NCBI GenBank assembly: GCA_020073005.1
Contig: JAIQFX010000039.1
Span: 1-53,887 of the forward strand
DNA: 53,887 nt
Source of the DNA: Terriglobia bacterium
GTDB lineage: Bacteria; Acidobacteriota; Vicinamibacteria; Vicinamibacterales; CAVVIG01
Direction: 5' to 3'
Position numbers and translations under genes: made by a program. The notes under the pieces were generated by a model. The model worked only from the letters and a program-made list of their open reading frames with translations, did not search any database and was not told where the DNA came from. Below, piece after piece: positions 1 through 53,887 of the stretch; within the stretch, counting starts at the first letter, position 1; each line of letters opens with the position of its first letter.

Positions 1-1952
1 CCCTTCATCGCCTTGAACACGCCGTAGAAGTCGTCCCGCTGCAGCGGCAGCAGCTCGTTGAGCGCCTTGCGCCGATCCGCTTCCGTCTCGGCAAGAATCA
101 TCCGCTGCACGATGGGAATGCGGCCTTCGCCGAAGAACATGTGCTCGGTCCGCGTCAGGCCGATGCCGCGGGCGCCGAACGCATAGGCGAGCTCCGCCTG
201 ATCCGGCAGGTCGGCGTTGGCGTAGACGCCGAGGGTTCGATACTTGTCCGCCCAGGACAGCAGGCGATCGAAGCGCTGATAGATGTCCGACTTCTCCGCC
301 GCCAGCGCGCCGTTGATGACCTGCAGAATCTCGCTGGGCTTCGACGCCACCTGCGCGAGCTTCACTTCGCCGGTCAGGCCGTCGAACGAAATGTAGTCGC
401 CTTCGTTGACGGTCTTCCCGCCGACGCGGAACCGCTTCGCGTGCTCGTCGATCTCGAGGCCGCCCGCGCCGACCACTGACGGCTTCCCCATCTGACGGCC
501 GACGACCGCGGCGTGCGACGTCATGCCGCCGGTGGCCGTGAGAATGCCTTGCGCGACGAACATGCCGTGAATGTCATCGGGCACGGTTTCGCGGCGGACG
601 AGAATGACTTTCTTTCCCTGTTGCGCCCACTCGACGGCGTGATCCGCGGAGAACACCACTTGCCCGCTCGCCGCGCCAGGCGACGCGGGCAGACCCTTGG
701 TCGCCGTCGGAATCTTGTTCCACTCGTCCTGATCGAATCCCGGCGCGAGCAACTGGTTGAGCGACTCCGGATCGACGAGCAGGATCGCTTCCTTCGGCGT
801 GACGAGCTTCTCTTTGACCAGATCCGTCGCAATGACGATCGCGGCATGACCCGTCCGCTTGCCGGAGCGTGTCTGCAGCATGAACAGGCGTTCGTCTTGA
901 ATCGTGAATTCGAAGTCCTGGACGTCCTTGTAGTGTTTTTCCAGCCGCGTCGTGATGTCGCGGAGCTGCTTGTAGGCCTTCGGCATCACCTGTTCGAGCT
1001 CGCGAATCTGCTGCGGCGTCCTGATGCCCGCGACGACGTCCTCGCCCTGGGCGTTGATGAGGAACTCGCCGTAGAACTCCTTCGCCCCGTTCGCGGGATT
1101 CCGTGTGAAGCCGACGCCGGTCGCCGAGCGATCGCCGGTGTTGCCGAACACCATCATCTGGACGTTGACGGCCGTACCGATGTGATCCGGGATGTCGTAG
1201 ATGCGCCGGTACTCGATCGCGCGCGGGTTCATCCACGAACGGAAGACGGCGTTGCGCGCCATCTTCAGCTGCTCGTTCGGGTCCTGCGGGAAGTCGCGGT
1301 TCGCGCGCGCCCTGACCACTTTCTTGTAGCGATCGACGACCTCGCGCAGCGCGTTCTCGTCGAGATCCGTGTCGAGCTTCACTTTGCGCGACTTCTTGAC
1401 GGCGTCGAACTCGTGCTCGAAGGCGTCCTTCGGGATTTCGAGCACGACGTTGCCGAACATCTGGATGAAGCGGCGGTAGCTGTCGAACGCGAAGCGGCCG
1501 TTCTTCGTCCGCCGCTTCAGCCCTTCCACCGCATCGTCGTTCAGACCGAGGTTCAAGATCGTGTCCATCATGCCGGGCATCGAGAACTTCGCGCCGGAGC
1601 GCACGGACACGAGCAGCGGATTCTCCGTCGAACCGAGCGTCGCGCCCGCGGCCTTCTCGAGCTTCTTGAGGTGCTCGGCGATCTCCTGGTCGATCGCGGA
1701 GGGAATCTTGGCCTTCGCCTCGTAGTAGATGTTGCAGACCTCGGTCGAGATCGTGAATCCGGGTGGTACTGGTAGACCCGCGTTGGTCATTTCGGCCAGA
1801 CCCGAGCCCTTCCCTCCCAGCAGGTCCTTCATGTGCCGATTGCCATCGGCCTTGCCGTTGCCGAAGAAGAAAACCTTCTTCCGGCGGCTGGTGCCTGGTG
1901 CCTGGTGGCTGGCAGGTCTTGTCGCTTTCCTTACGGCACGCTTCTTCGACAT
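1..1952 (-). CDS. ppdK: Pyruvate, phosphate dikinase, N-terminal part (cut by window edge)
   Basis: Interconverts pyruvate + ATP + Pi and PEP + AMP + PPi in the cytoplasm. About 650 codons are present; the PEP/pyruvate-binding C-terminal barrel lies outside the window. The nucleotide-binding domain starts near residue 30 (FFFGNGKADG, then LLGGKGSGLAEM). The swivelling phosphohistidine domain is seen as TGGMTSHAAVV, with the phospho-accepting His, encoded near 505-535. The ATG at 1952 has GGAG six bases upstream. Residues about 13-25 are not family sequence: they are encoded by a four-copy heptamer repeat (1886-1913), so the N-terminus carries a low-complexity insert (RPASHQAPGTSRRKK). Follows glyS on the same strand across 82 bp that hold another repeat array. 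Identity is clear. Confidence 0.95.
   Translation of the reverse strand, partial: MSKKRAVRKATRPASHQAPGTSRRKKVFFFGNGKADGNRHMKDLLGGKGSGLAEMTNAGLPVPPGFTISTEVCNIYYEAKAKIPSAIDQEIAEHLKKLEKAAGATLGSTENPLLVSVRSGAKFSMPGMMDTILNLGLNDDAVEGLKRRTKNGRFAFDSYRRFIQMFGNVVLEIPKDAFEHEFDAVKKSRKVKLDTDLDENALREVVDRYKKVVRARANRDFPQDPNEQLKMARNAVFRSWMNPRAIEYRRIYDIPDHIGTAVNVQMMVFGNTGDRSATGVGFTRNPANGAKEFYGEFLINAQGEDVVAGIRTPQQIRELEQVMPKAYKQLRDITTRLEKHYKDVQDFEFTIQDERLFMLQTRSGKRTGHAAIVIATDLVKEKLVTPKEAILLVDPESLNQLLAPGFDQDEWNKIPTATKGLPASPGAASGQVVFSADHAVEWAQQGKKVILVRRETVPDDIHGMFVAQGILTATGGMTSHAAVVGRQMGKPSVVGAGGLEIDEHAKRFRVGGKTVNEGDYISFDGLTGEVKLAQVASKPSEILQVINGALAAEKSDIYQRFDRLLSWADKYRTLGVYANADLPDQAELAYAFGARGIGLTRTEHMFFGEGRIPIVQRMILAETEADRRKALNELLPLQRDDFYGVFKAMK
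1886..1913. repeat. 4 x 7-nt direct repeat inside the ppdK N-terminus
   Basis: On the plus strand four consecutive heptamers read GGCTGGT, GCCTGGT, GCCTGGT, GGCTGGC. They are translated in the ppdK frame on the other strand, adding a Ser/His/Gln/Pro/Gly stretch ahead of the catalytic domain. The same heptamer family recurs between sdhA and sdhB at 43513-43540. Confidence 0.8.
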
Positions 1953-1969
1953 CGACGACTCCACGAGAT

Positions 1970-2001
1970 GAATTGGGTAATTGAGGAATTGAGTAATTGA
2001 G
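1970..2001. repeat. 4 x 8-nt direct repeat between glyS and ppdK
   Basis: Four octamers on the plus strand: GAATTGGG, TAATTGAG, GAATTGAG, TAATTGAG, with a partial fifth. This AT-rich block sits in GC-rich DNA and fills much of the gap between the glyS stop (2035) and the ppdK start (1952). Confidence 0.85.
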
Positions 2002-2034
2002 TAATGGCTGTCACGCCGCTCAGAACATCTGCAC

Positions 2035-4230
2035 TTACTCGTCCTGCACGATGGCCGACGGGTCCGCGAACTTCAGGATCTGTTTCCTCAGCCTCACCAG
2101 AAATGCCAGCCGGGCCTCGCGGAGCGTCTGATCATCCACCATAACCATCACGTCTGTGAAGAATCTATCAACGGGCTCCTTGAAGCTCACGATCTCCTGC
2201 ATCACGTCGACGAATCGGCCCTGTTCGAGGGCCGCGTCAATGACCGGCGCTCGACGCATGATCGCATCCGCCAGAACGAGTTCTGCCGGTTCGCGAAGCC
2301 GTGCCTTCAGGGTCTCGAGCGTCTGTCCAGGCAAGCCGTCGGCGTCCTTCGTGATGTTCTTGATGCGCTTGAAAAGCGCCGCCATCGCTTTGAAATCCGC
2401 TGAGGACCTGAACTTCGAAACCGCCTCGATGCATTGGCGCGCCATATACGGGTCGTTCCAATGCGCACCGACAGCCTTCGCTTCGCCTATCTCAAACCCT
2501 CGGCGTTCGAATAGGTGGACCTCGCGCTCTCTTACGAACTCAATCAGAGCATCTCGCCACCCAGCGGCGTCAGTCAGGGCCGGGCCATAAATTGCGCGCG
2601 CACGATCGATGAGGTCCTCAATGCGGTTCGAGGTGGAGGTGTCCGCGAGGACCTTGATCACGCCTTGCGCGGCACGGCGCAAGCCAAACGGATCGCGCGA
2701 GCCTGTTGGCTTCTCGCCCGCGGCGAACAGTCCGACGATCGTGTCCAGCTTGTCGGCGAGCGATACCGCAGCCCACGTGACCGCCGCGCTTCCGAGTTGC
2801 GCTCTCGAAGGCGGCGCGTCCGCCTCGACGCCGACCGGCAGGTAATGGAAATAGATCGCCTTGCAGACGTCTTCCGGCAGCCCTTCCGCACGGGCGTAGA
2901 TACCACCCATGACGCCTTGCAGCTCTGGGAACTCGCGGACCATGTCGGTCGCGAGATCGGCCTTCGCGAGCCGCGCGGCCGTGCCGGCATGCTTCGCTAT
3001 GGCATCATCGGCGCCGAACGCCTCTCGCGCGATCCACTCGGCGAGCTTCTCGATCCGCTCCGCCTTCTCCTTGTACGTCCCGAGCTTCTTATGGAACAGG
3101 AGCGTGGACAGGCGACCGATCCGCGACGCGAGCGGGACCTTGCGGTCCGCTTCCCAGAAGAACCGCGCGTCGCGCAGTCGCGCAGTCACGACGCGCTCGG
3201 CGTTGCGCGCGATCGTCCGCTCGTTGTCCGGTTCCGTGTTGATGACCGCGAGGAACGCGTTCTTGAGCTTCCCGTCCTCCGACTCCACCGGGAAGTAATG
3301 CTGATGATGAATCAGCGTCGTCGTCAGCACTTCCTCGGGCAGCTCGAGGAATTCCGGCGCGAACGTGCCGGCCACGACCGACGGGTACTCGACGAGATCC
3401 GGCACTTCCTGCAGCAGCCCGGATTCCGCCCGCACCGTGTGGCTGATGCGCCCCTGCAGGCGCTGCGCCTTCGCGTCCAGCTCGCGCGCGATCTTGTCGT
3501 GGCGCTCGCTGCGCGCGAGGATGACGAAGTTCTCGAGCAGCCGCGCGCGATACTCATCGAACGACCGCACCTTGATCGCGCGGCCCGCGCGCCCGCTCGT
3601 CGTCAGAAACCGGTGGCCGTACGTGACCGCGCCCGACGTGACGTCCTGCACCTGGCTCGACTGCGCCGCCGGCGTGCGCGCAATCGTGAACGGCACGACG
3701 CGGCCGCCGTACGTGTAGAGCAGCCAGCGAATCGGCCGCCCGAACAGCAGATCGCCCTTGCCGTCCTCGAGCAGCGCGTCCCAGTGCATCAGCTTGGGAA
3801 ACGTCAGTGCGCGCAGCGTCCCCGCCAGCACGTCGGGCAGCACGTCGACGGTCGTCTTGCCGCGCTGCCGCTTGCGGAACGCGAGGTACTCACCCTTCGG
3901 CGTCTTGACGCGCTCGAGCGCGGCGACGTCGACGCCCTGCTTCGCCGCGAATCCCGCCGCGGCGGGCGTCGGCGTTCCATCGGGCTTGAAGGCGGCCGAC
4001 ACCGGCGGACCGTTGACCAGCTCTTCGAGATCGGTCTGGCGCTCGGGCACACGCGCGATGCAGACCGTCAGCCGGCGCGGCGTGCTGAACGTCTCGGCCG
4101 GCGACTCCGGCGGCAGACGATGGTCGCGCAGTTGGGCCGAGAACACCTCGCCGATCTGATTCGTGAGACCCGGCAGCCAGCTCGCCGGCAGCTCTTCGCA
4201 CCCGATCTCCAGCAGCAGCTCGCGGTCCAT
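2035..4230 (-). CDS. glyS: Glycyl-tRNA synthetase beta subunit
   Basis: Beta chain of the bacterial alpha2beta2 glycyl-tRNA synthetase; binds tRNA-Gly and supports aminoacylation in the cytoplasm. 731 residues, normal for the family (about 690-720). The N-terminus MDRELLLEIGCEELPASWL is diagnostic, and HHQHYFPVE and ARFFWEAD motifs follow. The C-terminal DALR-type anticodon-binding region covers roughly the last 150 residues. The frame stays open upstream, but the ATG at 4230 is two bases after the glyQ stop, preceded by GAGG, and matches the family start. Ends in TAA next to an octamer repeat. Confidence 0.96.
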   Translation of the reverse strand: MDRELLLEIGCEELPASWLPGLTNQIGEVFSAQLRDHRLPPESPAETFSTPRRLTVCIARVPERQTDLEELVNGPPVSAAFKPDGTPTPAAAGFAAKQGVDVAALERVKTPKGEYLAFRKRQRGKTTVDVLPDVLAGTLRALTFPKLMHWDALLEDGKGDLLFGRPIRWLLYTYGGRVVPFTIARTPAAQSSQVQDVTSGAVTYGHRFLTTSGRAGRAIKVRSFDEYRARLLENFVILARSERHDKIARELDAKAQRLQGRISHTVRAESGLLQEVPDLVEYPSVVAGTFAPEFLELPEEVLTTTLIHHQHYFPVESEDGKLKNAFLAVINTEPDNERTIARNAERVVTARLRDARFFWEADRKVPLASRIGRLSTLLFHKKLGTYKEKAERIEKLAEWIAREAFGADDAIAKHAGTAARLAKADLATDMVREFPELQGVMGGIYARAEGLPEDVCKAIYFHYLPVGVEADAPPSRAQLGSAAVTWAAVSLADKLDTIVGLFAAGEKPTGSRDPFGLRRAAQGVIKVLADTSTSNRIEDLIDRARAIYGPALTDAAGWRDALIEFVREREVHLFERRGFEIGEAKAVGAHWNDPYMARQCIEAVSKFRSSADFKAMAALFKRIKNITKDADGLPGQTLETLKARLREPAELVLADAIMRRAPVIDAALEQGRFVDVMQEIVSFKEPVDRFFTDVMVMVDDQTLREARLAFLVRLRKQILKFADPSAIVQDE

Positions 4231-4232
4231 GA

Positions 4233-5129
4233 CTACGCCTCGGCCCCGGTGGAGGGATCGGGTTTCGGGGCAGTGTCTTCGACGTACGCCTTCGCGATGC
4301 CCACGGCGAGCTGGCGGATGCGGAGAATGAACGCGGTCCGCTCGGTCACGCCGATGCTGTTGCTCGAATCGAGAATGTTGAACAGGTGCGAGCACTTCAG
4401 GCAGTGCTCGAGCGCGGGCCAGATCAGACCGGCTCTCAGCAACGCGCTGCAGAGCTGGTAGTACTTCTCGAACAGGTCGCGATGGAACGCGCCGAAGTCG
4501 ACGCCGCCGCCCAAGTCCACCTGGCCGAACGCGTACGTCGACTGCTCGCGCTCCTCGCGCAGCCGGACGTCGCTGTACTTCACGCCGTGCGCCCACTCGA
4601 TGTCGAAAATGCTATCAACGCGCTGCAGCACCATCGCGATGCGCTCGAGCCCGTAGGTGAGCTCGGCCGAGATCGGCGCCAGCTCGATGCCGCCGGCCTG
4701 CTGGAAGTACGTGAACTGCGAGATCTCCATCCCGTCGAACATCACCTGCCAGCCGATGCCCCACGCGCCGAGCGTCGGCGATTCCCAGTTGTCTTCCTCG
4801 AACCGGATGTCGTGCTGCCGCGGGTTGATGCCGCAGGCCTCCAGACTGTCGAGGTAGAGCTGCTGCACTTCGTCCGGGCCCGGCTTCAAAACGACCTGGA
4901 ACTGATGGTGCTTGTACAAACGATTCGGGTTTTCACCGAAGCGACCGTCTGCAGGACGCCGCGAAGGCTGTACGTACGCGACGTTCCAGTGCGCCGGTCC
5001 GAGCACGCGGAGGAACGTCTCCGGGTGCATGGTGCCGGCGCCGACCTCGACGTCGAGCGGCTGCTGAAGCGCGCAGCCACGCGAGGCCCAGAAGTCCGAC
5101 AGTTTGAGGATCAGGTCCTGGAATGTCAC
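4233..5129 (-). CDS. glyQ: Glycyl-tRNA synthetase alpha subunit
   Basis: Catalytic class II chain of alpha2beta2 glycyl-tRNA synthetase; forms glycyl-adenylate and charges tRNA-Gly with GlyS. 298 residues, as expected. Starts [18 protein letters not shown]; the motif [17 protein letters not shown] and the run [13 protein letters not shown] are typical. The start is a GTG at 5129 that overlaps the recO TGA (GTGA), suggesting translational coupling. The frame is open further upstream, but that stretch overlaps recO and has no family similarity. Part of recO-glyQ-glyS-ppdK. Confidence 0.95.
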
Positions 5130-5800
5130 CGTCGCATCTCTCTCAACACGCGCGCCGACTTCAAATCCTTCTCCAGGTGCCGCGCGATCAGCGCGCGGTG
5201 CGCCTGCTCGAGCTCGCCGAGCGTCCGCGCCGAGACCGCGACGTCGCCGAGCGCGTACGGGCTCACGTGGCGCGCCGACGCGAGAAACGCGAGCGCCTCG
5301 TCCGACAGGTTCGCGTCCGGCTCGTAGACGCCCTGCAGCCGCAAGAGCCAGTACTCGAAGTAGCGCGCCAACCGCTCGATCGGCACACCGGCGCACATCG
5401 CGTCCACGATCGAGGCGCCGAGCCGGAACAGCGTCTCGTTCGGATCCGCTTCCTGCGCCCACTCGTCGATCAACTCGGCGAAGTACCCCACGTGGCCGAG
5501 CGCGACGTCGTCTCCATCGGCTGCGGCATTCGCCGCAGCCGACCCGATGGCCGACAGCGGCGACCGGTACGGCTCGACGTAATGCAGGCTCACCAGATCG
5601 CGCCGCTCGCGCTCCATGTACCCCACCCGCCCGCAGGTCATGGGCTCGAGCGCGCCGCCGAACCGCCGGCGGCTCTGCCGCGCGTTCTTCGCCACGCCGC
5701 GCTTCTTGCCGCGATCGCGCGTCAGAAACACCACGATGCGATCCGACTCACCGAGCTTGTACGTCCGAAGAATCAGGGCGTCGGTGGTATAGAGCGGCAT
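5126..5800 (-). CDS. recO: DNA repair protein RecO
   Basis: Recombination mediator that helps RecR load RecA on SSB-coated gaps. 224 residues, slightly short for the family. The N-terminal OB-fold is recognisable ([23 protein letters not shown], then [19 protein letters not shown]). The C-terminal helical part lacks the four-cysteine zinc site of many RecO proteins: only two isolated cysteines are visible (in MTCG and DAMCAG). ATG start, 23 bp after the era stop; its own stop overlaps glyQ. No clear Shine-Dalgarno, so translation probably depends on the operon. Confidence 0.9.
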
Positions 5801-5823
5801 CCGGAGGCAGGTACCGCTGCCTA

Positions 5824-6741
5824 TTATATGTCGCGCCCGCCGCGGTCCGGCCCAAGGCCCATCTCGCCGAGCAGGTGGTCATCCTCGCGCCAGTCCGATT
5901 TCACCTGCACGTGCAGGTCGAGAAACACCCGGACGCCGAAGAACCGCTCGAGATCCTCGCGCGCCGCCGTCCCGATCCGCTTGATCATGTCGCCGCCCTT
6001 CCCCACGACGATGGGCTTCTGCGACTCGCGATCGACGACGATCGTGCAGTAGAGCTTGAGGAGGCCCTTCGGTCCGGCCTCCGGCGGCGGTTCCTCGAAG
6101 CGATCGACGATGACGGCGCTGGCGAACGGCAGCTCGGCGTGCGTGAACTGCAGCAGCTTCTCCCGCACGATCTCGGACGCAAAGAACCGCTCGGGCTGGT
6201 CCGTCAGGTAGCCGGGCGGATACAGCGGCTCGCCCTCAGGCAGCCGGTCGATGATCGCCTTCTCCAGCCGGTCCACGTTGTCGCCGGTCGCCGCCGAGAT
6301 CGGCACGATCTCCGCGAAGTCCCCGCGCGTGCTGTACTCCTGTATCAGCGGCAGCAGCCTGGACTTCTTCAGCAGATCGATCTTGTTCAGGATCAGAAAC
6401 ACCGGCGACGACGTCCGCTTGAGCATGTCCAGGACGAACCGGTCGCCCTTGCCGGGCTTCTCGGTCACATCGACGACGAGTCCGGTGACGTCCACTTCGC
6501 GCATCGCGTCCGCGGCCACGTCCACCATCCGCACGTTCATCCGGTGCAGCGGCCGGTGGATGCCGGGCGTGTCCAGATACACGACCTGCGCGTCCGGGTA
6601 GTTCCGCACGCCGAGGATCCTCGTTCTCGTCGTCTGCGGTTTGTCGGACACGATCGCGAGCTTCGTGCCGACGAGCCGATTGAGCAACGTCGACTTGCCG
6701 GCGTTGGGGCGACCCACGAGAGACACGAATCCGACCTTCAC
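5824..6741 (-). CDS. era: GTPase Era
   Basis: Ras-like GTPase that binds the 3' end of 16S rRNA during 30S maturation. 305 residues. G1 GRPNAGKS (about 10-17), G3 DTPG, G4 NKID and a C-terminal KH domain with VVGKGGDMIKRIG. The GTG start at 6741 overlaps the TGA of the CBS-domain gene (GTGA). Its Shine-Dalgarno GGAGG lies inside a 9-nt repeat array that also encodes the C-terminus of the upstream protein. Ends in TAA before recO. Sits in the usual ribosome-maturation cluster ybeY-CBS-era. Confidence 0.95.
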   Translation of the reverse strand: MKVGFVSLVGRPNAGKSTLLNRLVGTKLAIVSDKPQTTRTRILGVRNYPDAQVVYLDTPGIHRPLHRMNVRMVDVAADAMREVDVTGLVVDVTEKPGKGDRFVLDMLKRTSSPVFLILNKIDLLKKSRLLPLIQEYSTRGDFAEIVPISAATGDNVDRLEKAIIDRLPEGEPLYPPGYLTDQPERFFASEIVREKLLQFTHAELPFASAVIVDRFEEPPPEAGPKGLLKLYCTIVVDRESQKPIVVGKGGDMIKRIGTAAREDLERFFGVRVFLDLHVQVKSDWREDDHLLGEMGLGPDRGGRDI

Positions 6742-7967
6742 GCTTCTTCCTCCATGTCGCCCGTGTCCTCCGTGGTAACACTCTTCGTGATCCGCACCGT
6801 CTGTATTCTCCGCCGCTCGACGCTGAGGATCTCGATCGCCAGCCCATCGATATCGAACCGATCGCCTCTCGCGGGCACGCGCCCGATGTGCGAAAGCAGG
6901 TACCCGCCCACCGTCTCGAACCCCTTGCGTTCGATGTCCACGCCGAGCCGCCGCTCGACGTCTTCGATGTTCACTTTCCCGCTGAACACGTACTGACCCG
7001 GGCCCTCTTCGACGATGGGCTCGACTTCGACGTCGTACTCGTCCCGAATCTCGCCGACGATCTCCTCGAGGACGTCCTCGATCGTGACGAGCCCCGCCGT
7101 CCCGCCGTACTCGTCGACGACGATGGCGCACTGCGTCTGCTCCTGCTGAAACTGCTTCAGCAGATGCGGCAGGCGCTGCGTTTCCGGCACGACCACGGCC
7201 GTCCTCAGCAGCGGCGCGATCGGTCCGCGATCGTCCGGCGCGCTGAGCGTCAGCAGATCCTTCACGAAGACGAAGCCGGCGATGTTGTCGAGACTCTCCT
7301 TGTACACGGGAAACCGGGAGTACTCCTGTTCCTTGAACAGCGCGCGCAGCTCGCCGATCGTCGCCGTGTCGCGGATCGCCACGATGTCCGGCCGCGGCGT
7401 CATCACCTCACGCACCAGCGTGTCGCCGAAGTCGACGATGCTCTGCAGCAGGCGGCGCTCCTCGACGTCGGCCTTCGCGATCTCGCGGTCCGCCTCCGCG
7501 ACTTGTTCCGGCGTCTGCGATTCCTCCGGGCCCGCGGCGCCGGGCCGGATCCGCACGATCCAGCGCGTCAGCGGCGACAGCGCCCGAGCCACGGGATCGA
7601 ACGTGGGCAGCAGCACTTCGAGCACGCGCTCCGGATCGCTGGCGACGATCACCAGCGGCAGCAGGATGCCGAACACGAACACGAACGCGGCCATGCCCAG
7701 CACGACGAGCGTCAGCGCGCGCAGACCGGTGTCGCCGGCGGCCCGGGCGAGCAGCGCCGTCGCCGCTCCTGTCACCAGACCGAGCAGGAGCCGCGTCGGG
7801 ATGAACAACAGCAGCGGATCGTCGAGGTAGACGCCCAGCGCGCCCGGCCGATCGCGGCGCTCGGCGGCGATGCGCAGCGGCAGCCGCATCAGCGCGCTGA
7901 ACCCGGCCTCGATGACGCCCAGGTACACGGCGACGCACGCGAGCAGAAAAACGATCAGCGGGATCAT
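6738..7967 (-). CDS. CNNM/CorC-type membrane protein with CBS pair (hemolysin C family)
   Basis: 409 residues. N-terminal DUF21/CNNM region with about three membrane segments (residues 1-20, 60-80, 85-110), then two CBS domains ([15 protein letters not shown] near 185; a second near 250 ending in [28 protein letters not shown]), and a C-terminal CorC_HlyC/PCMH-like domain. The family is linked to Mg/Co efflux or ion homeostasis; the substrate cannot be read here. The last residues ([12 protein letters not shown]) are not family sequence but translated 9-nt repeats. ATG start overlaps the ybeY stop (ATGA); stop overlaps era. Confidence 0.88.
6747..6777. repeat. 3 x 9-nt repeat: C-terminus of the CBS protein and SD of era
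   Basis: On the minus strand three nonamers follow a TACC prefix: ACGGAGGAC, ACGGGCGAC, ATGGAGGAA. They are translated as TED-TGD-MEE at the end of the CBS protein, and the last unit supplies the GGAGG ahead of the era GTG. Same family as 8209-8238 and 46324-46400. Confidence 0.85.
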
Positions 7968-8497
7968 CGTCGTGCCGAACGGGATGTGCGCGCGCGCTCG
8001 ATCAGCCCTGCGTGAAGGCCGCCCTTGCGCCGCAGCCGCTGTTCCACGCGCCGCATCCGGCCGGCATCCTTCTCGTGATCGTACCCGAGAAGGTGTAGCA
8101 AGCCGTGAAGCGCGAGGACTTTCAGTTCAGTCAGCTCCGAATGGTCTGCGTCGCGCGCCTGACGCCGCGCGACGCCTCGGGCGATCACGATGTCGCCAAG
8201 GAAAGACTCAACCACGGAGGACACGTGGGACACGGAGGGAAAGACAGGAAATGAAAGAACGTCGGTCACCGCGTCTCTTCGCCGATACTGTCGATTCAAC
8301 GCTTTAATGCGCCGATCGCTGACGAGCGCGATGCTGACGACGCCGCGGGCTTTCGCCGGCGCGACACGCGTCAGCCAGGCGGCCAGGCCGGGACAGCGCG
8401 CGGCGCGTCCGCGCTCGTCGGACACGACGACCCGCAGTCGCGAGGTCCGGCTGAAGCCGGACGCCACGATCGGGCGACGGCGGCCGTCAGAGTGCAT
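7964..8497 (-). CDS. ybeY: Endoribonuclease YbeY (16S rRNA maturation)
   Basis: Zinc-dependent RNase for 16S rRNA 3' processing and 70S quality control. 177 residues; the zinc motif [12 protein letters not shown] is intact. Two parts look foreign. Residues about 10-20 ([12 protein letters not shown]) come from a palindromic element (8445-8462). The loop after DVLSFP, normally about eight residues before LLGDI, is enlarged to [15 protein letters not shown] by a 9-nt repeat array (8209-8238). The array length keeps the frame open. The ATG at 8497 is the first start after the phoH stop; a shorter GTG start (VVVSDERG) would exclude the first element. Overlaps the CBS gene (ATGA). Confidence 0.88.
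8209..8238. repeat. 3 x 9-nt repeat inserted in frame in ybeY
   Basis: Plus strand: CAACC followed by ACGGAGGAC, ACGTGGGAC, ACGGAGGGA. It lies inside ybeY and is read on the other strand as roughly [10 protein letters not shown], between DVLSFP and the conserved LGDIVI. Same prefix and unit as the copies at 6747 and 46324. Confidence 0.85.
8445..8462. repeat. 18-nt palindromic element in the ybeY 5' end
   Basis: GTCCGGCT-GA-AGCCGGAC is an inverted repeat with two 8-nt arms. On the coding strand it is translated as ASGFSRT. I recall this peptide as common at protein ends in acidobacterial genomes, but cannot verify that here. A hairpin in the early ybeY message is expected. Confidence 0.7.
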
Positions 8498-8502
8498 GCG
8501 GC

Positions 8503-9450
<948 letters not shown>

Positions 9451-9451
<1 letters not shown>

Positions 9452-11226
9452 CAGTTCGGCTTCTGCGTCTTGAGATTCAAATGGAGCTCGCGCAGCTGCT
9501 TGGCGTCCACCGGCGACGGCGCGCCCGCCATGAGATCGACCGCGCTCGCCGTCTTCGGGAACGCGATGACCTCGCGGATGGACGATTCCCCGGCCAGGAT
9601 CGCAACGATGCGATCGAGGCCTAGCGCGATGCCGCCGTGCGGCGGCGTCCCGTACTCGAGCGCTTCGAGGAAGAAGCCGAACCGCAGCTTGGCTTCTTCT
9701 TCCGAAATACCGAGGCGCGTGAAGATGCGCGACTGCAGCGCGGCGTCGTGAATCCGGATGCTGCCGCCGCCGATCTCCGATCCGTTCAGCACGAGATCGT
9801 ACGCTTTCGCGCGGACCGCGCCGGGCTCGGTCTCCAGCTTGTCGACGTCCTCGTCCTTCGGCGACGTGAACGGATGGTGCATCGAGTACCAGCGGCCGTC
9901 CTCCTCGTGATATTCGAGGAGCGGGAAATCAGTCACCCACAGGAACTCGAACGCCTCCGGGTTCAGCAGATTCTCTTTCGCGGCGACCGCGAGCCGCAGT
10001 TGTCCCAGCAGCTTCGACGTGTTGTCCGCCGGGCCCGCGGCCATGAGCAGCAGGTCGTCCGTTGCCGCCTTGACGCGATCGAGCGCCGGACGCAGCGCCG
10101 CCTCGCTCAGCGCCTTCACCGAGCACAGCGGAGGTGAGCCGGGCCGCACCCAGATGAGTCCCGTGAAGCCCATCTGCTTGGCTTGATCGACCAGCACGTC
10201 GAGCTGGCTGCGCGAGTACTTGTTGCCGCCCGGCACCGAGAAGCCGCGCACGACACCGCCGTCGGCGACGATCTGCTTGAACACACGGAACTCGGAGTCG
10301 CGGAAGACGTCCGACAGATCGGCGATCTCCATGCCGCAGCGCAGGTCCGGCTTGTCGGACCCGTACTTCGCGATCGCGTCCGCGTACGACATGCGGCGGA
10401 TCGGGAGCGTCACCTCGCGGCCGATCTCCTTGAAGATCCGCGGCATCAGCGGCTCGATCAGGTTGTAGATGCTCTCGGGCTGCGCGAACGACATCTCGAC
10501 GTCGACCTGCGTGAACTCGAGCTGGCGATCGGCGCGCTGATCTTCGTCGCGGAAGCAGCGGACGATCTGGAAGTACCGGTCGGTGCCGGCGATCATCAGG
10601 ATCTGCTTGAAGAGCTGCGGCGACTGCGGCAGCGCGTAGAACTCGCCCGGATGGACGCGACTCGGCACCAGAAAGTCGCGCGCGCCTTCCGGAGTCGACT
10701 TCGCGAGGATCGGCGTCTCGATCTCCCAGAATCCCTGCTCGTCGAAGTATTTCCGGATCGCGATCGAGACGCGGTGGCGCAGGCCGATGTTGTTCTGCAG
10801 CCGCGGCCGGCGCAGGTCGAGATACCGGTAGCGCAGCCGCACGTCCTCGGAGACGGGACCGTCTTCCGCGATCTGAAACGGCGGCGTTTTCGCTTCGTTG
10901 AGGATCCGGATCTCGGCGGCCAGCACCTCGACCTCGCCCGTCGCGAGCTTGGGATTGACCGTGTCGGCCGATCGACGCTGCACGTGGCCCGAGACGCCGA
11001 CGACGAACTCCGACCGCAGGCGCTTGGCGACCGCCATCAACGCGACGTTCTCGCGCACGACGACCTGCGAGATGCCATGGCGATCGCGCACGTCGATGAA
11101 CGTGACGCCGCCGAGGTCGCGGATACGATGGACCCAGCCGAGCAGCACGACGTCCGTGCCGACGTCGGCGGGACGGAGGGCGCCGCAGGTGTGAGTCCGG
11201 ACGAGAGAGCCTAACGGTTCGGCCAT
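9451..11226 (-). CDS. aspS: Aspartyl-tRNA synthetase
   Basis: Class IIb synthetase charging tRNA-Asp. 591 residues with the full bacterial architecture: N-terminal OB anticodon-binding domain (about 1-105), catalytic core ([27 protein letters not shown]-type motif 2 near 215-235), GAD insertion (about 280-420), and motif 3 [11 protein letters not shown] near the C-terminus. Whether it is discriminating or also charges tRNA-Asn cannot be decided here. ATG start 32 bp after the hisS stop, across a heptamer array; its stop overlaps phoH. Confidence 0.95.
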
Positions 11227-11233
11227 GAGATCG

Positions 11234-11275
11234 GGTTCAGGGTACCGGGTTCAGCGTTCTAAGTTCTCAGTTCTA
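11234..11275. repeat. 6 x 7-nt repeat spanning the hisS stop and the hisS-aspS gap
   Basis: Six heptamers in register on the plus strand: GGTTCAG, GGTACCG, GGTTCAG, CGTTCTA, AGTTCTC, AGTTCTA. The hisS stop codon (TAG, 11259-11261) lies in the fourth unit and the last hisS residues (LELRT) come from the fifth and sixth. The array ends about 8 bp from the aspS start. Confidence 0.85.
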
Positions 11276-12569
11276 ACTTCCGCGCGACGGCGCCGGCCAC
11301 TTCTTCGCGCCGGTGCGCGGTTTGTTCGCCGCTCTGCATATCCTTGATCGCCACGAGCCCCTGCGCCCGCTCATCGTCGCCCACGATGGCGACGCACGGG
11401 ACGTTCCGGCTCGAGGCATACTTGAATTGCTTCCCCAGTTTATCCGCTTCCGGGTAGACGTCGACGCGCAAGCCGCCATTTCTGAGCTCCGCCGCCAGTG
11501 CCAGCGCGTCCGCGCGCGACTCGTCGTTCCAGATGGTGACCATCACATCCACGCCGCCGCCGGCAACCCGCGCCGGAAACATATTCCGCTCGGTCATCAC
11601 GACGATGATCCGCTCCAGGCCCAGCGAAAACCCGCAGGCCGGCACGTCGCGCCCGAGAAACATTCCTATCAGGTTGTCGTAACGTCCGCCGCCACCAAGG
11701 CTCCCTATGCCTTCAACGGCAATCTCCATGATGGCGCCGGTGTAGTACGACAACCCACGGGCGAGGCTGCTGTCGATGCGCACGTGCCCGTGTGCGCGCG
11801 TTCCCTTGACGAGTTCCATAATCGCCATGAGGTTCGCGACGCCGTCGTTGGTATGCCCCAGCACGTCGACCGATTCCCGGTCCACGAAGTATGCCAGCGC
11901 CTTCGCGGCTGCGGCGTCCTCGATCCCACGCTGGGCGAACTCCTTCGCCACGCCGTCTCGGCCAACCTTGTCCAGCTTGTCGAGCGCCACCAGTGCACCA
12001 GCGTGCTTTGACGAGGGGACGCCGGCGAGGTCAAGGAGCGATGAAAGCACACCGCGATGATTGAGCCTGATCACAAAGTCAGAAAAACCGAGCGTCAACA
12101 GGATTTCGGAAACCGCGCTGAGTGTCTCGGCTTCTACAAGCGCTGACGTCGACCCGATCGAGTCGATGTCGCACTGATAGAACTCGCGGAACCGGCCGCG
12201 CGCCGGCCGATCGGCGCGCCAGACCGGTTGAATCTGATATCGCTTGAAGAACTTCGGCAGCTCGCTCTGATACTGCGCGACGACGCGCGCGAGCGGGACC
12301 GTCAGATCGTAGCGCAGCGCGAGATCCGCCTCGCCCGTGCCCTCGTGCTCGCCGCGCTTGAGGATCTTGAAGATGAGCTTGTTGCCCTCTTCACCGTATT
12401 TGCCGAGCAGCGTGTCTATGTTTTCAAACGCGGGTGTTTCGAGAGGCTCGAAGCCGTAGCGCTCGTACACACGACGGACGACGTCGATCACGTATTCGCG
12501 GCGGCGGACATCGTCTGGAAGAAAATCGCGCGTGCCGCCCGGCGGCTTCGTTGATTGTTTGTCGGCCAT
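11259..12569 (-). CDS. hisS: Histidyl-tRNA synthetase
   Basis: Class II synthetase charging tRNA-His. 436 residues. PPGGTRDFLPDD at the N-terminus, motif 2 (RYDLTVPLARVVA, YQIQPVWRADRPARGRFREFYQCD), the HisA motif region (ARGLSYYTGAIMEI) and motif 3 (CGFSLGLERI). The C-terminal anticodon-binding domain starts near residue 335. The extreme C-terminus ends in repeat-encoded residues. The ATG overlaps the stop of the carbonic-anhydrase-like gene by one base (TAATG). Confidence 0.95.
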   Translation of the reverse strand: MADKQSTKPPGGTRDFLPDDVRRREYVIDVVRRVYERYGFEPLETPAFENIDTLLGKYGEEGNKLIFKILKRGEHEGTGEADLALRYDLTVPLARVVAQYQSELPKFFKRYQIQPVWRADRPARGRFREFYQCDIDSIGSTSALVEAETLSAVSEILLTLGFSDFVIRLNHRGVLSSLLDLAGVPSSKHAGALVALDKLDKVGRDGVAKEFAQRGIEDAAAAKALAYFVDRESVDVLGHTNDGVANLMAIMELVKGTRAHGHVRIDSSLARGLSYYTGAIMEIAVEGIGSLGGGGRYDNLIGMFLGRDVPACGFSLGLERIIVVMTERNMFPARVAGGGVDVMVTIWNDESRADALALAAELRNGGLRVDVYPEADKLGKQFKYASSRNVPCVAIVGDDERAQGLVAIKDMQSGEQTAHRREEVAGAVARKLELRT

Positions 12570-13099
12570 TACATGTAGTCGAGGCGGTATCCCACGTAGC
12601 GATCGGCGAACGTCTGAATCTCAGCCGTCTCGGCGTGCGTGAGCAGCCGCTTCACTTTCCCGGGACTGCCCATCACGAGCGACTTCGGCGGCACTTTCAT
12701 CTCTTCGGTCACGAGCGTCCCGGCCGCGACGATCGAGCCCGCGCCGATGTGCGCGCCGTTCAGCAGAATCGCGCCCATGCCGATCACACATTGATTCTCG
12801 ATCGTGCAGCCGTGGATCACGGCGGCATGACCGATCGTCACGTGATCGCCGATCAGTGTCGGATGCGACCCGGTCTTTCCTACTCCAGGGGCCCCTGTCC
12901 CCTGGACGTGCACGATCGTGCCGTCCTGCACATTGGACCGCCGACCGATCCGCACCCAGTGCACGTCGCCGCGAATGACCGTGCACATCCACACACTGCT
13001 CTCTTCGCCGATTTCAACGTCGCCGATCACCTGCGCGCTGTCGTCGATGAAAGCCGTGGAATGGACGCGGGGCGATATCCCGCGGTAAGGCCGAAGCAT
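12569..13099 (-). CDS. Gamma-class carbonic anhydrase-like hexapeptide protein
   Basis: Left-handed beta-helix protein of the YrdA/PaaY/gamma-carbonic anhydrase family. 176 residues. The three zinc-ligand histidines are present (TIVHV; GHAAVIHG), as are the RGDV turn and the NVQDGTIVH signature. Likely a Zn/Fe-dependent carbonic anhydrase or related hydrolase; the true substrate is not readable. An insert (QGTGAPGVGKTGS) between the first His and HPTLIGDH coincides with a repeat-like DNA block (12877-12904). The ATG lies seven bases after a perfect TATAAT, so the message is probably leaderless. First gene of a minus-strand run into hisS. Confidence 0.88.
   Translation of the reverse strand: MLRPYRGISPRVHSTAFIDDSAQVIGDVEIGEESSVWMCTVIRGDVHWVRIGRRSNVQDGTIVHVQGTGAPGVGKTGSHPTLIGDHVTIGHAAVIHGCTIENQCVIGMGAILLNGAHIGAGSIVAAGTLVTEEMKVPPKSLVMGSPGKVKRLLTHAETAEIQTFADRYVGYRLDYM
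12877..12904. repeat. Degenerate heptamer block inside the carbonic-anhydrase-like gene
   Basis: On the minus strand CAGGGGA, CAGGGGC, CCCTGGA, GTAGGAA. Only the first two units are clearly related. It encodes a loop insert relative to the usual gamma-CA sequence, so it may be another in-frame repeat. Weaker than the other arrays. Confidence 0.4.
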
Positions 13100-13106
13100 T
13101 CGCCCA

Positions 13107-13112
13107 ATTATA
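13107..13112 (-). promoter_or_regulatory. -10 element of a leaderless promoter for the gamma-CA gene
   Basis: Perfect TATAAT on the minus strand, followed by seven bases and then the ATG at 13099. The expected transcription start is at or within a base or two of the start codon. No good -35 at the usual distance and no Shine-Dalgarno. Confidence 0.65.
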
Positions 13113-13207
13113 GCGGGCCGGGCGCGGACGGCACCGGCGTTGCACGCCTGGGCTCTTTGGACTTCATTTTCGACGGATTTCCGTCACTTCCTCGCCCCGG
13201 AGGCTTC

Positions 13208-14521
13208 ATGGGCATGAACACCCTGACCGTGACCGACAATCGGACTGGCAAGCTCTACGAGATACCGATTACCGAGGGCGCCATCCCGGCGCCGGACCTG
13301 CGAAAAATCAAGACTGGCCCGGAGGACTTCGGGTTGATGTGCTACGACCCGGCGTTCATGAACACGGCCAGCTGCCGCAGCCGCATCACCTACATCGACG
13401 GCGACAAGGGCATCCTGCGCTATCGCGGCTACCCGATCGAACAGCTCGCCGAGCGCCGGAGCTTCCTCGAGGTCGCCTCCCTCCTGATCTTCGGAGAGCT
13501 GCCGAGCCAGGAACAGCACGACGCCTGGAGCGAGCAGGTGATGCTCCATACGATGGTCCACGAGAACATCAAGAAGTTCATGGAGGGCTTCCGGTACGAC
13601 GCGCACCCGATGGGCATGTTCCTCAGCACGATCGGCGCCCTCTCGACCTTCTATCCGGACGCCAAACAGATCGGCGACATCGAGTCGCGTCACCTGCAGA
13701 TGCTGCGTCTCATCGGCAAGGTCCCGACGATTGCGGCGTACGCCTACCGGCACAGTCAGGGCCTGCCCTACGTCGCGCCGGACAACGGCCTGCCGTACAC
13801 GGCCAACTTCCTCAGCATGATGTTCCGGATGGCGGAGCCGGCGTACCGGCCGCATCCCGATCTCGTGCGCGCGCTGGACGTGCTCTTCATCCTGCACGCC
13901 GATCACGAGCAGAACTGCAGCACGAGCGCGATGCGCGGCATCGGCAGCTCGCACGTCGACCCGTACTCCGCGCTCGCCGGCGCGGCCTCCGCGCTGTACG
14001 GCCCGCTGCACGGCGGCGCGAACGAAGCGGTGCTCGCGATGCTCAACGAGATCGGCACGGTCGCCAACGTGCCGGCGTTCGTCAAGAAGGTCAAAGCCGG
14101 CGAAGGGCGCCTGATGGGCTTCGGCCACCGCGTCTACAAGTCGTACGATCCGCGCGCGCGGATCCTGAAGCAGATGTCCGACGCCGTCTTCGCCGTGCAG
14201 GGGCGGAATCCGCTCATCCACATCGCGCTGGAGCTCGAGCGGATCGCGCTCGAGGACGACTACTTCGTGTCGCGCAAGCTCTATCCGAACGTGGACTTCT
14301 ACTCGGGCCTGATCTACCAGGCGATGAAGTTCCCGGTGGCGATGTTCCCGGTCCTCTTCGCCATTCCCCGCACCGTCGGCTGGCTGGCGCAGTGGGAGGA
14401 GATGCTGATGGATCCGGAGCAGAAGATCGCCAGGCCGCGGCAGATCTACATCGGATCCGGCGCGCGCGACGTGCCCGCGCGTCCGGCGCGCCGCGCGGAA
14501 GCCGGAGTGCTCGCCAGATAG
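13208..14521 (+). CDS. gltA: Citrate synthase
   Basis: Condenses acetyl-CoA and oxaloacetate to citrate. 437 residues, hexameric-type (gram-negative) citrate synthase: GILRYRGYPIEQLAE, then catalytic His regions HADHEQNCSTSAMR and PLHGGANEAVL, GFGHRVYK, and the catalytic Asp in VDFYSGLIYQ. Two ATGs (13208, 13214) follow GGAGG at 4 and 10 bases; I chose the first. The C-terminus is extended by an Arg/Ala-rich tail. Converges on the ADOP permease with a 16-bp palindrome at the junction. Confidence 0.95.
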   Translation: MGMNTLTVTDNRTGKLYEIPITEGAIPAPDLRKIKTGPEDFGLMCYDPAFMNTASCRSRITYIDGDKGILRYRGYPIEQLAERRSFLEVASLLIFGELPSQEQHDAWSEQVMLHTMVHENIKKFMEGFRYDAHPMGMFLSTIGALSTFYPDAKQIGDIESRHLQMLRLIGKVPTIAAYAYRHSQGLPYVAPDNGLPYTANFLSMMFRMAEPAYRPHPDLVRALDVLFILHADHEQNCSTSAMRGIGSSHVDPYSALAGAASALYGPLHGGANEAVLAMLNEIGTVANVPAFVKKVKAGEGRLMGFGHRVYKSYDPRARILKQMSDAVFAVQGRNPLIHIALELERIALEDDYFVSRKLYPNVDFYSGLIYQAMKFPVAMFPVLFAIPRTVGWLAQWEEMLMDPEQKIARPRQIYIGSGARDVPARPARRAEAGVLAR

Positions 14522-14526
14522 CGATC

Positions 14527-14542
14527 AGTGACGCGCGTCACT
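14527..14542. terminator. 16-bp perfect palindrome at a convergent gene junction
   Basis: AGTGACGCGCGTCACT is fully self-complementary and spans the gap between the gltA stop and the ADOP stop (its TGA lies within it). A hairpin could form on either transcript and act at both 3' ends. There is no T-run, so it is not a classic intrinsic terminator. Confidence 0.45.
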
Positions 14543-16979
14543 CCGCGCGCAGGGCGCTGACGGGATCGACGCGCGTGGCGGCGCGGGCGGGGACGTAGCT
14601 GGCGAGAAGGGTGATCCCGACGAGGAGCGCCATCGCCCCGCCGACAGCCGCGGCGTCCAGCGGGCTCACGCCGAAGAGCAACGACGAGAGCGCGCGCGTG
14701 CCCACCACGGTGAGCAGCGCGCCCGCGAGGAGGCCGGCGCCGACCAGGCCGAGCCCGCGCCCGACGACGAGCCGGAGGATCTGGCCGCCAGTCGCGCCGA
14801 GCGCAAGGCGCACGCCGATCTCGCGGCGCCGCCGCGCCACGTTGTACGCCATCACGCTGTAGAGGCCGATCGCCGACAGCAGCAGCGCCAGGCTGCCGAG
14901 AATACTGAGCAGCGACGCCGCGATCCGCTGCATGAAATACGCCGCGCTCGTGTAGCTCGCGAGCGTGGTCGAGAGATCGTTCGGCACGAACGGATCGGTC
15001 GCCCGCATCGCCTCGCGGACCAGCGGCGCGACCGCCAGCGCATCGCCCTCCGTCCTGACGTGCAGCGCGACGCCGGTGCTCGCGCTGAAGGTCTGGCGCA
15101 AGGGCAAATAGAAGTACGGTTCCGCCGGCTCGCTGAGCGCGTGGTACTTCGAGTCCGCGACCACGCCGACGACGGTGATTGGGCGCCCGAACGCCACGAT
15201 CTGCCGGCCGACCACGCTCGCGCCGCCGAAGTACCGCCGCGCGAACGTCTGATTGACGATCGCTGCCGTCGCCGTTTCGCGCGTGTCCAGGTCCGTGAAG
15301 TCGCGGCCGTCGACGCGGCGAATGCCCATCAGATCGAAGTAGCCCGGCGACACGAGATTGCGGTACACCTTCATGTTCTCGTTCGGCCCGGGCACGTAGC
15401 CGTCGATCGAGAGGTCCTCCCACGATCCGCCGTCGAAGCCGAGCGGCACGTCCTCCGAGAACGCCACCTGCCGCACGCCCGGGATCGCGCGCACGCGCGC
15501 CTGCACGCGGTCGAGATAGCCGAGGCCGCTCGCACGGTCGTAGCCGGCCGTCGACACGTCGACGCCTGTGAGCAGCACGTTGCTCGTGTTGAATCCGGGA
15601 TTCATGCGTCTCGCGTTGTCGAAGCTGCGCACGAGCAGGCCCGCGCTGACGACCGCCGCCAGCGCCAGGGCGACCTGGCAGACGACGAGAACGCCGCCGA
15701 GCCGGCTCGTCCGCGCGTCGTCGGTCTGGCGGCCGGCGTTCATGGCTTCGACGATGCGGCTCGACGAGCTCCGCAGCGCCGGCGCGGCGGCAAACAGCAT
15801 GCTGGCCGCAATCGACACGCCCACGGCGAACAGCAGCTCCTGTCCGCGAATCGACGACGGCAGCACGATCGGATACTCCACGAACGGCAGGAGCAGCCGC
15901 AGCGAGTCGATCAGCCATGCGCTGATGAGGACGCCGAGCGCGCCGGACATGAGACCCACCACGAGGCCTTCGGTCAGCATCTGCCGGATCAGCGCGCCGC
16001 GCGACGCGCCGAGGCCCAGGCGGATGCCCATCTCCCGGCGCCGGGCCGTGGCGCGCGCCAGCTGCAGGTTCGCGACGTTCGCGCACACGATCAGGAGCAC
16101 GATCGCGCCAACCGCCCCGAGGACCTTCAGCAGCACGCCGATGTCGGTCTGCACGCCGCGGCGGGCTTCGGCCATCGGGAGCAACGTCGCGGAAAGACCG
16201 CGGTTCGTTTGCGGGAATTCAGCCGCCATCGCGCCTGCGAGGCTGGCCGCTTCCCCGCGCGCCCGCTCGAGGCTGACGCCCGGCTTCAGACGGCCGAACA
16301 GGTACAACGGTCGCGCGCCTCGAGACGTCAGCCATGAGCCCGATCCCGTGAGCGAGGCCTGCATCGTCAGCGGCACGTAGAGATCGAACCGCATACCGGT
16401 AATCGTCCCGAGGAAATTCTCGGGCGCCACGCCGATGACGGTGTACTGATGGCGATTGAGCACCAGCGTGCGACCGAGAATCGCGGGATCCGCGTGGAAG
16501 CGGGCGGTCCACATCGCGTGGCTGAGGACGGCGACCGGATGCGCGTCGAGCGTATCGCTCTGCTCGGCGTCTTCGAAGAAGCGGCCGAGCGCGGGCCTCA
16601 CGCCAAGCACATCGAAATAGTTGCCGGTCACCATCAGCGCCCACACGCGCTCGGTCACGCTCTCACTCCCCAGCCCGAGCGGACGCTCCTTGAACGCGAT
16701 CGCGCCGGACATCAGCGTCATGCGATCGCGAAACGTCTGATAGTCGGGGAATGAGTTGTCGATCATCGTGCCGGACGGCGCAATGGTCTCGATGGTGACC
16801 AGGCGGGACGCGTCGGCCACGCCGGGCTGCGGATTCAGGAGAATCCCGCGGACCCAGCCAAAGACGGTCGTGTTTATCGCGATCCCGAGCGCGAGCGAGA
16901 GCACCGCGACGGCGGTCGCGCCGGGCGCCTTGCGCAACATGCGGAACGCGTAGCGGACGTCCTGCAGCAGCCGGTCCAT
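14538..16979 (-). CDS. ADOP-family ABC transporter permease (duplicated FtsX/MacB type)
   Basis: Acidobacterial duplicated orphan permease. 813 residues with two repeats of periplasmic MacB_PCD domain plus FtsX membrane bundle. Begins MDRLLQDVRYAFRMLRKAPG with the first membrane helix at about 20-45, a helix trio near 275-400 (LLIVCANVANLQLARATARRREMGIRL), a second PCD from about 430, and a final trio with RRREIGVRLALGATGGQILRL. No ATPase gene is adjacent, as usual for this 'orphan' family; substrate unknown. The frame allows an ATG 12 codons upstream (17015), but MDRLLQDVRY fits the family start. No clear ribosome site for either. Confidence 0.88.
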   Translation of the reverse strand: MDRLLQDVRYAFRMLRKAPGATAVAVLSLALGIAINTTVFGWVRGILLNPQPGVADASRLVTIETIAPSGTMIDNSFPDYQTFRDRMTLMSGAIAFKERPLGLGSESVTERVWALMVTGNYFDVLGVRPALGRFFEDAEQSDTLDAHPVAVLSHAMWTARFHADPAILGRTLVLNRHQYTVIGVAPENFLGTITGMRFDLYVPLTMQASLTGSGSWLTSRGARPLYLFGRLKPGVSLERARGEAASLAGAMAAEFPQTNRGLSATLLPMAEARRGVQTDIGVLLKVLGAVGAIVLLIVCANVANLQLARATARRREMGIRLGLGASRGALIRQMLTEGLVVGLMSGALGVLISAWLIDSLRLLLPFVEYPIVLPSSIRGQELLFAVGVSIAASMLFAAAPALRSSSSRIVEAMNAGRQTDDARTSRLGGVLVVCQVALALAAVVSAGLLVRSFDNARRMNPGFNTSNVLLTGVDVSTAGYDRASGLGYLDRVQARVRAIPGVRQVAFSEDVPLGFDGGSWEDLSIDGYVPGPNENMKVYRNLVSPGYFDLMGIRRVDGRDFTDLDTRETATAAIVNQTFARRYFGGASVVGRQIVAFGRPITVVGVVADSKYHALSEPAEPYFYLPLRQTFSASTGVALHVRTEGDALAVAPLVREAMRATDPFVPNDLSTTLASYTSAAYFMQRIAASLLSILGSLALLLSAIGLYSVMAYNVARRRREIGVRLALGATGGQILRLVVGRGLGLVGAGLLAGALLTVVGTRALSSLLFGVSPLDAAAVGGAMALLVGITLLASYVPARAATRVDPVSALRAE

Positions 16980-17040
16980 ACAAGATTCGCAGGCACACGA
17001 AGTGCCATCGGCCATCGGCGCGATGCGACGTGTTTACTGG

Positions 17041-17074
17041 GAAAAACGCAACGGGCAGCCTCGGAGGCTGCCCG
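17041..17074 (-). terminator. Intrinsic terminator after the bc-complex operon
   Basis: Ten-bp GC stem CGGGCAGCCT / AGGCTGCCCG with a three-base loop (17052-17074). On the minus strand it is followed by TTGCGTTTTTC. It lies about 35 bp after the stop of the octahaem cytochrome gene. Confidence 0.85.
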
Positions 17075-17109
17075 CTGGTGGGAATCGATGTCCGAAGGTG
17101 AACGGTGCG

Positions 17110-19965
17110 CTAATTGTCGTTGGCGCTCTTCGCGGCGGGCGCCTTCGGGCTCGGCCCGCCCCTGAACGTCATCAAGTGGTCGCGGATCGCGTTGATCTGC
17201 GCGTCCGAGTTCCCGCCCATCTGCGGATAAAACGACTTCGGATAGTCCGGCCAGAACGCCGGCATGCGCGTGCCCGGCAGAATGTCCGACGGCTTCTTCA
17301 GCCACTGCACGATCCAGTCGGGATTCAGCCGCTCCGGCGCCATGCGCAGATCCGGCGCGAGGTTCGACGTCGGCTGATCCTTCGGGATCGTGCCGAGCAC
17401 GTGGCACTGCTGGCACTTCAGCAACTCGAAGAGCGCCTTGCCGCCGGCGTCCGCGGTGGCCGATGCGTTGACGATCTGATGCGTCTGGAACGGACCAATC
17501 GTGTTCGACACGGAACCGAAGTAGCGAATCACGCCGTTCAGATTCGGATCGTCGAGGCCGAAGGTCGGCATGCGAACCGCGAGCCACGGCCGGATCGTGA
17601 TCGGCCCGCGGAGGAACGCGTAGAGCCAGTCGGGCTGCACGCGCGCGCCTTCCGGCGTCAGCATCGGCGGTCCAAGCGACGGATCCGCGACGAGCTTGAG
17701 GAAGTCGCCGCCGTCGCCTTCGATGATGTGGCAGCCGACGCAGTTGCGCCGGTGCACGAGCGTCCGGCCGGACACCTGATAGTCGTAGCGCGCCGACCGC
17801 ACGGGCAGCGCCGCCGGCGGCTGAATCTCACGCTGGAAGCTCATGATCGCAACGAGCAGGCGATCGACTTCGACGTCGGAGAGATCGAAGTTCGGCATCC
17901 GCAGCTTGTCGAGCGGCTGCAGCACGCGGCCGCGATCGAACACGCGCGGCTCGTGGAGCTTGCGGCGGAACCACTCGAGCTTCGACGTGTGCGGGATGTC
18001 GGTGATGAACGCGAAGTCGAGCCGCGTGACCAGCTTGCTGCCCTCTTCCGACAGGTCGGTCCCGATCGGCTGCGCGGTCTCGAAGCCCTTGATGTCGTGG
18101 CAGCTGAAACAGCCGTAGCGGCTGATGGCGCGCCGGCCCAGCTCGACCTGGCGCTCCTGCGGGCTCATCTTGGCCAGTTGCGCCTGCGCGTCCGCGATCG
18201 GCATCACGTTCTTCAGGTAGTCGAACAGGACATCGTCGCCGGCCTTGGCGTCCGGCGTCGCCTTCGCCGCGTCGCCGGCGGCGCCCGTGAGACCGCTCAG
18301 GTACGTGGCCACGTCCGCCACCTGCGCGTCGGTGAGCCGCAGGTTCGGCATGTAGGTGGCCGGGCTGTAGTGCTTCGGATCGCGCACCCAGTTGTAGATC
18401 CACTCGTACGTGGTCTTGTTGCCGATGTTCTCGAGCGGCTGCCCGAACGTGCGGCGCGGCCCGGTCTCCTCGCGCTTGCCTTCGCCGACGACGTGGCAGC
18501 CCTGGCAGCCGATGGACTTGACGATCTCCTCGCCGCGCTTCGCGTCGCCGCGTCCCGGGTTCCTGACCGCCGGCTCGTACTTCTCCGTGTTCGCGAAGAG
18601 ATACGCGACGATCGCGTTGATCTCGGCCTCGTTGCGCACGGCGTCTTCAGGCGCGCTGTTGTTCGAGTTGTAGAAGAAGCGCGGCATCCACGTCGTGGGC
18701 TTCACCGCCTTCGGATTCCGGATCCAGTTCTTCACCCACTCGGGCGAGAGCTTCGAGTCGATCTTCGTGAGGATCGGCCCGGGCTTCCGCATGTTGGTGT
18801 CGAAGCCCTTCGTCTTGTGGCACGCGTAGCAGCCCGCGCGCTCGAAGGTCGCGTACGCGATGTTCAGCGCGTCCGCTTTCGGCACGTAGACGTTCTGCCG
18901 GTGGCACTTCGCGCACGACGCCTCGGTCATCTTGACCGGCAGCATCGGATAGTCCCAGAGGTGCGGCTGCTCCCAGTGGTACTTCTTCTCCCACTCTTCC
19001 TTCTGCTTCTCGTTGCTGGGCATGTGCGCCGCGTCGCGGAAGGAGATCGACTGCCCCATGCCCTCGTGGCAGACGGTGCAGCCCACGCGATCGATCGGGT
19101 GCGTCGAACTGCCGCCAAGATACGTGTCGAGATCCGGGTGCGTCGTAAACGGCTGCGGGTACTTCTCGTAGCCCTTCTTGTCGATGGCGAGGTGGCACGT
19201 CTGGCAGCGGTCCATCTTCGGCACGCGGATGAAATTCACGTCGTCCATGACGTTGGGCAGGATGATCTGCTGCACCTTGATGGTCGGCGCCATGAAGTCC
19301 AGGAGCGGCGCGTTGCGGACGTAGTCCTTGAGGGCGCTGGGCGCGATGACGTCGAGGCGCTTCCGGAGCCGCGTCTGCTCCGTGTTCATCTCCTCAATCT
19401 GCTTCGCGACGGCCGTCGCCTCGCCCGTGTACTGGCCGAGCTGCTTGGTGATCTCGGCCTTCTCCGCGATCGCCTTCTCCTGCGCGAGGTTGAGATCGGC
19501 CAACTGCTTCTCTTCGGCCTTCGCCAGCTCCTCTTTCTTCTGCACGCCGGAGCCGCCGCTCGCGCGCGTCGCCTCGAAGTCGTAGCGATCCTGGTCGTAG
19601 GTCGCCTTCATGTAATTCACGTCGAGCGTGGCGCGGTAGATCTTCGTGTCGGCGTCCTTGGACTTCGCCGTGAGGTCGTCGACCTTCTGCTTGTTGGCGG
19701 CGATGTTCTTCTCGACAGCCTTCTGCTGCGCCTCGAGCTGCTGCAGCTTGTTGCGGTCGACCGCGCGCCCCGCTTGTTCGAGCTGGGCCCGCGTGACCTG
19801 CAACTCGAGCTGGTTGAAGCGCCGTTGCGTGTTCTTCCAGTCGCGGTCGTAGTCGTCCCAGACCATCCAGACGACCGACAGCAGCAGGAAGATACTGGAC
19901 GCCGCGAAGACGACGTTCAGGTAATCGACGTTGTAGGCGTGCCCGACCGTCTTCTTTTCAGCCAT
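17110..19965 (-). CDS. Octahaem c-type cytochrome with membrane anchor and coiled coil (bc-complex subunit)
   Basis: 951 residues. A single N-terminal membrane helix (about 17-36) is followed by a long Lys/Glu/Gln-rich coiled coil (about 45-205). Eight CxxCH haem c sites follow at about 254, 296, 351, 379, 487, 619, 742 and 851. The first three are clustered; the last five each sit in a mono-haem module followed by a Trp/Tyr-rich helix and an MP pair (WMP, YMP, RMP x3) giving a likely Met ligand. Encoded 2 bp after the cytochrome b C-terminal gene, so very probably the electron-accepting subunit of this complex, replacing cytochrome c1. ATG start; a terminator follows. I do not know a named family with exactly this layout. 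Confidence 0.85.
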   Translation of the reverse strand: MAEKKTVGHAYNVDYLNVVFAASSIFLLLSVVWMVWDDYDRDWKNTQRRFNQLELQVTRAQLEQAGRAVDRNKLQQLEAQQKAVEKNIAANKQKVDDLTAKSKDADTKIYRATLDVNYMKATYDQDRYDFEATRASGGSGVQKKEELAKAEEKQLADLNLAQEKAIAEKAEITKQLGQYTGEATAVAKQIEEMNTEQTRLRKRLDVIAPSALKDYVRNAPLLDFMAPTIKVQQIILPNVMDDVNFIRVPKMDRCQTCHLAIDKKGYEKYPQPFTTHPDLDTYLGGSSTHPIDRVGCTVCHEGMGQSISFRDAAHMPSNEKQKEEWEKKYHWEQPHLWDYPMLPVKMTEASCAKCHRQNVYVPKADALNIAYATFERAGCYACHKTKGFDTNMRKPGPILTKIDSKLSPEWVKNWIRNPKAVKPTTWMPRFFYNSNNSAPEDAVRNEAEINAIVAYLFANTEKYEPAVRNPGRGDAKRGEEIVKSIGCQGCHVVGEGKREETGPRRTFGQPLENIGNKTTYEWIYNWVRDPKHYSPATYMPNLRLTDAQVADVATYLSGLTGAAGDAAKATPDAKAGDDVLFDYLKNVMPIADAQAQLAKMSPQERQVELGRRAISRYGCFSCHDIKGFETAQPIGTDLSEEGSKLVTRLDFAFITDIPHTSKLEWFRRKLHEPRVFDRGRVLQPLDKLRMPNFDLSDVEVDRLLVAIMSFQREIQPPAALPVRSARYDYQVSGRTLVHRRNCVGCHIIEGDGGDFLKLVADPSLGPPMLTPEGARVQPDWLYAFLRGPITIRPWLAVRMPTFGLDDPNLNGVIRYFGSVSNTIGPFQTHQIVNASATADAGGKALFELLKCQQCHVLGTIPKDQPTSNLAPDLRMAPERLNPDWIVQWLKKPSDILPGTRMPAFWPDYPKSFYPQMGGNSDAQINAIRDHLMTFRGGPSPKAPAAKSANDN

Positions 19966-19967
19966 GA

Positions 19968-21044
19968 TCAGATATTGAAGAAGATTTCAGGAATGGCCAC
20001 GATGTATTTCAGGTTGAAGATCCAGCGCGCCAGCATCTTGATGGGCAGCGACATCATCATCAGGAAGAGGAACGCGGTGACGTAGTAGCGCGGCGCGCCG
20101 AGCTTCTCGAAGTAACGCTTGAAGAGTCCTTTGGCGAGAATCACGGGCAGCGCGAGCACGTAGAACAAGACGAGAATGATTCCCGGCAATTCGCGCACGA
20201 TCCACATCGACGGATAGCTGGTTCTCAGCGCGCGCACCCAGACGTACTCGGAGAGGTTGACGTTGGTCAGCGCGGCGAGCTTGTGGATGTCCCAGAACTC
20301 GAACGGCCCGAAGAAATTCCAGTTCGGCCCGCGCAGGAACGTGCCGAGCACAATCAGCGACGCCCAGAGCACGGCGAAACCAAACAGGAAGATGGTGATC
20401 TCGGCCTTGCGCTCGGTGAACGTGTAGTAGCCGTTGCCCTTCGGGTTCTTGTCGATGTACGGGATGCAGATCAGCCCGACGATGATCAGGCCCGGCAGGA
20501 CGACGCCGGCCAGCCACGGATCGAAGTAGACGAGCATTTCCTGCAGGCCGAGGAAGTACCACGGCGCCTTCGACGGGTTCGGCGTGTTCGCCGGATTCGC
20601 CGGCTGCTCGAGCGGCGCCTTGAGCAAGATCGACCAGACGATCAGGACGACCGAACAGAGAATCAGCGAAATGAGCTCGGTGTAAACGAGATCCGGCCAG
20701 ACCCAGACGCGATCCGATTCGGCCTTCTCGATCGGTCCGTTCCCCGCCGCGATGCGCCGGTCGTTCAGGACGCCTTCGCGAATCGAGTACCAGACGAAGA
20801 ACAGCAGCAGGAAGATGAGGCCGACAATCGGCACGTTGTCCGGCTTGGTGACGATCAGGCGGAAGTTCGGATCGAAGGTGCCGAACGCGAAGAACACGCC
20901 GAGCAGCGCCAGCATCCCGTAGCCGACGGTGTTCGAGGCGACTGCCTCCCGCTTCCACACCGCGACCAGCAGCGCGCCCACCGCCAGCAGGAAGAAGAGG
21001 CGGGGATCGGCGACGGCGTTAAAGATTCCCTTGATGAAACCCAC
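19968..21044 (-). CDS. Cytochrome b, C-terminal half (subunit IV-like)
   Basis: Membrane subunit carrying the C-terminal part of cytochrome b. 358 residues. Two extra N-terminal helices (about 15-35, 40-58) and one at 70-90 precede the conserved part, where PSKAPWYFLGLQEMLVYFDPW replaces the PEWY quinol-site region. Several helices follow. The KAPWYF version is typical of diverse multihaem bc complexes rather than of mitochondrial-type bc1. ATG at 21044; the gap to the N-terminal-half gene is filled by a repeat hairpin. Confidence 0.88.
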   Translation of the reverse strand: MGFIKGIFNAVADPRLFFLLAVGALLVAVWKREAVASNTVGYGMLALLGVFFAFGTFDPNFRLIVTKPDNVPIVGLIFLLLFFVWYSIREGVLNDRRIAAGNGPIEKAESDRVWVWPDLVYTELISLILCSVVLIVWSILLKAPLEQPANPANTPNPSKAPWYFLGLQEMLVYFDPWLAGVVLPGLIIVGLICIPYIDKNPKGNGYYTFTERKAEITIFLFGFAVLWASLIVLGTFLRGPNWNFFGPFEFWDIHKLAALTNVNLSEYVWVRALRTSYPSMWIVRELPGIILVLFYVLALPVILAKGLFKRYFEKLGAPRYYVTAFLFLMMMSLPIKMLARWIFNLKYIVAIPEIFFNI

Positions 21045-21061
21045 AGAGCCTCCGGAGTCTG

Positions 21062-21141
21062 CAATTAAGAATGAAGAATTCAGAATTAAGAATACGAACG
21101 CAATTCCTAATTCTTAATTCCTAATTCCCAATTCATAATTT
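21062..21141. repeat. Inverted pair of heptamer arrays between the two cytochrome b genes
   Basis: AT-rich block: units of the type AATTAAG/AATGAAG/AATTCAG on the left, and AATTCCT, AATTCTT, AATTCCT, AATTCCC, AATTCAT on the right. The two halves are inverted: GAATTAAGAAT (21083-21093) pairs with ATTCTTAATTC (21110-21120). The centre contains ACGAACG (21094-21100). The array starts directly after the TAG of the upstream gene. Confidence 0.9.
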
Positions 21142-21957
21142 CTACATCGGTCCGCTGATTCCGCCGTCCTTGCGCACGCGCCAGAAGTGCACGGCCATCA
21201 GCACCGCGATGCCGAGCGGCAGGCCGACGCAGTGCAGCACGTAGAAGCGCAGCAGCGCGCCTTCGCCCACGAACGTTCCGCCGAGCAGCGCGAACCGCGC
21301 ATCGTCGGCGGCGTGGATGAGCGGGACGTCGCCCAGGCGCAGCAACTGCGCGCCCGGCCCTTCGTGGCCGAGGAACGGCGTCGCGCGCGCCATGTTCGAG
21401 CCGACCGTGATGGCCCAGATGGCCAGCTGATCCCACGGCAGGAGATAGCCGGTGAACGAGAGCAGCAGCGTCAACACGAGCATGATGACGCCCACCGACC
21501 AGTTGAACTCGCGCGGCGGCTTGTACGAGCCGGTCATGAAAACGCGGAACATGTGCAGCCACACCGTGATCACCATGGCGTGCGCGCCCCACCGGTGCAT
21601 CTCGCGCATGATGCCGAGCGGCACGTGCTCGCGCAGCCCCACGATGTCCGTGTAGGCGTACTCGAGCGTCGGCCGGTAATAGAACATGAGGAGCAGGCCG
21701 GTGAGCGTCAGCGAGAGGAACAGGAAGAAGCTGAGGCCGCCCATGCACCACGTGTAACGCAGCTTGACGCCCGACTTCCGGATCCGCACCGGGTGCAGAT
21801 GCAGGAAGATGTTCGACAGCATCACCAGCACGCGGTTGCGATCCGTGTTGGGCCGCTCGTGGCGGAACACGGACGTCCACACCTGCGTTTCGGTCAGCCA
21901 GTTCCAGAACTGAGTGGCCGGTCCTTCTTTTGGAGCAACAGTTTTTGTGTCAGCCAT
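21142..21957 (-). CDS. Cytochrome b, N-terminal half (b6-like, dihaem)
   Basis: Core haem b subunit of a quinol:cytochrome c oxidoreductase. 271 residues with four main helices. Haem-ligand histidines sit on helices B and [22 protein letters not shown] and [23 protein letters not shown]. The Qo-site helix region [24 protein letters not shown] is conserved. A charged N-terminus of about 65 residues precedes the first helix. Split from the C-terminal half as in b6f-like complexes. ATG start at 21957; flanked on both sides by inverted repeat arrays. Confidence 0.92.
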
Positions 21958-21958
21958 G

Positions 21959-22035
21959 GTAAGAAAACTGAAAACTTAGAACTGAAAAGAGAAAACTGAA
22001 GACCCGTTCGTGGTTTTCAGTTTTCAGTTTTAACT
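21959..22035. repeat. Inverted pair of heptamer arrays between Rieske and cytochrome b genes
   Basis: Left arm built on AAAACTG/AACTGAA units, right arm on TTTTCAG units. AAAACTGAAAAC (21964-21975) pairs perfectly with GTTTTCAGTTTT (22013-22024). The centre holds CGTTCGT (22005-22011), the exact reverse complement of the ACGAACG in the centre of the 21062-21141 element. It begins at the Rieske stop and ends at the cytochrome b start. Confidence 0.9.
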
Positions 22036-22737
22036 TCAAGCTTTCAAGAACGCCTCCGGATCCGTCCACTGTCCGAGCTCGTACTGGAACTTCCGCGATT
22101 TGTCGACGAGGATCTGGCCGTCGTCGGCAAGCACCACGCGCGCGCGCTCGAGCGGACGCGGCGCCGGGCCTTCGAAGTTGATGCCGGTCGTGCGGAATCC
22201 GCTGCCGTGGCACGGGCACTTGAACTTGTTCTCCGCCGACAGGTAGTTCGGCGTGCAGCCGAGGTGGGTGCAGACGGTGATGATCGCGTAGAAGCCGCTC
22301 GCGTGCGCCACCATGTCTTCCGGCGTGCGCACGAGCCAGATCGCGAACTTCTCTTTCCACCGCTCGTCGACGCCCATACCGTACTCGTTCGGGAAGCCCG
22401 CCTTGAATTGCTGCGGCGGCTCGTTGAGCACGTTCGGGAACATGAAGCGGCCGGTGGCCGCGAGCGCGGCGGCCGACGCGGCCGAGAACGCGCCCCACGC
22501 GAGGCCCATCCACGCGCGGCGCGTGAACAGCGGAGACGTGTCGTCGGCCTCGCGCGTCGACGCTGCGGCCGCGGCCGGCGCGGGCGCTTTGGCCGCCGCG
22601 CCGCCGGGCGACGCTGCCGAGGTCGTCTTGCCCGAGAGATCCGGAATCGGCGCCGCCGGCCTGGGCGGAGCGGCGGGCTTTGCGTGCGCTGCCGCCGGAG
22701 CGGCGGCTGGAGCTTCAGGTTTCGTTTCGTCAGCCAT
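22036..22737 (-). CDS. Rieske iron-sulfur protein
   Basis: [2Fe-2S] subunit that takes the first electron from quinol. 233 residues. Cluster ligands are in CTHLGC (156-161) and CPCHGSGF (174-181). The membrane anchor is about residues 73-98, preceded by FTRRAWMGLAWG, which resembles a twin-arginine signal. The first 65 residues are an Ala/Pro-rich low-complexity tail, unusually long for the family. Second gene of the complex operon; the stop (TGA) runs into the repeat hairpin. Confidence 0.93.
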   Translation of the reverse strand: MADETKPEAPAAAPAAAHAKPAAPPRPAAPIPDLSGKTTSAASPGGAAAKAPAPAAAAASTREADDTSPLFTRRAWMGLAWGAFSAASAAALAATGRFMFPNVLNEPPQQFKAGFPNEYGMGVDERWKEKFAIWLVRTPEDMVAHASGFYAIITVCTHLGCTPNYLSAENKFKCPCHGSGFRTTGINFEGPAPRPLERARVVLADDGQILVDKSRKFQYELGQWTDPEAFLKA

Positions 22738-22758
22738 TGTGTTTCACCAACGCGAGCG

Positions 22759-23673
22759 TCAGTAAAGTTGCATCTTCTGCGCGCCGAGCACCTTCATGGC
22801 CTCGAGCGCCGCCTGTCTGACTTTAAGACTGCTGTCGCTTTCGCTCAGCCGTTCGACCGTGATTCGCAAGCCTTCGTCCTTCAGCACCGCCGCCGCGCGC
22901 AGACCGCTGATCATGACGTCGGCGATCGGATCCTGATCCTCGTCCTGCCGCACTTCGCGCTTCACCGTCTGCTCGACGTACGGGCGATCGAGCATCTGCT
23001 TCAGGACCGCGACGCCGTCATGACGACCGTGTCTCGCCAGCGCCACCGCGGCGTTCCATCGCACGTCGGCCGTTGAGTCCTGCAGCGCGGTCAGCAGCGT
23101 CGGCATCTGCACGTCGCCGGGCAGCGCGCCGAGCGCGTAGACGACCATCTTCCGAATCCCCGCGTCGTCCGACGCGAAGAGCGGCTGGATGCGCGGCACG
23201 ACGGTCGCGTCGCCAGACGAGCCGAGCGCCCAGATCGCGGAGATGCGGGTCTCGGCGTCGGGCGCGCCTAAAGTTTTCGTTAAATCCTCGATCGCTTCGG
23301 CGGGCATCGGCGGATCGAGCCGTCCGATCGCCAGTGCGAGGTAGCGCCGCACGAGCGGGTCGTCGTTTTCCGCGCCTTCGAACGCCTTCACGAGCGCGGG
23401 CGCGAGCGTGCGATCGGCGCGCACTTTCGGATCCGACATCAGGCGCGACAACTCGTACGCCGCCGGCCAGCGGCGCGTCGATCCGCCCGTCCGAATCTCG
23501 GCGAGATAGTCCTGGGCGGTCCGCTCGTCGTTGAGCATCGAGCGGAATCCGACATACACGGTGACCGTGATTGCTACGACGGCCAACGGAATCAAAAAGA
23601 ATTGAACGGCCAGGGCGGGCGCCGCAACGAGTGGGTTTCGAGTCGCGCTTTCGCGCTCGATCAGCTTGTCCAT
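22759..23673 (-). CDS. Membrane-anchored HEAT-repeat protein of the bc-complex operon
   Basis: 304 residues. One membrane helix at about 20-42, then HEAT/armadillo-type repeats (LVRRYLALAIGRL, TRISAIWALGSSGD, IRKMVVYALGALPGD, VRWNAAVALARHG, KVRQAALEAMKVLGAQ). HEAT repeats usually scaffold protein contacts. Being first in the operon ahead of Rieske and cytochrome b, it may be an assembly factor or accessory subunit; this is inference. Start uncertain: ATG at 23673 (MDKLIERE) chosen, but a GTG at 23730 is in frame and the extra residues look repeat-derived. No Shine-Dalgarno seen for either. Confidence 0.7.
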   Translation of the reverse strand: MDKLIERESATRNPLVAAPALAVQFFLIPLAVVAITVTVYVGFRSMLNDERTAQDYLAEIRTGGSTRRWPAAYELSRLMSDPKVRADRTLAPALVKAFEGAENDDPLVRRYLALAIGRLDPPMPAEAIEDLTKTLGAPDAETRISAIWALGSSGDATVVPRIQPLFASDDAGIRKMVVYALGALPGDVQMPTLLTALQDSTADVRWNAAVALARHGRHDGVAVLKQMLDRPYVEQTVKREVRQDEDQDPIADVMISGLRAAAVLKDEGLRITVERLSESDSSLKVRQAALEAMKVLGAQKMQLY

Positions 23674-23734
23674 GTCATGGGAAGAAGACGAAGCGCCTCG
23701 GAGACGTCCGAAGCGTCCAAGTTTTACCACCTGA

Positions 23735-23754
23735 GTCGCTTGCGGTCAAGCGAC
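23735..23754. promoter_or_regulatory. 8-bp hairpin between kinase and HEAT-protein genes
   Basis: GTCGCTTG-CGGT-CAAGCGAC forms a perfect 8-bp stem with a four-base loop. It lies 15 bp after the kinase stop and just before the bc-complex operon. It lacks a T-run, so it may be a weak terminator, an RNA-stability element or an operator. Confidence 0.4.
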
Positions 23755-23768
23755 GCGACCGGGGAACG

Positions 23769-26423
23769 TCACGGCCGGCGCCCGATTCCCGCCGTCCAGT
23801 TCAGGACCACGGTCAGCGGCTGCTGCGAGGCTCTCGTCTCGGAAACGACGGCGAGGAATCGTCCCGTCGACGAGACGTCAAACTGAGACCACGTCCGGCT
23901 CGGATTCACTTCGAACAGGGACACGGCGGTCCCGACGTGGAGCACCGGGCTCGTTTGAATCGGAACGGCCATGAGGTGCCCGTCGGCCGACAGGTAGAAC
24001 AATTCCTTCCCGTCTCGACTCCAGCGGGCGGCGTATGCCCCGGTCGTCGAAATCCGAGTGTGCTCGCCCGTCGGCGGGAACGGCGAGACATACAGTTCCC
24101 AGCGTCCCGAGGCGTTCGAGGAAAACGAAAAGAAACGCCCGTCCCGTGAGAAACGGGCCTCCTCTTCTTCAAACTGCGAGCCGACCGCCGCGGCCGGCGG
24201 ACGCGACCCATCGCGTGCGAACGACCAGATGTGATCGCCGTGCGCGTCTCGCTGCGCGTACAACAACGTGTTGCCATCCGGCGAGACGTCCAGCGGCGCC
24301 TGGAACGTGTTGTTCGCCGGCAGGACCGCTACGTCCTTCCCCGTCGTGAGGTCCTTGAGGAAGATTTCAGGCGGAGCGCCACGGTCGGCGTTGAAGAACA
24401 ACGACCGGCCGTCGGGCATCCAGGGCCCGGCGCTTTCGCTGCTCGCGCCAAGCGTCAGCCTGGTTTCGACGCGACGTTCCAGATCCGTTTCCCAGACGTC
24501 GAATGCACCGCCGAGCAGACGATCAAACGCCACGCGCCGGTCGTCCGGGGAGATCCGCGGACCTTTGTACTGCCCCAGCCCGCTGATGGCGCCCTCGTCG
24601 CGGCCCGATCGATCGAACCACACCAGCCGCTGTTCGTTGTCGTGGGACTGATAGACCAACGTCCCGCTCAGCGACGTCGCGAACCGCGCCACGGTCGTCG
24701 TCAGGAAGTAGCCGACCGGGTCCGCGATCGAGAAGGGCGCGCCGACGAGCGCGCCACGGGCCAGGTCGAAGCGCTGGCCGACCAGCGTGCCCTCCCTGGC
24801 GAACACGAGGTAGCCGGGGTCGACATACTGAGCGCTCGATTGCAGCGGCATCACCTCGCGCGACGCCTTGCCCGGCTCGCTCAGCATCAAGTGGCCGCTG
24901 CCGTCACGGCGACGCTGCAGATAGAGAAAGCGCCGGCCGTCCGGCAGGAAGGACGGCCAGTTGAGCCGCGCTTCGTCGCGCCCCGCGTCGCGTTTCATGA
25001 TCGCGGCGGGCACGCCTCCGCTCGCGGCGACCGTGTAGATCGCTTCGCCCTCAATCGACGAGAAGAGGATCTGCCCGTCGGCTCCCCATGTGCCGGCGAA
25101 GCCAATCCCCTGGCGCACATCGCAGATCGACACCGGTGAGCCGCCCGGCACGTCCATCCGCCGCAGCTTTGTGCCCGTGAAGAACGCGAGCGAGCGGCCA
25201 TCCGGCGACCAGAACAGAGACGTCGCGCCATCCGTGCCAGCCACGGCCGTGGCTTCCAAGGCGGCCGAGGGACGGATCCACACCCGATTCGGCCCGGACG
25301 CTTCCCTGGCCGTGAAGGCGACTCGCGCTCCATCCGGCGACACCGAAAGGCCCGTGTTCTCGTAGTCCACGTAAAACGCGCCGCCCGGCGGTGGCGCCAG
25401 CGGGAATCGCACGGCCGATCCGATCGCCGCATTCGGCGACGGCGTGAGAAACGCGGCGACCGCGACCAGCGCCGCCGCGGCCGCGACACTCCACGGCACC
25501 CAGCGAGCCCACGCGCGCCGGCGGTCGGTCGTGACCGGCGCGGCGGTCCCCGCGCCGGCGTCCTGCCCCTCCGCGATCGTCTCCAACTGGAGCCGCACGT
25601 CATGCGCGGACTGCCAGCGCTGGTCGGGATCCTTCGCAAGGCAGCGGCCCGTCAGACGATCCAGCGATGACGGGCTCAGCGGCTGCGCCGAAGAGATCGG
25701 CGGCGGCTCCGCGTGCAGGATCGCGGACGCGACGCCCACGGTACTGTTCGCCGTGAACGCTCGTCGTCCCGTCGCCATCTCGTACAACACGGCGCCGAGC
25801 GCGAAGATGTCGCTCCGCGCGTCGGCCGCCTTGCCCTCGAGGTGCTCGGGCGACATGTACTGAATGGTCCCGGCGATGACGCCCTCACCGGTGAGCGGCG
25901 CCGCCGCGGTCGCCTCGCCCGTGACCGGTGATTCGGGAAACAGCGGCGTGAACGCCTTCGCGAGACCGAAGTCGAGCAGCTTCACGCCCGCCTTCGTCAG
26001 CATCACATTCGCCGGCTTCAGGTCACGATGCGCGATGCCTTGACGATGCGCGCAGTCCAGCGCCGCGGCGATCTGCGCCCCGTACCGCACAGTCTGCTCG
26101 ATCGGCAGCGCGCCCCTCTTGAGACGCTCGGCCACCGTCTCGCCCTCGAGCAGTTCCATGACGAGAAAGTCCGCGCCGTCCTGCTCGCCGATGTCATACA
26201 GCGCGCAGATGTGCGGATGCGAGAGCTGGGAAATCGCGCGGGCTTCGCGCTCGAACCGCTGGTGCGTTTCCGGAGACGAGGACTGGTGCGAGGCGAGGAC
26301 TTTGATCGCGACCGCGCGGTCGAGGCGCGTATCGCGGGCCTTGTAGACCTCGCCCATGCCACCGGCGCCGAGGGGGGCGAGGATTTCGTAGGGGCCGAGC
26401 CGGTTGCCCGGCGCCAGGGTCAC
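23769..26423 (-). CDS. Serine/threonine protein kinase with TolB-like beta-propeller
   Basis: 884 residues. Cytoplasmic Hanks-type kinase domain at about 1-280: glycine loop LGAGGMGEVYKARD, Lys in AVAIKVL, catalytic loop HRDLKPANVML, LLDFGLAKAF, and the APE-like region IQYMSPEHLEGK. One membrane helix near 305-325. The rest is a periplasmic/external WD40-like (PD40) propeller with repeated RVAFTAREASG / SPDGRSLAFF / SPDDRRVAFD / SPDGNTLLYAQR blades. This kinase-propeller fusion is frequent in Acidobacteriota; target unknown. The GTG start lies seven bases after TAAGCT, suggesting a leaderless message. Confidence 0.9.
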   Translation of the reverse strand: MTLAPGNRLGPYEILAPLGAGGMGEVYKARDTRLDRAVAIKVLASHQSSSPETHQRFEREARAISQLSHPHICALYDIGEQDGADFLVMELLEGETVAERLKRGALPIEQTVRYGAQIAAALDCAHRQGIAHRDLKPANVMLTKAGVKLLDFGLAKAFTPLFPESPVTGEATAAAPLTGEGVIAGTIQYMSPEHLEGKAADARSDIFALGAVLYEMATGRRAFTANSTVGVASAILHAEPPPISSAQPLSPSSLDRLTGRCLAKDPDQRWQSAHDVRLQLETIAEGQDAGAGTAAPVTTDRRRAWARWVPWSVAAAAALVAVAAFLTPSPNAAIGSAVRFPLAPPPGGAFYVDYENTGLSVSPDGARVAFTAREASGPNRVWIRPSAALEATAVAGTDGATSLFWSPDGRSLAFFTGTKLRRMDVPGGSPVSICDVRQGIGFAGTWGADGQILFSSIEGEAIYTVAASGGVPAAIMKRDAGRDEARLNWPSFLPDGRRFLYLQRRRDGSGHLMLSEPGKASREVMPLQSSAQYVDPGYLVFAREGTLVGQRFDLARGALVGAPFSIADPVGYFLTTTVARFATSLSGTLVYQSHDNEQRLVWFDRSGRDEGAISGLGQYKGPRISPDDRRVAFDRLLGGAFDVWETDLERRVETRLTLGASSESAGPWMPDGRSLFFNADRGAPPEIFLKDLTTGKDVAVLPANNTFQAPLDVSPDGNTLLYAQRDAHGDHIWSFARDGSRPPAAAVGSQFEEEEARFSRDGRFFSFSSNASGRWELYVSPFPPTGEHTRISTTGAYAARWSRDGKELFYLSADGHLMAVPIQTSPVLHVGTAVSLFEVNPSRTWSQFDVSSTGRFLAVVSETRASQQPLTVVLNWTAGIGRRP

Positions 26424-26430
26424 TGCGGAG

Positions 26431-26436
26431 AGCTTA
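26431..26436 (-). promoter_or_regulatory. -10-like element seven bases before the kinase GTG
   Basis: TAAGCT on the minus strand fits TANNNT and is separated by seven bases from the GTG at 26423. No Shine-Dalgarno is present. Same geometry as the promoters at 13107 and 40899. Confidence 0.45.
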
Positions 26437-26485
26437 GTGCCTGCGCGCGGGCAACGCCATGAAATCCTGCGAGCGGGAGCGGCCT

Positions 26486-27523
26486 CTAACGCGCAGTCCC
26501 GACGGGTTGCGCGGTCGGCGCGTCGGCAGTGACGGGTTTCAGGAACGGCATCAGCTTGCGGAGGCGCACGCCGACCTGCTCGATGAGGTGGTTCCGATCC
26601 GCCTCGCGCTGCTTGTTGAACCAGGGACGGCCGGCTTCGTTCTCGGCGATCCAGTCCCTGGCGTACTTGCCGCTCTGGATGTCGGCGAGCATCTGCTTCA
26701 TCGCGCGGCGCGTTTCAGCAGTCACGATCTTCGGCCCGCCCGTGTAGTCGCCGTGCTCGGCCGTGTCGCTGACCGAGTAGCGCATGTAGTTCAGCCCGCC
26801 CTGGTAGATGAGATCGACGATGAGCTTCAGCTCGTGCAGGCATTCGAAGTACGCAATCTCGGGCTGGTAGCCGGCTTCGACGAGCGTCTCGAATCCCGCC
26901 TTGATCAGCGCGCTCACGCCGCCGCAGAGCACGGCCTGCTCGCCGAACAAATCGGTCTCGGTCTCCTCGGCGAACGTCGTCTCGATCACGCCGGCGCGCG
27001 TCACGCCGATGCCCTTCGCGTACGACAGCGTCAGCGCGCGCGCCTTGCCGGTCGCGTCCTGATGGACCGCGAACAGCGCCGGCGTCCCCGCGCCCTCGAC
27101 GTACAGCTCGCGGACCCGGTGTCCCGGCGATTTCGGCGCCACCATCGCGACGTCGAGGTCCTTGCGCGGCGTGATCGCGCCGAAGCGGATGTTGAACCCG
27201 TGGGCGAACATCAGCATGCTGCCCGGCTTCAGGTTCGGCTCGATGTCCTCGCGATAGATCTTCCCCTGCACGTGATCGGGAATCAGGATCATCACGACGT
27301 CGGCCCACTTCACGACGTCGGCGACCTCGCCGACCGTGAGGCCGGCCGCCTGCGCCTTGGCACGCGACCGGCTCGTCGCCGGCAGCCCGACGCGGACGTC
27401 CACGCCGCTGTCCTTCAAATTGAGCGCGTGCGCATGCCCCTGAGATCCGTACCCAATGATCGCGACCTTGCGCGCCTGAATCAGCGAGAGGTCCGCCGCA
27501 TCGTCGTAATACATGGTCGCCAT
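26486..27523 (-). CDS. ilvC: Ketol-acid reductoisomerase
   Basis: Second common step of valine/leucine/isoleucine synthesis: isomerises and reduces acetolactate with Mg and NADPH. 345 residues, class I length. Rossmann motif [21 protein letters not shown]; the Arg/Ser-rich loop ([11 protein letters not shown]) suits NADPH; metal ligands in [10 protein letters not shown] and [17 protein letters not shown]. The ATG at 27523 has AGGA six bases upstream. Last gene of pheA-ilvD-ilvB-ilvN-ilvC. Confidence 0.96.
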
Positions 27524-27570
27524 GAAGATTCCTTTTCCGCTCGGCTGAACGCCTCGCGCTCCATCCTTAT

Positions 27571-28134
27571 TTATACCGACCCGTGACTCACATCGCCGCC
27601 CGACTCCGCCGCCACGGGCGCCGGCCGCGACGGCGGCGCCACCGACCTGCGCGCCGACGACGCGCCGCGCGCCATCGCGACGCGGCCCGTCCGGACCATC
27701 TCGACCACGCCGTAGGGACGAAGCACTTCGAGCAGACTGTCGATCTTGTCTTCCGTGCCCGTCGTCTCGATGACGAGCGACTCCGGGCTCACGTCGACAA
27801 TGCGCGCGCGGTAGACGTCCACGAGCTGCATGACGTGCGTCCGCGCCTCGCCCGTCGCCGCTACCTTTATTAATGCAAGGTCCCTCGCGATCGACGCCGC
27901 GGCGGTGATGTTGTCGACGCGCCTGCACGGAACGAGTTTGTACAAGTGCGCTTCGAGCCGGCGCGCGCCGTACTCGTCGGTGTCGACGACCACCGTCATT
28001 CGCGAGACGCCGGGCGTCTCGGTGTGACCGACCGTCAGCGATTCGATGTTGAACGCGCGGCGCCGGAACAGCGAGGAGACGCGGTTCAGCACGCCCGGCT
28101 TGTTGTCGACGTAAACCGCGAAGGTGTGCAGCAT
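27571..28134 (-). CDS. ilvN: Acetolactate synthase, regulatory subunit
   Basis: Small ACT-domain subunit that confers valine feedback on acetolactate synthase. 187 residues. ACT domain at about 3-75 ([32 protein letters not shown]) and a second ACT-like half to about 155 ([26 protein letters not shown]). The last 30 or so residues are a Ser/Pro/Ala-rich tail beyond the usual end. Directly after ilvB, with a heptamer array running from the ilvB stop almost to this ATG. Confidence 0.94.
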
Positions 28135-28136
28135 AA

Positions 28137-28171
28137 AGCCCTCAGCTTTCAGTGGTCCGCGCTCAGTCGGC
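28137..28171. repeat. Heptamer repeat at the ilvB stop / ilvN start junction
   Basis: In register on the plus strand: AGCCCTC, AGCTTTC, AGTGGTC, CGCGCTC, AGTCGGC. The ilvB stop (28163-28165) lies in it and the array ends two bases before the ilvN ATG. The AGCTTTC unit is shared with the array upstream of pheA. Confidence 0.65.
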
Positions 28172-29872
28172 CGCGGTCTCGACGATCGGCGACGGCCGCC
28201 GGATCATCTTGTGAAGGTCCGCGCCGGCCGGGACCATCGGGTACACCGAGTCTTCCTGCTCGACCTGGAAATCGATCAACGCGGCGCGCTTCAGCCGGCG
28301 TGCGGCCTCGACGGCGTCGTTCACGTCCGCGCGGCGCGTGACGGTGGCGGCCGCGATGCCGAAGGCTTCGGCGAGCTTCGCGAAGTTCGGTCCGCTGATC
28401 GGCGTCGCCGCGTAGCGCTTGTCGTAGAAGAACTCCTGCCACTGCCGGACCATGCCGAGGTAGCCGTTGTTGATGATCGCGACGTTGATGTCCAGCTTCT
28501 CCTGCACGACCGTCGCGAGCTCGGCCATCGTCATCTGGAACCCGCCGTCGCCGACGACAACCCACACTTCCGACTCCGGGCACGCGATCTTGGCGCCGAT
28601 CGCCGCCGGCAGCGCGAAGCCCATCGTGCCGAGACCGCCCGACGTGATCAGCGACCGCGACCGGTTGTGCTTGTAGTACTGCGCCTCCCACATCTGATGC
28701 TGGCCGACGTCGGTCACGACCAGCGCCTCGCCGTGCGTGAGGCGCCACAGATCGTTGATGACGTGCGCCGCGTACAGATGCCCGTCGTCGGGAAGATTCT
28801 GAATGTCGCGCACGGCCGAGTCGCCTTTGAGCGAATCGATCCGCGCCAGCCACGCCGCGCGCGTGCCAGGCGCGACGACGTGCGGCAGCCACTCGTCCAC
28901 CGCGCTGCGCAGATCCTTCGCGATGGCGACGTCGACGCGCACGTTCTTGTTCAGCTCGGCGCGGTCGATGTCGACGTGAATCTTGCGGGCCTCGCGCGCG
29001 TACGTCGTGAGATTGCCGGTGACGCGATCGTCGAAGCGCATGCCCAGGGCGATCAGAAGGTCCGCCTCCTGAATGGCGTGGTTGACCCACGCCTCGCCGT
29101 GCATGCCCATCATGCCGAGGTTCAACGGGTGCGCCGCCGCGACGCCGCCGATGCCGAGGAGCGTCACCGCGATCGGAATCTGGCCGCGCTCTGCCAGCGC
29201 GACGATCTCGCGCTCCGCGCCCGAGAGCATCACGCCGTGGCCCGCGAGAATCAGCGGACGCTCGGCGGCGTTGATCAGCGCGATCGCGTCGCGGGCGTCG
29301 CCGTCGCCGGGCAGCGCCTCGTCGAGCGCTTCGCTCAGATTCGGCCGCGCGGCGTCCCAATCCACCTCGCAGCTGGCCTGCTGCGCGTCCTTCGTGATGT
29401 CGACCAGCACCGGTCCAGGACGTCCCGAGCGCGCGACGGCGAACGCTTCGAGCACGGCGGGCGCGACGTCCTCGGCGCTCGTCACCAGATAATTGTGTTT
29501 GGTAATCGGCAGCGTGATGCCGGTGATGTCGGTTTCCTGGAACGCATCGGATCCGATCAGCTTGCTGCCGACCTGACCGGTGATGCAGACGATGGGCGAC
29601 GAGTCCATCATCGCGGTCGCGATCCCGGTGACCATGTTCGTCGCGCCCGGGCCCGAGGTCGCGATCGCGACGCCGACCTTGCCGCTGGCGCGCGCGTAGC
29701 CGTCGGCCATGTGCGTCGCGCCCTGCTCGTGGCGCACGAGGACGTGGCGGATCGGGTAGCCGAGCATCGCGTCGTACGCGGGCAGAATCGCGCCGCCCGG
29801 ATAGCCGAACACGTCGGTCACGCCCTCGCGGACCAGCGATTCCCAGAGAATCTGTGCTCCCGTGCGCTTCAT
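28163..29872 (-). CDS. ilvB: Acetolactate synthase, catalytic subunit
   Basis: ThDP/FAD enzyme joining two pyruvates, or pyruvate and 2-oxobutyrate. 569 residues. The catalytic Glu is in RHEQGATHMADGYARA; the ThDP-Mg site is VVGDGGFQMTMAELATVVQ..NVAIINN; middle FAD-binding domain about 190-340. The ATG at 29872 is preceded by GAGG at six bases; the longer frame upstream overlaps the ilvD end and lacks similarity. Lies 16 bp after ilvD. Confidence 0.95.
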   Translation of the reverse strand: MKRTGAQILWESLVREGVTDVFGYPGGAILPAYDAMLGYPIRHVLVRHEQGATHMADGYARASGKVGVAIATSGPGATNMVTGIATAMMDSSPIVCITGQVGSKLIGSDAFQETDITGITLPITKHNYLVTSAEDVAPAVLEAFAVARSGRPGPVLVDITKDAQQASCEVDWDAARPNLSEALDEALPGDGDARDAIALINAAERPLILAGHGVMLSGAEREIVALAERGQIPIAVTLLGIGGVAAAHPLNLGMMGMHGEAWVNHAIQEADLLIALGMRFDDRVTGNLTTYAREARKIHVDIDRAELNKNVRVDVAIAKDLRSAVDEWLPHVVAPGTRAAWLARIDSLKGDSAVRDIQNLPDDGHLYAAHVINDLWRLTHGEALVVTDVGQHQMWEAQYYKHNRSRSLITSGGLGTMGFALPAAIGAKIACPESEVWVVVGDGGFQMTMAELATVVQEKLDINVAIINNGYLGMVRQWQEFFYDKRYAATPISGPNFAKLAEAFGIAAATVTRRADVNDAVEAARRLKRAALIDFQVEQEDSVYPMVPAGADLHKMIRRPSPIVETAAD

Positions 29873-29888
29873 AGACAACCTCGAGATT

Positions 29889-31550
29889 TCATCCCGTGAC
29901 CGCTCCCATCGATGCCGACGAGACCATCCGCGCATATTTCGCCATCACGCCCGACGGATAGCGCGGCTGCGGCGCGTGCCACGCCGCGAGACGGTCCTTC
30001 AGTTCCTTGTCGGTCAATTCGATGTCGAGTGTTCGCGCGGCGACATCGATGACAACCGTGTCCCCGTTGCGAAGGGCGGCGATCGGTCCGCCCCGCGACG
30101 CTTCCGGCGCGATGTGCCCGACCATGAAGCCGCGCGTCGCGCCCGAGAAGCGGCCGTCGGTGATGAGCGCGACCGAATCGCCGAGGCCCGCGCCCACGAT
30201 CGCGCCGGTGACGGCGAGCATCTCGCGCATCCCAGGTCCCCCGCTCGGCCCTTCGTAACGAATGACGACGACGTCGCCGGCCTTGATGGCCTGATGCTGC
30301 ACGGCTTCGAACGCGGCTTCCTCGCTGTCGAACACGCGCGCCGGACCGCGATGCCGCACGCGCTCGGTGCCCGAGACCTTCATCACTGCGCCTTCTGGCG
30401 CGAGACTGCCCTTCAGAATCACGAGACCGCCGCTCTTCTTGATCGGCGCGTTGAGCGGCCGCACGACTTCCTGTCCCGGCGTCTCGACGGCCTGCGCGGC
30501 TTCGACTGCCAGCGATCGCCCGGTCACGGTGATCGCGGAACCGTCGACGGCGCCCGCCTCGACCAGTCGCTTCGCCACCAGCGCACTGCCGCCCGCCGCG
30601 TACAGATCCGTCGCCACGAAGCGGCCGGACGGTTTCAAATCGGCGAGCAGGGGCACGCGCGCGCTGATGCGATCGAAGTCCGCGAGCGACAGCTCGACGC
30701 CGGCTTCGTGCGCGATGGCAATCAAGTGCAGGACCGCGTTCGTCGATCCGCCGGTCGTCGCAACGGACGCGATCGCGTTCTCGATCGACTTGCGGGTGAT
30801 GATGTCCCGCGGCCGCAGCCCGGCGCGGACGAGCGCCATCACGCGCTCGCCGGCAAGCCGCGCCACCGCGGCTTTCTTGGGATCGGTGGCCGGCACGCTG
30901 CCGCTCCCGAGCGCCGCGATCCCGAGGAACTCGCTCGCGATCGCCATCGTGTTCGCCGTGAACTGCCCGCCGCACGCGCCCGCGCCCGGGCACGCGTCGG
31001 CTTCCAGTTGACAGAGATCGGCGTCGCTCACGGTGCCGGCGGCGTTCGCGCCGACGGCTTCGAAGACTTCCTGAATCGTCACCTGGGTCCCATGCCAGTG
31101 TCCCGGCGCGATCGACCCGCCGTAGAGCACGAGACCCGGGACGTTGAGCCGCGCGAGCGCCATGACGCCGCCCGGGATCGTCTTGTCGCAGCCGACGAGC
31201 ACGACGACGCCGTCGAAGCCGTTGCCGCGGGTCACCAGCTCGATCGAATCCGCGATCACCTCGCGGCTGACAAGCGACGCGCGCATGCCTTCGGTCCCCA
31301 TCGTGATGCCGTCGGAGATCGACACGGTGTTGAACTCCATCGGCGTCCCGCCGGCCGCGCGGATGCCGTCCTTCACGTGCACCGCCAGATCGCGCAGGTG
31401 GTAGTTGCACGGACCGATCTCGATCCACGTGTTCGCCACGCCGATGAGGGGCTTCTTCAGGTCCGCGTCGGAGAAACCGACGGCCTTGAGCATCGCGCGC
31501 GCCGGCGCGCGGCTCGGTCCGGTCGTCAACGGATTCGATCGGTCGGTCAC
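29889..31550 (-). CDS. ilvD: Dihydroxy-acid dehydratase
   Basis: Iron-sulfur dehydratase forming the 2-oxo acids of valine and isoleucine. 553 residues. Cluster cysteines are in VGCDKTIPG and [17 protein letters not shown]; a third (near residue 50) is in the family position GPCNYHL. The GTG start overlaps the pheA TGA (GTGA), so the two are probably translationally coupled. Normal length. Confidence 0.96.
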
Positions 31551-32401
31551 GACACCACCTCAAAGGGATCCGGCAGCCAGCCCTCGTGCGTCTTCCAGCT
31601 CGCGTAGGACCCGAGGGTCCGCAGCATCGGCGCGAACTCGGCCAGGTGCGCGAGCGCGCGCGTGCACCGCAGCTCGTCGCGCGCCGCGGCGAGGTCCACG
31701 TAGAAGAGGTACTCCCACGGCCGGCCCGGAATCGGCCGTGACTCGAGCTTGGTGAGGTCCACGCCGCGCAGCGCGAACACGCTCAGCGCCTTGAACAGCG
31801 ACCCGGGCTCGTTCGGCAGCGTGAACACGATGCTCGTCTTGTCCGGCACGGCGTCCGGCAGCGACTGGCGGCCGATGAGCAGGAAGCGCGTGATGTTGTC
31901 GTCGAAATCCTGAATCGACGCGGCGAGCGACGTCAGGCCGAACACGTCGCCGGCGCGAGCGGACGCAATCGCGGCCGCGTCCTTCAGTCCCGCGTCCGCC
32001 ACCATCTTGGCGCTGCCCGCGGTGTCGTAGGTCGCGATGATCTCGACGCCGGTCAGCGTGCGCAGGAAGCGCTCGCACTGCGCGAGGCCCTGCGGGTGCG
32101 AATACACGCGCTTGAGGCCGGCCATCGTCGCGCCCGGCAGCGCGAGCAGGTGATGCACGACCGGAAGCTCCACCTCGGCCACGATCGGCAGCTGGTGCTC
32201 GAGCAGCAGGTCGTAGTTGCGATGGATGCTCCCGCCGATCGAGTTCTCGATCGGCACGACGCCGTACGCGGCCTTGCCGGACTCGACCGCATCGAAGACT
32301 TCCTCGAAGCTGCGGCACGGAATGAGCTCCGCGTGATGGTCGACGCGGCGCGCCGCCGCCTCGCTGAACGCCCCGGGTTCGCCTTGATATGCGATCTTCA
32401 T
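31547..32401 (-). CDS. pheA: Prephenate dehydratase with ACT domain
   Basis: Converts prephenate to phenylpyruvate in phenylalanine synthesis. 284 residues: dehydratase domain about 1-180 ([21 protein letters not shown], and catalytic NITRFLLIG), then an ACT domain for Phe feedback ([27 protein letters not shown]). No chorismate mutase domain. It is the promoter-proximal gene of an ilv operon. The upstream leader encodes Val/Leu/Ile codons and no Phe codon, so its transcription is probably set by branched-chain amino acids. A heptamer array lies just upstream. Confidence 0.95.
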
Positions 32402-32408
32402 AAACAGA

Positions 32409-32436
32409 AGCTCTCAGCTTTCAGCTGTCAGCTCTC
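32409..32436. repeat. 4 x 7-nt repeat in the pheA 5' untranslated region
   Basis: Four heptamers on the plus strand: AGCTCTC, AGCTTTC, AGCTGTC, AGCTCTC. On the message they read GAGAGCT/GACAGCT/GAAAGCT/GAGAGCT, purine-rich, between the attenuator and the pheA ATG. Confidence 0.85.
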
Positions 32437-32459
32437 GGCGCTTGCGGCGCCTGTACGTC

Positions 32460-32490
32460 AAAAAGGCCATCACCCCGCAGATGATGGCCT
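32460..32490 (-). terminator. Attenuator terminator upstream of pheA-ilvDBNC
   Basis: On the minus strand a 9-bp stem AGGCCATCA / TGATGGCCT with a 9-base loop, followed by TTTT (five Ts counting the stem end). It lies 24 bases after the leader peptide stop and 59 bases before pheA. Its place in front of the operon, not behind one, marks it as an attenuator. Confidence 0.85.
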
Positions 32491-32513
32491 CGGTTTCTCG
32501 TGTGTCGATGCCC

Positions 32514-32573
32514 TCACCCGCCGGCGCGCTGGCGCCGAATGACGACGAGGACGGGGACGGGCCTCAGCGACAT
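32514..32573 (-). CDS. Branched-chain amino acid leader peptide
   Basis: Too short for routine gene finding: 19 codons and a TGA, reading MSLRPVPVLVVIRRQRAGG. Six of seven consecutive codons at positions 6-12 are Val/Leu/Ile (VPVLVVI). A 6-bp hairpin, CGGCGC-CAGC-GCGCCG (32522-32537), starts on the base after the Ile codon, so a ribosome stalled there would prevent it from forming. The terminator follows 24 bases later. The ATG is seven bases after TAATGT and has no Shine-Dalgarno, so the peptide is probably read from a leaderless or near-leaderless message. Expected to act as a sensor of charged Val/Leu/Ile tRNA, as in enteric ilv leaders. Confidence 0.8.
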   Translation of the reverse strand: MSLRPVPVLVVIRRQRAGG

Positions 32574-32579
32574 GACCCG

Positions 32580-32612
32580 GACATTAGAGCGCCTGGGCGC
32601 CCTAGAAGTCAA
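32580..32612 (-). promoter_or_regulatory. Promoter of the attenuated pheA-ilv operon
   Basis: TTGACT (-35, 32607-32612), 18-bp spacer, TCTAAT (-10, 32583-32588), each five of six to the sigma-70 consensus. An overlapping TAATGT (32580-32585) would place the start exactly at the leader ATG. The spacer contains the palindrome GGGCGCCC, a possible operator. The flank back to 32640 shows no strong terminator for the gene before. Confidence 0.75.
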
Positions 32613-32640
32613 ATTGATAATCCTTACCGGATCATAACTT

Positions 32641-34569
32641 CTACTGCTGGACCACCACCGGCAGCTCGATGCAACTGGCCTGGCCGGCGGCGTGGTACAC
32701 GCGCTGAGTCGCTTTCCGGAAGTCCTCCGGCCGCGCGAAGAAGATGTTGCGGACGAAGGTCTGCGGATTGCGGTCGTAGAGCGGGAACCAGCTCGACTGG
32801 ATCTGCACCATCATCCGGTGCCCGGGCAGGAACGCGTGGTTCGCGTTCGGCAGCGCGAACCGGTACGGCAGCGGCGTGTTGGCCGCGATCGGCTTCGCGT
32901 CCGCGAACCCCTCGCGGTACCGCCCGCGGAAAATGTCAGCCGACACCATCAGCTGATAGCCGCCCATCTCCGGCTGCCCCGCCACCTCGTCCGGATAGAC
33001 GTCAATCACCTTGACGACCCAGTCGGCGTCGGTGCCGCTCGTCGACGCGATGAGATTCACGATCGGCTGGCCGCTGATCTTCACGGGCGTCTCGAGCACG
33101 TCGGACGAAAACGCCAGCACGTCGGGACGCCCCGACGCTTCACGCTGATCGTCGACGAGCCAGCGCGCCCAATACGCGCCGCCGGCCGGCTGATTCGGCC
33201 GCACGCGATACGGCACCGGCTTCGCCGGGTCCGACACGTACTCCTCGTATGGCGATGCGGCGCTCGCGGCAGCGTCGAACGTCGCCTTCAGGCCCGCGCC
33301 CAGATACAGCGGCGTGGACTTGATAGCGCAGCCGCTCGCGCAACCGGCGGGCCACGCCGACAAGCGACGCCATGTGTTCGTGCCGGTCTCGTACGCCGTC
33401 ACCGGCGCGACGTCCATCGCCGGCGCTTCATCCTTTAAGTAATGGTCGAGAAACGGACGCAGGATCGCCTGCCGGAAATACAGCGCCGTATCGCTTCCGA
33501 ACTTCAGCGCGCCCAGCGTGCTGCCGTCGCCGATCTCCTGCCCGTGATGCCATGGCCCCAGCACGAGAAAGACCTTGTCGTGGGCGGTGTCCTTCGGCTC
33601 GATCGCCTTGTAGACCGCGGGCGCGCCGTAGATGTCCTCCTGATCCCAGAGGCTGTGCACGAGCATCACCGGGACCTGCAGCGGCAGCGCGGCGAGCAGC
33701 GTGTCCACCGCCTGCTCGCGCCAGAACGTGTCGTAGCCGGGATGCTCGATCAACTTTTGCCAGAAGCCCATCTGATCCAGCCCGCGACGCCGGCCCAGTT
33801 CGCCCGCCGTCCCGGCTTGCATGTACGTGTCGTAATCGTCGTGATGGAGCGTGAACCACCGCGCGTCGCCGTCGTTGGCGCGGGTCCCTTCCTGCTCGTA
33901 GATGTACGGCATCATCTGCTGGCGGAACGCGCCGTTGTGGAACCAGTCGTCGCCCATCCATCCGTCGACCATCGGGTTCATCGGGACGGAGACCTTCAGC
34001 GCGGGATGCGGGTTGACGAGCGCCATCAGCGGCAGAAATCCGTCGTACGAAATGCCGAGGATGCCGACCTTGCCGTTCGTCTCGCGGATGTTCTTCACCA
34101 GCCAGTCGATCGTGTCGTACGTGTCGGTCGCGTGATCGACCGGCGTCGGGTTCAGCGGGCCGCGCAGCGGGCGATTCATCACGTAATCACCTTCGGATCC
34201 GTACTTGCCGCGGATGTCCTGGACGACGCGGATGTAGCCGCCCTCGACAATGACGTCGACGGCGTTGTCGTAGCCCTGGAGGATCGGGCCGAGGTGCGCG
34301 CTCGGCGCGTGCGACGTGAGATCGGTCGCGTTGTACGGCGTCCGCGTCAGCAGGATCGGCGCCCGGCGCGCGCCTTTCGGGACGATGATGACGGTGTGCA
34401 GTTTGACGCCGTCGCGCATCGGGATCATCACGTCGCGCTTGACGTAGTCGAACTCGTCGGCCGGACGCGTCAGCCGCGCGGGCGTTTCGCTCGGCAACGC
34501 AGGGTACTGCTGCTGCGCGAGGATCGCCAGCGGCGCGCACAGCAGGGCGGCAGCGAGAGACGTCCTCAA
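32641..34569 (-). CDS. Secreted CocE/NonD-family hydrolase (alpha-amino acid ester hydrolase-like)
   Basis: 642 residues. Signal peptide at about 1-18 (LAAALLCAPLAILAQ). Alpha/beta-hydrolase S15-type domain with nucleophile motif GISYDG, a WDQED region for the acid and GPWHHG for the His; the C-terminal jelly-roll domain starts near 430. The family cleaves beta-lactam side chains, acyl esters or X-Pro peptides; substrate not determinable. The start is TTG, inside an octamer array that also provides GAGGA upstream and runs from the dcd stop. Last gene of its run. Confidence 0.85.
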   Translation of the reverse strand: MRTSLAAALLCAPLAILAQQQYPALPSETPARLTRPADEFDYVKRDVMIPMRDGVKLHTVIIVPKGARRAPILLTRTPYNATDLTSHAPSAHLGPILQGYDNAVDVIVEGGYIRVVQDIRGKYGSEGDYVMNRPLRGPLNPTPVDHATDTYDTIDWLVKNIRETNGKVGILGISYDGFLPLMALVNPHPALKVSVPMNPMVDGWMGDDWFHNGAFRQQMMPYIYEQEGTRANDGDARWFTLHHDDYDTYMQAGTAGELGRRRGLDQMGFWQKLIEHPGYDTFWREQAVDTLLAALPLQVPVMLVHSLWDQEDIYGAPAVYKAIEPKDTAHDKVFLVLGPWHHGQEIGDGSTLGALKFGSDTALYFRQAILRPFLDHYLKDEAPAMDVAPVTAYETGTNTWRRLSAWPAGCASGCAIKSTPLYLGAGLKATFDAAASAASPYEEYVSDPAKPVPYRVRPNQPAGGAYWARWLVDDQREASGRPDVLAFSSDVLETPVKISGQPIVNLIASTSGTDADWVVKVIDVYPDEVAGQPEMGGYQLMVSADIFRGRYREGFADAKPIAANTPLPYRFALPNANHAFLPGHRMMVQIQSSWFPLYDRNPQTFVRNIFFARPEDFRKATQRVYHAAGQASCIELPVVVQQ

Positions 34570-34594
34570 ATCCTCACACCCTCACATCCCTACA
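34564..34594. repeat. 4 x 8-nt repeat joining the dcd stop to the next start codon
   Basis: Plus strand: CCTCAAAT, CCTCACAC, CCTCACAT, CCCTACA. On the message the first unit holds the dcd TAG, the third gives a TGAGGA ribosome site, and the fourth gives the TTG start of the hydrolase. Confidence 0.85.
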
Positions 34595-35144
34595 GCTTCG
34601 GCAGCGTGACCCCGCGCTGCGCCTGGTACTTGCCCTTCTTGTCCTTGTAGGACTTCGCGCAGGGCTCGTCGCTCTGGAAGAACAGGACCTGCGCGATGCC
34701 TTCGTTCGCGTAGATCTTGGCGGGCAGCGGCGTCGTGTTCGAGATCTCGATCGTGACGTGCCCTTCCCACTCCGGCTCGAACGGCGTCACGTTGACGATG
34801 ATGCCGCATCGGGCGTAGGTGGACTTCCCCAGGCACACGGTCAGGACGTCGCGCGGGATCCGGAAGTACTCGACCGTGCTGGCCAGCGCGAACGAGTTGG
34901 GCGGGATGGTGCAGACGTCCGCCTTGATGTCCACGAACGACTTCGGATCGAAGTTCTTGGGATCGACGACCGTGTTGTAGACGTTGGTGAAGACCTTGAA
35001 CTCGTCGCCGACGCGCACGTCGTAGCCGTACGACGAGACGCCGTAGGAGATGACGCCGGCGCGCACCTGATCGTCCACGAACGGATCGATCATCTGGTGC
35101 TCGAGCGCCATCCGCTTGATCCAGGTATCGGGCTTGATGGACAT
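34590..35144 (-). CDS. dcd: dCTP deaminase
   Basis: Deaminates dCTP to dUTP for dTTP synthesis. 184 residues. Typical start [21 protein letters not shown], then [13 protein letters not shown], catalytic Glu in [17 protein letters not shown], and KSTYARCGI.. with [22 protein letters not shown]. The frame is open 20 codons further up, but the ATG at 35144 matches the family. A 9-nt repeat array lies directly upstream, so its ribosome site is unclear. Confidence 0.95.
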
Positions 35145-35150
35145 CGGTGT

Positions 35151-35177
35151 CGTTGCCGCCAGGGCTGCCAGGGCTGC
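35151..35177. repeat. 3 x 9-nt repeat between the DUF2905 gene and dcd
   Basis: Plus strand: CGTTGCCGC, CAGGGCTGC, CAGGGCTGC. It covers most of the 40-bp gap between the DUF2905 stop and the dcd ATG. Confidence 0.75.
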
Positions 35178-35184
35178 GACCGCG

Positions 35185-35379
35185 TCAGCGGCGGAAGAGC
35201 GCAAGAATCAGCGTGAGAATGATACTCAAGAGGACCGAGGTCGTGAGCGGAAAGTAGAAGGAGAAGCTTCCCCGCCGGACGTAGAAGTCGCCGGGCAGCC
35301 GCCCGAGCGGCACGCCCAGCATCAGGAGCACGCCGAGCCCGGCGATGCCCAGGCCGACGAGAACCAGCGTCTTCCCCAC
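35185..35379 (-). CDS. DUF2905 small membrane protein
   Basis: 64 residues with two membrane helices (about 4-22 and 44-62) around the motif [20 protein letters not shown], which marks DUF2905. Function unknown; likely in the inner membrane. The GTG start immediately follows the ndk stop (TAAGTG). Confidence 0.85.
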
Positions 35380-35793
35380 TTAGATCAGGTCGATGCCCGC
35401 GAAGAAATAGCCGATCTCGTAGGCCGCCGTCTCCGGCGCGTCCGATCCGTGCGTGGCGTTGCGCTCGATGGACTGCGCGAACTCCTTGCGCAGCGTGCCG
35501 GCGTCGGCCTTGGCGGGATCGGTCGCGCCCATGAGCGTCCGCCACTTCTTGATGGCGTCAGGCGCTTCCAGCACCATTACGACCGCCGGGCCCGACGACA
35601 TGAAGCTCGTCAGGCTCGCGAAGAACGGCCGCTCGCGGTGCACGGCGTAGAAGCCTTCGGCGTCCTTCTTCGAGAGATGCACGCGCCGCATGGCGCGGAT
35701 GCCGAAGCCCGCGTCCTCGATGCGTTGAATGATCTTTCCCGCCAGCCGGCGCTCGACGGCGTCGGGTTTGATGATCGCGAGTGTGCGCTCCAT
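35380..35793 (-). CDS. ndk: Nucleoside diphosphate kinase
   Basis: Transfers the gamma-phosphate between NTPs and NDPs through a phosphohistidine. 137 residues. [15 protein letters not shown] at the start, active-site [12 protein letters not shown] near 113-123, and a standard C-terminus. ATG start 16 bp after korB. No obvious Shine-Dalgarno, so probably coupled to the upstream genes. Confidence 0.96.
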
Positions 35794-35809
35794 GGAAACG
35801 ATGCGGGGA

Positions 35810-36838
35810 TTACCGCAATCCTTCCATGATTTCGTCGAGCGCTTCCTTGCCCGGCCGGACGCGATCGAGCGGCAGCGTGGCCAGCGGCTCGTCGACGAGG
35901 TTCAGCTGCGTCAGGAAGTCGTCGCGATCCGGCTCGATGTAGATGATGCCGGTGGCGAACTCGCCGCGGCGCGCCGTCTCCTGCAGCCGGCGCAGCGCGT
36001 TGATCTTGTCCGTCGCGTCGTAGCCCTCTTCGATCTTCTTCAGGTACAGCTTCGACCCGTCGTGCATCGTGACTTCCTGCGTCGAGCCGGGCTCGTAGTC
36101 GACCGCGATGTCCTCGAAGTACGGCACGAAGCTGACTTCCTCGAGCGGATTGTCGTGATCCTTCACGTACGCGTAGCTCTTCGTCGAGCCTTCGTGATCG
36201 TTGAAGGTGACGCACGGCGAGATGACATCGAGCATGACCGTCCCGCGGTGCGCGAGCGCCGCTTTGAGGAGCGAGAGCAGCTGCTTCTTGTCGCCGGAGA
36301 ACGAACGGGCGACGAACGTCGCGCCGAGCTCGATCGCGAGCGCGCACGTGTCGATCGGCGGCAGGTCGTTGACCACCCCGGTCTTCAGCTTCGAGCCGAG
36401 ATCCGCCGTCGGCGAGAACTGGCCTTTGGTCAGCCCGTAACAGCCGTTGTCTTCGATGATGTAGACGATCGGCAGATTGCGGCGCATCAGGTGCACGAAC
36501 TGCCCGATGCCGATCGCGCCCGTGTCGCCGTCGCCGCTGATGCCGATCGCGATCAGCTTCTTGTTGGCCAGCATCGCGCCGGTGCCGACCGACGGCATCC
36601 GGCCGTGGACGGCGTTGAAGCCGTGCGACCCGCCGAGAAAGTACGCCGGGCTCTTGCTGGAGCAGCCGATGCCGGACAGCTTGATGACCTGCCGCGGATC
36701 GACGCCCATCTCGTAGAACGCGTCGATGATCCGTTCCGAAATTGCATTGTGGCCGCAGCCGGCGCAGAGCGTCGTCTTGCTGCCCTTGTAGGTCTGCGGT
36801 TCGAGGCCGATTCGATTCACTTTCACAGGAGTAGCCAT
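35810..36838 (-). CDS. korB: 2-oxoacid:ferredoxin oxidoreductase, beta subunit
   Basis: ThDP- and [4Fe-4S]-binding subunit. 342 residues. Cluster cysteines in LCAGCGHN and GIGCSSKSP, and later in [11 protein letters not shown]. ThDP motif [23 protein letters not shown] followed by [16 protein letters not shown]. With korA it oxidises 2-oxoglutarate (likely, given sucCD next door) to succinyl-CoA and reduces ferredoxin; pyruvate as substrate cannot be excluded. The ATG at 36838 overlaps the korA stop (TAATG); the frame open upstream lies inside korA. Confidence 0.92.
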
Positions 36839-38727
36839 TACTCTCCACCCGTCATGCCCGCGCCCTGGACGCGGCTCGTTTTCTTCGCCACTTCGAAGCC
36901 TTCCTGCGCCAGCACATCGTCGGTGATGCTGCGGGCGTCGATCGGAAGGCCGTTGTAATGCAGCACGCTGCGCAGCTTGGTCTGGCGCTCGGGCGAGAGC
37001 TCGAGCTTCATGAGCTGCCGCATCTGCGCGTCGCGGTTCTGCTCGATCACGTACACGTGCTCGTGCGCGTCGACGAACTTCACCAGGTCGTCGGTGAACG
37101 GATAGGCGCGCAGCCGGTAGTACGACGTCTCGACCTTCGTCTCCTCGCGCAGCTGATCGCGGCTCTCTTCGGTCGCGAAGTGCGAGGTGCCGAAGGCGAT
37201 GAAACCAATCTTGGCTTTCGGATTGGTCTGCACGACAGGCCGCGGCACGTGCGTGCGCGCCGTCTCGAACTTCCGGTTCAGACGGTCCATGTTCTCGACG
37301 TAGTCGTCCGGCCGCTCGCTGTACTGCCCCTTCGCGTTGTGGCCCGATCCGCGCGCGAAGTACGCCGGCATGTGGTCGCCGGGAATCGTGCGGTACGGGA
37401 TCCCGTCGCCGTCGACGTCGGTGTAGCGGCCCCACGACCCGAGCTCCTTCAGCTTCGCCTCGGTGAGCAGCTTCCCGCGGTTGATCGGGCCGGTCGGATA
37501 CGTGAACGCGTCCGACATCCAGTTGTTCATGCCCAGATCGAGATCCATCATCACGAACACGGGCGTCTGGAAGTGCTCGGCGAGGTCGAAGGCCTGCATC
37601 GCCATCGTGTAGGCCTCTTCGACCGAGCTCGGAATCAGCATGATGTGCTTCGTGTCGCCGTGCGAGAGGAAGGCGGTCATCAGCAGATCGCCCTGCGCGG
37701 TGCGCGTCGGCAGCCCCGTCGACGGACCCACGCGCTGGACGTTGAAGATCACCGCGGGCGCCTCGGCGTAATACGCCAGGCCCGTGAACTCGGTCATCAG
37801 CGAGATGCCCGGGCCCGCCGTCGCGGTCATCGACCGCGCGCCGGCCCAGCTGGCGCCGATCACCATGCCGAGCGACGCGATCTCGTCCTCAGCCTGGACG
37901 ATCGCGAACGTCGCCTTCCCTGTCGTCTTGTCGACGCGGTACTTCTTCATGTACGAGATGAGCGACTCGCACAGCGAAGACGACGGCGTGATCGGGTACC
38001 ACGCGACGACGGTGACGCCAGCCATCATGCAGCCGATCGCCGCGGCGGCGTTGCCTTCGATCAGAATCTTGCCGGCCGTCTCGTTCATCGGCTCGATGAA
38101 GAACGGATCCTGCTTCGTGAAGGTGGCTTCGGCGTAGTCCCAGCCGGCCTTGAGCGCGCCGGCGTTGAGGACGACGGCCTTCGCCTTCTTGCCGAGCTGC
38201 TTCCCGAGCGCCTGCTCCATCAGCTTCATGTCGAGGCCGAGGATTTTCGCGAGCACGCCCGGATAGATCATGTTCTTCACGAGGCGGCGCAGCTTCGCGT
38301 CCGGGCAGACCGGCGCGACGAGCTTGTCGAACGGCACCGGATAGAACACGAGGTCGTTGCGCAGCGCGTTGAGCTTGAGCGGCTCGTCGTAGACGACGGC
38401 CGATCCGGGCTCCAGCGTGAGGACGTCTTCCTTCGCGGTTTCGGGGTTCATCGCGACGAGGAAGTCGACTTCCTTTTTGCGCGCGATGTAGTGCCGCTTG
38501 CTGGCGCGAATCGTGTACCACGTCGGCAGGCCGGCAATGTTCGACGGGAACATGTTCTTGCCGGAAACGGGCACGCCCATAAGAAGGATGGACCGCAGCA
38601 GCACCATGTTGGCGGTCTGGCTGCCGGATCCGTTGACGGTGGCGACCTGAATGCTGAAGTCGTTGACGACGCGCTGTCGGTGGGCTGTGGCTTGCTTCTC
38701 CTGAACGGCGAGATCGGTCGGTGACAT
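36838..38727 (-). CDS. korA: 2-oxoacid:ferredoxin oxidoreductase, fused gamma-alpha subunit
   Basis: 629 residues. N-terminal gamma domain (about 20-210; GSGSQTANMVLLRSILLMGVPVSGKN) fused to the alpha pyrimidine domain, with the family motif WYPITPSSSLCESL near 250 and ATAGPGISLMTEFTGLAYYAEAP. The GVPVSGKNMFPSNIAGLPTWYTI stretch is typical of 2-oxoglutarate-type enzymes. The ATG at 38727 has AAGGA seven bases upstream; a TTG two codons earlier is less likely. A 91-bp gap after sucD may hold a promoter (TATACT seen on this strand). Confidence 0.92.
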   Translation of the reverse strand: MSPTDLAVQEKQATAHRQRVVNDFSIQVATVNGSGSQTANMVLLRSILLMGVPVSGKNMFPSNIAGLPTWYTIRASKRHYIARKKEVDFLVAMNPETAKEDVLTLEPGSAVVYDEPLKLNALRNDLVFYPVPFDKLVAPVCPDAKLRRLVKNMIYPGVLAKILGLDMKLMEQALGKQLGKKAKAVVLNAGALKAGWDYAEATFTKQDPFFIEPMNETAGKILIEGNAAAAIGCMMAGVTVVAWYPITPSSSLCESLISYMKKYRVDKTTGKATFAIVQAEDEIASLGMVIGASWAGARSMTATAGPGISLMTEFTGLAYYAEAPAVIFNVQRVGPSTGLPTRTAQGDLLMTAFLSHGDTKHIMLIPSSVEEAYTMAMQAFDLAEHFQTPVFVMMDLDLGMNNWMSDAFTYPTGPINRGKLLTEAKLKELGSWGRYTDVDGDGIPYRTIPGDHMPAYFARGSGHNAKGQYSERPDDYVENMDRLNRKFETARTHVPRPVVQTNPKAKIGFIAFGTSHFATEESRDQLREETKVETSYYRLRAYPFTDDLVKFVDAHEHVYVIEQNRDAQMRQLMKLELSPERQTKLRSVLHYNGLPIDARSITDDVLAQEGFEVAKKTSRVQGAGMTGGE

Positions 38728-38818
38728 TCTCAAGTCCTTATAGCGTATGAAGATAGGAGGATGTGCAACCTGACAAGTATATCACGCGGGGTGACGGACC
38801 GAGGAGAACCGGGCGGAC

Positions 38819-39687
38819 TTACAGCAGATCTTTGATCGCGCGCCCCATGTCCGCCGGACTCTTGACGACCGTCACGCCCGCGGCCGTGAGCGCCGCCATC
38901 TTCTCGGCGGCCGTGCCTTTGCCGCCGGCGATGATCGCGCCCGCGTGACCCATGCGGCGGCCGGGCGGCGCGGTCTGGCCGGCGATAAAACCGACGACCG
39001 GCTTCTTGAAGTGCTTCTTGATCCAGGCGGCGGCTTCTTCCTCAGCCGTCCCGCCGATCTCGCCGATCATGATGACGGCGTCGGTATCAGGATCCGCCGC
39101 GAACAGCGTGAGCGCGTCGATGTGCGACGTGCCGATCAACGGATCTCCGCCGATCCCGATGCACGTCGTCTGGCCCATGCCCAGGACCGTCAGCTGGTGG
39201 ATCGCTTCGTAGGTCAGCGTGCCGCTCTTCGACACGATCCCGATGCGGCCTTCTTTGCAGATGTTGCCGGGAATGATTCCAGCCTTGGCCTTCCCCGGCG
39301 AGATGAGGCCGGGACAGTTCGGTCCGACGAGCCGCGTCCCTGGCCGCTCCTTGAGGAACGTCATCGCGCGCATCATGTCGAACGTCGGAATCCCTTCGGT
39401 GATGCACACCACCAGCGCGATTCCCGCGTCGGCGGACTCCATCACCGCGTCCGCCGCGAACGCCGGCGGCACGAACACGACCGACGCGTTCGCGCCGGTC
39501 TGTTTCACGGCGTCGCGCACGGTGTCGAAGATCGGCCAGCCCTCGTGCGTCGTGCCGCCCTTGCCCGGCGTCACGCCGCCGACGACCGTCGTGCCATACG
39601 CAGCGGCCTGCTTCGCGTGAAACGTGCCCTCGCGGCCCGTGAGGCCTTGCACCAGTAAGCGCGTCTTCTTATCGATGAGAACAGACA

Positions 39688-39688
<1 letters not shown>
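38819..39688 (-). CDS. sucD: Succinyl-CoA synthetase, alpha subunit
   Basis: CoA-binding and phosphohistidine-bearing subunit for substrate-level phosphorylation in the TCA cycle. 289 residues. CoA-binding Rossmann part ([19 protein letters not shown]), then [23 protein letters not shown] and the active-site [20 protein letters not shown] overlaps the sucC stop (TAATG). Confidence 0.96.
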
Positions 39689-40848
<1,160 letters not shown>

Positions 40849-40866
40849 GTCGGCAGGAAAGTCCTG

Positions 40867-40904
40867 ATGCTAACTTGCGTGTGCTCGTGACGCAACAGTA
40901 AACT
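40867..40904. promoter_or_regulatory. Overlapping antiparallel promoters of sucC (minus) and sdhC (plus)
   Basis: Plus strand: TTGCGT (40875-40880), 18 bp, TAAACT (40899-40904), then seven bases to the sdhC ATG. Minus strand: TTGCGT (40895-40890), 17 bp, TAGCAT (40872-40867), toward sucC. The two -35 hexamers are an inverted repeat, TTGCGT-N9-ACGCAA, and each lies in the other promoter's spacer, so both promoters could hardly be occupied at once. Confidence 0.6.
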
Positions 40905-40911
40905 GCCCCCA

Positions 40912-41598
40912 ATGGCATCACGATCAGGCGTCTTCAGTTCCTCCGTCGGGACGAAGATCGTCATCGGGATCACCGGCTTCGCACTTTTCCTGTATCTCCT
41001 CATCCACATCGCCGGCAACCTGATGGTGTTCTTCGGGCCCGCGTTCTTCAACCGCTACGCGTACGTCCTCGAGAGCAACCCGCTGCTTCCGCTCGTCGAG
41101 CTCGGCCTTCTCGCCGTGTTCCTGATTCACGTGTACAAGACGCTGCGGATGTTCCTCAGCAACCAGGACGCGCGGCCGAAGGCGTACGCAGTGAAGCGAC
41201 CGGCGGGCAACCCGAGCCGCAAGACGTTCGCATCGTCGACGATGATCGTCTCGGGGCTCTGGCTGCTGGTGTTCATCGTCATTCACGTGAAAGCGTTCAG
41301 GTACGGCACCGAGTACGAGTGGCCGGCGGGCGGACGCGACCTCTACCGGCAGGAGATGGAGAATCTCTCCAACCCGCTGATGGTCGCGTTCTACATCCTG
41401 TCGATGACCGTCGTCGGGTCGCATCTGTTCCACGGTATCGCGAGCGCCGTGCAGTCGCTCGGCCTGAATCATCCGAAGTGGACGCCGCGCGTGCTGCTGG
41501 CTGGAAAGATCGTCGCGGCGCTCATCGCCGTGGGCTTCATGATCATCGCCGCGTGGGTGTACATGAACCAGCCGGGCACGGGGAGGGTTCACGTATGA
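40912..41598 (+). CDS. sdhC: Succinate dehydrogenase/fumarate reductase cytochrome b subunit
   Basis: Single membrane anchor of the b558 (Bacillus/Wolinella-like) type, binding haem b and menaquinone. 228 residues, five helices (about 13-38, 55-75, 100-125, 155-180, 195-220). Candidate haem-ligand His residues in [25 protein letters not shown] and [21 protein letters not shown]. The ATG is seven bases after TAAACT with no Shine-Dalgarno: probably leaderless. The stop overlaps sdhA (ATGA). Confidence 0.92.
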
Positions 41599-43508
41599 CA
41601 CTCGACGCGAAGATCCCCGGCGGCGCGATCGTCGAAAAGTGGGACCGGCACAAGTTCGAGATGAAGCTGGTCAACCCGGCGAACAAGCGGAAGTACACGA
41701 TCATCGTGGTCGGCACCGGCCTCGCCGGCGCGTCGGCGGCCGCCTCGCTCGGCGAGCTCGGCTACAACGTGCTGAACGTCTGCATCCACGATTCTCCCCG
41801 CCGCGCGCACAGCATCGCCGCGCAGGGCGGCATCAACGCCGCGAAGAACTATCAGAATGACGGCGACAGCGCGTACCGCCTGTTCTACGACACCGTCAAG
41901 GGCGGCGACTACCGATCCCGCGAAGCCAACGTCTACCGGCTGGCGCAGCTGAGCGTGAACATCATCGACCAGTGCGTCGCGCAGGGCGTGCCGTTCGCGC
42001 GCGAGTACGGCGGCCTGCTCGACAACCGGTCCTTCGGCGGCGCGCAGGTGTCGCGCACGTTCTACGCGCGCGGGCAGACGGGCCAGCAGCTGCTGCTCGG
42101 CGCCTACCAGTCGCTGATGCGGCAGGTGCACGCGAAGACCGTGACGATGTTCACGCGGCGCGAGATGCTGGATCTCGTGATCGTCGACGGAAAGGCGCGC
42201 GGCATCGTCGCGCGGAATCTTACGACGGGCGAAATCGAGCGGTACGCCGGCGACGCCGTGATCCTCGCGACCGGCGGCTACGGCACGTGCTACTACCTCT
42301 CGACCAACGCGGTGAACTCGAACGTGACGGCGGCGTGGCGCGCGCACAAGCGCGGCGCGCTGTTCGCCAATCCGTGCTTCACGCAAATCCATCCGACGTG
42401 CATTCCGGTCAGCGGCGACCATCAGTCGAAGCTCACGCTGATGAGCGAGAGCCTGCGCAACGACGGCCGCGTCTGGGTGCCGAAGCAGAAGGGCGACACG
42501 CGCCGGCCCGAACAGATTCCCGAGGCCGAGCGCGACTACTATCTCGAGCGCAAGTACCCGAGCTTCGGGAACCTGGTGCCGCGCGACGTGGCGTCGCGCA
42601 ACGCCAAGCAGGTCTGTGACGACGGCCAGGGCGTCGGCGACAGCGGGCTCGCGGTCTACCTGGATTTCAAAGACGCGATCAACCGGCTCGGCGTCGACGT
42701 CATCCGCGAGAAGTACGGCAACCTCTTCCAGATGTACCACAAGATCACGGACGAGGACGCGTACACGGTCCCGATGCGCATCTACCCCGCCATGCACTAC
42801 GCGATGGGCGGCCTGTGGGTGGACTACAACCTGATGAGCACCGTGCCGGGCCTGCACGTGCTCGGCGAAGCGAACTTCTCCGATCACGGCGCCAATCGCC
42901 TGGGCGCCAGCGCCCTCATGCAGGGGCTGGCCGACGGCTACTTCGTCATCCCGTACACGATCGGGCACTATCTCGCGAGCGCGCCGCTGCCGAAGGTCAC
43001 GACCGACCACGCCGCGTTCAAGGAAGCGGCGGACAACGTGCAGGGACGGATCACGAAGCTGCTCTCCGTCAAAGGCAGCCGCGGCATTCGTGAGATCCAC
43101 CGCGAGCTGGGGCGGATCATGTGGGACGACGTCGGGATGGCGCGCACGGAGGCGAGCCTCTCGCGCGCGCTGCAGGCGATCCCCAAGCTGCGCGACGAGT
43201 TCTGGCAGAGCGTGTCGGTGCCTGGCACGCCCGACAATCTCAACCAGAGCCTCGAGTACGCCGGTCGCGTCGCCGACTATCTGGAATTCGCGGAGCTGCT
43301 CGCCCTCGACGCCCTCGAGCGGCGCGAGTCGTGCGGCGGCCACTTCCGCGAGGAGAGCCAGACGCCCGAAGGCGAAGCCCTCCGCGACGATGCGAATTTC
43401 ACGTACGTCGCGGCGTGGGAGTTCACGGGCGTCGGCAGGAAGCCCGAGGTCCATAAAGAGCCTCTGACCTTCGAGGAAGTGCATCCCACGCAGCGGAGCT
43501 ACAAATGA
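41595..43508 (+). CDS. sdhA: Succinate dehydrogenase/fumarate reductase flavoprotein
   Basis: FAD-binding catalytic subunit. 637 residues, the long form paired with b558 anchors. Rossmann [21 protein letters not shown]-linking His in [17 protein letters not shown]; substrate/catalytic motifs TQIHPTCIP and [46 protein letters not shown]. The C-terminal helical domain runs from about 480. Ends just before a heptamer array that separates it from sdhB. Confidence 0.96.
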
Positions 43509-43512
43509 CGGG

Positions 43513-43540
43513 GACTGGTGGCTGGTGGCTGGTGGCTGGA
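43513..43540. repeat. 4 x 7-nt repeat between sdhA and sdhB
   Basis: Plus strand: GACTGGT, GGCTGGT, GGCTGGT, GGCTGGA, starting four bases after the sdhA stop. Same heptamer family as in the ppdK N-terminus (1886-1913), and of exactly equal length. Confidence 0.85.
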
Positions 43541-43569
43541 AAGGCCGGTCAGGCGCTGCGAAAGGTCGC

Positions 43570-44319
43570 ATGAGACTCACACTGAAAATCTGGCGTCAGG
43601 CCGGGCCCACAGTGGCCGGCCGCCTGGTCGAATACATCGAGGATCACGTCTCGCCGGACATGTCGTTCCTCGAAATGCTCGACGTCGTCAACGAGGGCCT
43701 CATCAAGAAGGGCGAGGACGCGATCGCGTTCGACTCCGACTGCCGCGAAGGCATCTGCGGCATGTGCAGCCTCGTCGTCAACGGCGTGCCGCACGGGCCC
43801 GATCGCGGGACGACGGTCTGTCAGCTCCACATGCGGCGGTTCAAGGACGGCGACACGATCACGATCGAGCCGTGGCGGGCCGCGGCGTTCCCGGTCGTGA
43901 AGGATCTCGTCGTCGATCGCGGCGCGTTCGACCGGATCATCGCCGCGGGCGGCTACGTGTCGTTCAACTGCGGCGGCGCGCCCGACGGCAACGCCATTCC
44001 GATTCCCAAGGACATCGCCGACGTCGCCATGGACTCGGCCGCCTGCATCGGCTGCGGCGCGTGCGTCGCGGCCTGCAAGAACGCGTCGGCGCACCTCTTC
44101 ATGAGCGCGAAGATCTCGCAGCTCGCGCTGCTGCCGCAGGGGCAGCCGGAACGCTACCGGCGCGTGACGGCGATGGTCGCGCAGGCGGACGCCGAAGGGT
44201 TCGGAAGCTGCTCGAACGAAGGCGAGTGCGAGGCCGTGTGCCCGAAGGAGATCCCGATCTCCAACATCGCGCGCATGACTCGCGAGTACGTCAAGGCGGC
44301 GCTGACAGCGTCGAAATAG
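43570..44319 (+). CDS. sdhB: Succinate dehydrogenase/fumarate reductase iron-sulfur subunit
   Basis: 249 residues carrying three clusters between FAD and haem/quinone. [2Fe-2S] ligands in [11 protein letters not shown] and a C near 87 (VCQLH); cluster cysteines [13 protein letters not shown] and [17 protein letters not shown]. The ATG at 43570 (MRLTLKIW) has AAGG upstream; an earlier in-frame ATG at 43525 falls inside the repeat array and is unlikely. Converges on the methyltransferase gene. Confidence 0.95.
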
Positions 44320-44333
44320 ACGGCCGCGCCGCC

Positions 44334-44357
44334 GCTCGCCTGAAAGGCTCGCGCTAC
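44334..44357. repeat. 24-nt dispersed repeat at a convergent junction (copy 1)
   Basis: Identical over 24 bases to 49447-49470. It contains the small hairpin GCCT-GAA-AGGC and ends in GCGCTAC. Its minus-strand TAG is the stop codon of the methyltransferase gene. Confidence 0.85.
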
Positions 44358-45130
44358 GGAAGCCAGCCGGCGGTGGCGTAGAGCCGGAAGTCGGTCACCA
44401 GATCGAGCGCACCGCCGTTCCGCGTGGCGTCGGCCTCGGCGCTCCGCAGGCGCTCGACGCCCGCGCTGAATTCTTCGTCGGTGAGCACCGTCAACTGCGA
44501 CGTGTAGGCGCGGTCCACCATACCGGCCGCGAACGCCTCACGTACCGGCATCAGCGCCTCCACGCGGTCGGCCTCGGACGATTCCGCCCAGGCGAATCCC
44601 GCGCGCGACAGTTCGCCGCGCAGCGTCCGGACGGCCGCGAACCGCGCGCGATCGATCTCGCGCGTTTCCGGAAAGTAGTCGTAGACCCACCACTCGTCGC
44701 GCTCGGCGTGCGGATCCTTGCCGATGGTGAGCAGTCCCCCGCCCGGGCGCAGAACGCGGCGCGCTTCGGCGAAGAACCGCTGGCGATCGGCGAAATGGTG
44801 CAGCGCGTTGACGCAGAAGACGCGGTCGAACGACGCGTCGCGCCATGGGAGCATCTCGGCGCGGGCGCGGACGAGCCGCGCGCGCGGCACGGCGACACGA
44901 GCCCGCGACAGCATGCCAAAGGAAGGCTCGACGCCCGCGACGAACGGCGACAGGCCGATCACGGCGCCGAGCCAATGGCCGGTCCCGCAGCCGACTTCCA
45001 GAATCGCCGCAGGTCGTCCGGCGCCGATGAAGTCGAGCAGCGTTGCCCGGACGCCGCTATAGCTATGGAGCGTGTACCGCCGATCGTAGCCGTCGGCGAA
45101 GCGGTCGTAGTCGACGACCCGACCGCTCAC
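44354..45130 (-). CDS. SAM-dependent methyltransferase (class I)
   Basis: 258 residues. Rossmann methyltransferase: motif I ILEVGCGTGHWL (about 43-54), acidic end of strand 2 in VAGVEPSFGML, motif post-I LPWRDASFDRVFCVNALHHF, and LRPGGGLLTIGKDPH. Looks like a Methyltransf_11/25 member; substrate unknown. The GTG start overlaps the DUF2007 stop (GTGA). The TAG stop is supplied by the dispersed repeat at 44334-44357. Confidence 0.82.
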   Translation of the reverse strand: MSGRVVDYDRFADGYDRRYTLHSYSGVRATLLDFIGAGRPAAILEVGCGTGHWLGAVIGLSPFVAGVEPSFGMLSRARVAVPRARLVRARAEMLPWRDASFDRVFCVNALHHFADRQRFFAEARRVLRPGGGLLTIGKDPHAERDEWWVYDYFPETREIDRARFAAVRTLRGELSRAGFAWAESSEADRVEALMPVREAFAAGMVDRAYTSQLTVLTDEEFSAGVERLRSAEADATRNGGALDLVTDFRLYATAGWLP

Positions 45131-45354
45131 GCGTTCTTGGCCTCGATCCCCAGGATCTCGCTCGCGGCCTTCGCGTCGTCGGTGTTCACGACAATGGCGA
45201 CGCCACGGCCTTCCCACAGGCCCGGCTGAAGACCGCCGGCATCATCGCCGAGCACCATCGACTCGATTCCCGCGGCGTCCAGAGCACTCTTGGCCATATC
45301 GGCCTGGGGCCGGCTCATGAACGTGTGGACGACGACGAGATCGTGATGCTTCAT
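45127..45354 (-). CDS. DUF2007-type small protein
   Basis: 75 residues, MKHHDLVVVHTFMSRPQADMAKSALDAAGIESMVLGD... with the ferredoxin-like DUF2007 pattern (a putative signal-transducing/regulatory domain; no enzymatic residues). Between mdh and a methyltransferase, overlapping the latter. Cytoplasmic; role unknown. Confidence 0.75.
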   Translation of the reverse strand: MKHHDLVVVHTFMSRPQADMAKSALDAAGIESMVLGDDAGGLQPGLWEGRGVAIVVNTDDAKAASEILGIEAKNA

Positions 45355-45377
45355 GACGCCCTTTCAGCGATCCGGCC

Positions 45378-46304
45378 TCACACCTTGATGACGCCGACCA
45401 GCTCCTTGACCGCCGCCGCCGACTTCTTGAACGCGGCGTCCTCATCCGGCGTGAGCTTGATCTCGATGATCTTCTCGACGCCGCGCGCGCCGAGCTTGCA
45501 CGGCACGCCGACGAACAGATCGCGCACGCCGTACTCGCCTTGCAGGAACACGGAGCACGGGACGATCTTCTTCTTGTCGAGCAGGATCGTCTCGACCATA
45601 TCGACGACCGACGCGCCCGGTGCGTACCACGCGCTGGTCCCGACCAGCTTCGTGATCTCCGCGCCGCCGTTCGCCGTCCGATCGACGATGCGAGCGATCG
45701 TCTCTTTATCCATCAGATCCGTAATCGGGATGCCCGCGACCGTCGAGTAGCGCGGCAGCGGGACCATCGTATCGCCGTGGCCGCCGAGGACGAACGCGTG
45801 CACGTTGTCGACCGAGACGTTCAGTTCCTTCGCGATGAACGCGCGCATGCGGGCCGAGTCGAGGACGCCGGCCATGCCGATGACGCGCTCGCGCGGAAAC
45901 TTGGCCAGCTTGTAGACGGCTTGCGCCATCGCGTCGAGCGGATTCGACACCACGATGATGATGCAGTTGGGCGAGTGCTTCACGACCTGCGCGGTCACCT
46001 GCTCCATGATCTTGAAGTTCACGTTCAGCAGGTCGTCGCGGCTCATGCCCGGCTTGCGCGGCATCCCCGACGTGATCACGACGATGTCCGAGTTGGCGCT
46101 CTCCGCGTAATCGCCGGTGCCCAGCACGCGGGCATCCGATCCCCACACCGGGCACGCTTCCAGCATGTCGAGCGCCACGCCGGCGGCTTTCTGATCGGCG
46201 ATGTCGATCACCACGACGTCGGCCAGCTGCTTGTCCGCGACGCCGCGAGCCACGGTGGCGCCGACGTTGCCCGCGCCGCCGACGACGGTTACCTTTCTAT
46301 TCAT
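45378..46304 (-). CDS. mdh: Malate dehydrogenase (LDH-like)
   Basis: NAD-dependent malate/oxaloacetate interconversion. 308 residues. [21 protein letters not shown], Asp after strand 2 ([12 protein letters not shown] preference), substrate Arg in [14 protein letters not shown], and catalytic His in [12 protein letters not shown]. The Arg in the active loop favours malate over lactate. The ATG at 46304 has AGGAG five bases upstream. Downstream of icd, separated by a repeat hairpin. Confidence 0.94.
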
Positions 46305-46323
46305 GTCGACTCCTGAAGAAATC

Positions 46324-46400
46324 AACCACGGAGGACACGGAGCTCACGGACGAGAAGACCATCTGGCCTTACCTCCGTGTCCTCTGTGTCCTCCGTGGTT
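46324..46400. repeat. Inverted pair of 3 x 9-nt repeats between icd and mdh
   Basis: Left arm: AACC then ACGGAGGAC, ACGGAGCTC, ACGGACGAG (46324-46354). Right arm, inverted: AACC then ACGGAGGAC, ACAGAGGAC, ACGGAGGT (46400-46371). The outer 15 bases (46324-46338 with 46386-46400) pair perfectly. Same family as 6747 and 8209. It could shield or terminate the icd message, though no T-run follows. Confidence 0.9.
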
Positions 46401-46408
46401 AGCGTTTT

Positions 46409-47644
46409 CTACATGTTCTTGATGATGGCATCCGCGAATTCCGAGGTCTTGAGTTCTTTGGCGCCCTGCATCTGCCGCGCGAGGTCGTACGTGACCTTCT
46501 TCTGCGCGATCGTCTTCTCGAGGCCCTTCTCGATTAAAATGGCCGCCTCGTTCCAGCCCATGTAATTCAGCATCATCACGCCGGACAGGATCACCGACGC
46601 GGGATTGATGACGTCCTTCCCCGCATACTTCGGCGCCGTGCCATGCGTCGCCTCGAAAATGGCGATGTCGTCGCCCACGTTGGCGCCGGGCGCCATGCCC
46701 AATCCGCCGACCTGCGCCGCGCACGCGTCGGACAGGTAGTCGCCGTTCAGGTTCGGCGTCGCGAAGACGTCGTACTCGGCCGTCCGCGTCAGGATCTGCT
46801 GGAAGACGCTGTCCGCGATCCGGTCGTTGATCAACAGCTTGCCCTCGCGCGACGCGCCCTGACTGACCTCGTCCTCGGTCACGATCTGATCTCGGAATTC
46901 GGCCTTGGCCAGCTCGTAGCCCCAGTCGCGGAAGGCGCCTTCCGTGAACTTCATGATGTTGCCCTTGTGCACGATCGTGAGGACCTTGCGGTTGTTGGCC
47001 AGCGCGTACTGAATCGCCATCCGGACCAGCCGCTTCGTGCAGGTTTCGGAAATCGGCTTGATGCCAATCCCGGAGTCGGGCGCGATCCGCTTCCCCATCT
47101 CTTTCGAGAGGAATTCGATCACGCGCTCCGCCTGCGGCGTGCCCTTCGCCCACTCTATCCCCGCGTACACGTCTTCGGTGTTCTCGCGGAAGATGACGAC
47201 GTTCATGCGCTCGGGGTGCGTGACCGGCGCCGGCGTGCCCTCGAAGTATCGAACCGGACGAATGCACGAGTACAGGTCCAGTACCTGACGCAGCGTAACG
47301 TTGAGACTCCGGATGCCGCCGCCGACCGGCGTCGTCAGGGGCCCTTTTATGGCGACCTTATAGGCTTTCACCGCTTCGAGCGTGTCGTTCGGCAGCCATT
47401 CGCCGGTGAGGTTCTTGGCTTTCTCACCCGCGAGAATCTCGAACCACACGATGCGGCGCTTGCCGCCGAACGCCTTCTGAACCGCCGCGTCGAACACGCG
47501 GACGCTGGCGCGCCAGATGTCGGGCCCGGTGCCGTCGCCTTCGATGAACGGAACAATCGGATGATCAGGAACGACGAGTTGCCCGTTCTTGCGCGAGATG
47601 GGTGTGCCGTCCGTTGGAGGTTTGAGCGAAGTGAAATTCGGCAT
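46409..47644 (-). CDS. icd: Isocitrate dehydrogenase (NADP type)
   Basis: Oxidative decarboxylation of isocitrate to 2-oxoglutarate. 411 residues, close to the E. coli enzyme: [17 protein letters not shown] with the phosphorylatable Ser, [45 protein letters not shown], and [18 protein letters not shown], where the Lys-Tyr pair indicates NADP specificity. ATG at 47644. The 196-bp divergent gap to serA holds its promoter, not clearly resolved. Confidence 0.96.
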
Positions 47645-47826
47645 AGGTTTTTAGGTCAGGTCACCTGTCGCTGAAAAAAGATTTCCGCGAACGTTGTGGA
47701 AAACTCTGTGGAAAACGACTCGTGTTTACACCGATGTGCCGCGGTCTTCCGAATGTTTTAGCGGATTGCACCACAGTAGGGCGAGTCAACACCACCGGTT
47801 CTCCGCGGCAACCAAAACCTCCGGAT
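47645..47826. promoter_or_regulatory. icd-serA divergent intergenic region with two DnaA-box-like sites
   Basis: Two copies of TGTGGAAAA (47695-47703, 47707-47715), 12 bp apart, match the DnaA-box pattern TGTGGANAA. CAGGTCACCTG (47657-47667) is a near-palindrome that could be an operator for icd. Nothing coding is seen. These short matches are suggestive only. Confidence 0.4.
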
Positions 47827-47832
47827 TATACT
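47827..47832 (+). promoter_or_regulatory. -10 element eight bases before the serA start
   Basis: TATACT followed by eight bases and the TTG at 47841, with no usable Shine-Dalgarno. Suggests a leaderless serA message. No clear -35. Confidence 0.5.
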
Positions 47833-47840
47833 GTAGGCAT

Positions 47841-49436
47841 TTGAAAATCGTCGTCGCCGATAACCTGCCAGCGTCCGCGCTGGAAATTCTCAAAGCCGAA
47901 AGCGGTTGGATCGTGGACGCGCGCTCCGGGCGCCAGCCCGCCGCGCTCGCCGCCGATCTCGCGGACGCGGACGCGCTCCTCGTTCGCAGCGCCACGAAAG
48001 TGGACAGCCGCCTTCTCGAAGCCGCGCCGTCGCTCCGCATCGTCGCGCGCGCCGGCACCGGCGTCGACAACGTCGACGTCACGGCGGCCAGCGCCCGCGG
48101 CATCCTGGTCGTGAACGCGCCGGGCGCCAACAGCATCAGCGTCGCCGAGCATGCCTGCGCGCTCATGCTGGCGCTCGCACGATCGGTACCGGCCGCGGAT
48201 CGGGCCATGAAAGACGGAAAATGGGAGAAGCGCCGGTTTCTCGGCACCGAAGTCCGGGGAAAGACGCTCGGCATCGCCGGTCTCGGACGCATCGGCCAGG
48301 AGGTCGCGCAGCGCGCCCGAGCGTTCGGGATGCGGGTCGTGGCCCACGATCCCTACATTTCTAAAGAAGTCGCAGCCGGCCTCGGCGCCGAGCTGATGTC
48401 GCTGGACGAGCTCTGCGCGACGGCGGACTACATCACGCTGCATCTGCCGGCCACGGCCGAGACGCGCCATGTCTTCAACGACGACCGCTTTTCGCGCTGC
48501 AAGCCCGGCATGCGCCTCATCAACACGGCCCGGGGCGAACTGATCGACGGCGCCGCGCTCCAGCGCGCGATTGCGTCAGGCATCGTCGCGGGAGCGGCGC
48601 TCGACGTCTTTGAAAAAGAACCACCGACGGATTGGTCGCTCGCCCAACTGCCGCAGGTGATCGCGACGCCGCATATCGCCGCGTCCACTGAAGAGGCGCA
48701 AGAGCTGGTCGGCATCGAAACCGCCGCCACCGTCCGCGACTTTCTGCGCGACGGCATCGTCCGCAACGCCGTCAACTTCCCCGCCGTGCATCCCGACGAA
48801 CTCCAGCGCCTCCAGCCCTGGATCAAGTTATCGGATCAGCTCGGCGCGCTGGTCTCGCAGATGGGCACTGGCGGCATCGAAGCGCTCGGCGTCCGCTACT
48901 ACGGGGCACTCGTCGAAAGCCGTGGCGTCGAGGTCATCGCCGCGAGCGCCGCGGCCGGCGTTCTTCGGCCGATCCTCTCGAGCGGCGTGTCCATCGTGAA
49001 CGCCCGCGCGGCGGCTCGCGACCGCGGCATCGACATCGTCGAGACGCGGAGCTCCCGGCCGCGGCACTTCACGAGCCTGGTCTCGATCAAGCTGCAAACC
49101 GATACCGGCGAGCGCTGGGTGGAAGGCACGGTCTTCGAACCCAACAGTCCGCGGCTCGTCTCGGTGCTCGGCGTCGCCGTCGAGGCGCCGCTCGGCGGGA
49201 CGATGCTCATCATCGCGAACGACGATCAGCCGGGCGTGATTGGCGAGGTGGGCACGATCCTTGGACGTCACCGCGTGAACATCGCGAACTTCGCGCTGGG
49301 ACGCAGCGATCGGGGCGCGATCGGCGTCGTCAACGTCGACGAGGACGCGGGCGCGCCGCGCGCGCTCGATACCGCGGTCGTGGAACTGCGTCGGGTGCCG
49401 GCGATCAAGAACGCGTGGGTCGTCAGGCTGACGTAG
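47841..49436 (+). CDS. serA: D-3-phosphoglycerate dehydrogenase (long form)
   Basis: First step of serine synthesis. 531 residues: substrate/NAD domains about 1-315 (GIAGLGRIGQEVAQRARAFGM; catalytic Arg in NTARGELID, Glu in FEKEPP, His in ATPHIAAST), an intervening ASB domain about 320-450, and a C-terminal ACT domain (LIIANDDQPGVIGEVGTILGRHRVNIANFALG) for serine feedback. The start is TTG at 47841 (LKIVVADNLP); the longer upstream frame is non-conserved promoter DNA. Converges on the kinase-like gene. Confidence 0.93.
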   Translation: MKIVVADNLPASALEILKAESGWIVDARSGRQPAALAADLADADALLVRSATKVDSRLLEAAPSLRIVARAGTGVDNVDVTAASARGILVVNAPGANSISVAEHACALMLALARSVPAADRAMKDGKWEKRRFLGTEVRGKTLGIAGLGRIGQEVAQRARAFGMRVVAHDPYISKEVAAGLGAELMSLDELCATADYITLHLPATAETRHVFNDDRFSRCKPGMRLINTARGELIDGAALQRAIASGIVAGAALDVFEKEPPTDWSLAQLPQVIATPHIAASTEEAQELVGIETAATVRDFLRDGIVRNAVNFPAVHPDELQRLQPWIKLSDQLGALVSQMGTGGIEALGVRYYGALVESRGVEVIAASAAAGVLRPILSSGVSIVNARAAARDRGIDIVETRSSRPRHFTSLVSIKLQTDTGERWVEGTVFEPNSPRLVSVLGVAVEAPLGGTMLIIANDDQPGVIGEVGTILGRHRVNIANFALGRSDRGAIGVVNVDEDAGAPRALDTAVVELRRVPAIKNAWVVRLT

Positions 49437-49446
49437 ACAGCTTCTC

Positions 49447-49490
49447 GCTCGCCTGAAAGGCTCGCGCTACAACCCCAGTCTCGCGCTACG
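49447..49490. repeat. 24-nt dispersed repeat plus half copy at a convergent junction (copy 2)
   Basis: 49447-49470 is identical to 44334-44357. A second partial copy (TCTCGCGCTACG, 49479-49490) follows, and its minus-strand TAG is the stop of the diacylglycerol-kinase-like gene. In both copies the element ends a minus-strand gene that converges with a plus-strand gene. Confidence 0.85.
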
Positions 49491-50385
49491 GTCTCGTGGG
49501 CTTCACGCAAATGCGAAGCGCGCCGGGGTGCACGCGGACCCGAAGCCTGTTCCCTCCCGACACCGGTTCCCCATCCACGTGAAACGTCATCGGCTGGTCG
49601 GCCTCGATGACGACGTTGCGCACGCGGCGAATGGAGCATCCAGGCACGCGGGCCACGGTGCCGTTGAACAGGCGCGGCAGCTGCATGAGCGTCGCCAGCC
49701 GTGAGCGCTCCTCGACGACGACGAGGTCCAGCTGCCCGTCGTCCACGAGGGCGCCGGGCGCGATCCGGGCGCCGTTCCCGAACTGCGCCGAGTTGGCGAT
49801 CGTGACAATCACCGCGCGCGTTTCCTTCATCACGCCGTCATCGGCGGAGATTCGGTACCGACCCGCCTCGTATCCGAACACCGCGCCCGCCGAGATGGCC
49901 GTGTAGCCCAGCAATCCGCGGCGCCGGTTTCCTGGCGCGTTGAACTGCGCGGCCACGTACGCGTCGAACCCGACGCCCGCGAGGTTGACGAAGAGACGCC
50001 CTTCGATTTCGCCCGCGTCCAGCGGCTGCGGCTCCGCGCGCAGGGCGTCGGCTATCGCGCGTTGCGGATGCGGGTCGATGCCCAGCTCGCGCGCCAGACC
50101 ATTGCCCGAGCCAGCCGGCACGATGCCGAGCGGCACGTCGCCGAAGGCGAGCGCCGACGCCACTTCATTGATCGTCCCGTCGCCGCCCCACGCCATCACG
50201 AGACGCGCGCCCCGCGCGGCTGCAGCCTTCGCGAGCTCGCGCGCGTGACCCGCGCGCTCGGTCACGAACACTTCCGCCGGATCGCCGTGCGTGTCGACGA
50301 TCGAGAGCGCAAGCTGCGCCCGCGCGCGCGCCGCGTCCGGATGCGCCCCGCCCGAGATAGGGTTGATGATGATTGCGACTGGCAA
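49486..50385 (-). CDS. Diacylglycerol/lipid kinase family protein (DagK catalytic domain)
   Basis: 299 residues. DAGK_cat fold: IIINPISGGA at the N-terminus, nucleotide loop MAWGGDGTINEVASAL (about 65-80), VPAGSGNGLARELGI; C-terminal beta-sandwich with GVGFDAYVAAQF and VDDGQLDLVVV. YegS/DgkB-like; likely phosphorylates a membrane lipid such as diacylglycerol. The start is TTG at 50385, 20 bp after the upstream gene, with no clear Shine-Dalgarno. Confidence 0.85.
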   Translation of the reverse strand: MPVAIIINPISGGAHPDAARARAQLALSIVDTHGDPAEVFVTERAGHARELAKAAAARGARLVMAWGGDGTINEVASALAFGDVPLGIVPAGSGNGLARELGIDPHPQRAIADALRAEPQPLDAGEIEGRLFVNLAGVGFDAYVAAQFNAPGNRRRGLLGYTAISAGAVFGYEAGRYRISADDGVMKETRAVIVTIANSAQFGNGARIAPGALVDDGQLDLVVVEERSRLATLMQLPRLFNGTVARVPGCSIRRVRNVVIEADQPMTFHVDGEPVSGGNRLRVRVHPGALRICVKPTRP

Positions 50386-50405
50386 GGAAGAGAGCGTCGG
50401 CCGCG

Positions 50406-50930
50406 TTACTTCAGCACAAGGCGCAGCGGCGCGCCGCCGTTGACATCGGCCAGCTCGACGGCGCCGGCGGATATTTTCGTCACGCGATACCGCGCGGTGA
50501 CGGCCTCGCCTTCCTTGACGAGATACAGCTGCGTCGGGCTCGAAATGATCGCCGTGCGCACGACGGTGCCGTCGGGACCGGGATCTTCGGCGAAACCAGA
50601 CAGCTTGAATCCAGACTCGGGTGTTACGGCGGCGGGCGGAGCCGGGAAGAACAAGCCGGACTTCGGCGCGGGCGCGACGGGCGCGGGTCGAGCGGCTTCG
50701 GATCGGAACGAGAAAAGGTTGCGAGCGGGCGTGCGCGGCGTCGCGGTCGGCCGCAGACGCTCGTGCAGCCGCGAGATTTCATCGGCCAGCTCGGCGCCGC
50801 GCACGTCGATCGGCGCCTTTCGCGCGACCGGCGCGGGCGCGATCTCGCGATTCGATGTCGCGGCGTTCGCCAGCCACGCCGCGAGCGCGCCTCCGACGAC
50901 CACGATCGTCGCCGTCCGCTTGAAACTCAT
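50406..50930 (-). CDS. Membrane-anchored protein with PilP/GspC-like C-terminal domain
   Basis: 174 residues. N-terminal membrane helix (about 8-28), a Pro/Ala-rich linker (about 35-105), and a small beta domain GFKLSGFAEDPGPDGTVVRTAIIS...LYLVKEGEAVTARYRVTKISAGAVELAD, whose 'RYRV-KI--G-VEL-D' pattern resembles PilP/GspC periplasmic domains. No secretion genes are adjacent, so a role in a pilus or secretion system is only a suggestion. The ATG at 50930 (GGAGCA upstream) is preferred over an earlier one at 50954. Confidence 0.6.
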   Translation of the reverse strand: MSFKRTATIVVVGGALAAWLANAATSNREIAPAPVARKAPIDVRGAELADEISRLHERLRPTATPRTPARNLFSFRSEAARPAPVAPAPKSGLFFPAPPAAVTPESGFKLSGFAEDPGPDGTVVRTAIISSPTQLYLVKEGEAVTARYRVTKISAGAVELADVNGGAPLRLVLK

Positions 50931-50969
50931 TGGTGCTGCTCCGGATCGTAGCACGGTCGCTCGGCGGGT

Positions 50970-53425
<2,456 letters not shown>

Positions 53426-53431
53426 TACAAT
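53426..53431 (+). promoter_or_regulatory. -10-like element eight bases before kdsA
   Basis: TACAAT, then eight bases, then GTG at 53440. It overlaps the end of pyrG and would allow a separate, leaderless kdsA transcript. No Shine-Dalgarno is visible. Confidence 0.4.
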
Positions 53432-53439
53432 TGCCGGTT

Positions 53440-53887
53440 GTGATCCCGCTGACCCTCGGCGACATCGCGATCGGCGGCGGCCACCCGTTCGTCCTCATCG
53501 CCGGGCCGTGCGTGATCGAGAGCGAAGCCCACGCGACGTCGCTCGCCGAACAGCTTGTCGACATCACCCGGCGCGCGCGCGTGCCGTTCGTCTTCAAGGC
53601 GTCATTCGACAAAGCGAATCGCACGTCGGGCACGTCCTTCCGCGGCCCGGGACTCGACGAGGGCCTCCGCGTGCTCGCGGCGATCAAGTCCCGCTGCCGC
53701 GTGCCGGTACTCACGGACATTCACGAGCCGCAGCAGGCGCGCGCAGCAGCGGACGTCGCCGACATTCTCCAGATCCCCGCGTTCCTGTGCCGGCAGACCG
53801 ATCTGCTCGTCGCCGCGGCGCGGACCGGACGCATCGTCAACATCAAGAAGGGGCAGTTTCTCGCGCCCGACGACGTGAAGCACGCGG
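53440..53887 (+). CDS. kdsA: 3-deoxy-8-phosphooctulonate synthase, N-terminal part (cut by window edge)
   Basis: Condenses PEP and arabinose 5-phosphate to Kdo 8-phosphate. 149 codons are present. [67 protein letters not shown], and [17 protein letters not shown] match the family closely. The Cys in GPC and the usual metal-site positions seen so far do not decide metal dependence. GTG start, 14 bp after pyrG. Confidence 0.94.

Follow-up and report, generated by a model that had tools for sequence, protein, structure and literature searches.

The window that we analyzed is a stretch of 53,887 nucleotides from an Acidobacteriota genome of 5.86 Mb; judged by pheA, the named assemblies most closely related to it are two Acidobacteria from groundwater (96 and 95% identity). 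An operon of five genes lies on its minus strand, each gene matching its NCBIfam model above cut-off, with a 4-base overlap between pheA and ilvD.

31547..32401, minus strand: pheA, prephenate dehydratase, the first gene of the operon (PRK11898)
29889..31550, minus strand: ilvD, dihydroxy-acid dehydratase (TIGR00110)
28163..29875, minus strand: ilvB, acetolactate synthase large subunit (TIGR00118)
27571..28134, minus strand: ilvN, acetolactate synthase small subunit (TIGR00119)
26486..27523, minus strand: ilvC, ketol-acid reductoisomerase (TIGR00465)

Upstream on the same strand is a gene for a CocE/NonD hydrolase that ends at 32641. Between it and pheA we find the following features.

32613..32638, minus strand: AT-rich box GTTATGATCCGGTAAGGATTATCAAT, just 5' of the -35, possibly an UP element or operator
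32583..32612, minus strand: promoter TTGACT-18-TCTAAT, from the sequence, with its end 9 nt before the leader ATG
32514..32573, minus strand: leader reading frame MSLRPVPVLVVIRRQRAGG, an open reading frame of 19 codons with TGA stop
32538..32558, minus strand: control codons GTC CCC GTC CTC GTC GTC ATT (VPVLVVI, codons 6–12), from the sequence and the Val enrichment of the family
32551..32562, minus strand: candidate region 1, which the fold of the window predicts to pair with region 2 in the untranslated leader
32522..32537, minus strand: GC hairpin CGGCGC-CAGC-GCGCCG, from the sequence, within the leader frame and directly after the Ile codon
32506..32521, minus strand: region 2, the 5' arm of the antiterminator, GCGGGTGAGGGCATCG, spanning the leader stop codon, from folding and covariation over relatives
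32477..32492, minus strand: region 3, CGAGGCCATCATCTGC, shared as the 3' arm of the antiterminator and the 5' arm of the terminator, from folding and the covariation of both helices
32460..32491, minus strand: the whole terminator
32460..32475, minus strand: region 4, the 3' arm of the terminator with the T tract TTTTT at 32460–32464, from terminator covariation

The promoter, the 19-codon frame with its VPVLVVI segment and the GC hairpin had been proposed in a preliminary description of this DNA, and each lies where it was placed. The terminator followed by T residues is also present, with a corrected geometry: the stem contains 13 pairs (including G-U) rather than 9, and begins 22 nt rather than 24 nt after the leader stop. 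It runs into TTTTT and lies 58 nt before pheA. No antiterminator had been found by eye, but one exists, formed by the pairing of 32506–32521 with 32477–32492. With the ribosome modelled as stalled on the Val/Ile codons the antiterminator fold has an energy of -19.7 kcal/mol, and the terminator -19.8 to -20.3 kcal/mol. Close to the start of pheA there are short degenerate direct repeats with an AGCTGA-like unit (32409–32435), and longer arrays of such repeats lie upstream of pheA in loci L008, L018 and L021.

Taken on its own, the window gives a modest signal. Of 2000 dinucleotide shuffles, 183 equalled the Val/Ile/Leu density of its leader and 142 the Val density, while 9 of 200 reached the folding energy computed for the leader as a whole. 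Arg codons were over-represented too in a frame-free test, as expected because the GTC runs are read in another frame. A generic scan of the window for promoter and terminator patterns listed neither this promoter nor any terminator; the promoter was missed because its -10 has no A at position 2. The composition of the window leader is by itself weak evidence, and it is the relatives that lift the site above chance. When a model was made from 17 loci of other genera, without the three sequences from the genus of the window, it recovered the site at E = 5.3e-11 within the window and at 5.7e-9 across the genome as a whole. At gathering scores no Rfam family matched the window or the 20 loci described below. 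When 281 bases were searched at E up to 10, three matches scored below their curated thresholds; these belong to eukaryotic families and were taken as chance.

We sought pheA in 193 genomes of the class and found it in 152. It was placed in 90 loci, and terminators were sought upstream in all of these by script; the upstream regions of 36 were read by eye, together with 12 further stretches or longer views. A leader and terminator precede pheA at 20 Acidobacteria loci, 18 of which are in the family of the window. Locus L042 was excluded from the 20, since it has a terminator and matches the model weakly but shows no clear leader. Among the 24 genomes of the family with pheA the element is present in 18 and absent at pheA in four, namely L004, L005, L014 and L089 (distant pheA). 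Two were not judged at the locus, L015 with 22 nt upstream and L018 with 397 nt containing repeats, and their genomes gave no model match among the matches listed. The pattern search of viral contigs gave 19 matching stretches, none of them encoding a pheA relative.

A promoter sequence T[TG]GACN-17/18-TNTAAT is found in 18 of the 20 pheA-linked loci and ends 8–13 nt before the leader ATG, so that a ribosome-binding site would have scarcely any space, or none, on the leader message. The transcript in the window is therefore probably leaderless or nearly so. An automatic promoter search before 29 attenuators not linked to pheA found one promoter, and we therefore make this suggestion for the pheA-linked set only. 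A sequence resembling the AT-rich box adjoins the -35 in relatives both with and without the attenuator.

The leaders of the 20 loci comprise 18–47 codons, with TGA as the stop in 18. We picked them manually, taking frames that start immediately downstream of the promoter, so that the frame is stop-free by construction. In the leader frame Val, Ile and Leu account for 229 of 624 codons, compared with 54 and 53 of 624 for the two alternative frames; at every one of the 20 loci the leader frame is the richest in these codons. Single-base codon differences between close relatives are synonymous in 77 cases and non-synonymous in 62 (77/139) where a synonymous share of 30% would be expected (p = 8e-10, though the sequence pairs are not independent); within the genus of the window there are 0 synonymous and 3 non-synonymous differences. 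A conserved frame of this length could mean that the leader peptide is a functional small protein, with the terminator merely setting the length of the transcript. Yet the leaders of distant relatives retain little beyond Val-rich stretches and the Gly codon before the stop (19 of 20 leaders), and leader composition shifts with the downstream operon (see below). We regard such a protein as very improbable.

The comparison also bears on a simpler explanation, that the hairpin is just the terminator of the hydrolase gene, with the promoter and frame incidental. That gene is on the same strand and ends 150 nt before the hairpin, as this would require. However, the combination of promoter, Val-rich frame and terminator persists where a different gene ends upstream (for example L009 and L012), an upstream hydrolase match occurs in only three of the 90 loci (L001, L006 and L008), and a core of identical type also precedes ilvD, hom and other genes. 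There is hardly any likelihood left for this explanation. The proposal of a branched-chain leader-peptide attenuator before pheA-ilvDBNC is supported by the comparison of relatives, in which the leader codons and both stems are kept while third positions drift.

Two further elements were considered as parts of the core. The GC hairpin had been described as a part of the attenuator; it is present, but lies outside the conserved core and among the 20 loci is confined to L001–L003, the genus of the window. A hairpin of regions 1 and 2, which in the textbook scheme would block the antiterminator when the leader is untranslated, is predicted in the window, and over the 20 loci does not stand out clearly from shuffles (Wilcoxon p = 0.053).

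In the 20 pheA-linked loci the antiterminator helix is 84.1% paired, falling to at most 51.6% when one arm is slid by 1–3 columns. Only one pair has changes on both sides in this set, where the helix hardly covaries. A wider model-based alignment has 98 rows (97 distinct), and its underlying model contained the terminator helix only. In the 97 distinct rows 8 of the 13 terminator pairs have changes on both sides, compared with 2.6 in shuffles (0 of 500 reach this). For the antiterminator 47 cells are changed on both sides, compared with 15.8 in shuffles (0 of 500 reach this) and at most 8 on sliding. These include the replacement of C-G by U-A at columns 6/63 in 10 rows from 7 families, and of A-U by G-C at columns 9/60 in 11 rows from 5 families. 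The two outermost pairs of the antiterminator contain 34 of the 47 cells; one of these pairs is not part of the terminator helix, and for the other less than half of the rows offer a partner in the terminator.

Relatedness can inflate counts of covariation, and for this reason we also confined the shuffling to within family and operon group, giving 27 strata and 96 distinct rows. One row (L222 1538–1606), an opposite-strand match, was kept in the unstratified tests and dropped here, and L202, for which the sequence analyzed includes no downstream gene, was grouped with ilvN by likeness. The antiterminator still exceeds the shuffles, with 47 cells compared with 36.1 and 81.3% paired compared with 79.6% (none of 1000 shuffles reached either value). 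Four antiterminator pairs are changed on both sides, a number not above shuffles, since 320 of 500 reach it, and the same is true in the stratified test; nor is the number of pair types (15; 364 of 500). It is cell counts, covariation score and percentage paired alone that exceed the shuffles for this helix. The locus has a leader frame carrying codons for the operon's products, its translation being predicted, a terminator before the first structural gene, and an antiterminator that excludes the terminator, though this last is not demonstrated by the number of covarying pairs.

The core is not restricted to pheA. The model made from the 20 loci matches 113 of the 193 class genomes at E up to 1; at least 85 match at 1e-4 or better and, among the matches listed, all are of the same order. 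In the phylum, 72 of 396 genomes drawn match at E up to 0.1. In a control of 20 genomes from other phyla, reached via pheA relatives, 15 genomes had hits with E no higher than 1, the strongest at 0.0025. We sorted 78 non-pheA matches, a part of the total, by their downstream gene. The same core precedes genes for IlvD, IlvB/IlvN, aspartokinase, homoserine dehydrogenase and citramalate synthase. The sequence GGRTGA occurs at the same place in 77 of the 78, which is partly imposed by the model and was not counted as evidence.

For 70 of the 78 loci we measured the enrichment of all 20 amino acids in frames closed by a stop within region 2, relative to shuffles. Left out were the ilvA, gltB and two MFS loci, L202, L240, L244 and L250. 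The z values are raised for every amino acid, because shuffling closes frames too. Before ilvD (21 loci) the highest is Val (z = 13.0), with Met at 10.9, Ile at 5.0 and Thr at 4.4; we take the Met value to reflect start codons. Leaders before ilvB or ilvN-ilvB (9 loci) have Val at 11.0 and Ile at 6.1, with Thr at 3.2 and Gly at 3.1. Thr dominates before homoserine dehydrogenase (18 loci; 9.5, with Met at 6.8) and aspartokinase (5 loci; 10.3), and Ile before citramalate synthase (3 loci; 8.9). The four loci of the ilvA/gltB/MFS group had no enrichment of any amino acid. Judged against the end products of these pathways, which are general knowledge, the leader codons fit the downstream genes in five groups of biosynthetic genes on sequence comparison, and because of this fit, our strongest argument, we take the frame to be the sensor. 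The fit has exceptions, as not all homoserine dehydrogenase leaders are Thr-rich: L181, L249 and L253 score 2/12 and L259 1/12. Thr and Met codons occur together in the leaders of L205, L243, L206 and L259 (the last mostly Met) before this gene, which is fitting for an enzyme at the branch to both amino acids.

A terminator switch could be operated otherwise, by an RNA-binding protein, a metabolite or uncharged tRNA, with the short frame not being the sensor. Region 3 is conserved beyond the needs of pairing, which would suit such a factor, and leader translation is predicted from sequence alone. But the leader amino acids suit the product of the operon in the five biosynthetic groups as well as the pheA-linked set, leader codon changes lean to the synonymous, and no T-box or riboswitch family of Rfam matched the window or the 20 loci. 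We therefore consider sensing of another kind unlikely, if somewhat less so than the two alternatives discussed above.

We consider it very likely that the element is a ribosome-mediated transcription attenuator sensing charged valine tRNA, with isoleucine and leucine of lesser importance, and that it controls pheA-ilvD-ilvB-ilvN-ilvC. Branched-chain sensing had been proposed in general terms; the frame is indeed rich in Val, Ile and Leu, with Val now indicated as the main amino acid sensed. The parts, the leader frame, both helices and the fit of codons to operon are supported by comparative analysis, whereas transcription start, ribosome stalling and response to amino acids are deduced from promoter spacing and the established mechanism. 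Transcription would start a few bases before the leader ATG. With valine plentiful, the ribosome would reach the TGA inside region 2 and cover that region; region 3 would then pair with region 4, and RNA polymerase would be stopped 58 nt before pheA. With valine scarce, the ribosome would stall on the GTC codons and leave region 2 free to pair with region 3, so that the terminator could not form and the operon would be transcribed. The switch would probably, therefore, stop transcription when valine is plentiful and let it run when valine is scarce. As judged from these comparisons it is a real attenuator, ordinary in its mechanism.

Other members of the family have other neighbors. LysR-like regulator genes in L188, L194, L219, L222 and L229 are preceded by the core and leaders rich in Val, Ile and Leu (5 loci; z = 4.8, 4.3 and 3.6, respectively). 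Leu-rich copies are found at L224 2786–2852 (in the genome of the window, with leader MFRGLLISLLLIGVGLRADARGVI), L180, L237, L238, L251, L255, L260, L246 and L254, with no recognized amino-acid gene downstream on that strand. For these nine the Leu z of 7.8 is biased, since they were picked after their leaders had been seen; for 12 of the 13 loci without an assigned gene, unpicked, Leu is 5.1 versus 3.3. It is possible that the Leu-rich copies are stand-alone or trans-acting transcripts. An ilvC-like gene converges on a copy of the core in L238, L269 and L270.

The word TGATGTAGC, only partly needed for pairing, is unevenly distributed. It occurs before ilvD in 3 of 21 loci, homoserine dehydrogenase in 11 of 18 and LysR genes in 2 of 5, in 7 of 9 Leu-coded copies and in 1 of 8 others; it is absent before ilvB/ilvN (0/9), aspartokinase (0/5), citramalate synthase (0/3) and pheA (0/20). 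This distribution suggests that part of the family may have arisen by copying. A bolder scheme would have a single Acidobacteriota core that was copied to positions before six or more kinds of amino-acid gene, with the leader codons (Val, Ile, Thr or Thr/Met) as its only retuning; Leu-coded copies lacking an amino-acid gene downstream would work in trans, either as terminated short transcripts or as peptides. We offer this as a tentative idea, more doubtful than probable.

The association with pheA has not been stable. In L004, L005 and L014, from the same family as the window, the promoter and AT-rich box lie directly before the pheA ATG, with leader and terminator absent. In other families the promoter box occurs with a pheA-ilvD or pheA-ilvB cluster that lacks the element, and elsewhere the element lies directly before ilvD with pheA at another place, for example in genome G178 (L032, L191). 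From these arrangements it follows that pheA and the attenuator were joined or separated more than once.

Ribosome stalling combined with an antiterminator and a terminator is the logic of the enteric ilv leaders. The likeness drawn earlier to those leaders is one of logic; here the operon begins with pheA. PMC10272879 names E. coli in this connection. The ilvB-II motif, or ilvBNC leader, of Corynebacterium has a short frame rich in branched-chain codons, a terminator and an antiterminator before a valine-linked operon, according to PMC10272879 and PMC11857589, and the latter discusses translation of this leader as that of a leaderless mRNA. It resembles the window in its Val-type frame, terminator and antiterminator, but is from another phylum, and the window matched no Rfam family. 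In the Corynebacterium leader the loop of the first stem takes part in the antiterminator (PMC10272879), whereas that of the window spans the leader stop codon, and the Acidobacteriota core, unlike the Corynebacterium leader, serves leaders of Val, Ile and Thr type.

PMC1262725 describes candidate ilvB leaders in Actinobacteria, where ilvB operons are preceded by terminators and by leader peptides containing Ile, Val and Leu codons, and calls their exact mode of regulation unclear; there, in contrast to the window, the codons overlap the terminator. The ilvB-OMG motif, with predicted frames rich in branched-chain and Thr codons in several phyla, also appears in PMC10272879; neither the window nor the 20 loci matched it at Rfam gathering scores, though Rfam 15 may not hold this motif. 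We found no description of this core family in the literature on leader-peptide attenuation in Acidobacteria or Acidobacteriota that was covered, which excludes most subscription journals. The mechanism is shared with the Actinobacteria and enteric leaders. The present elements are set apart by their family, by a stop codon located within the antiterminator arm and by a single core that serves several amino acids.

PMC2965389 states that, for phyla such as Acidobacteria, hardly any predicted attenuator had a function associated with it. An Acidobacteriota attenuator family now gains one, and the amino acid sensed may be read from the leader. The family provides a natural experiment in which one terminator/antiterminator core is combined with varied sensor codons, and in which close relatives keep the promoter without the cassette. 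In the family of the window, the arrangement would put the synthesis of phenylalanine, through the prephenate dehydratase encoded by pheA, under the control of valine.
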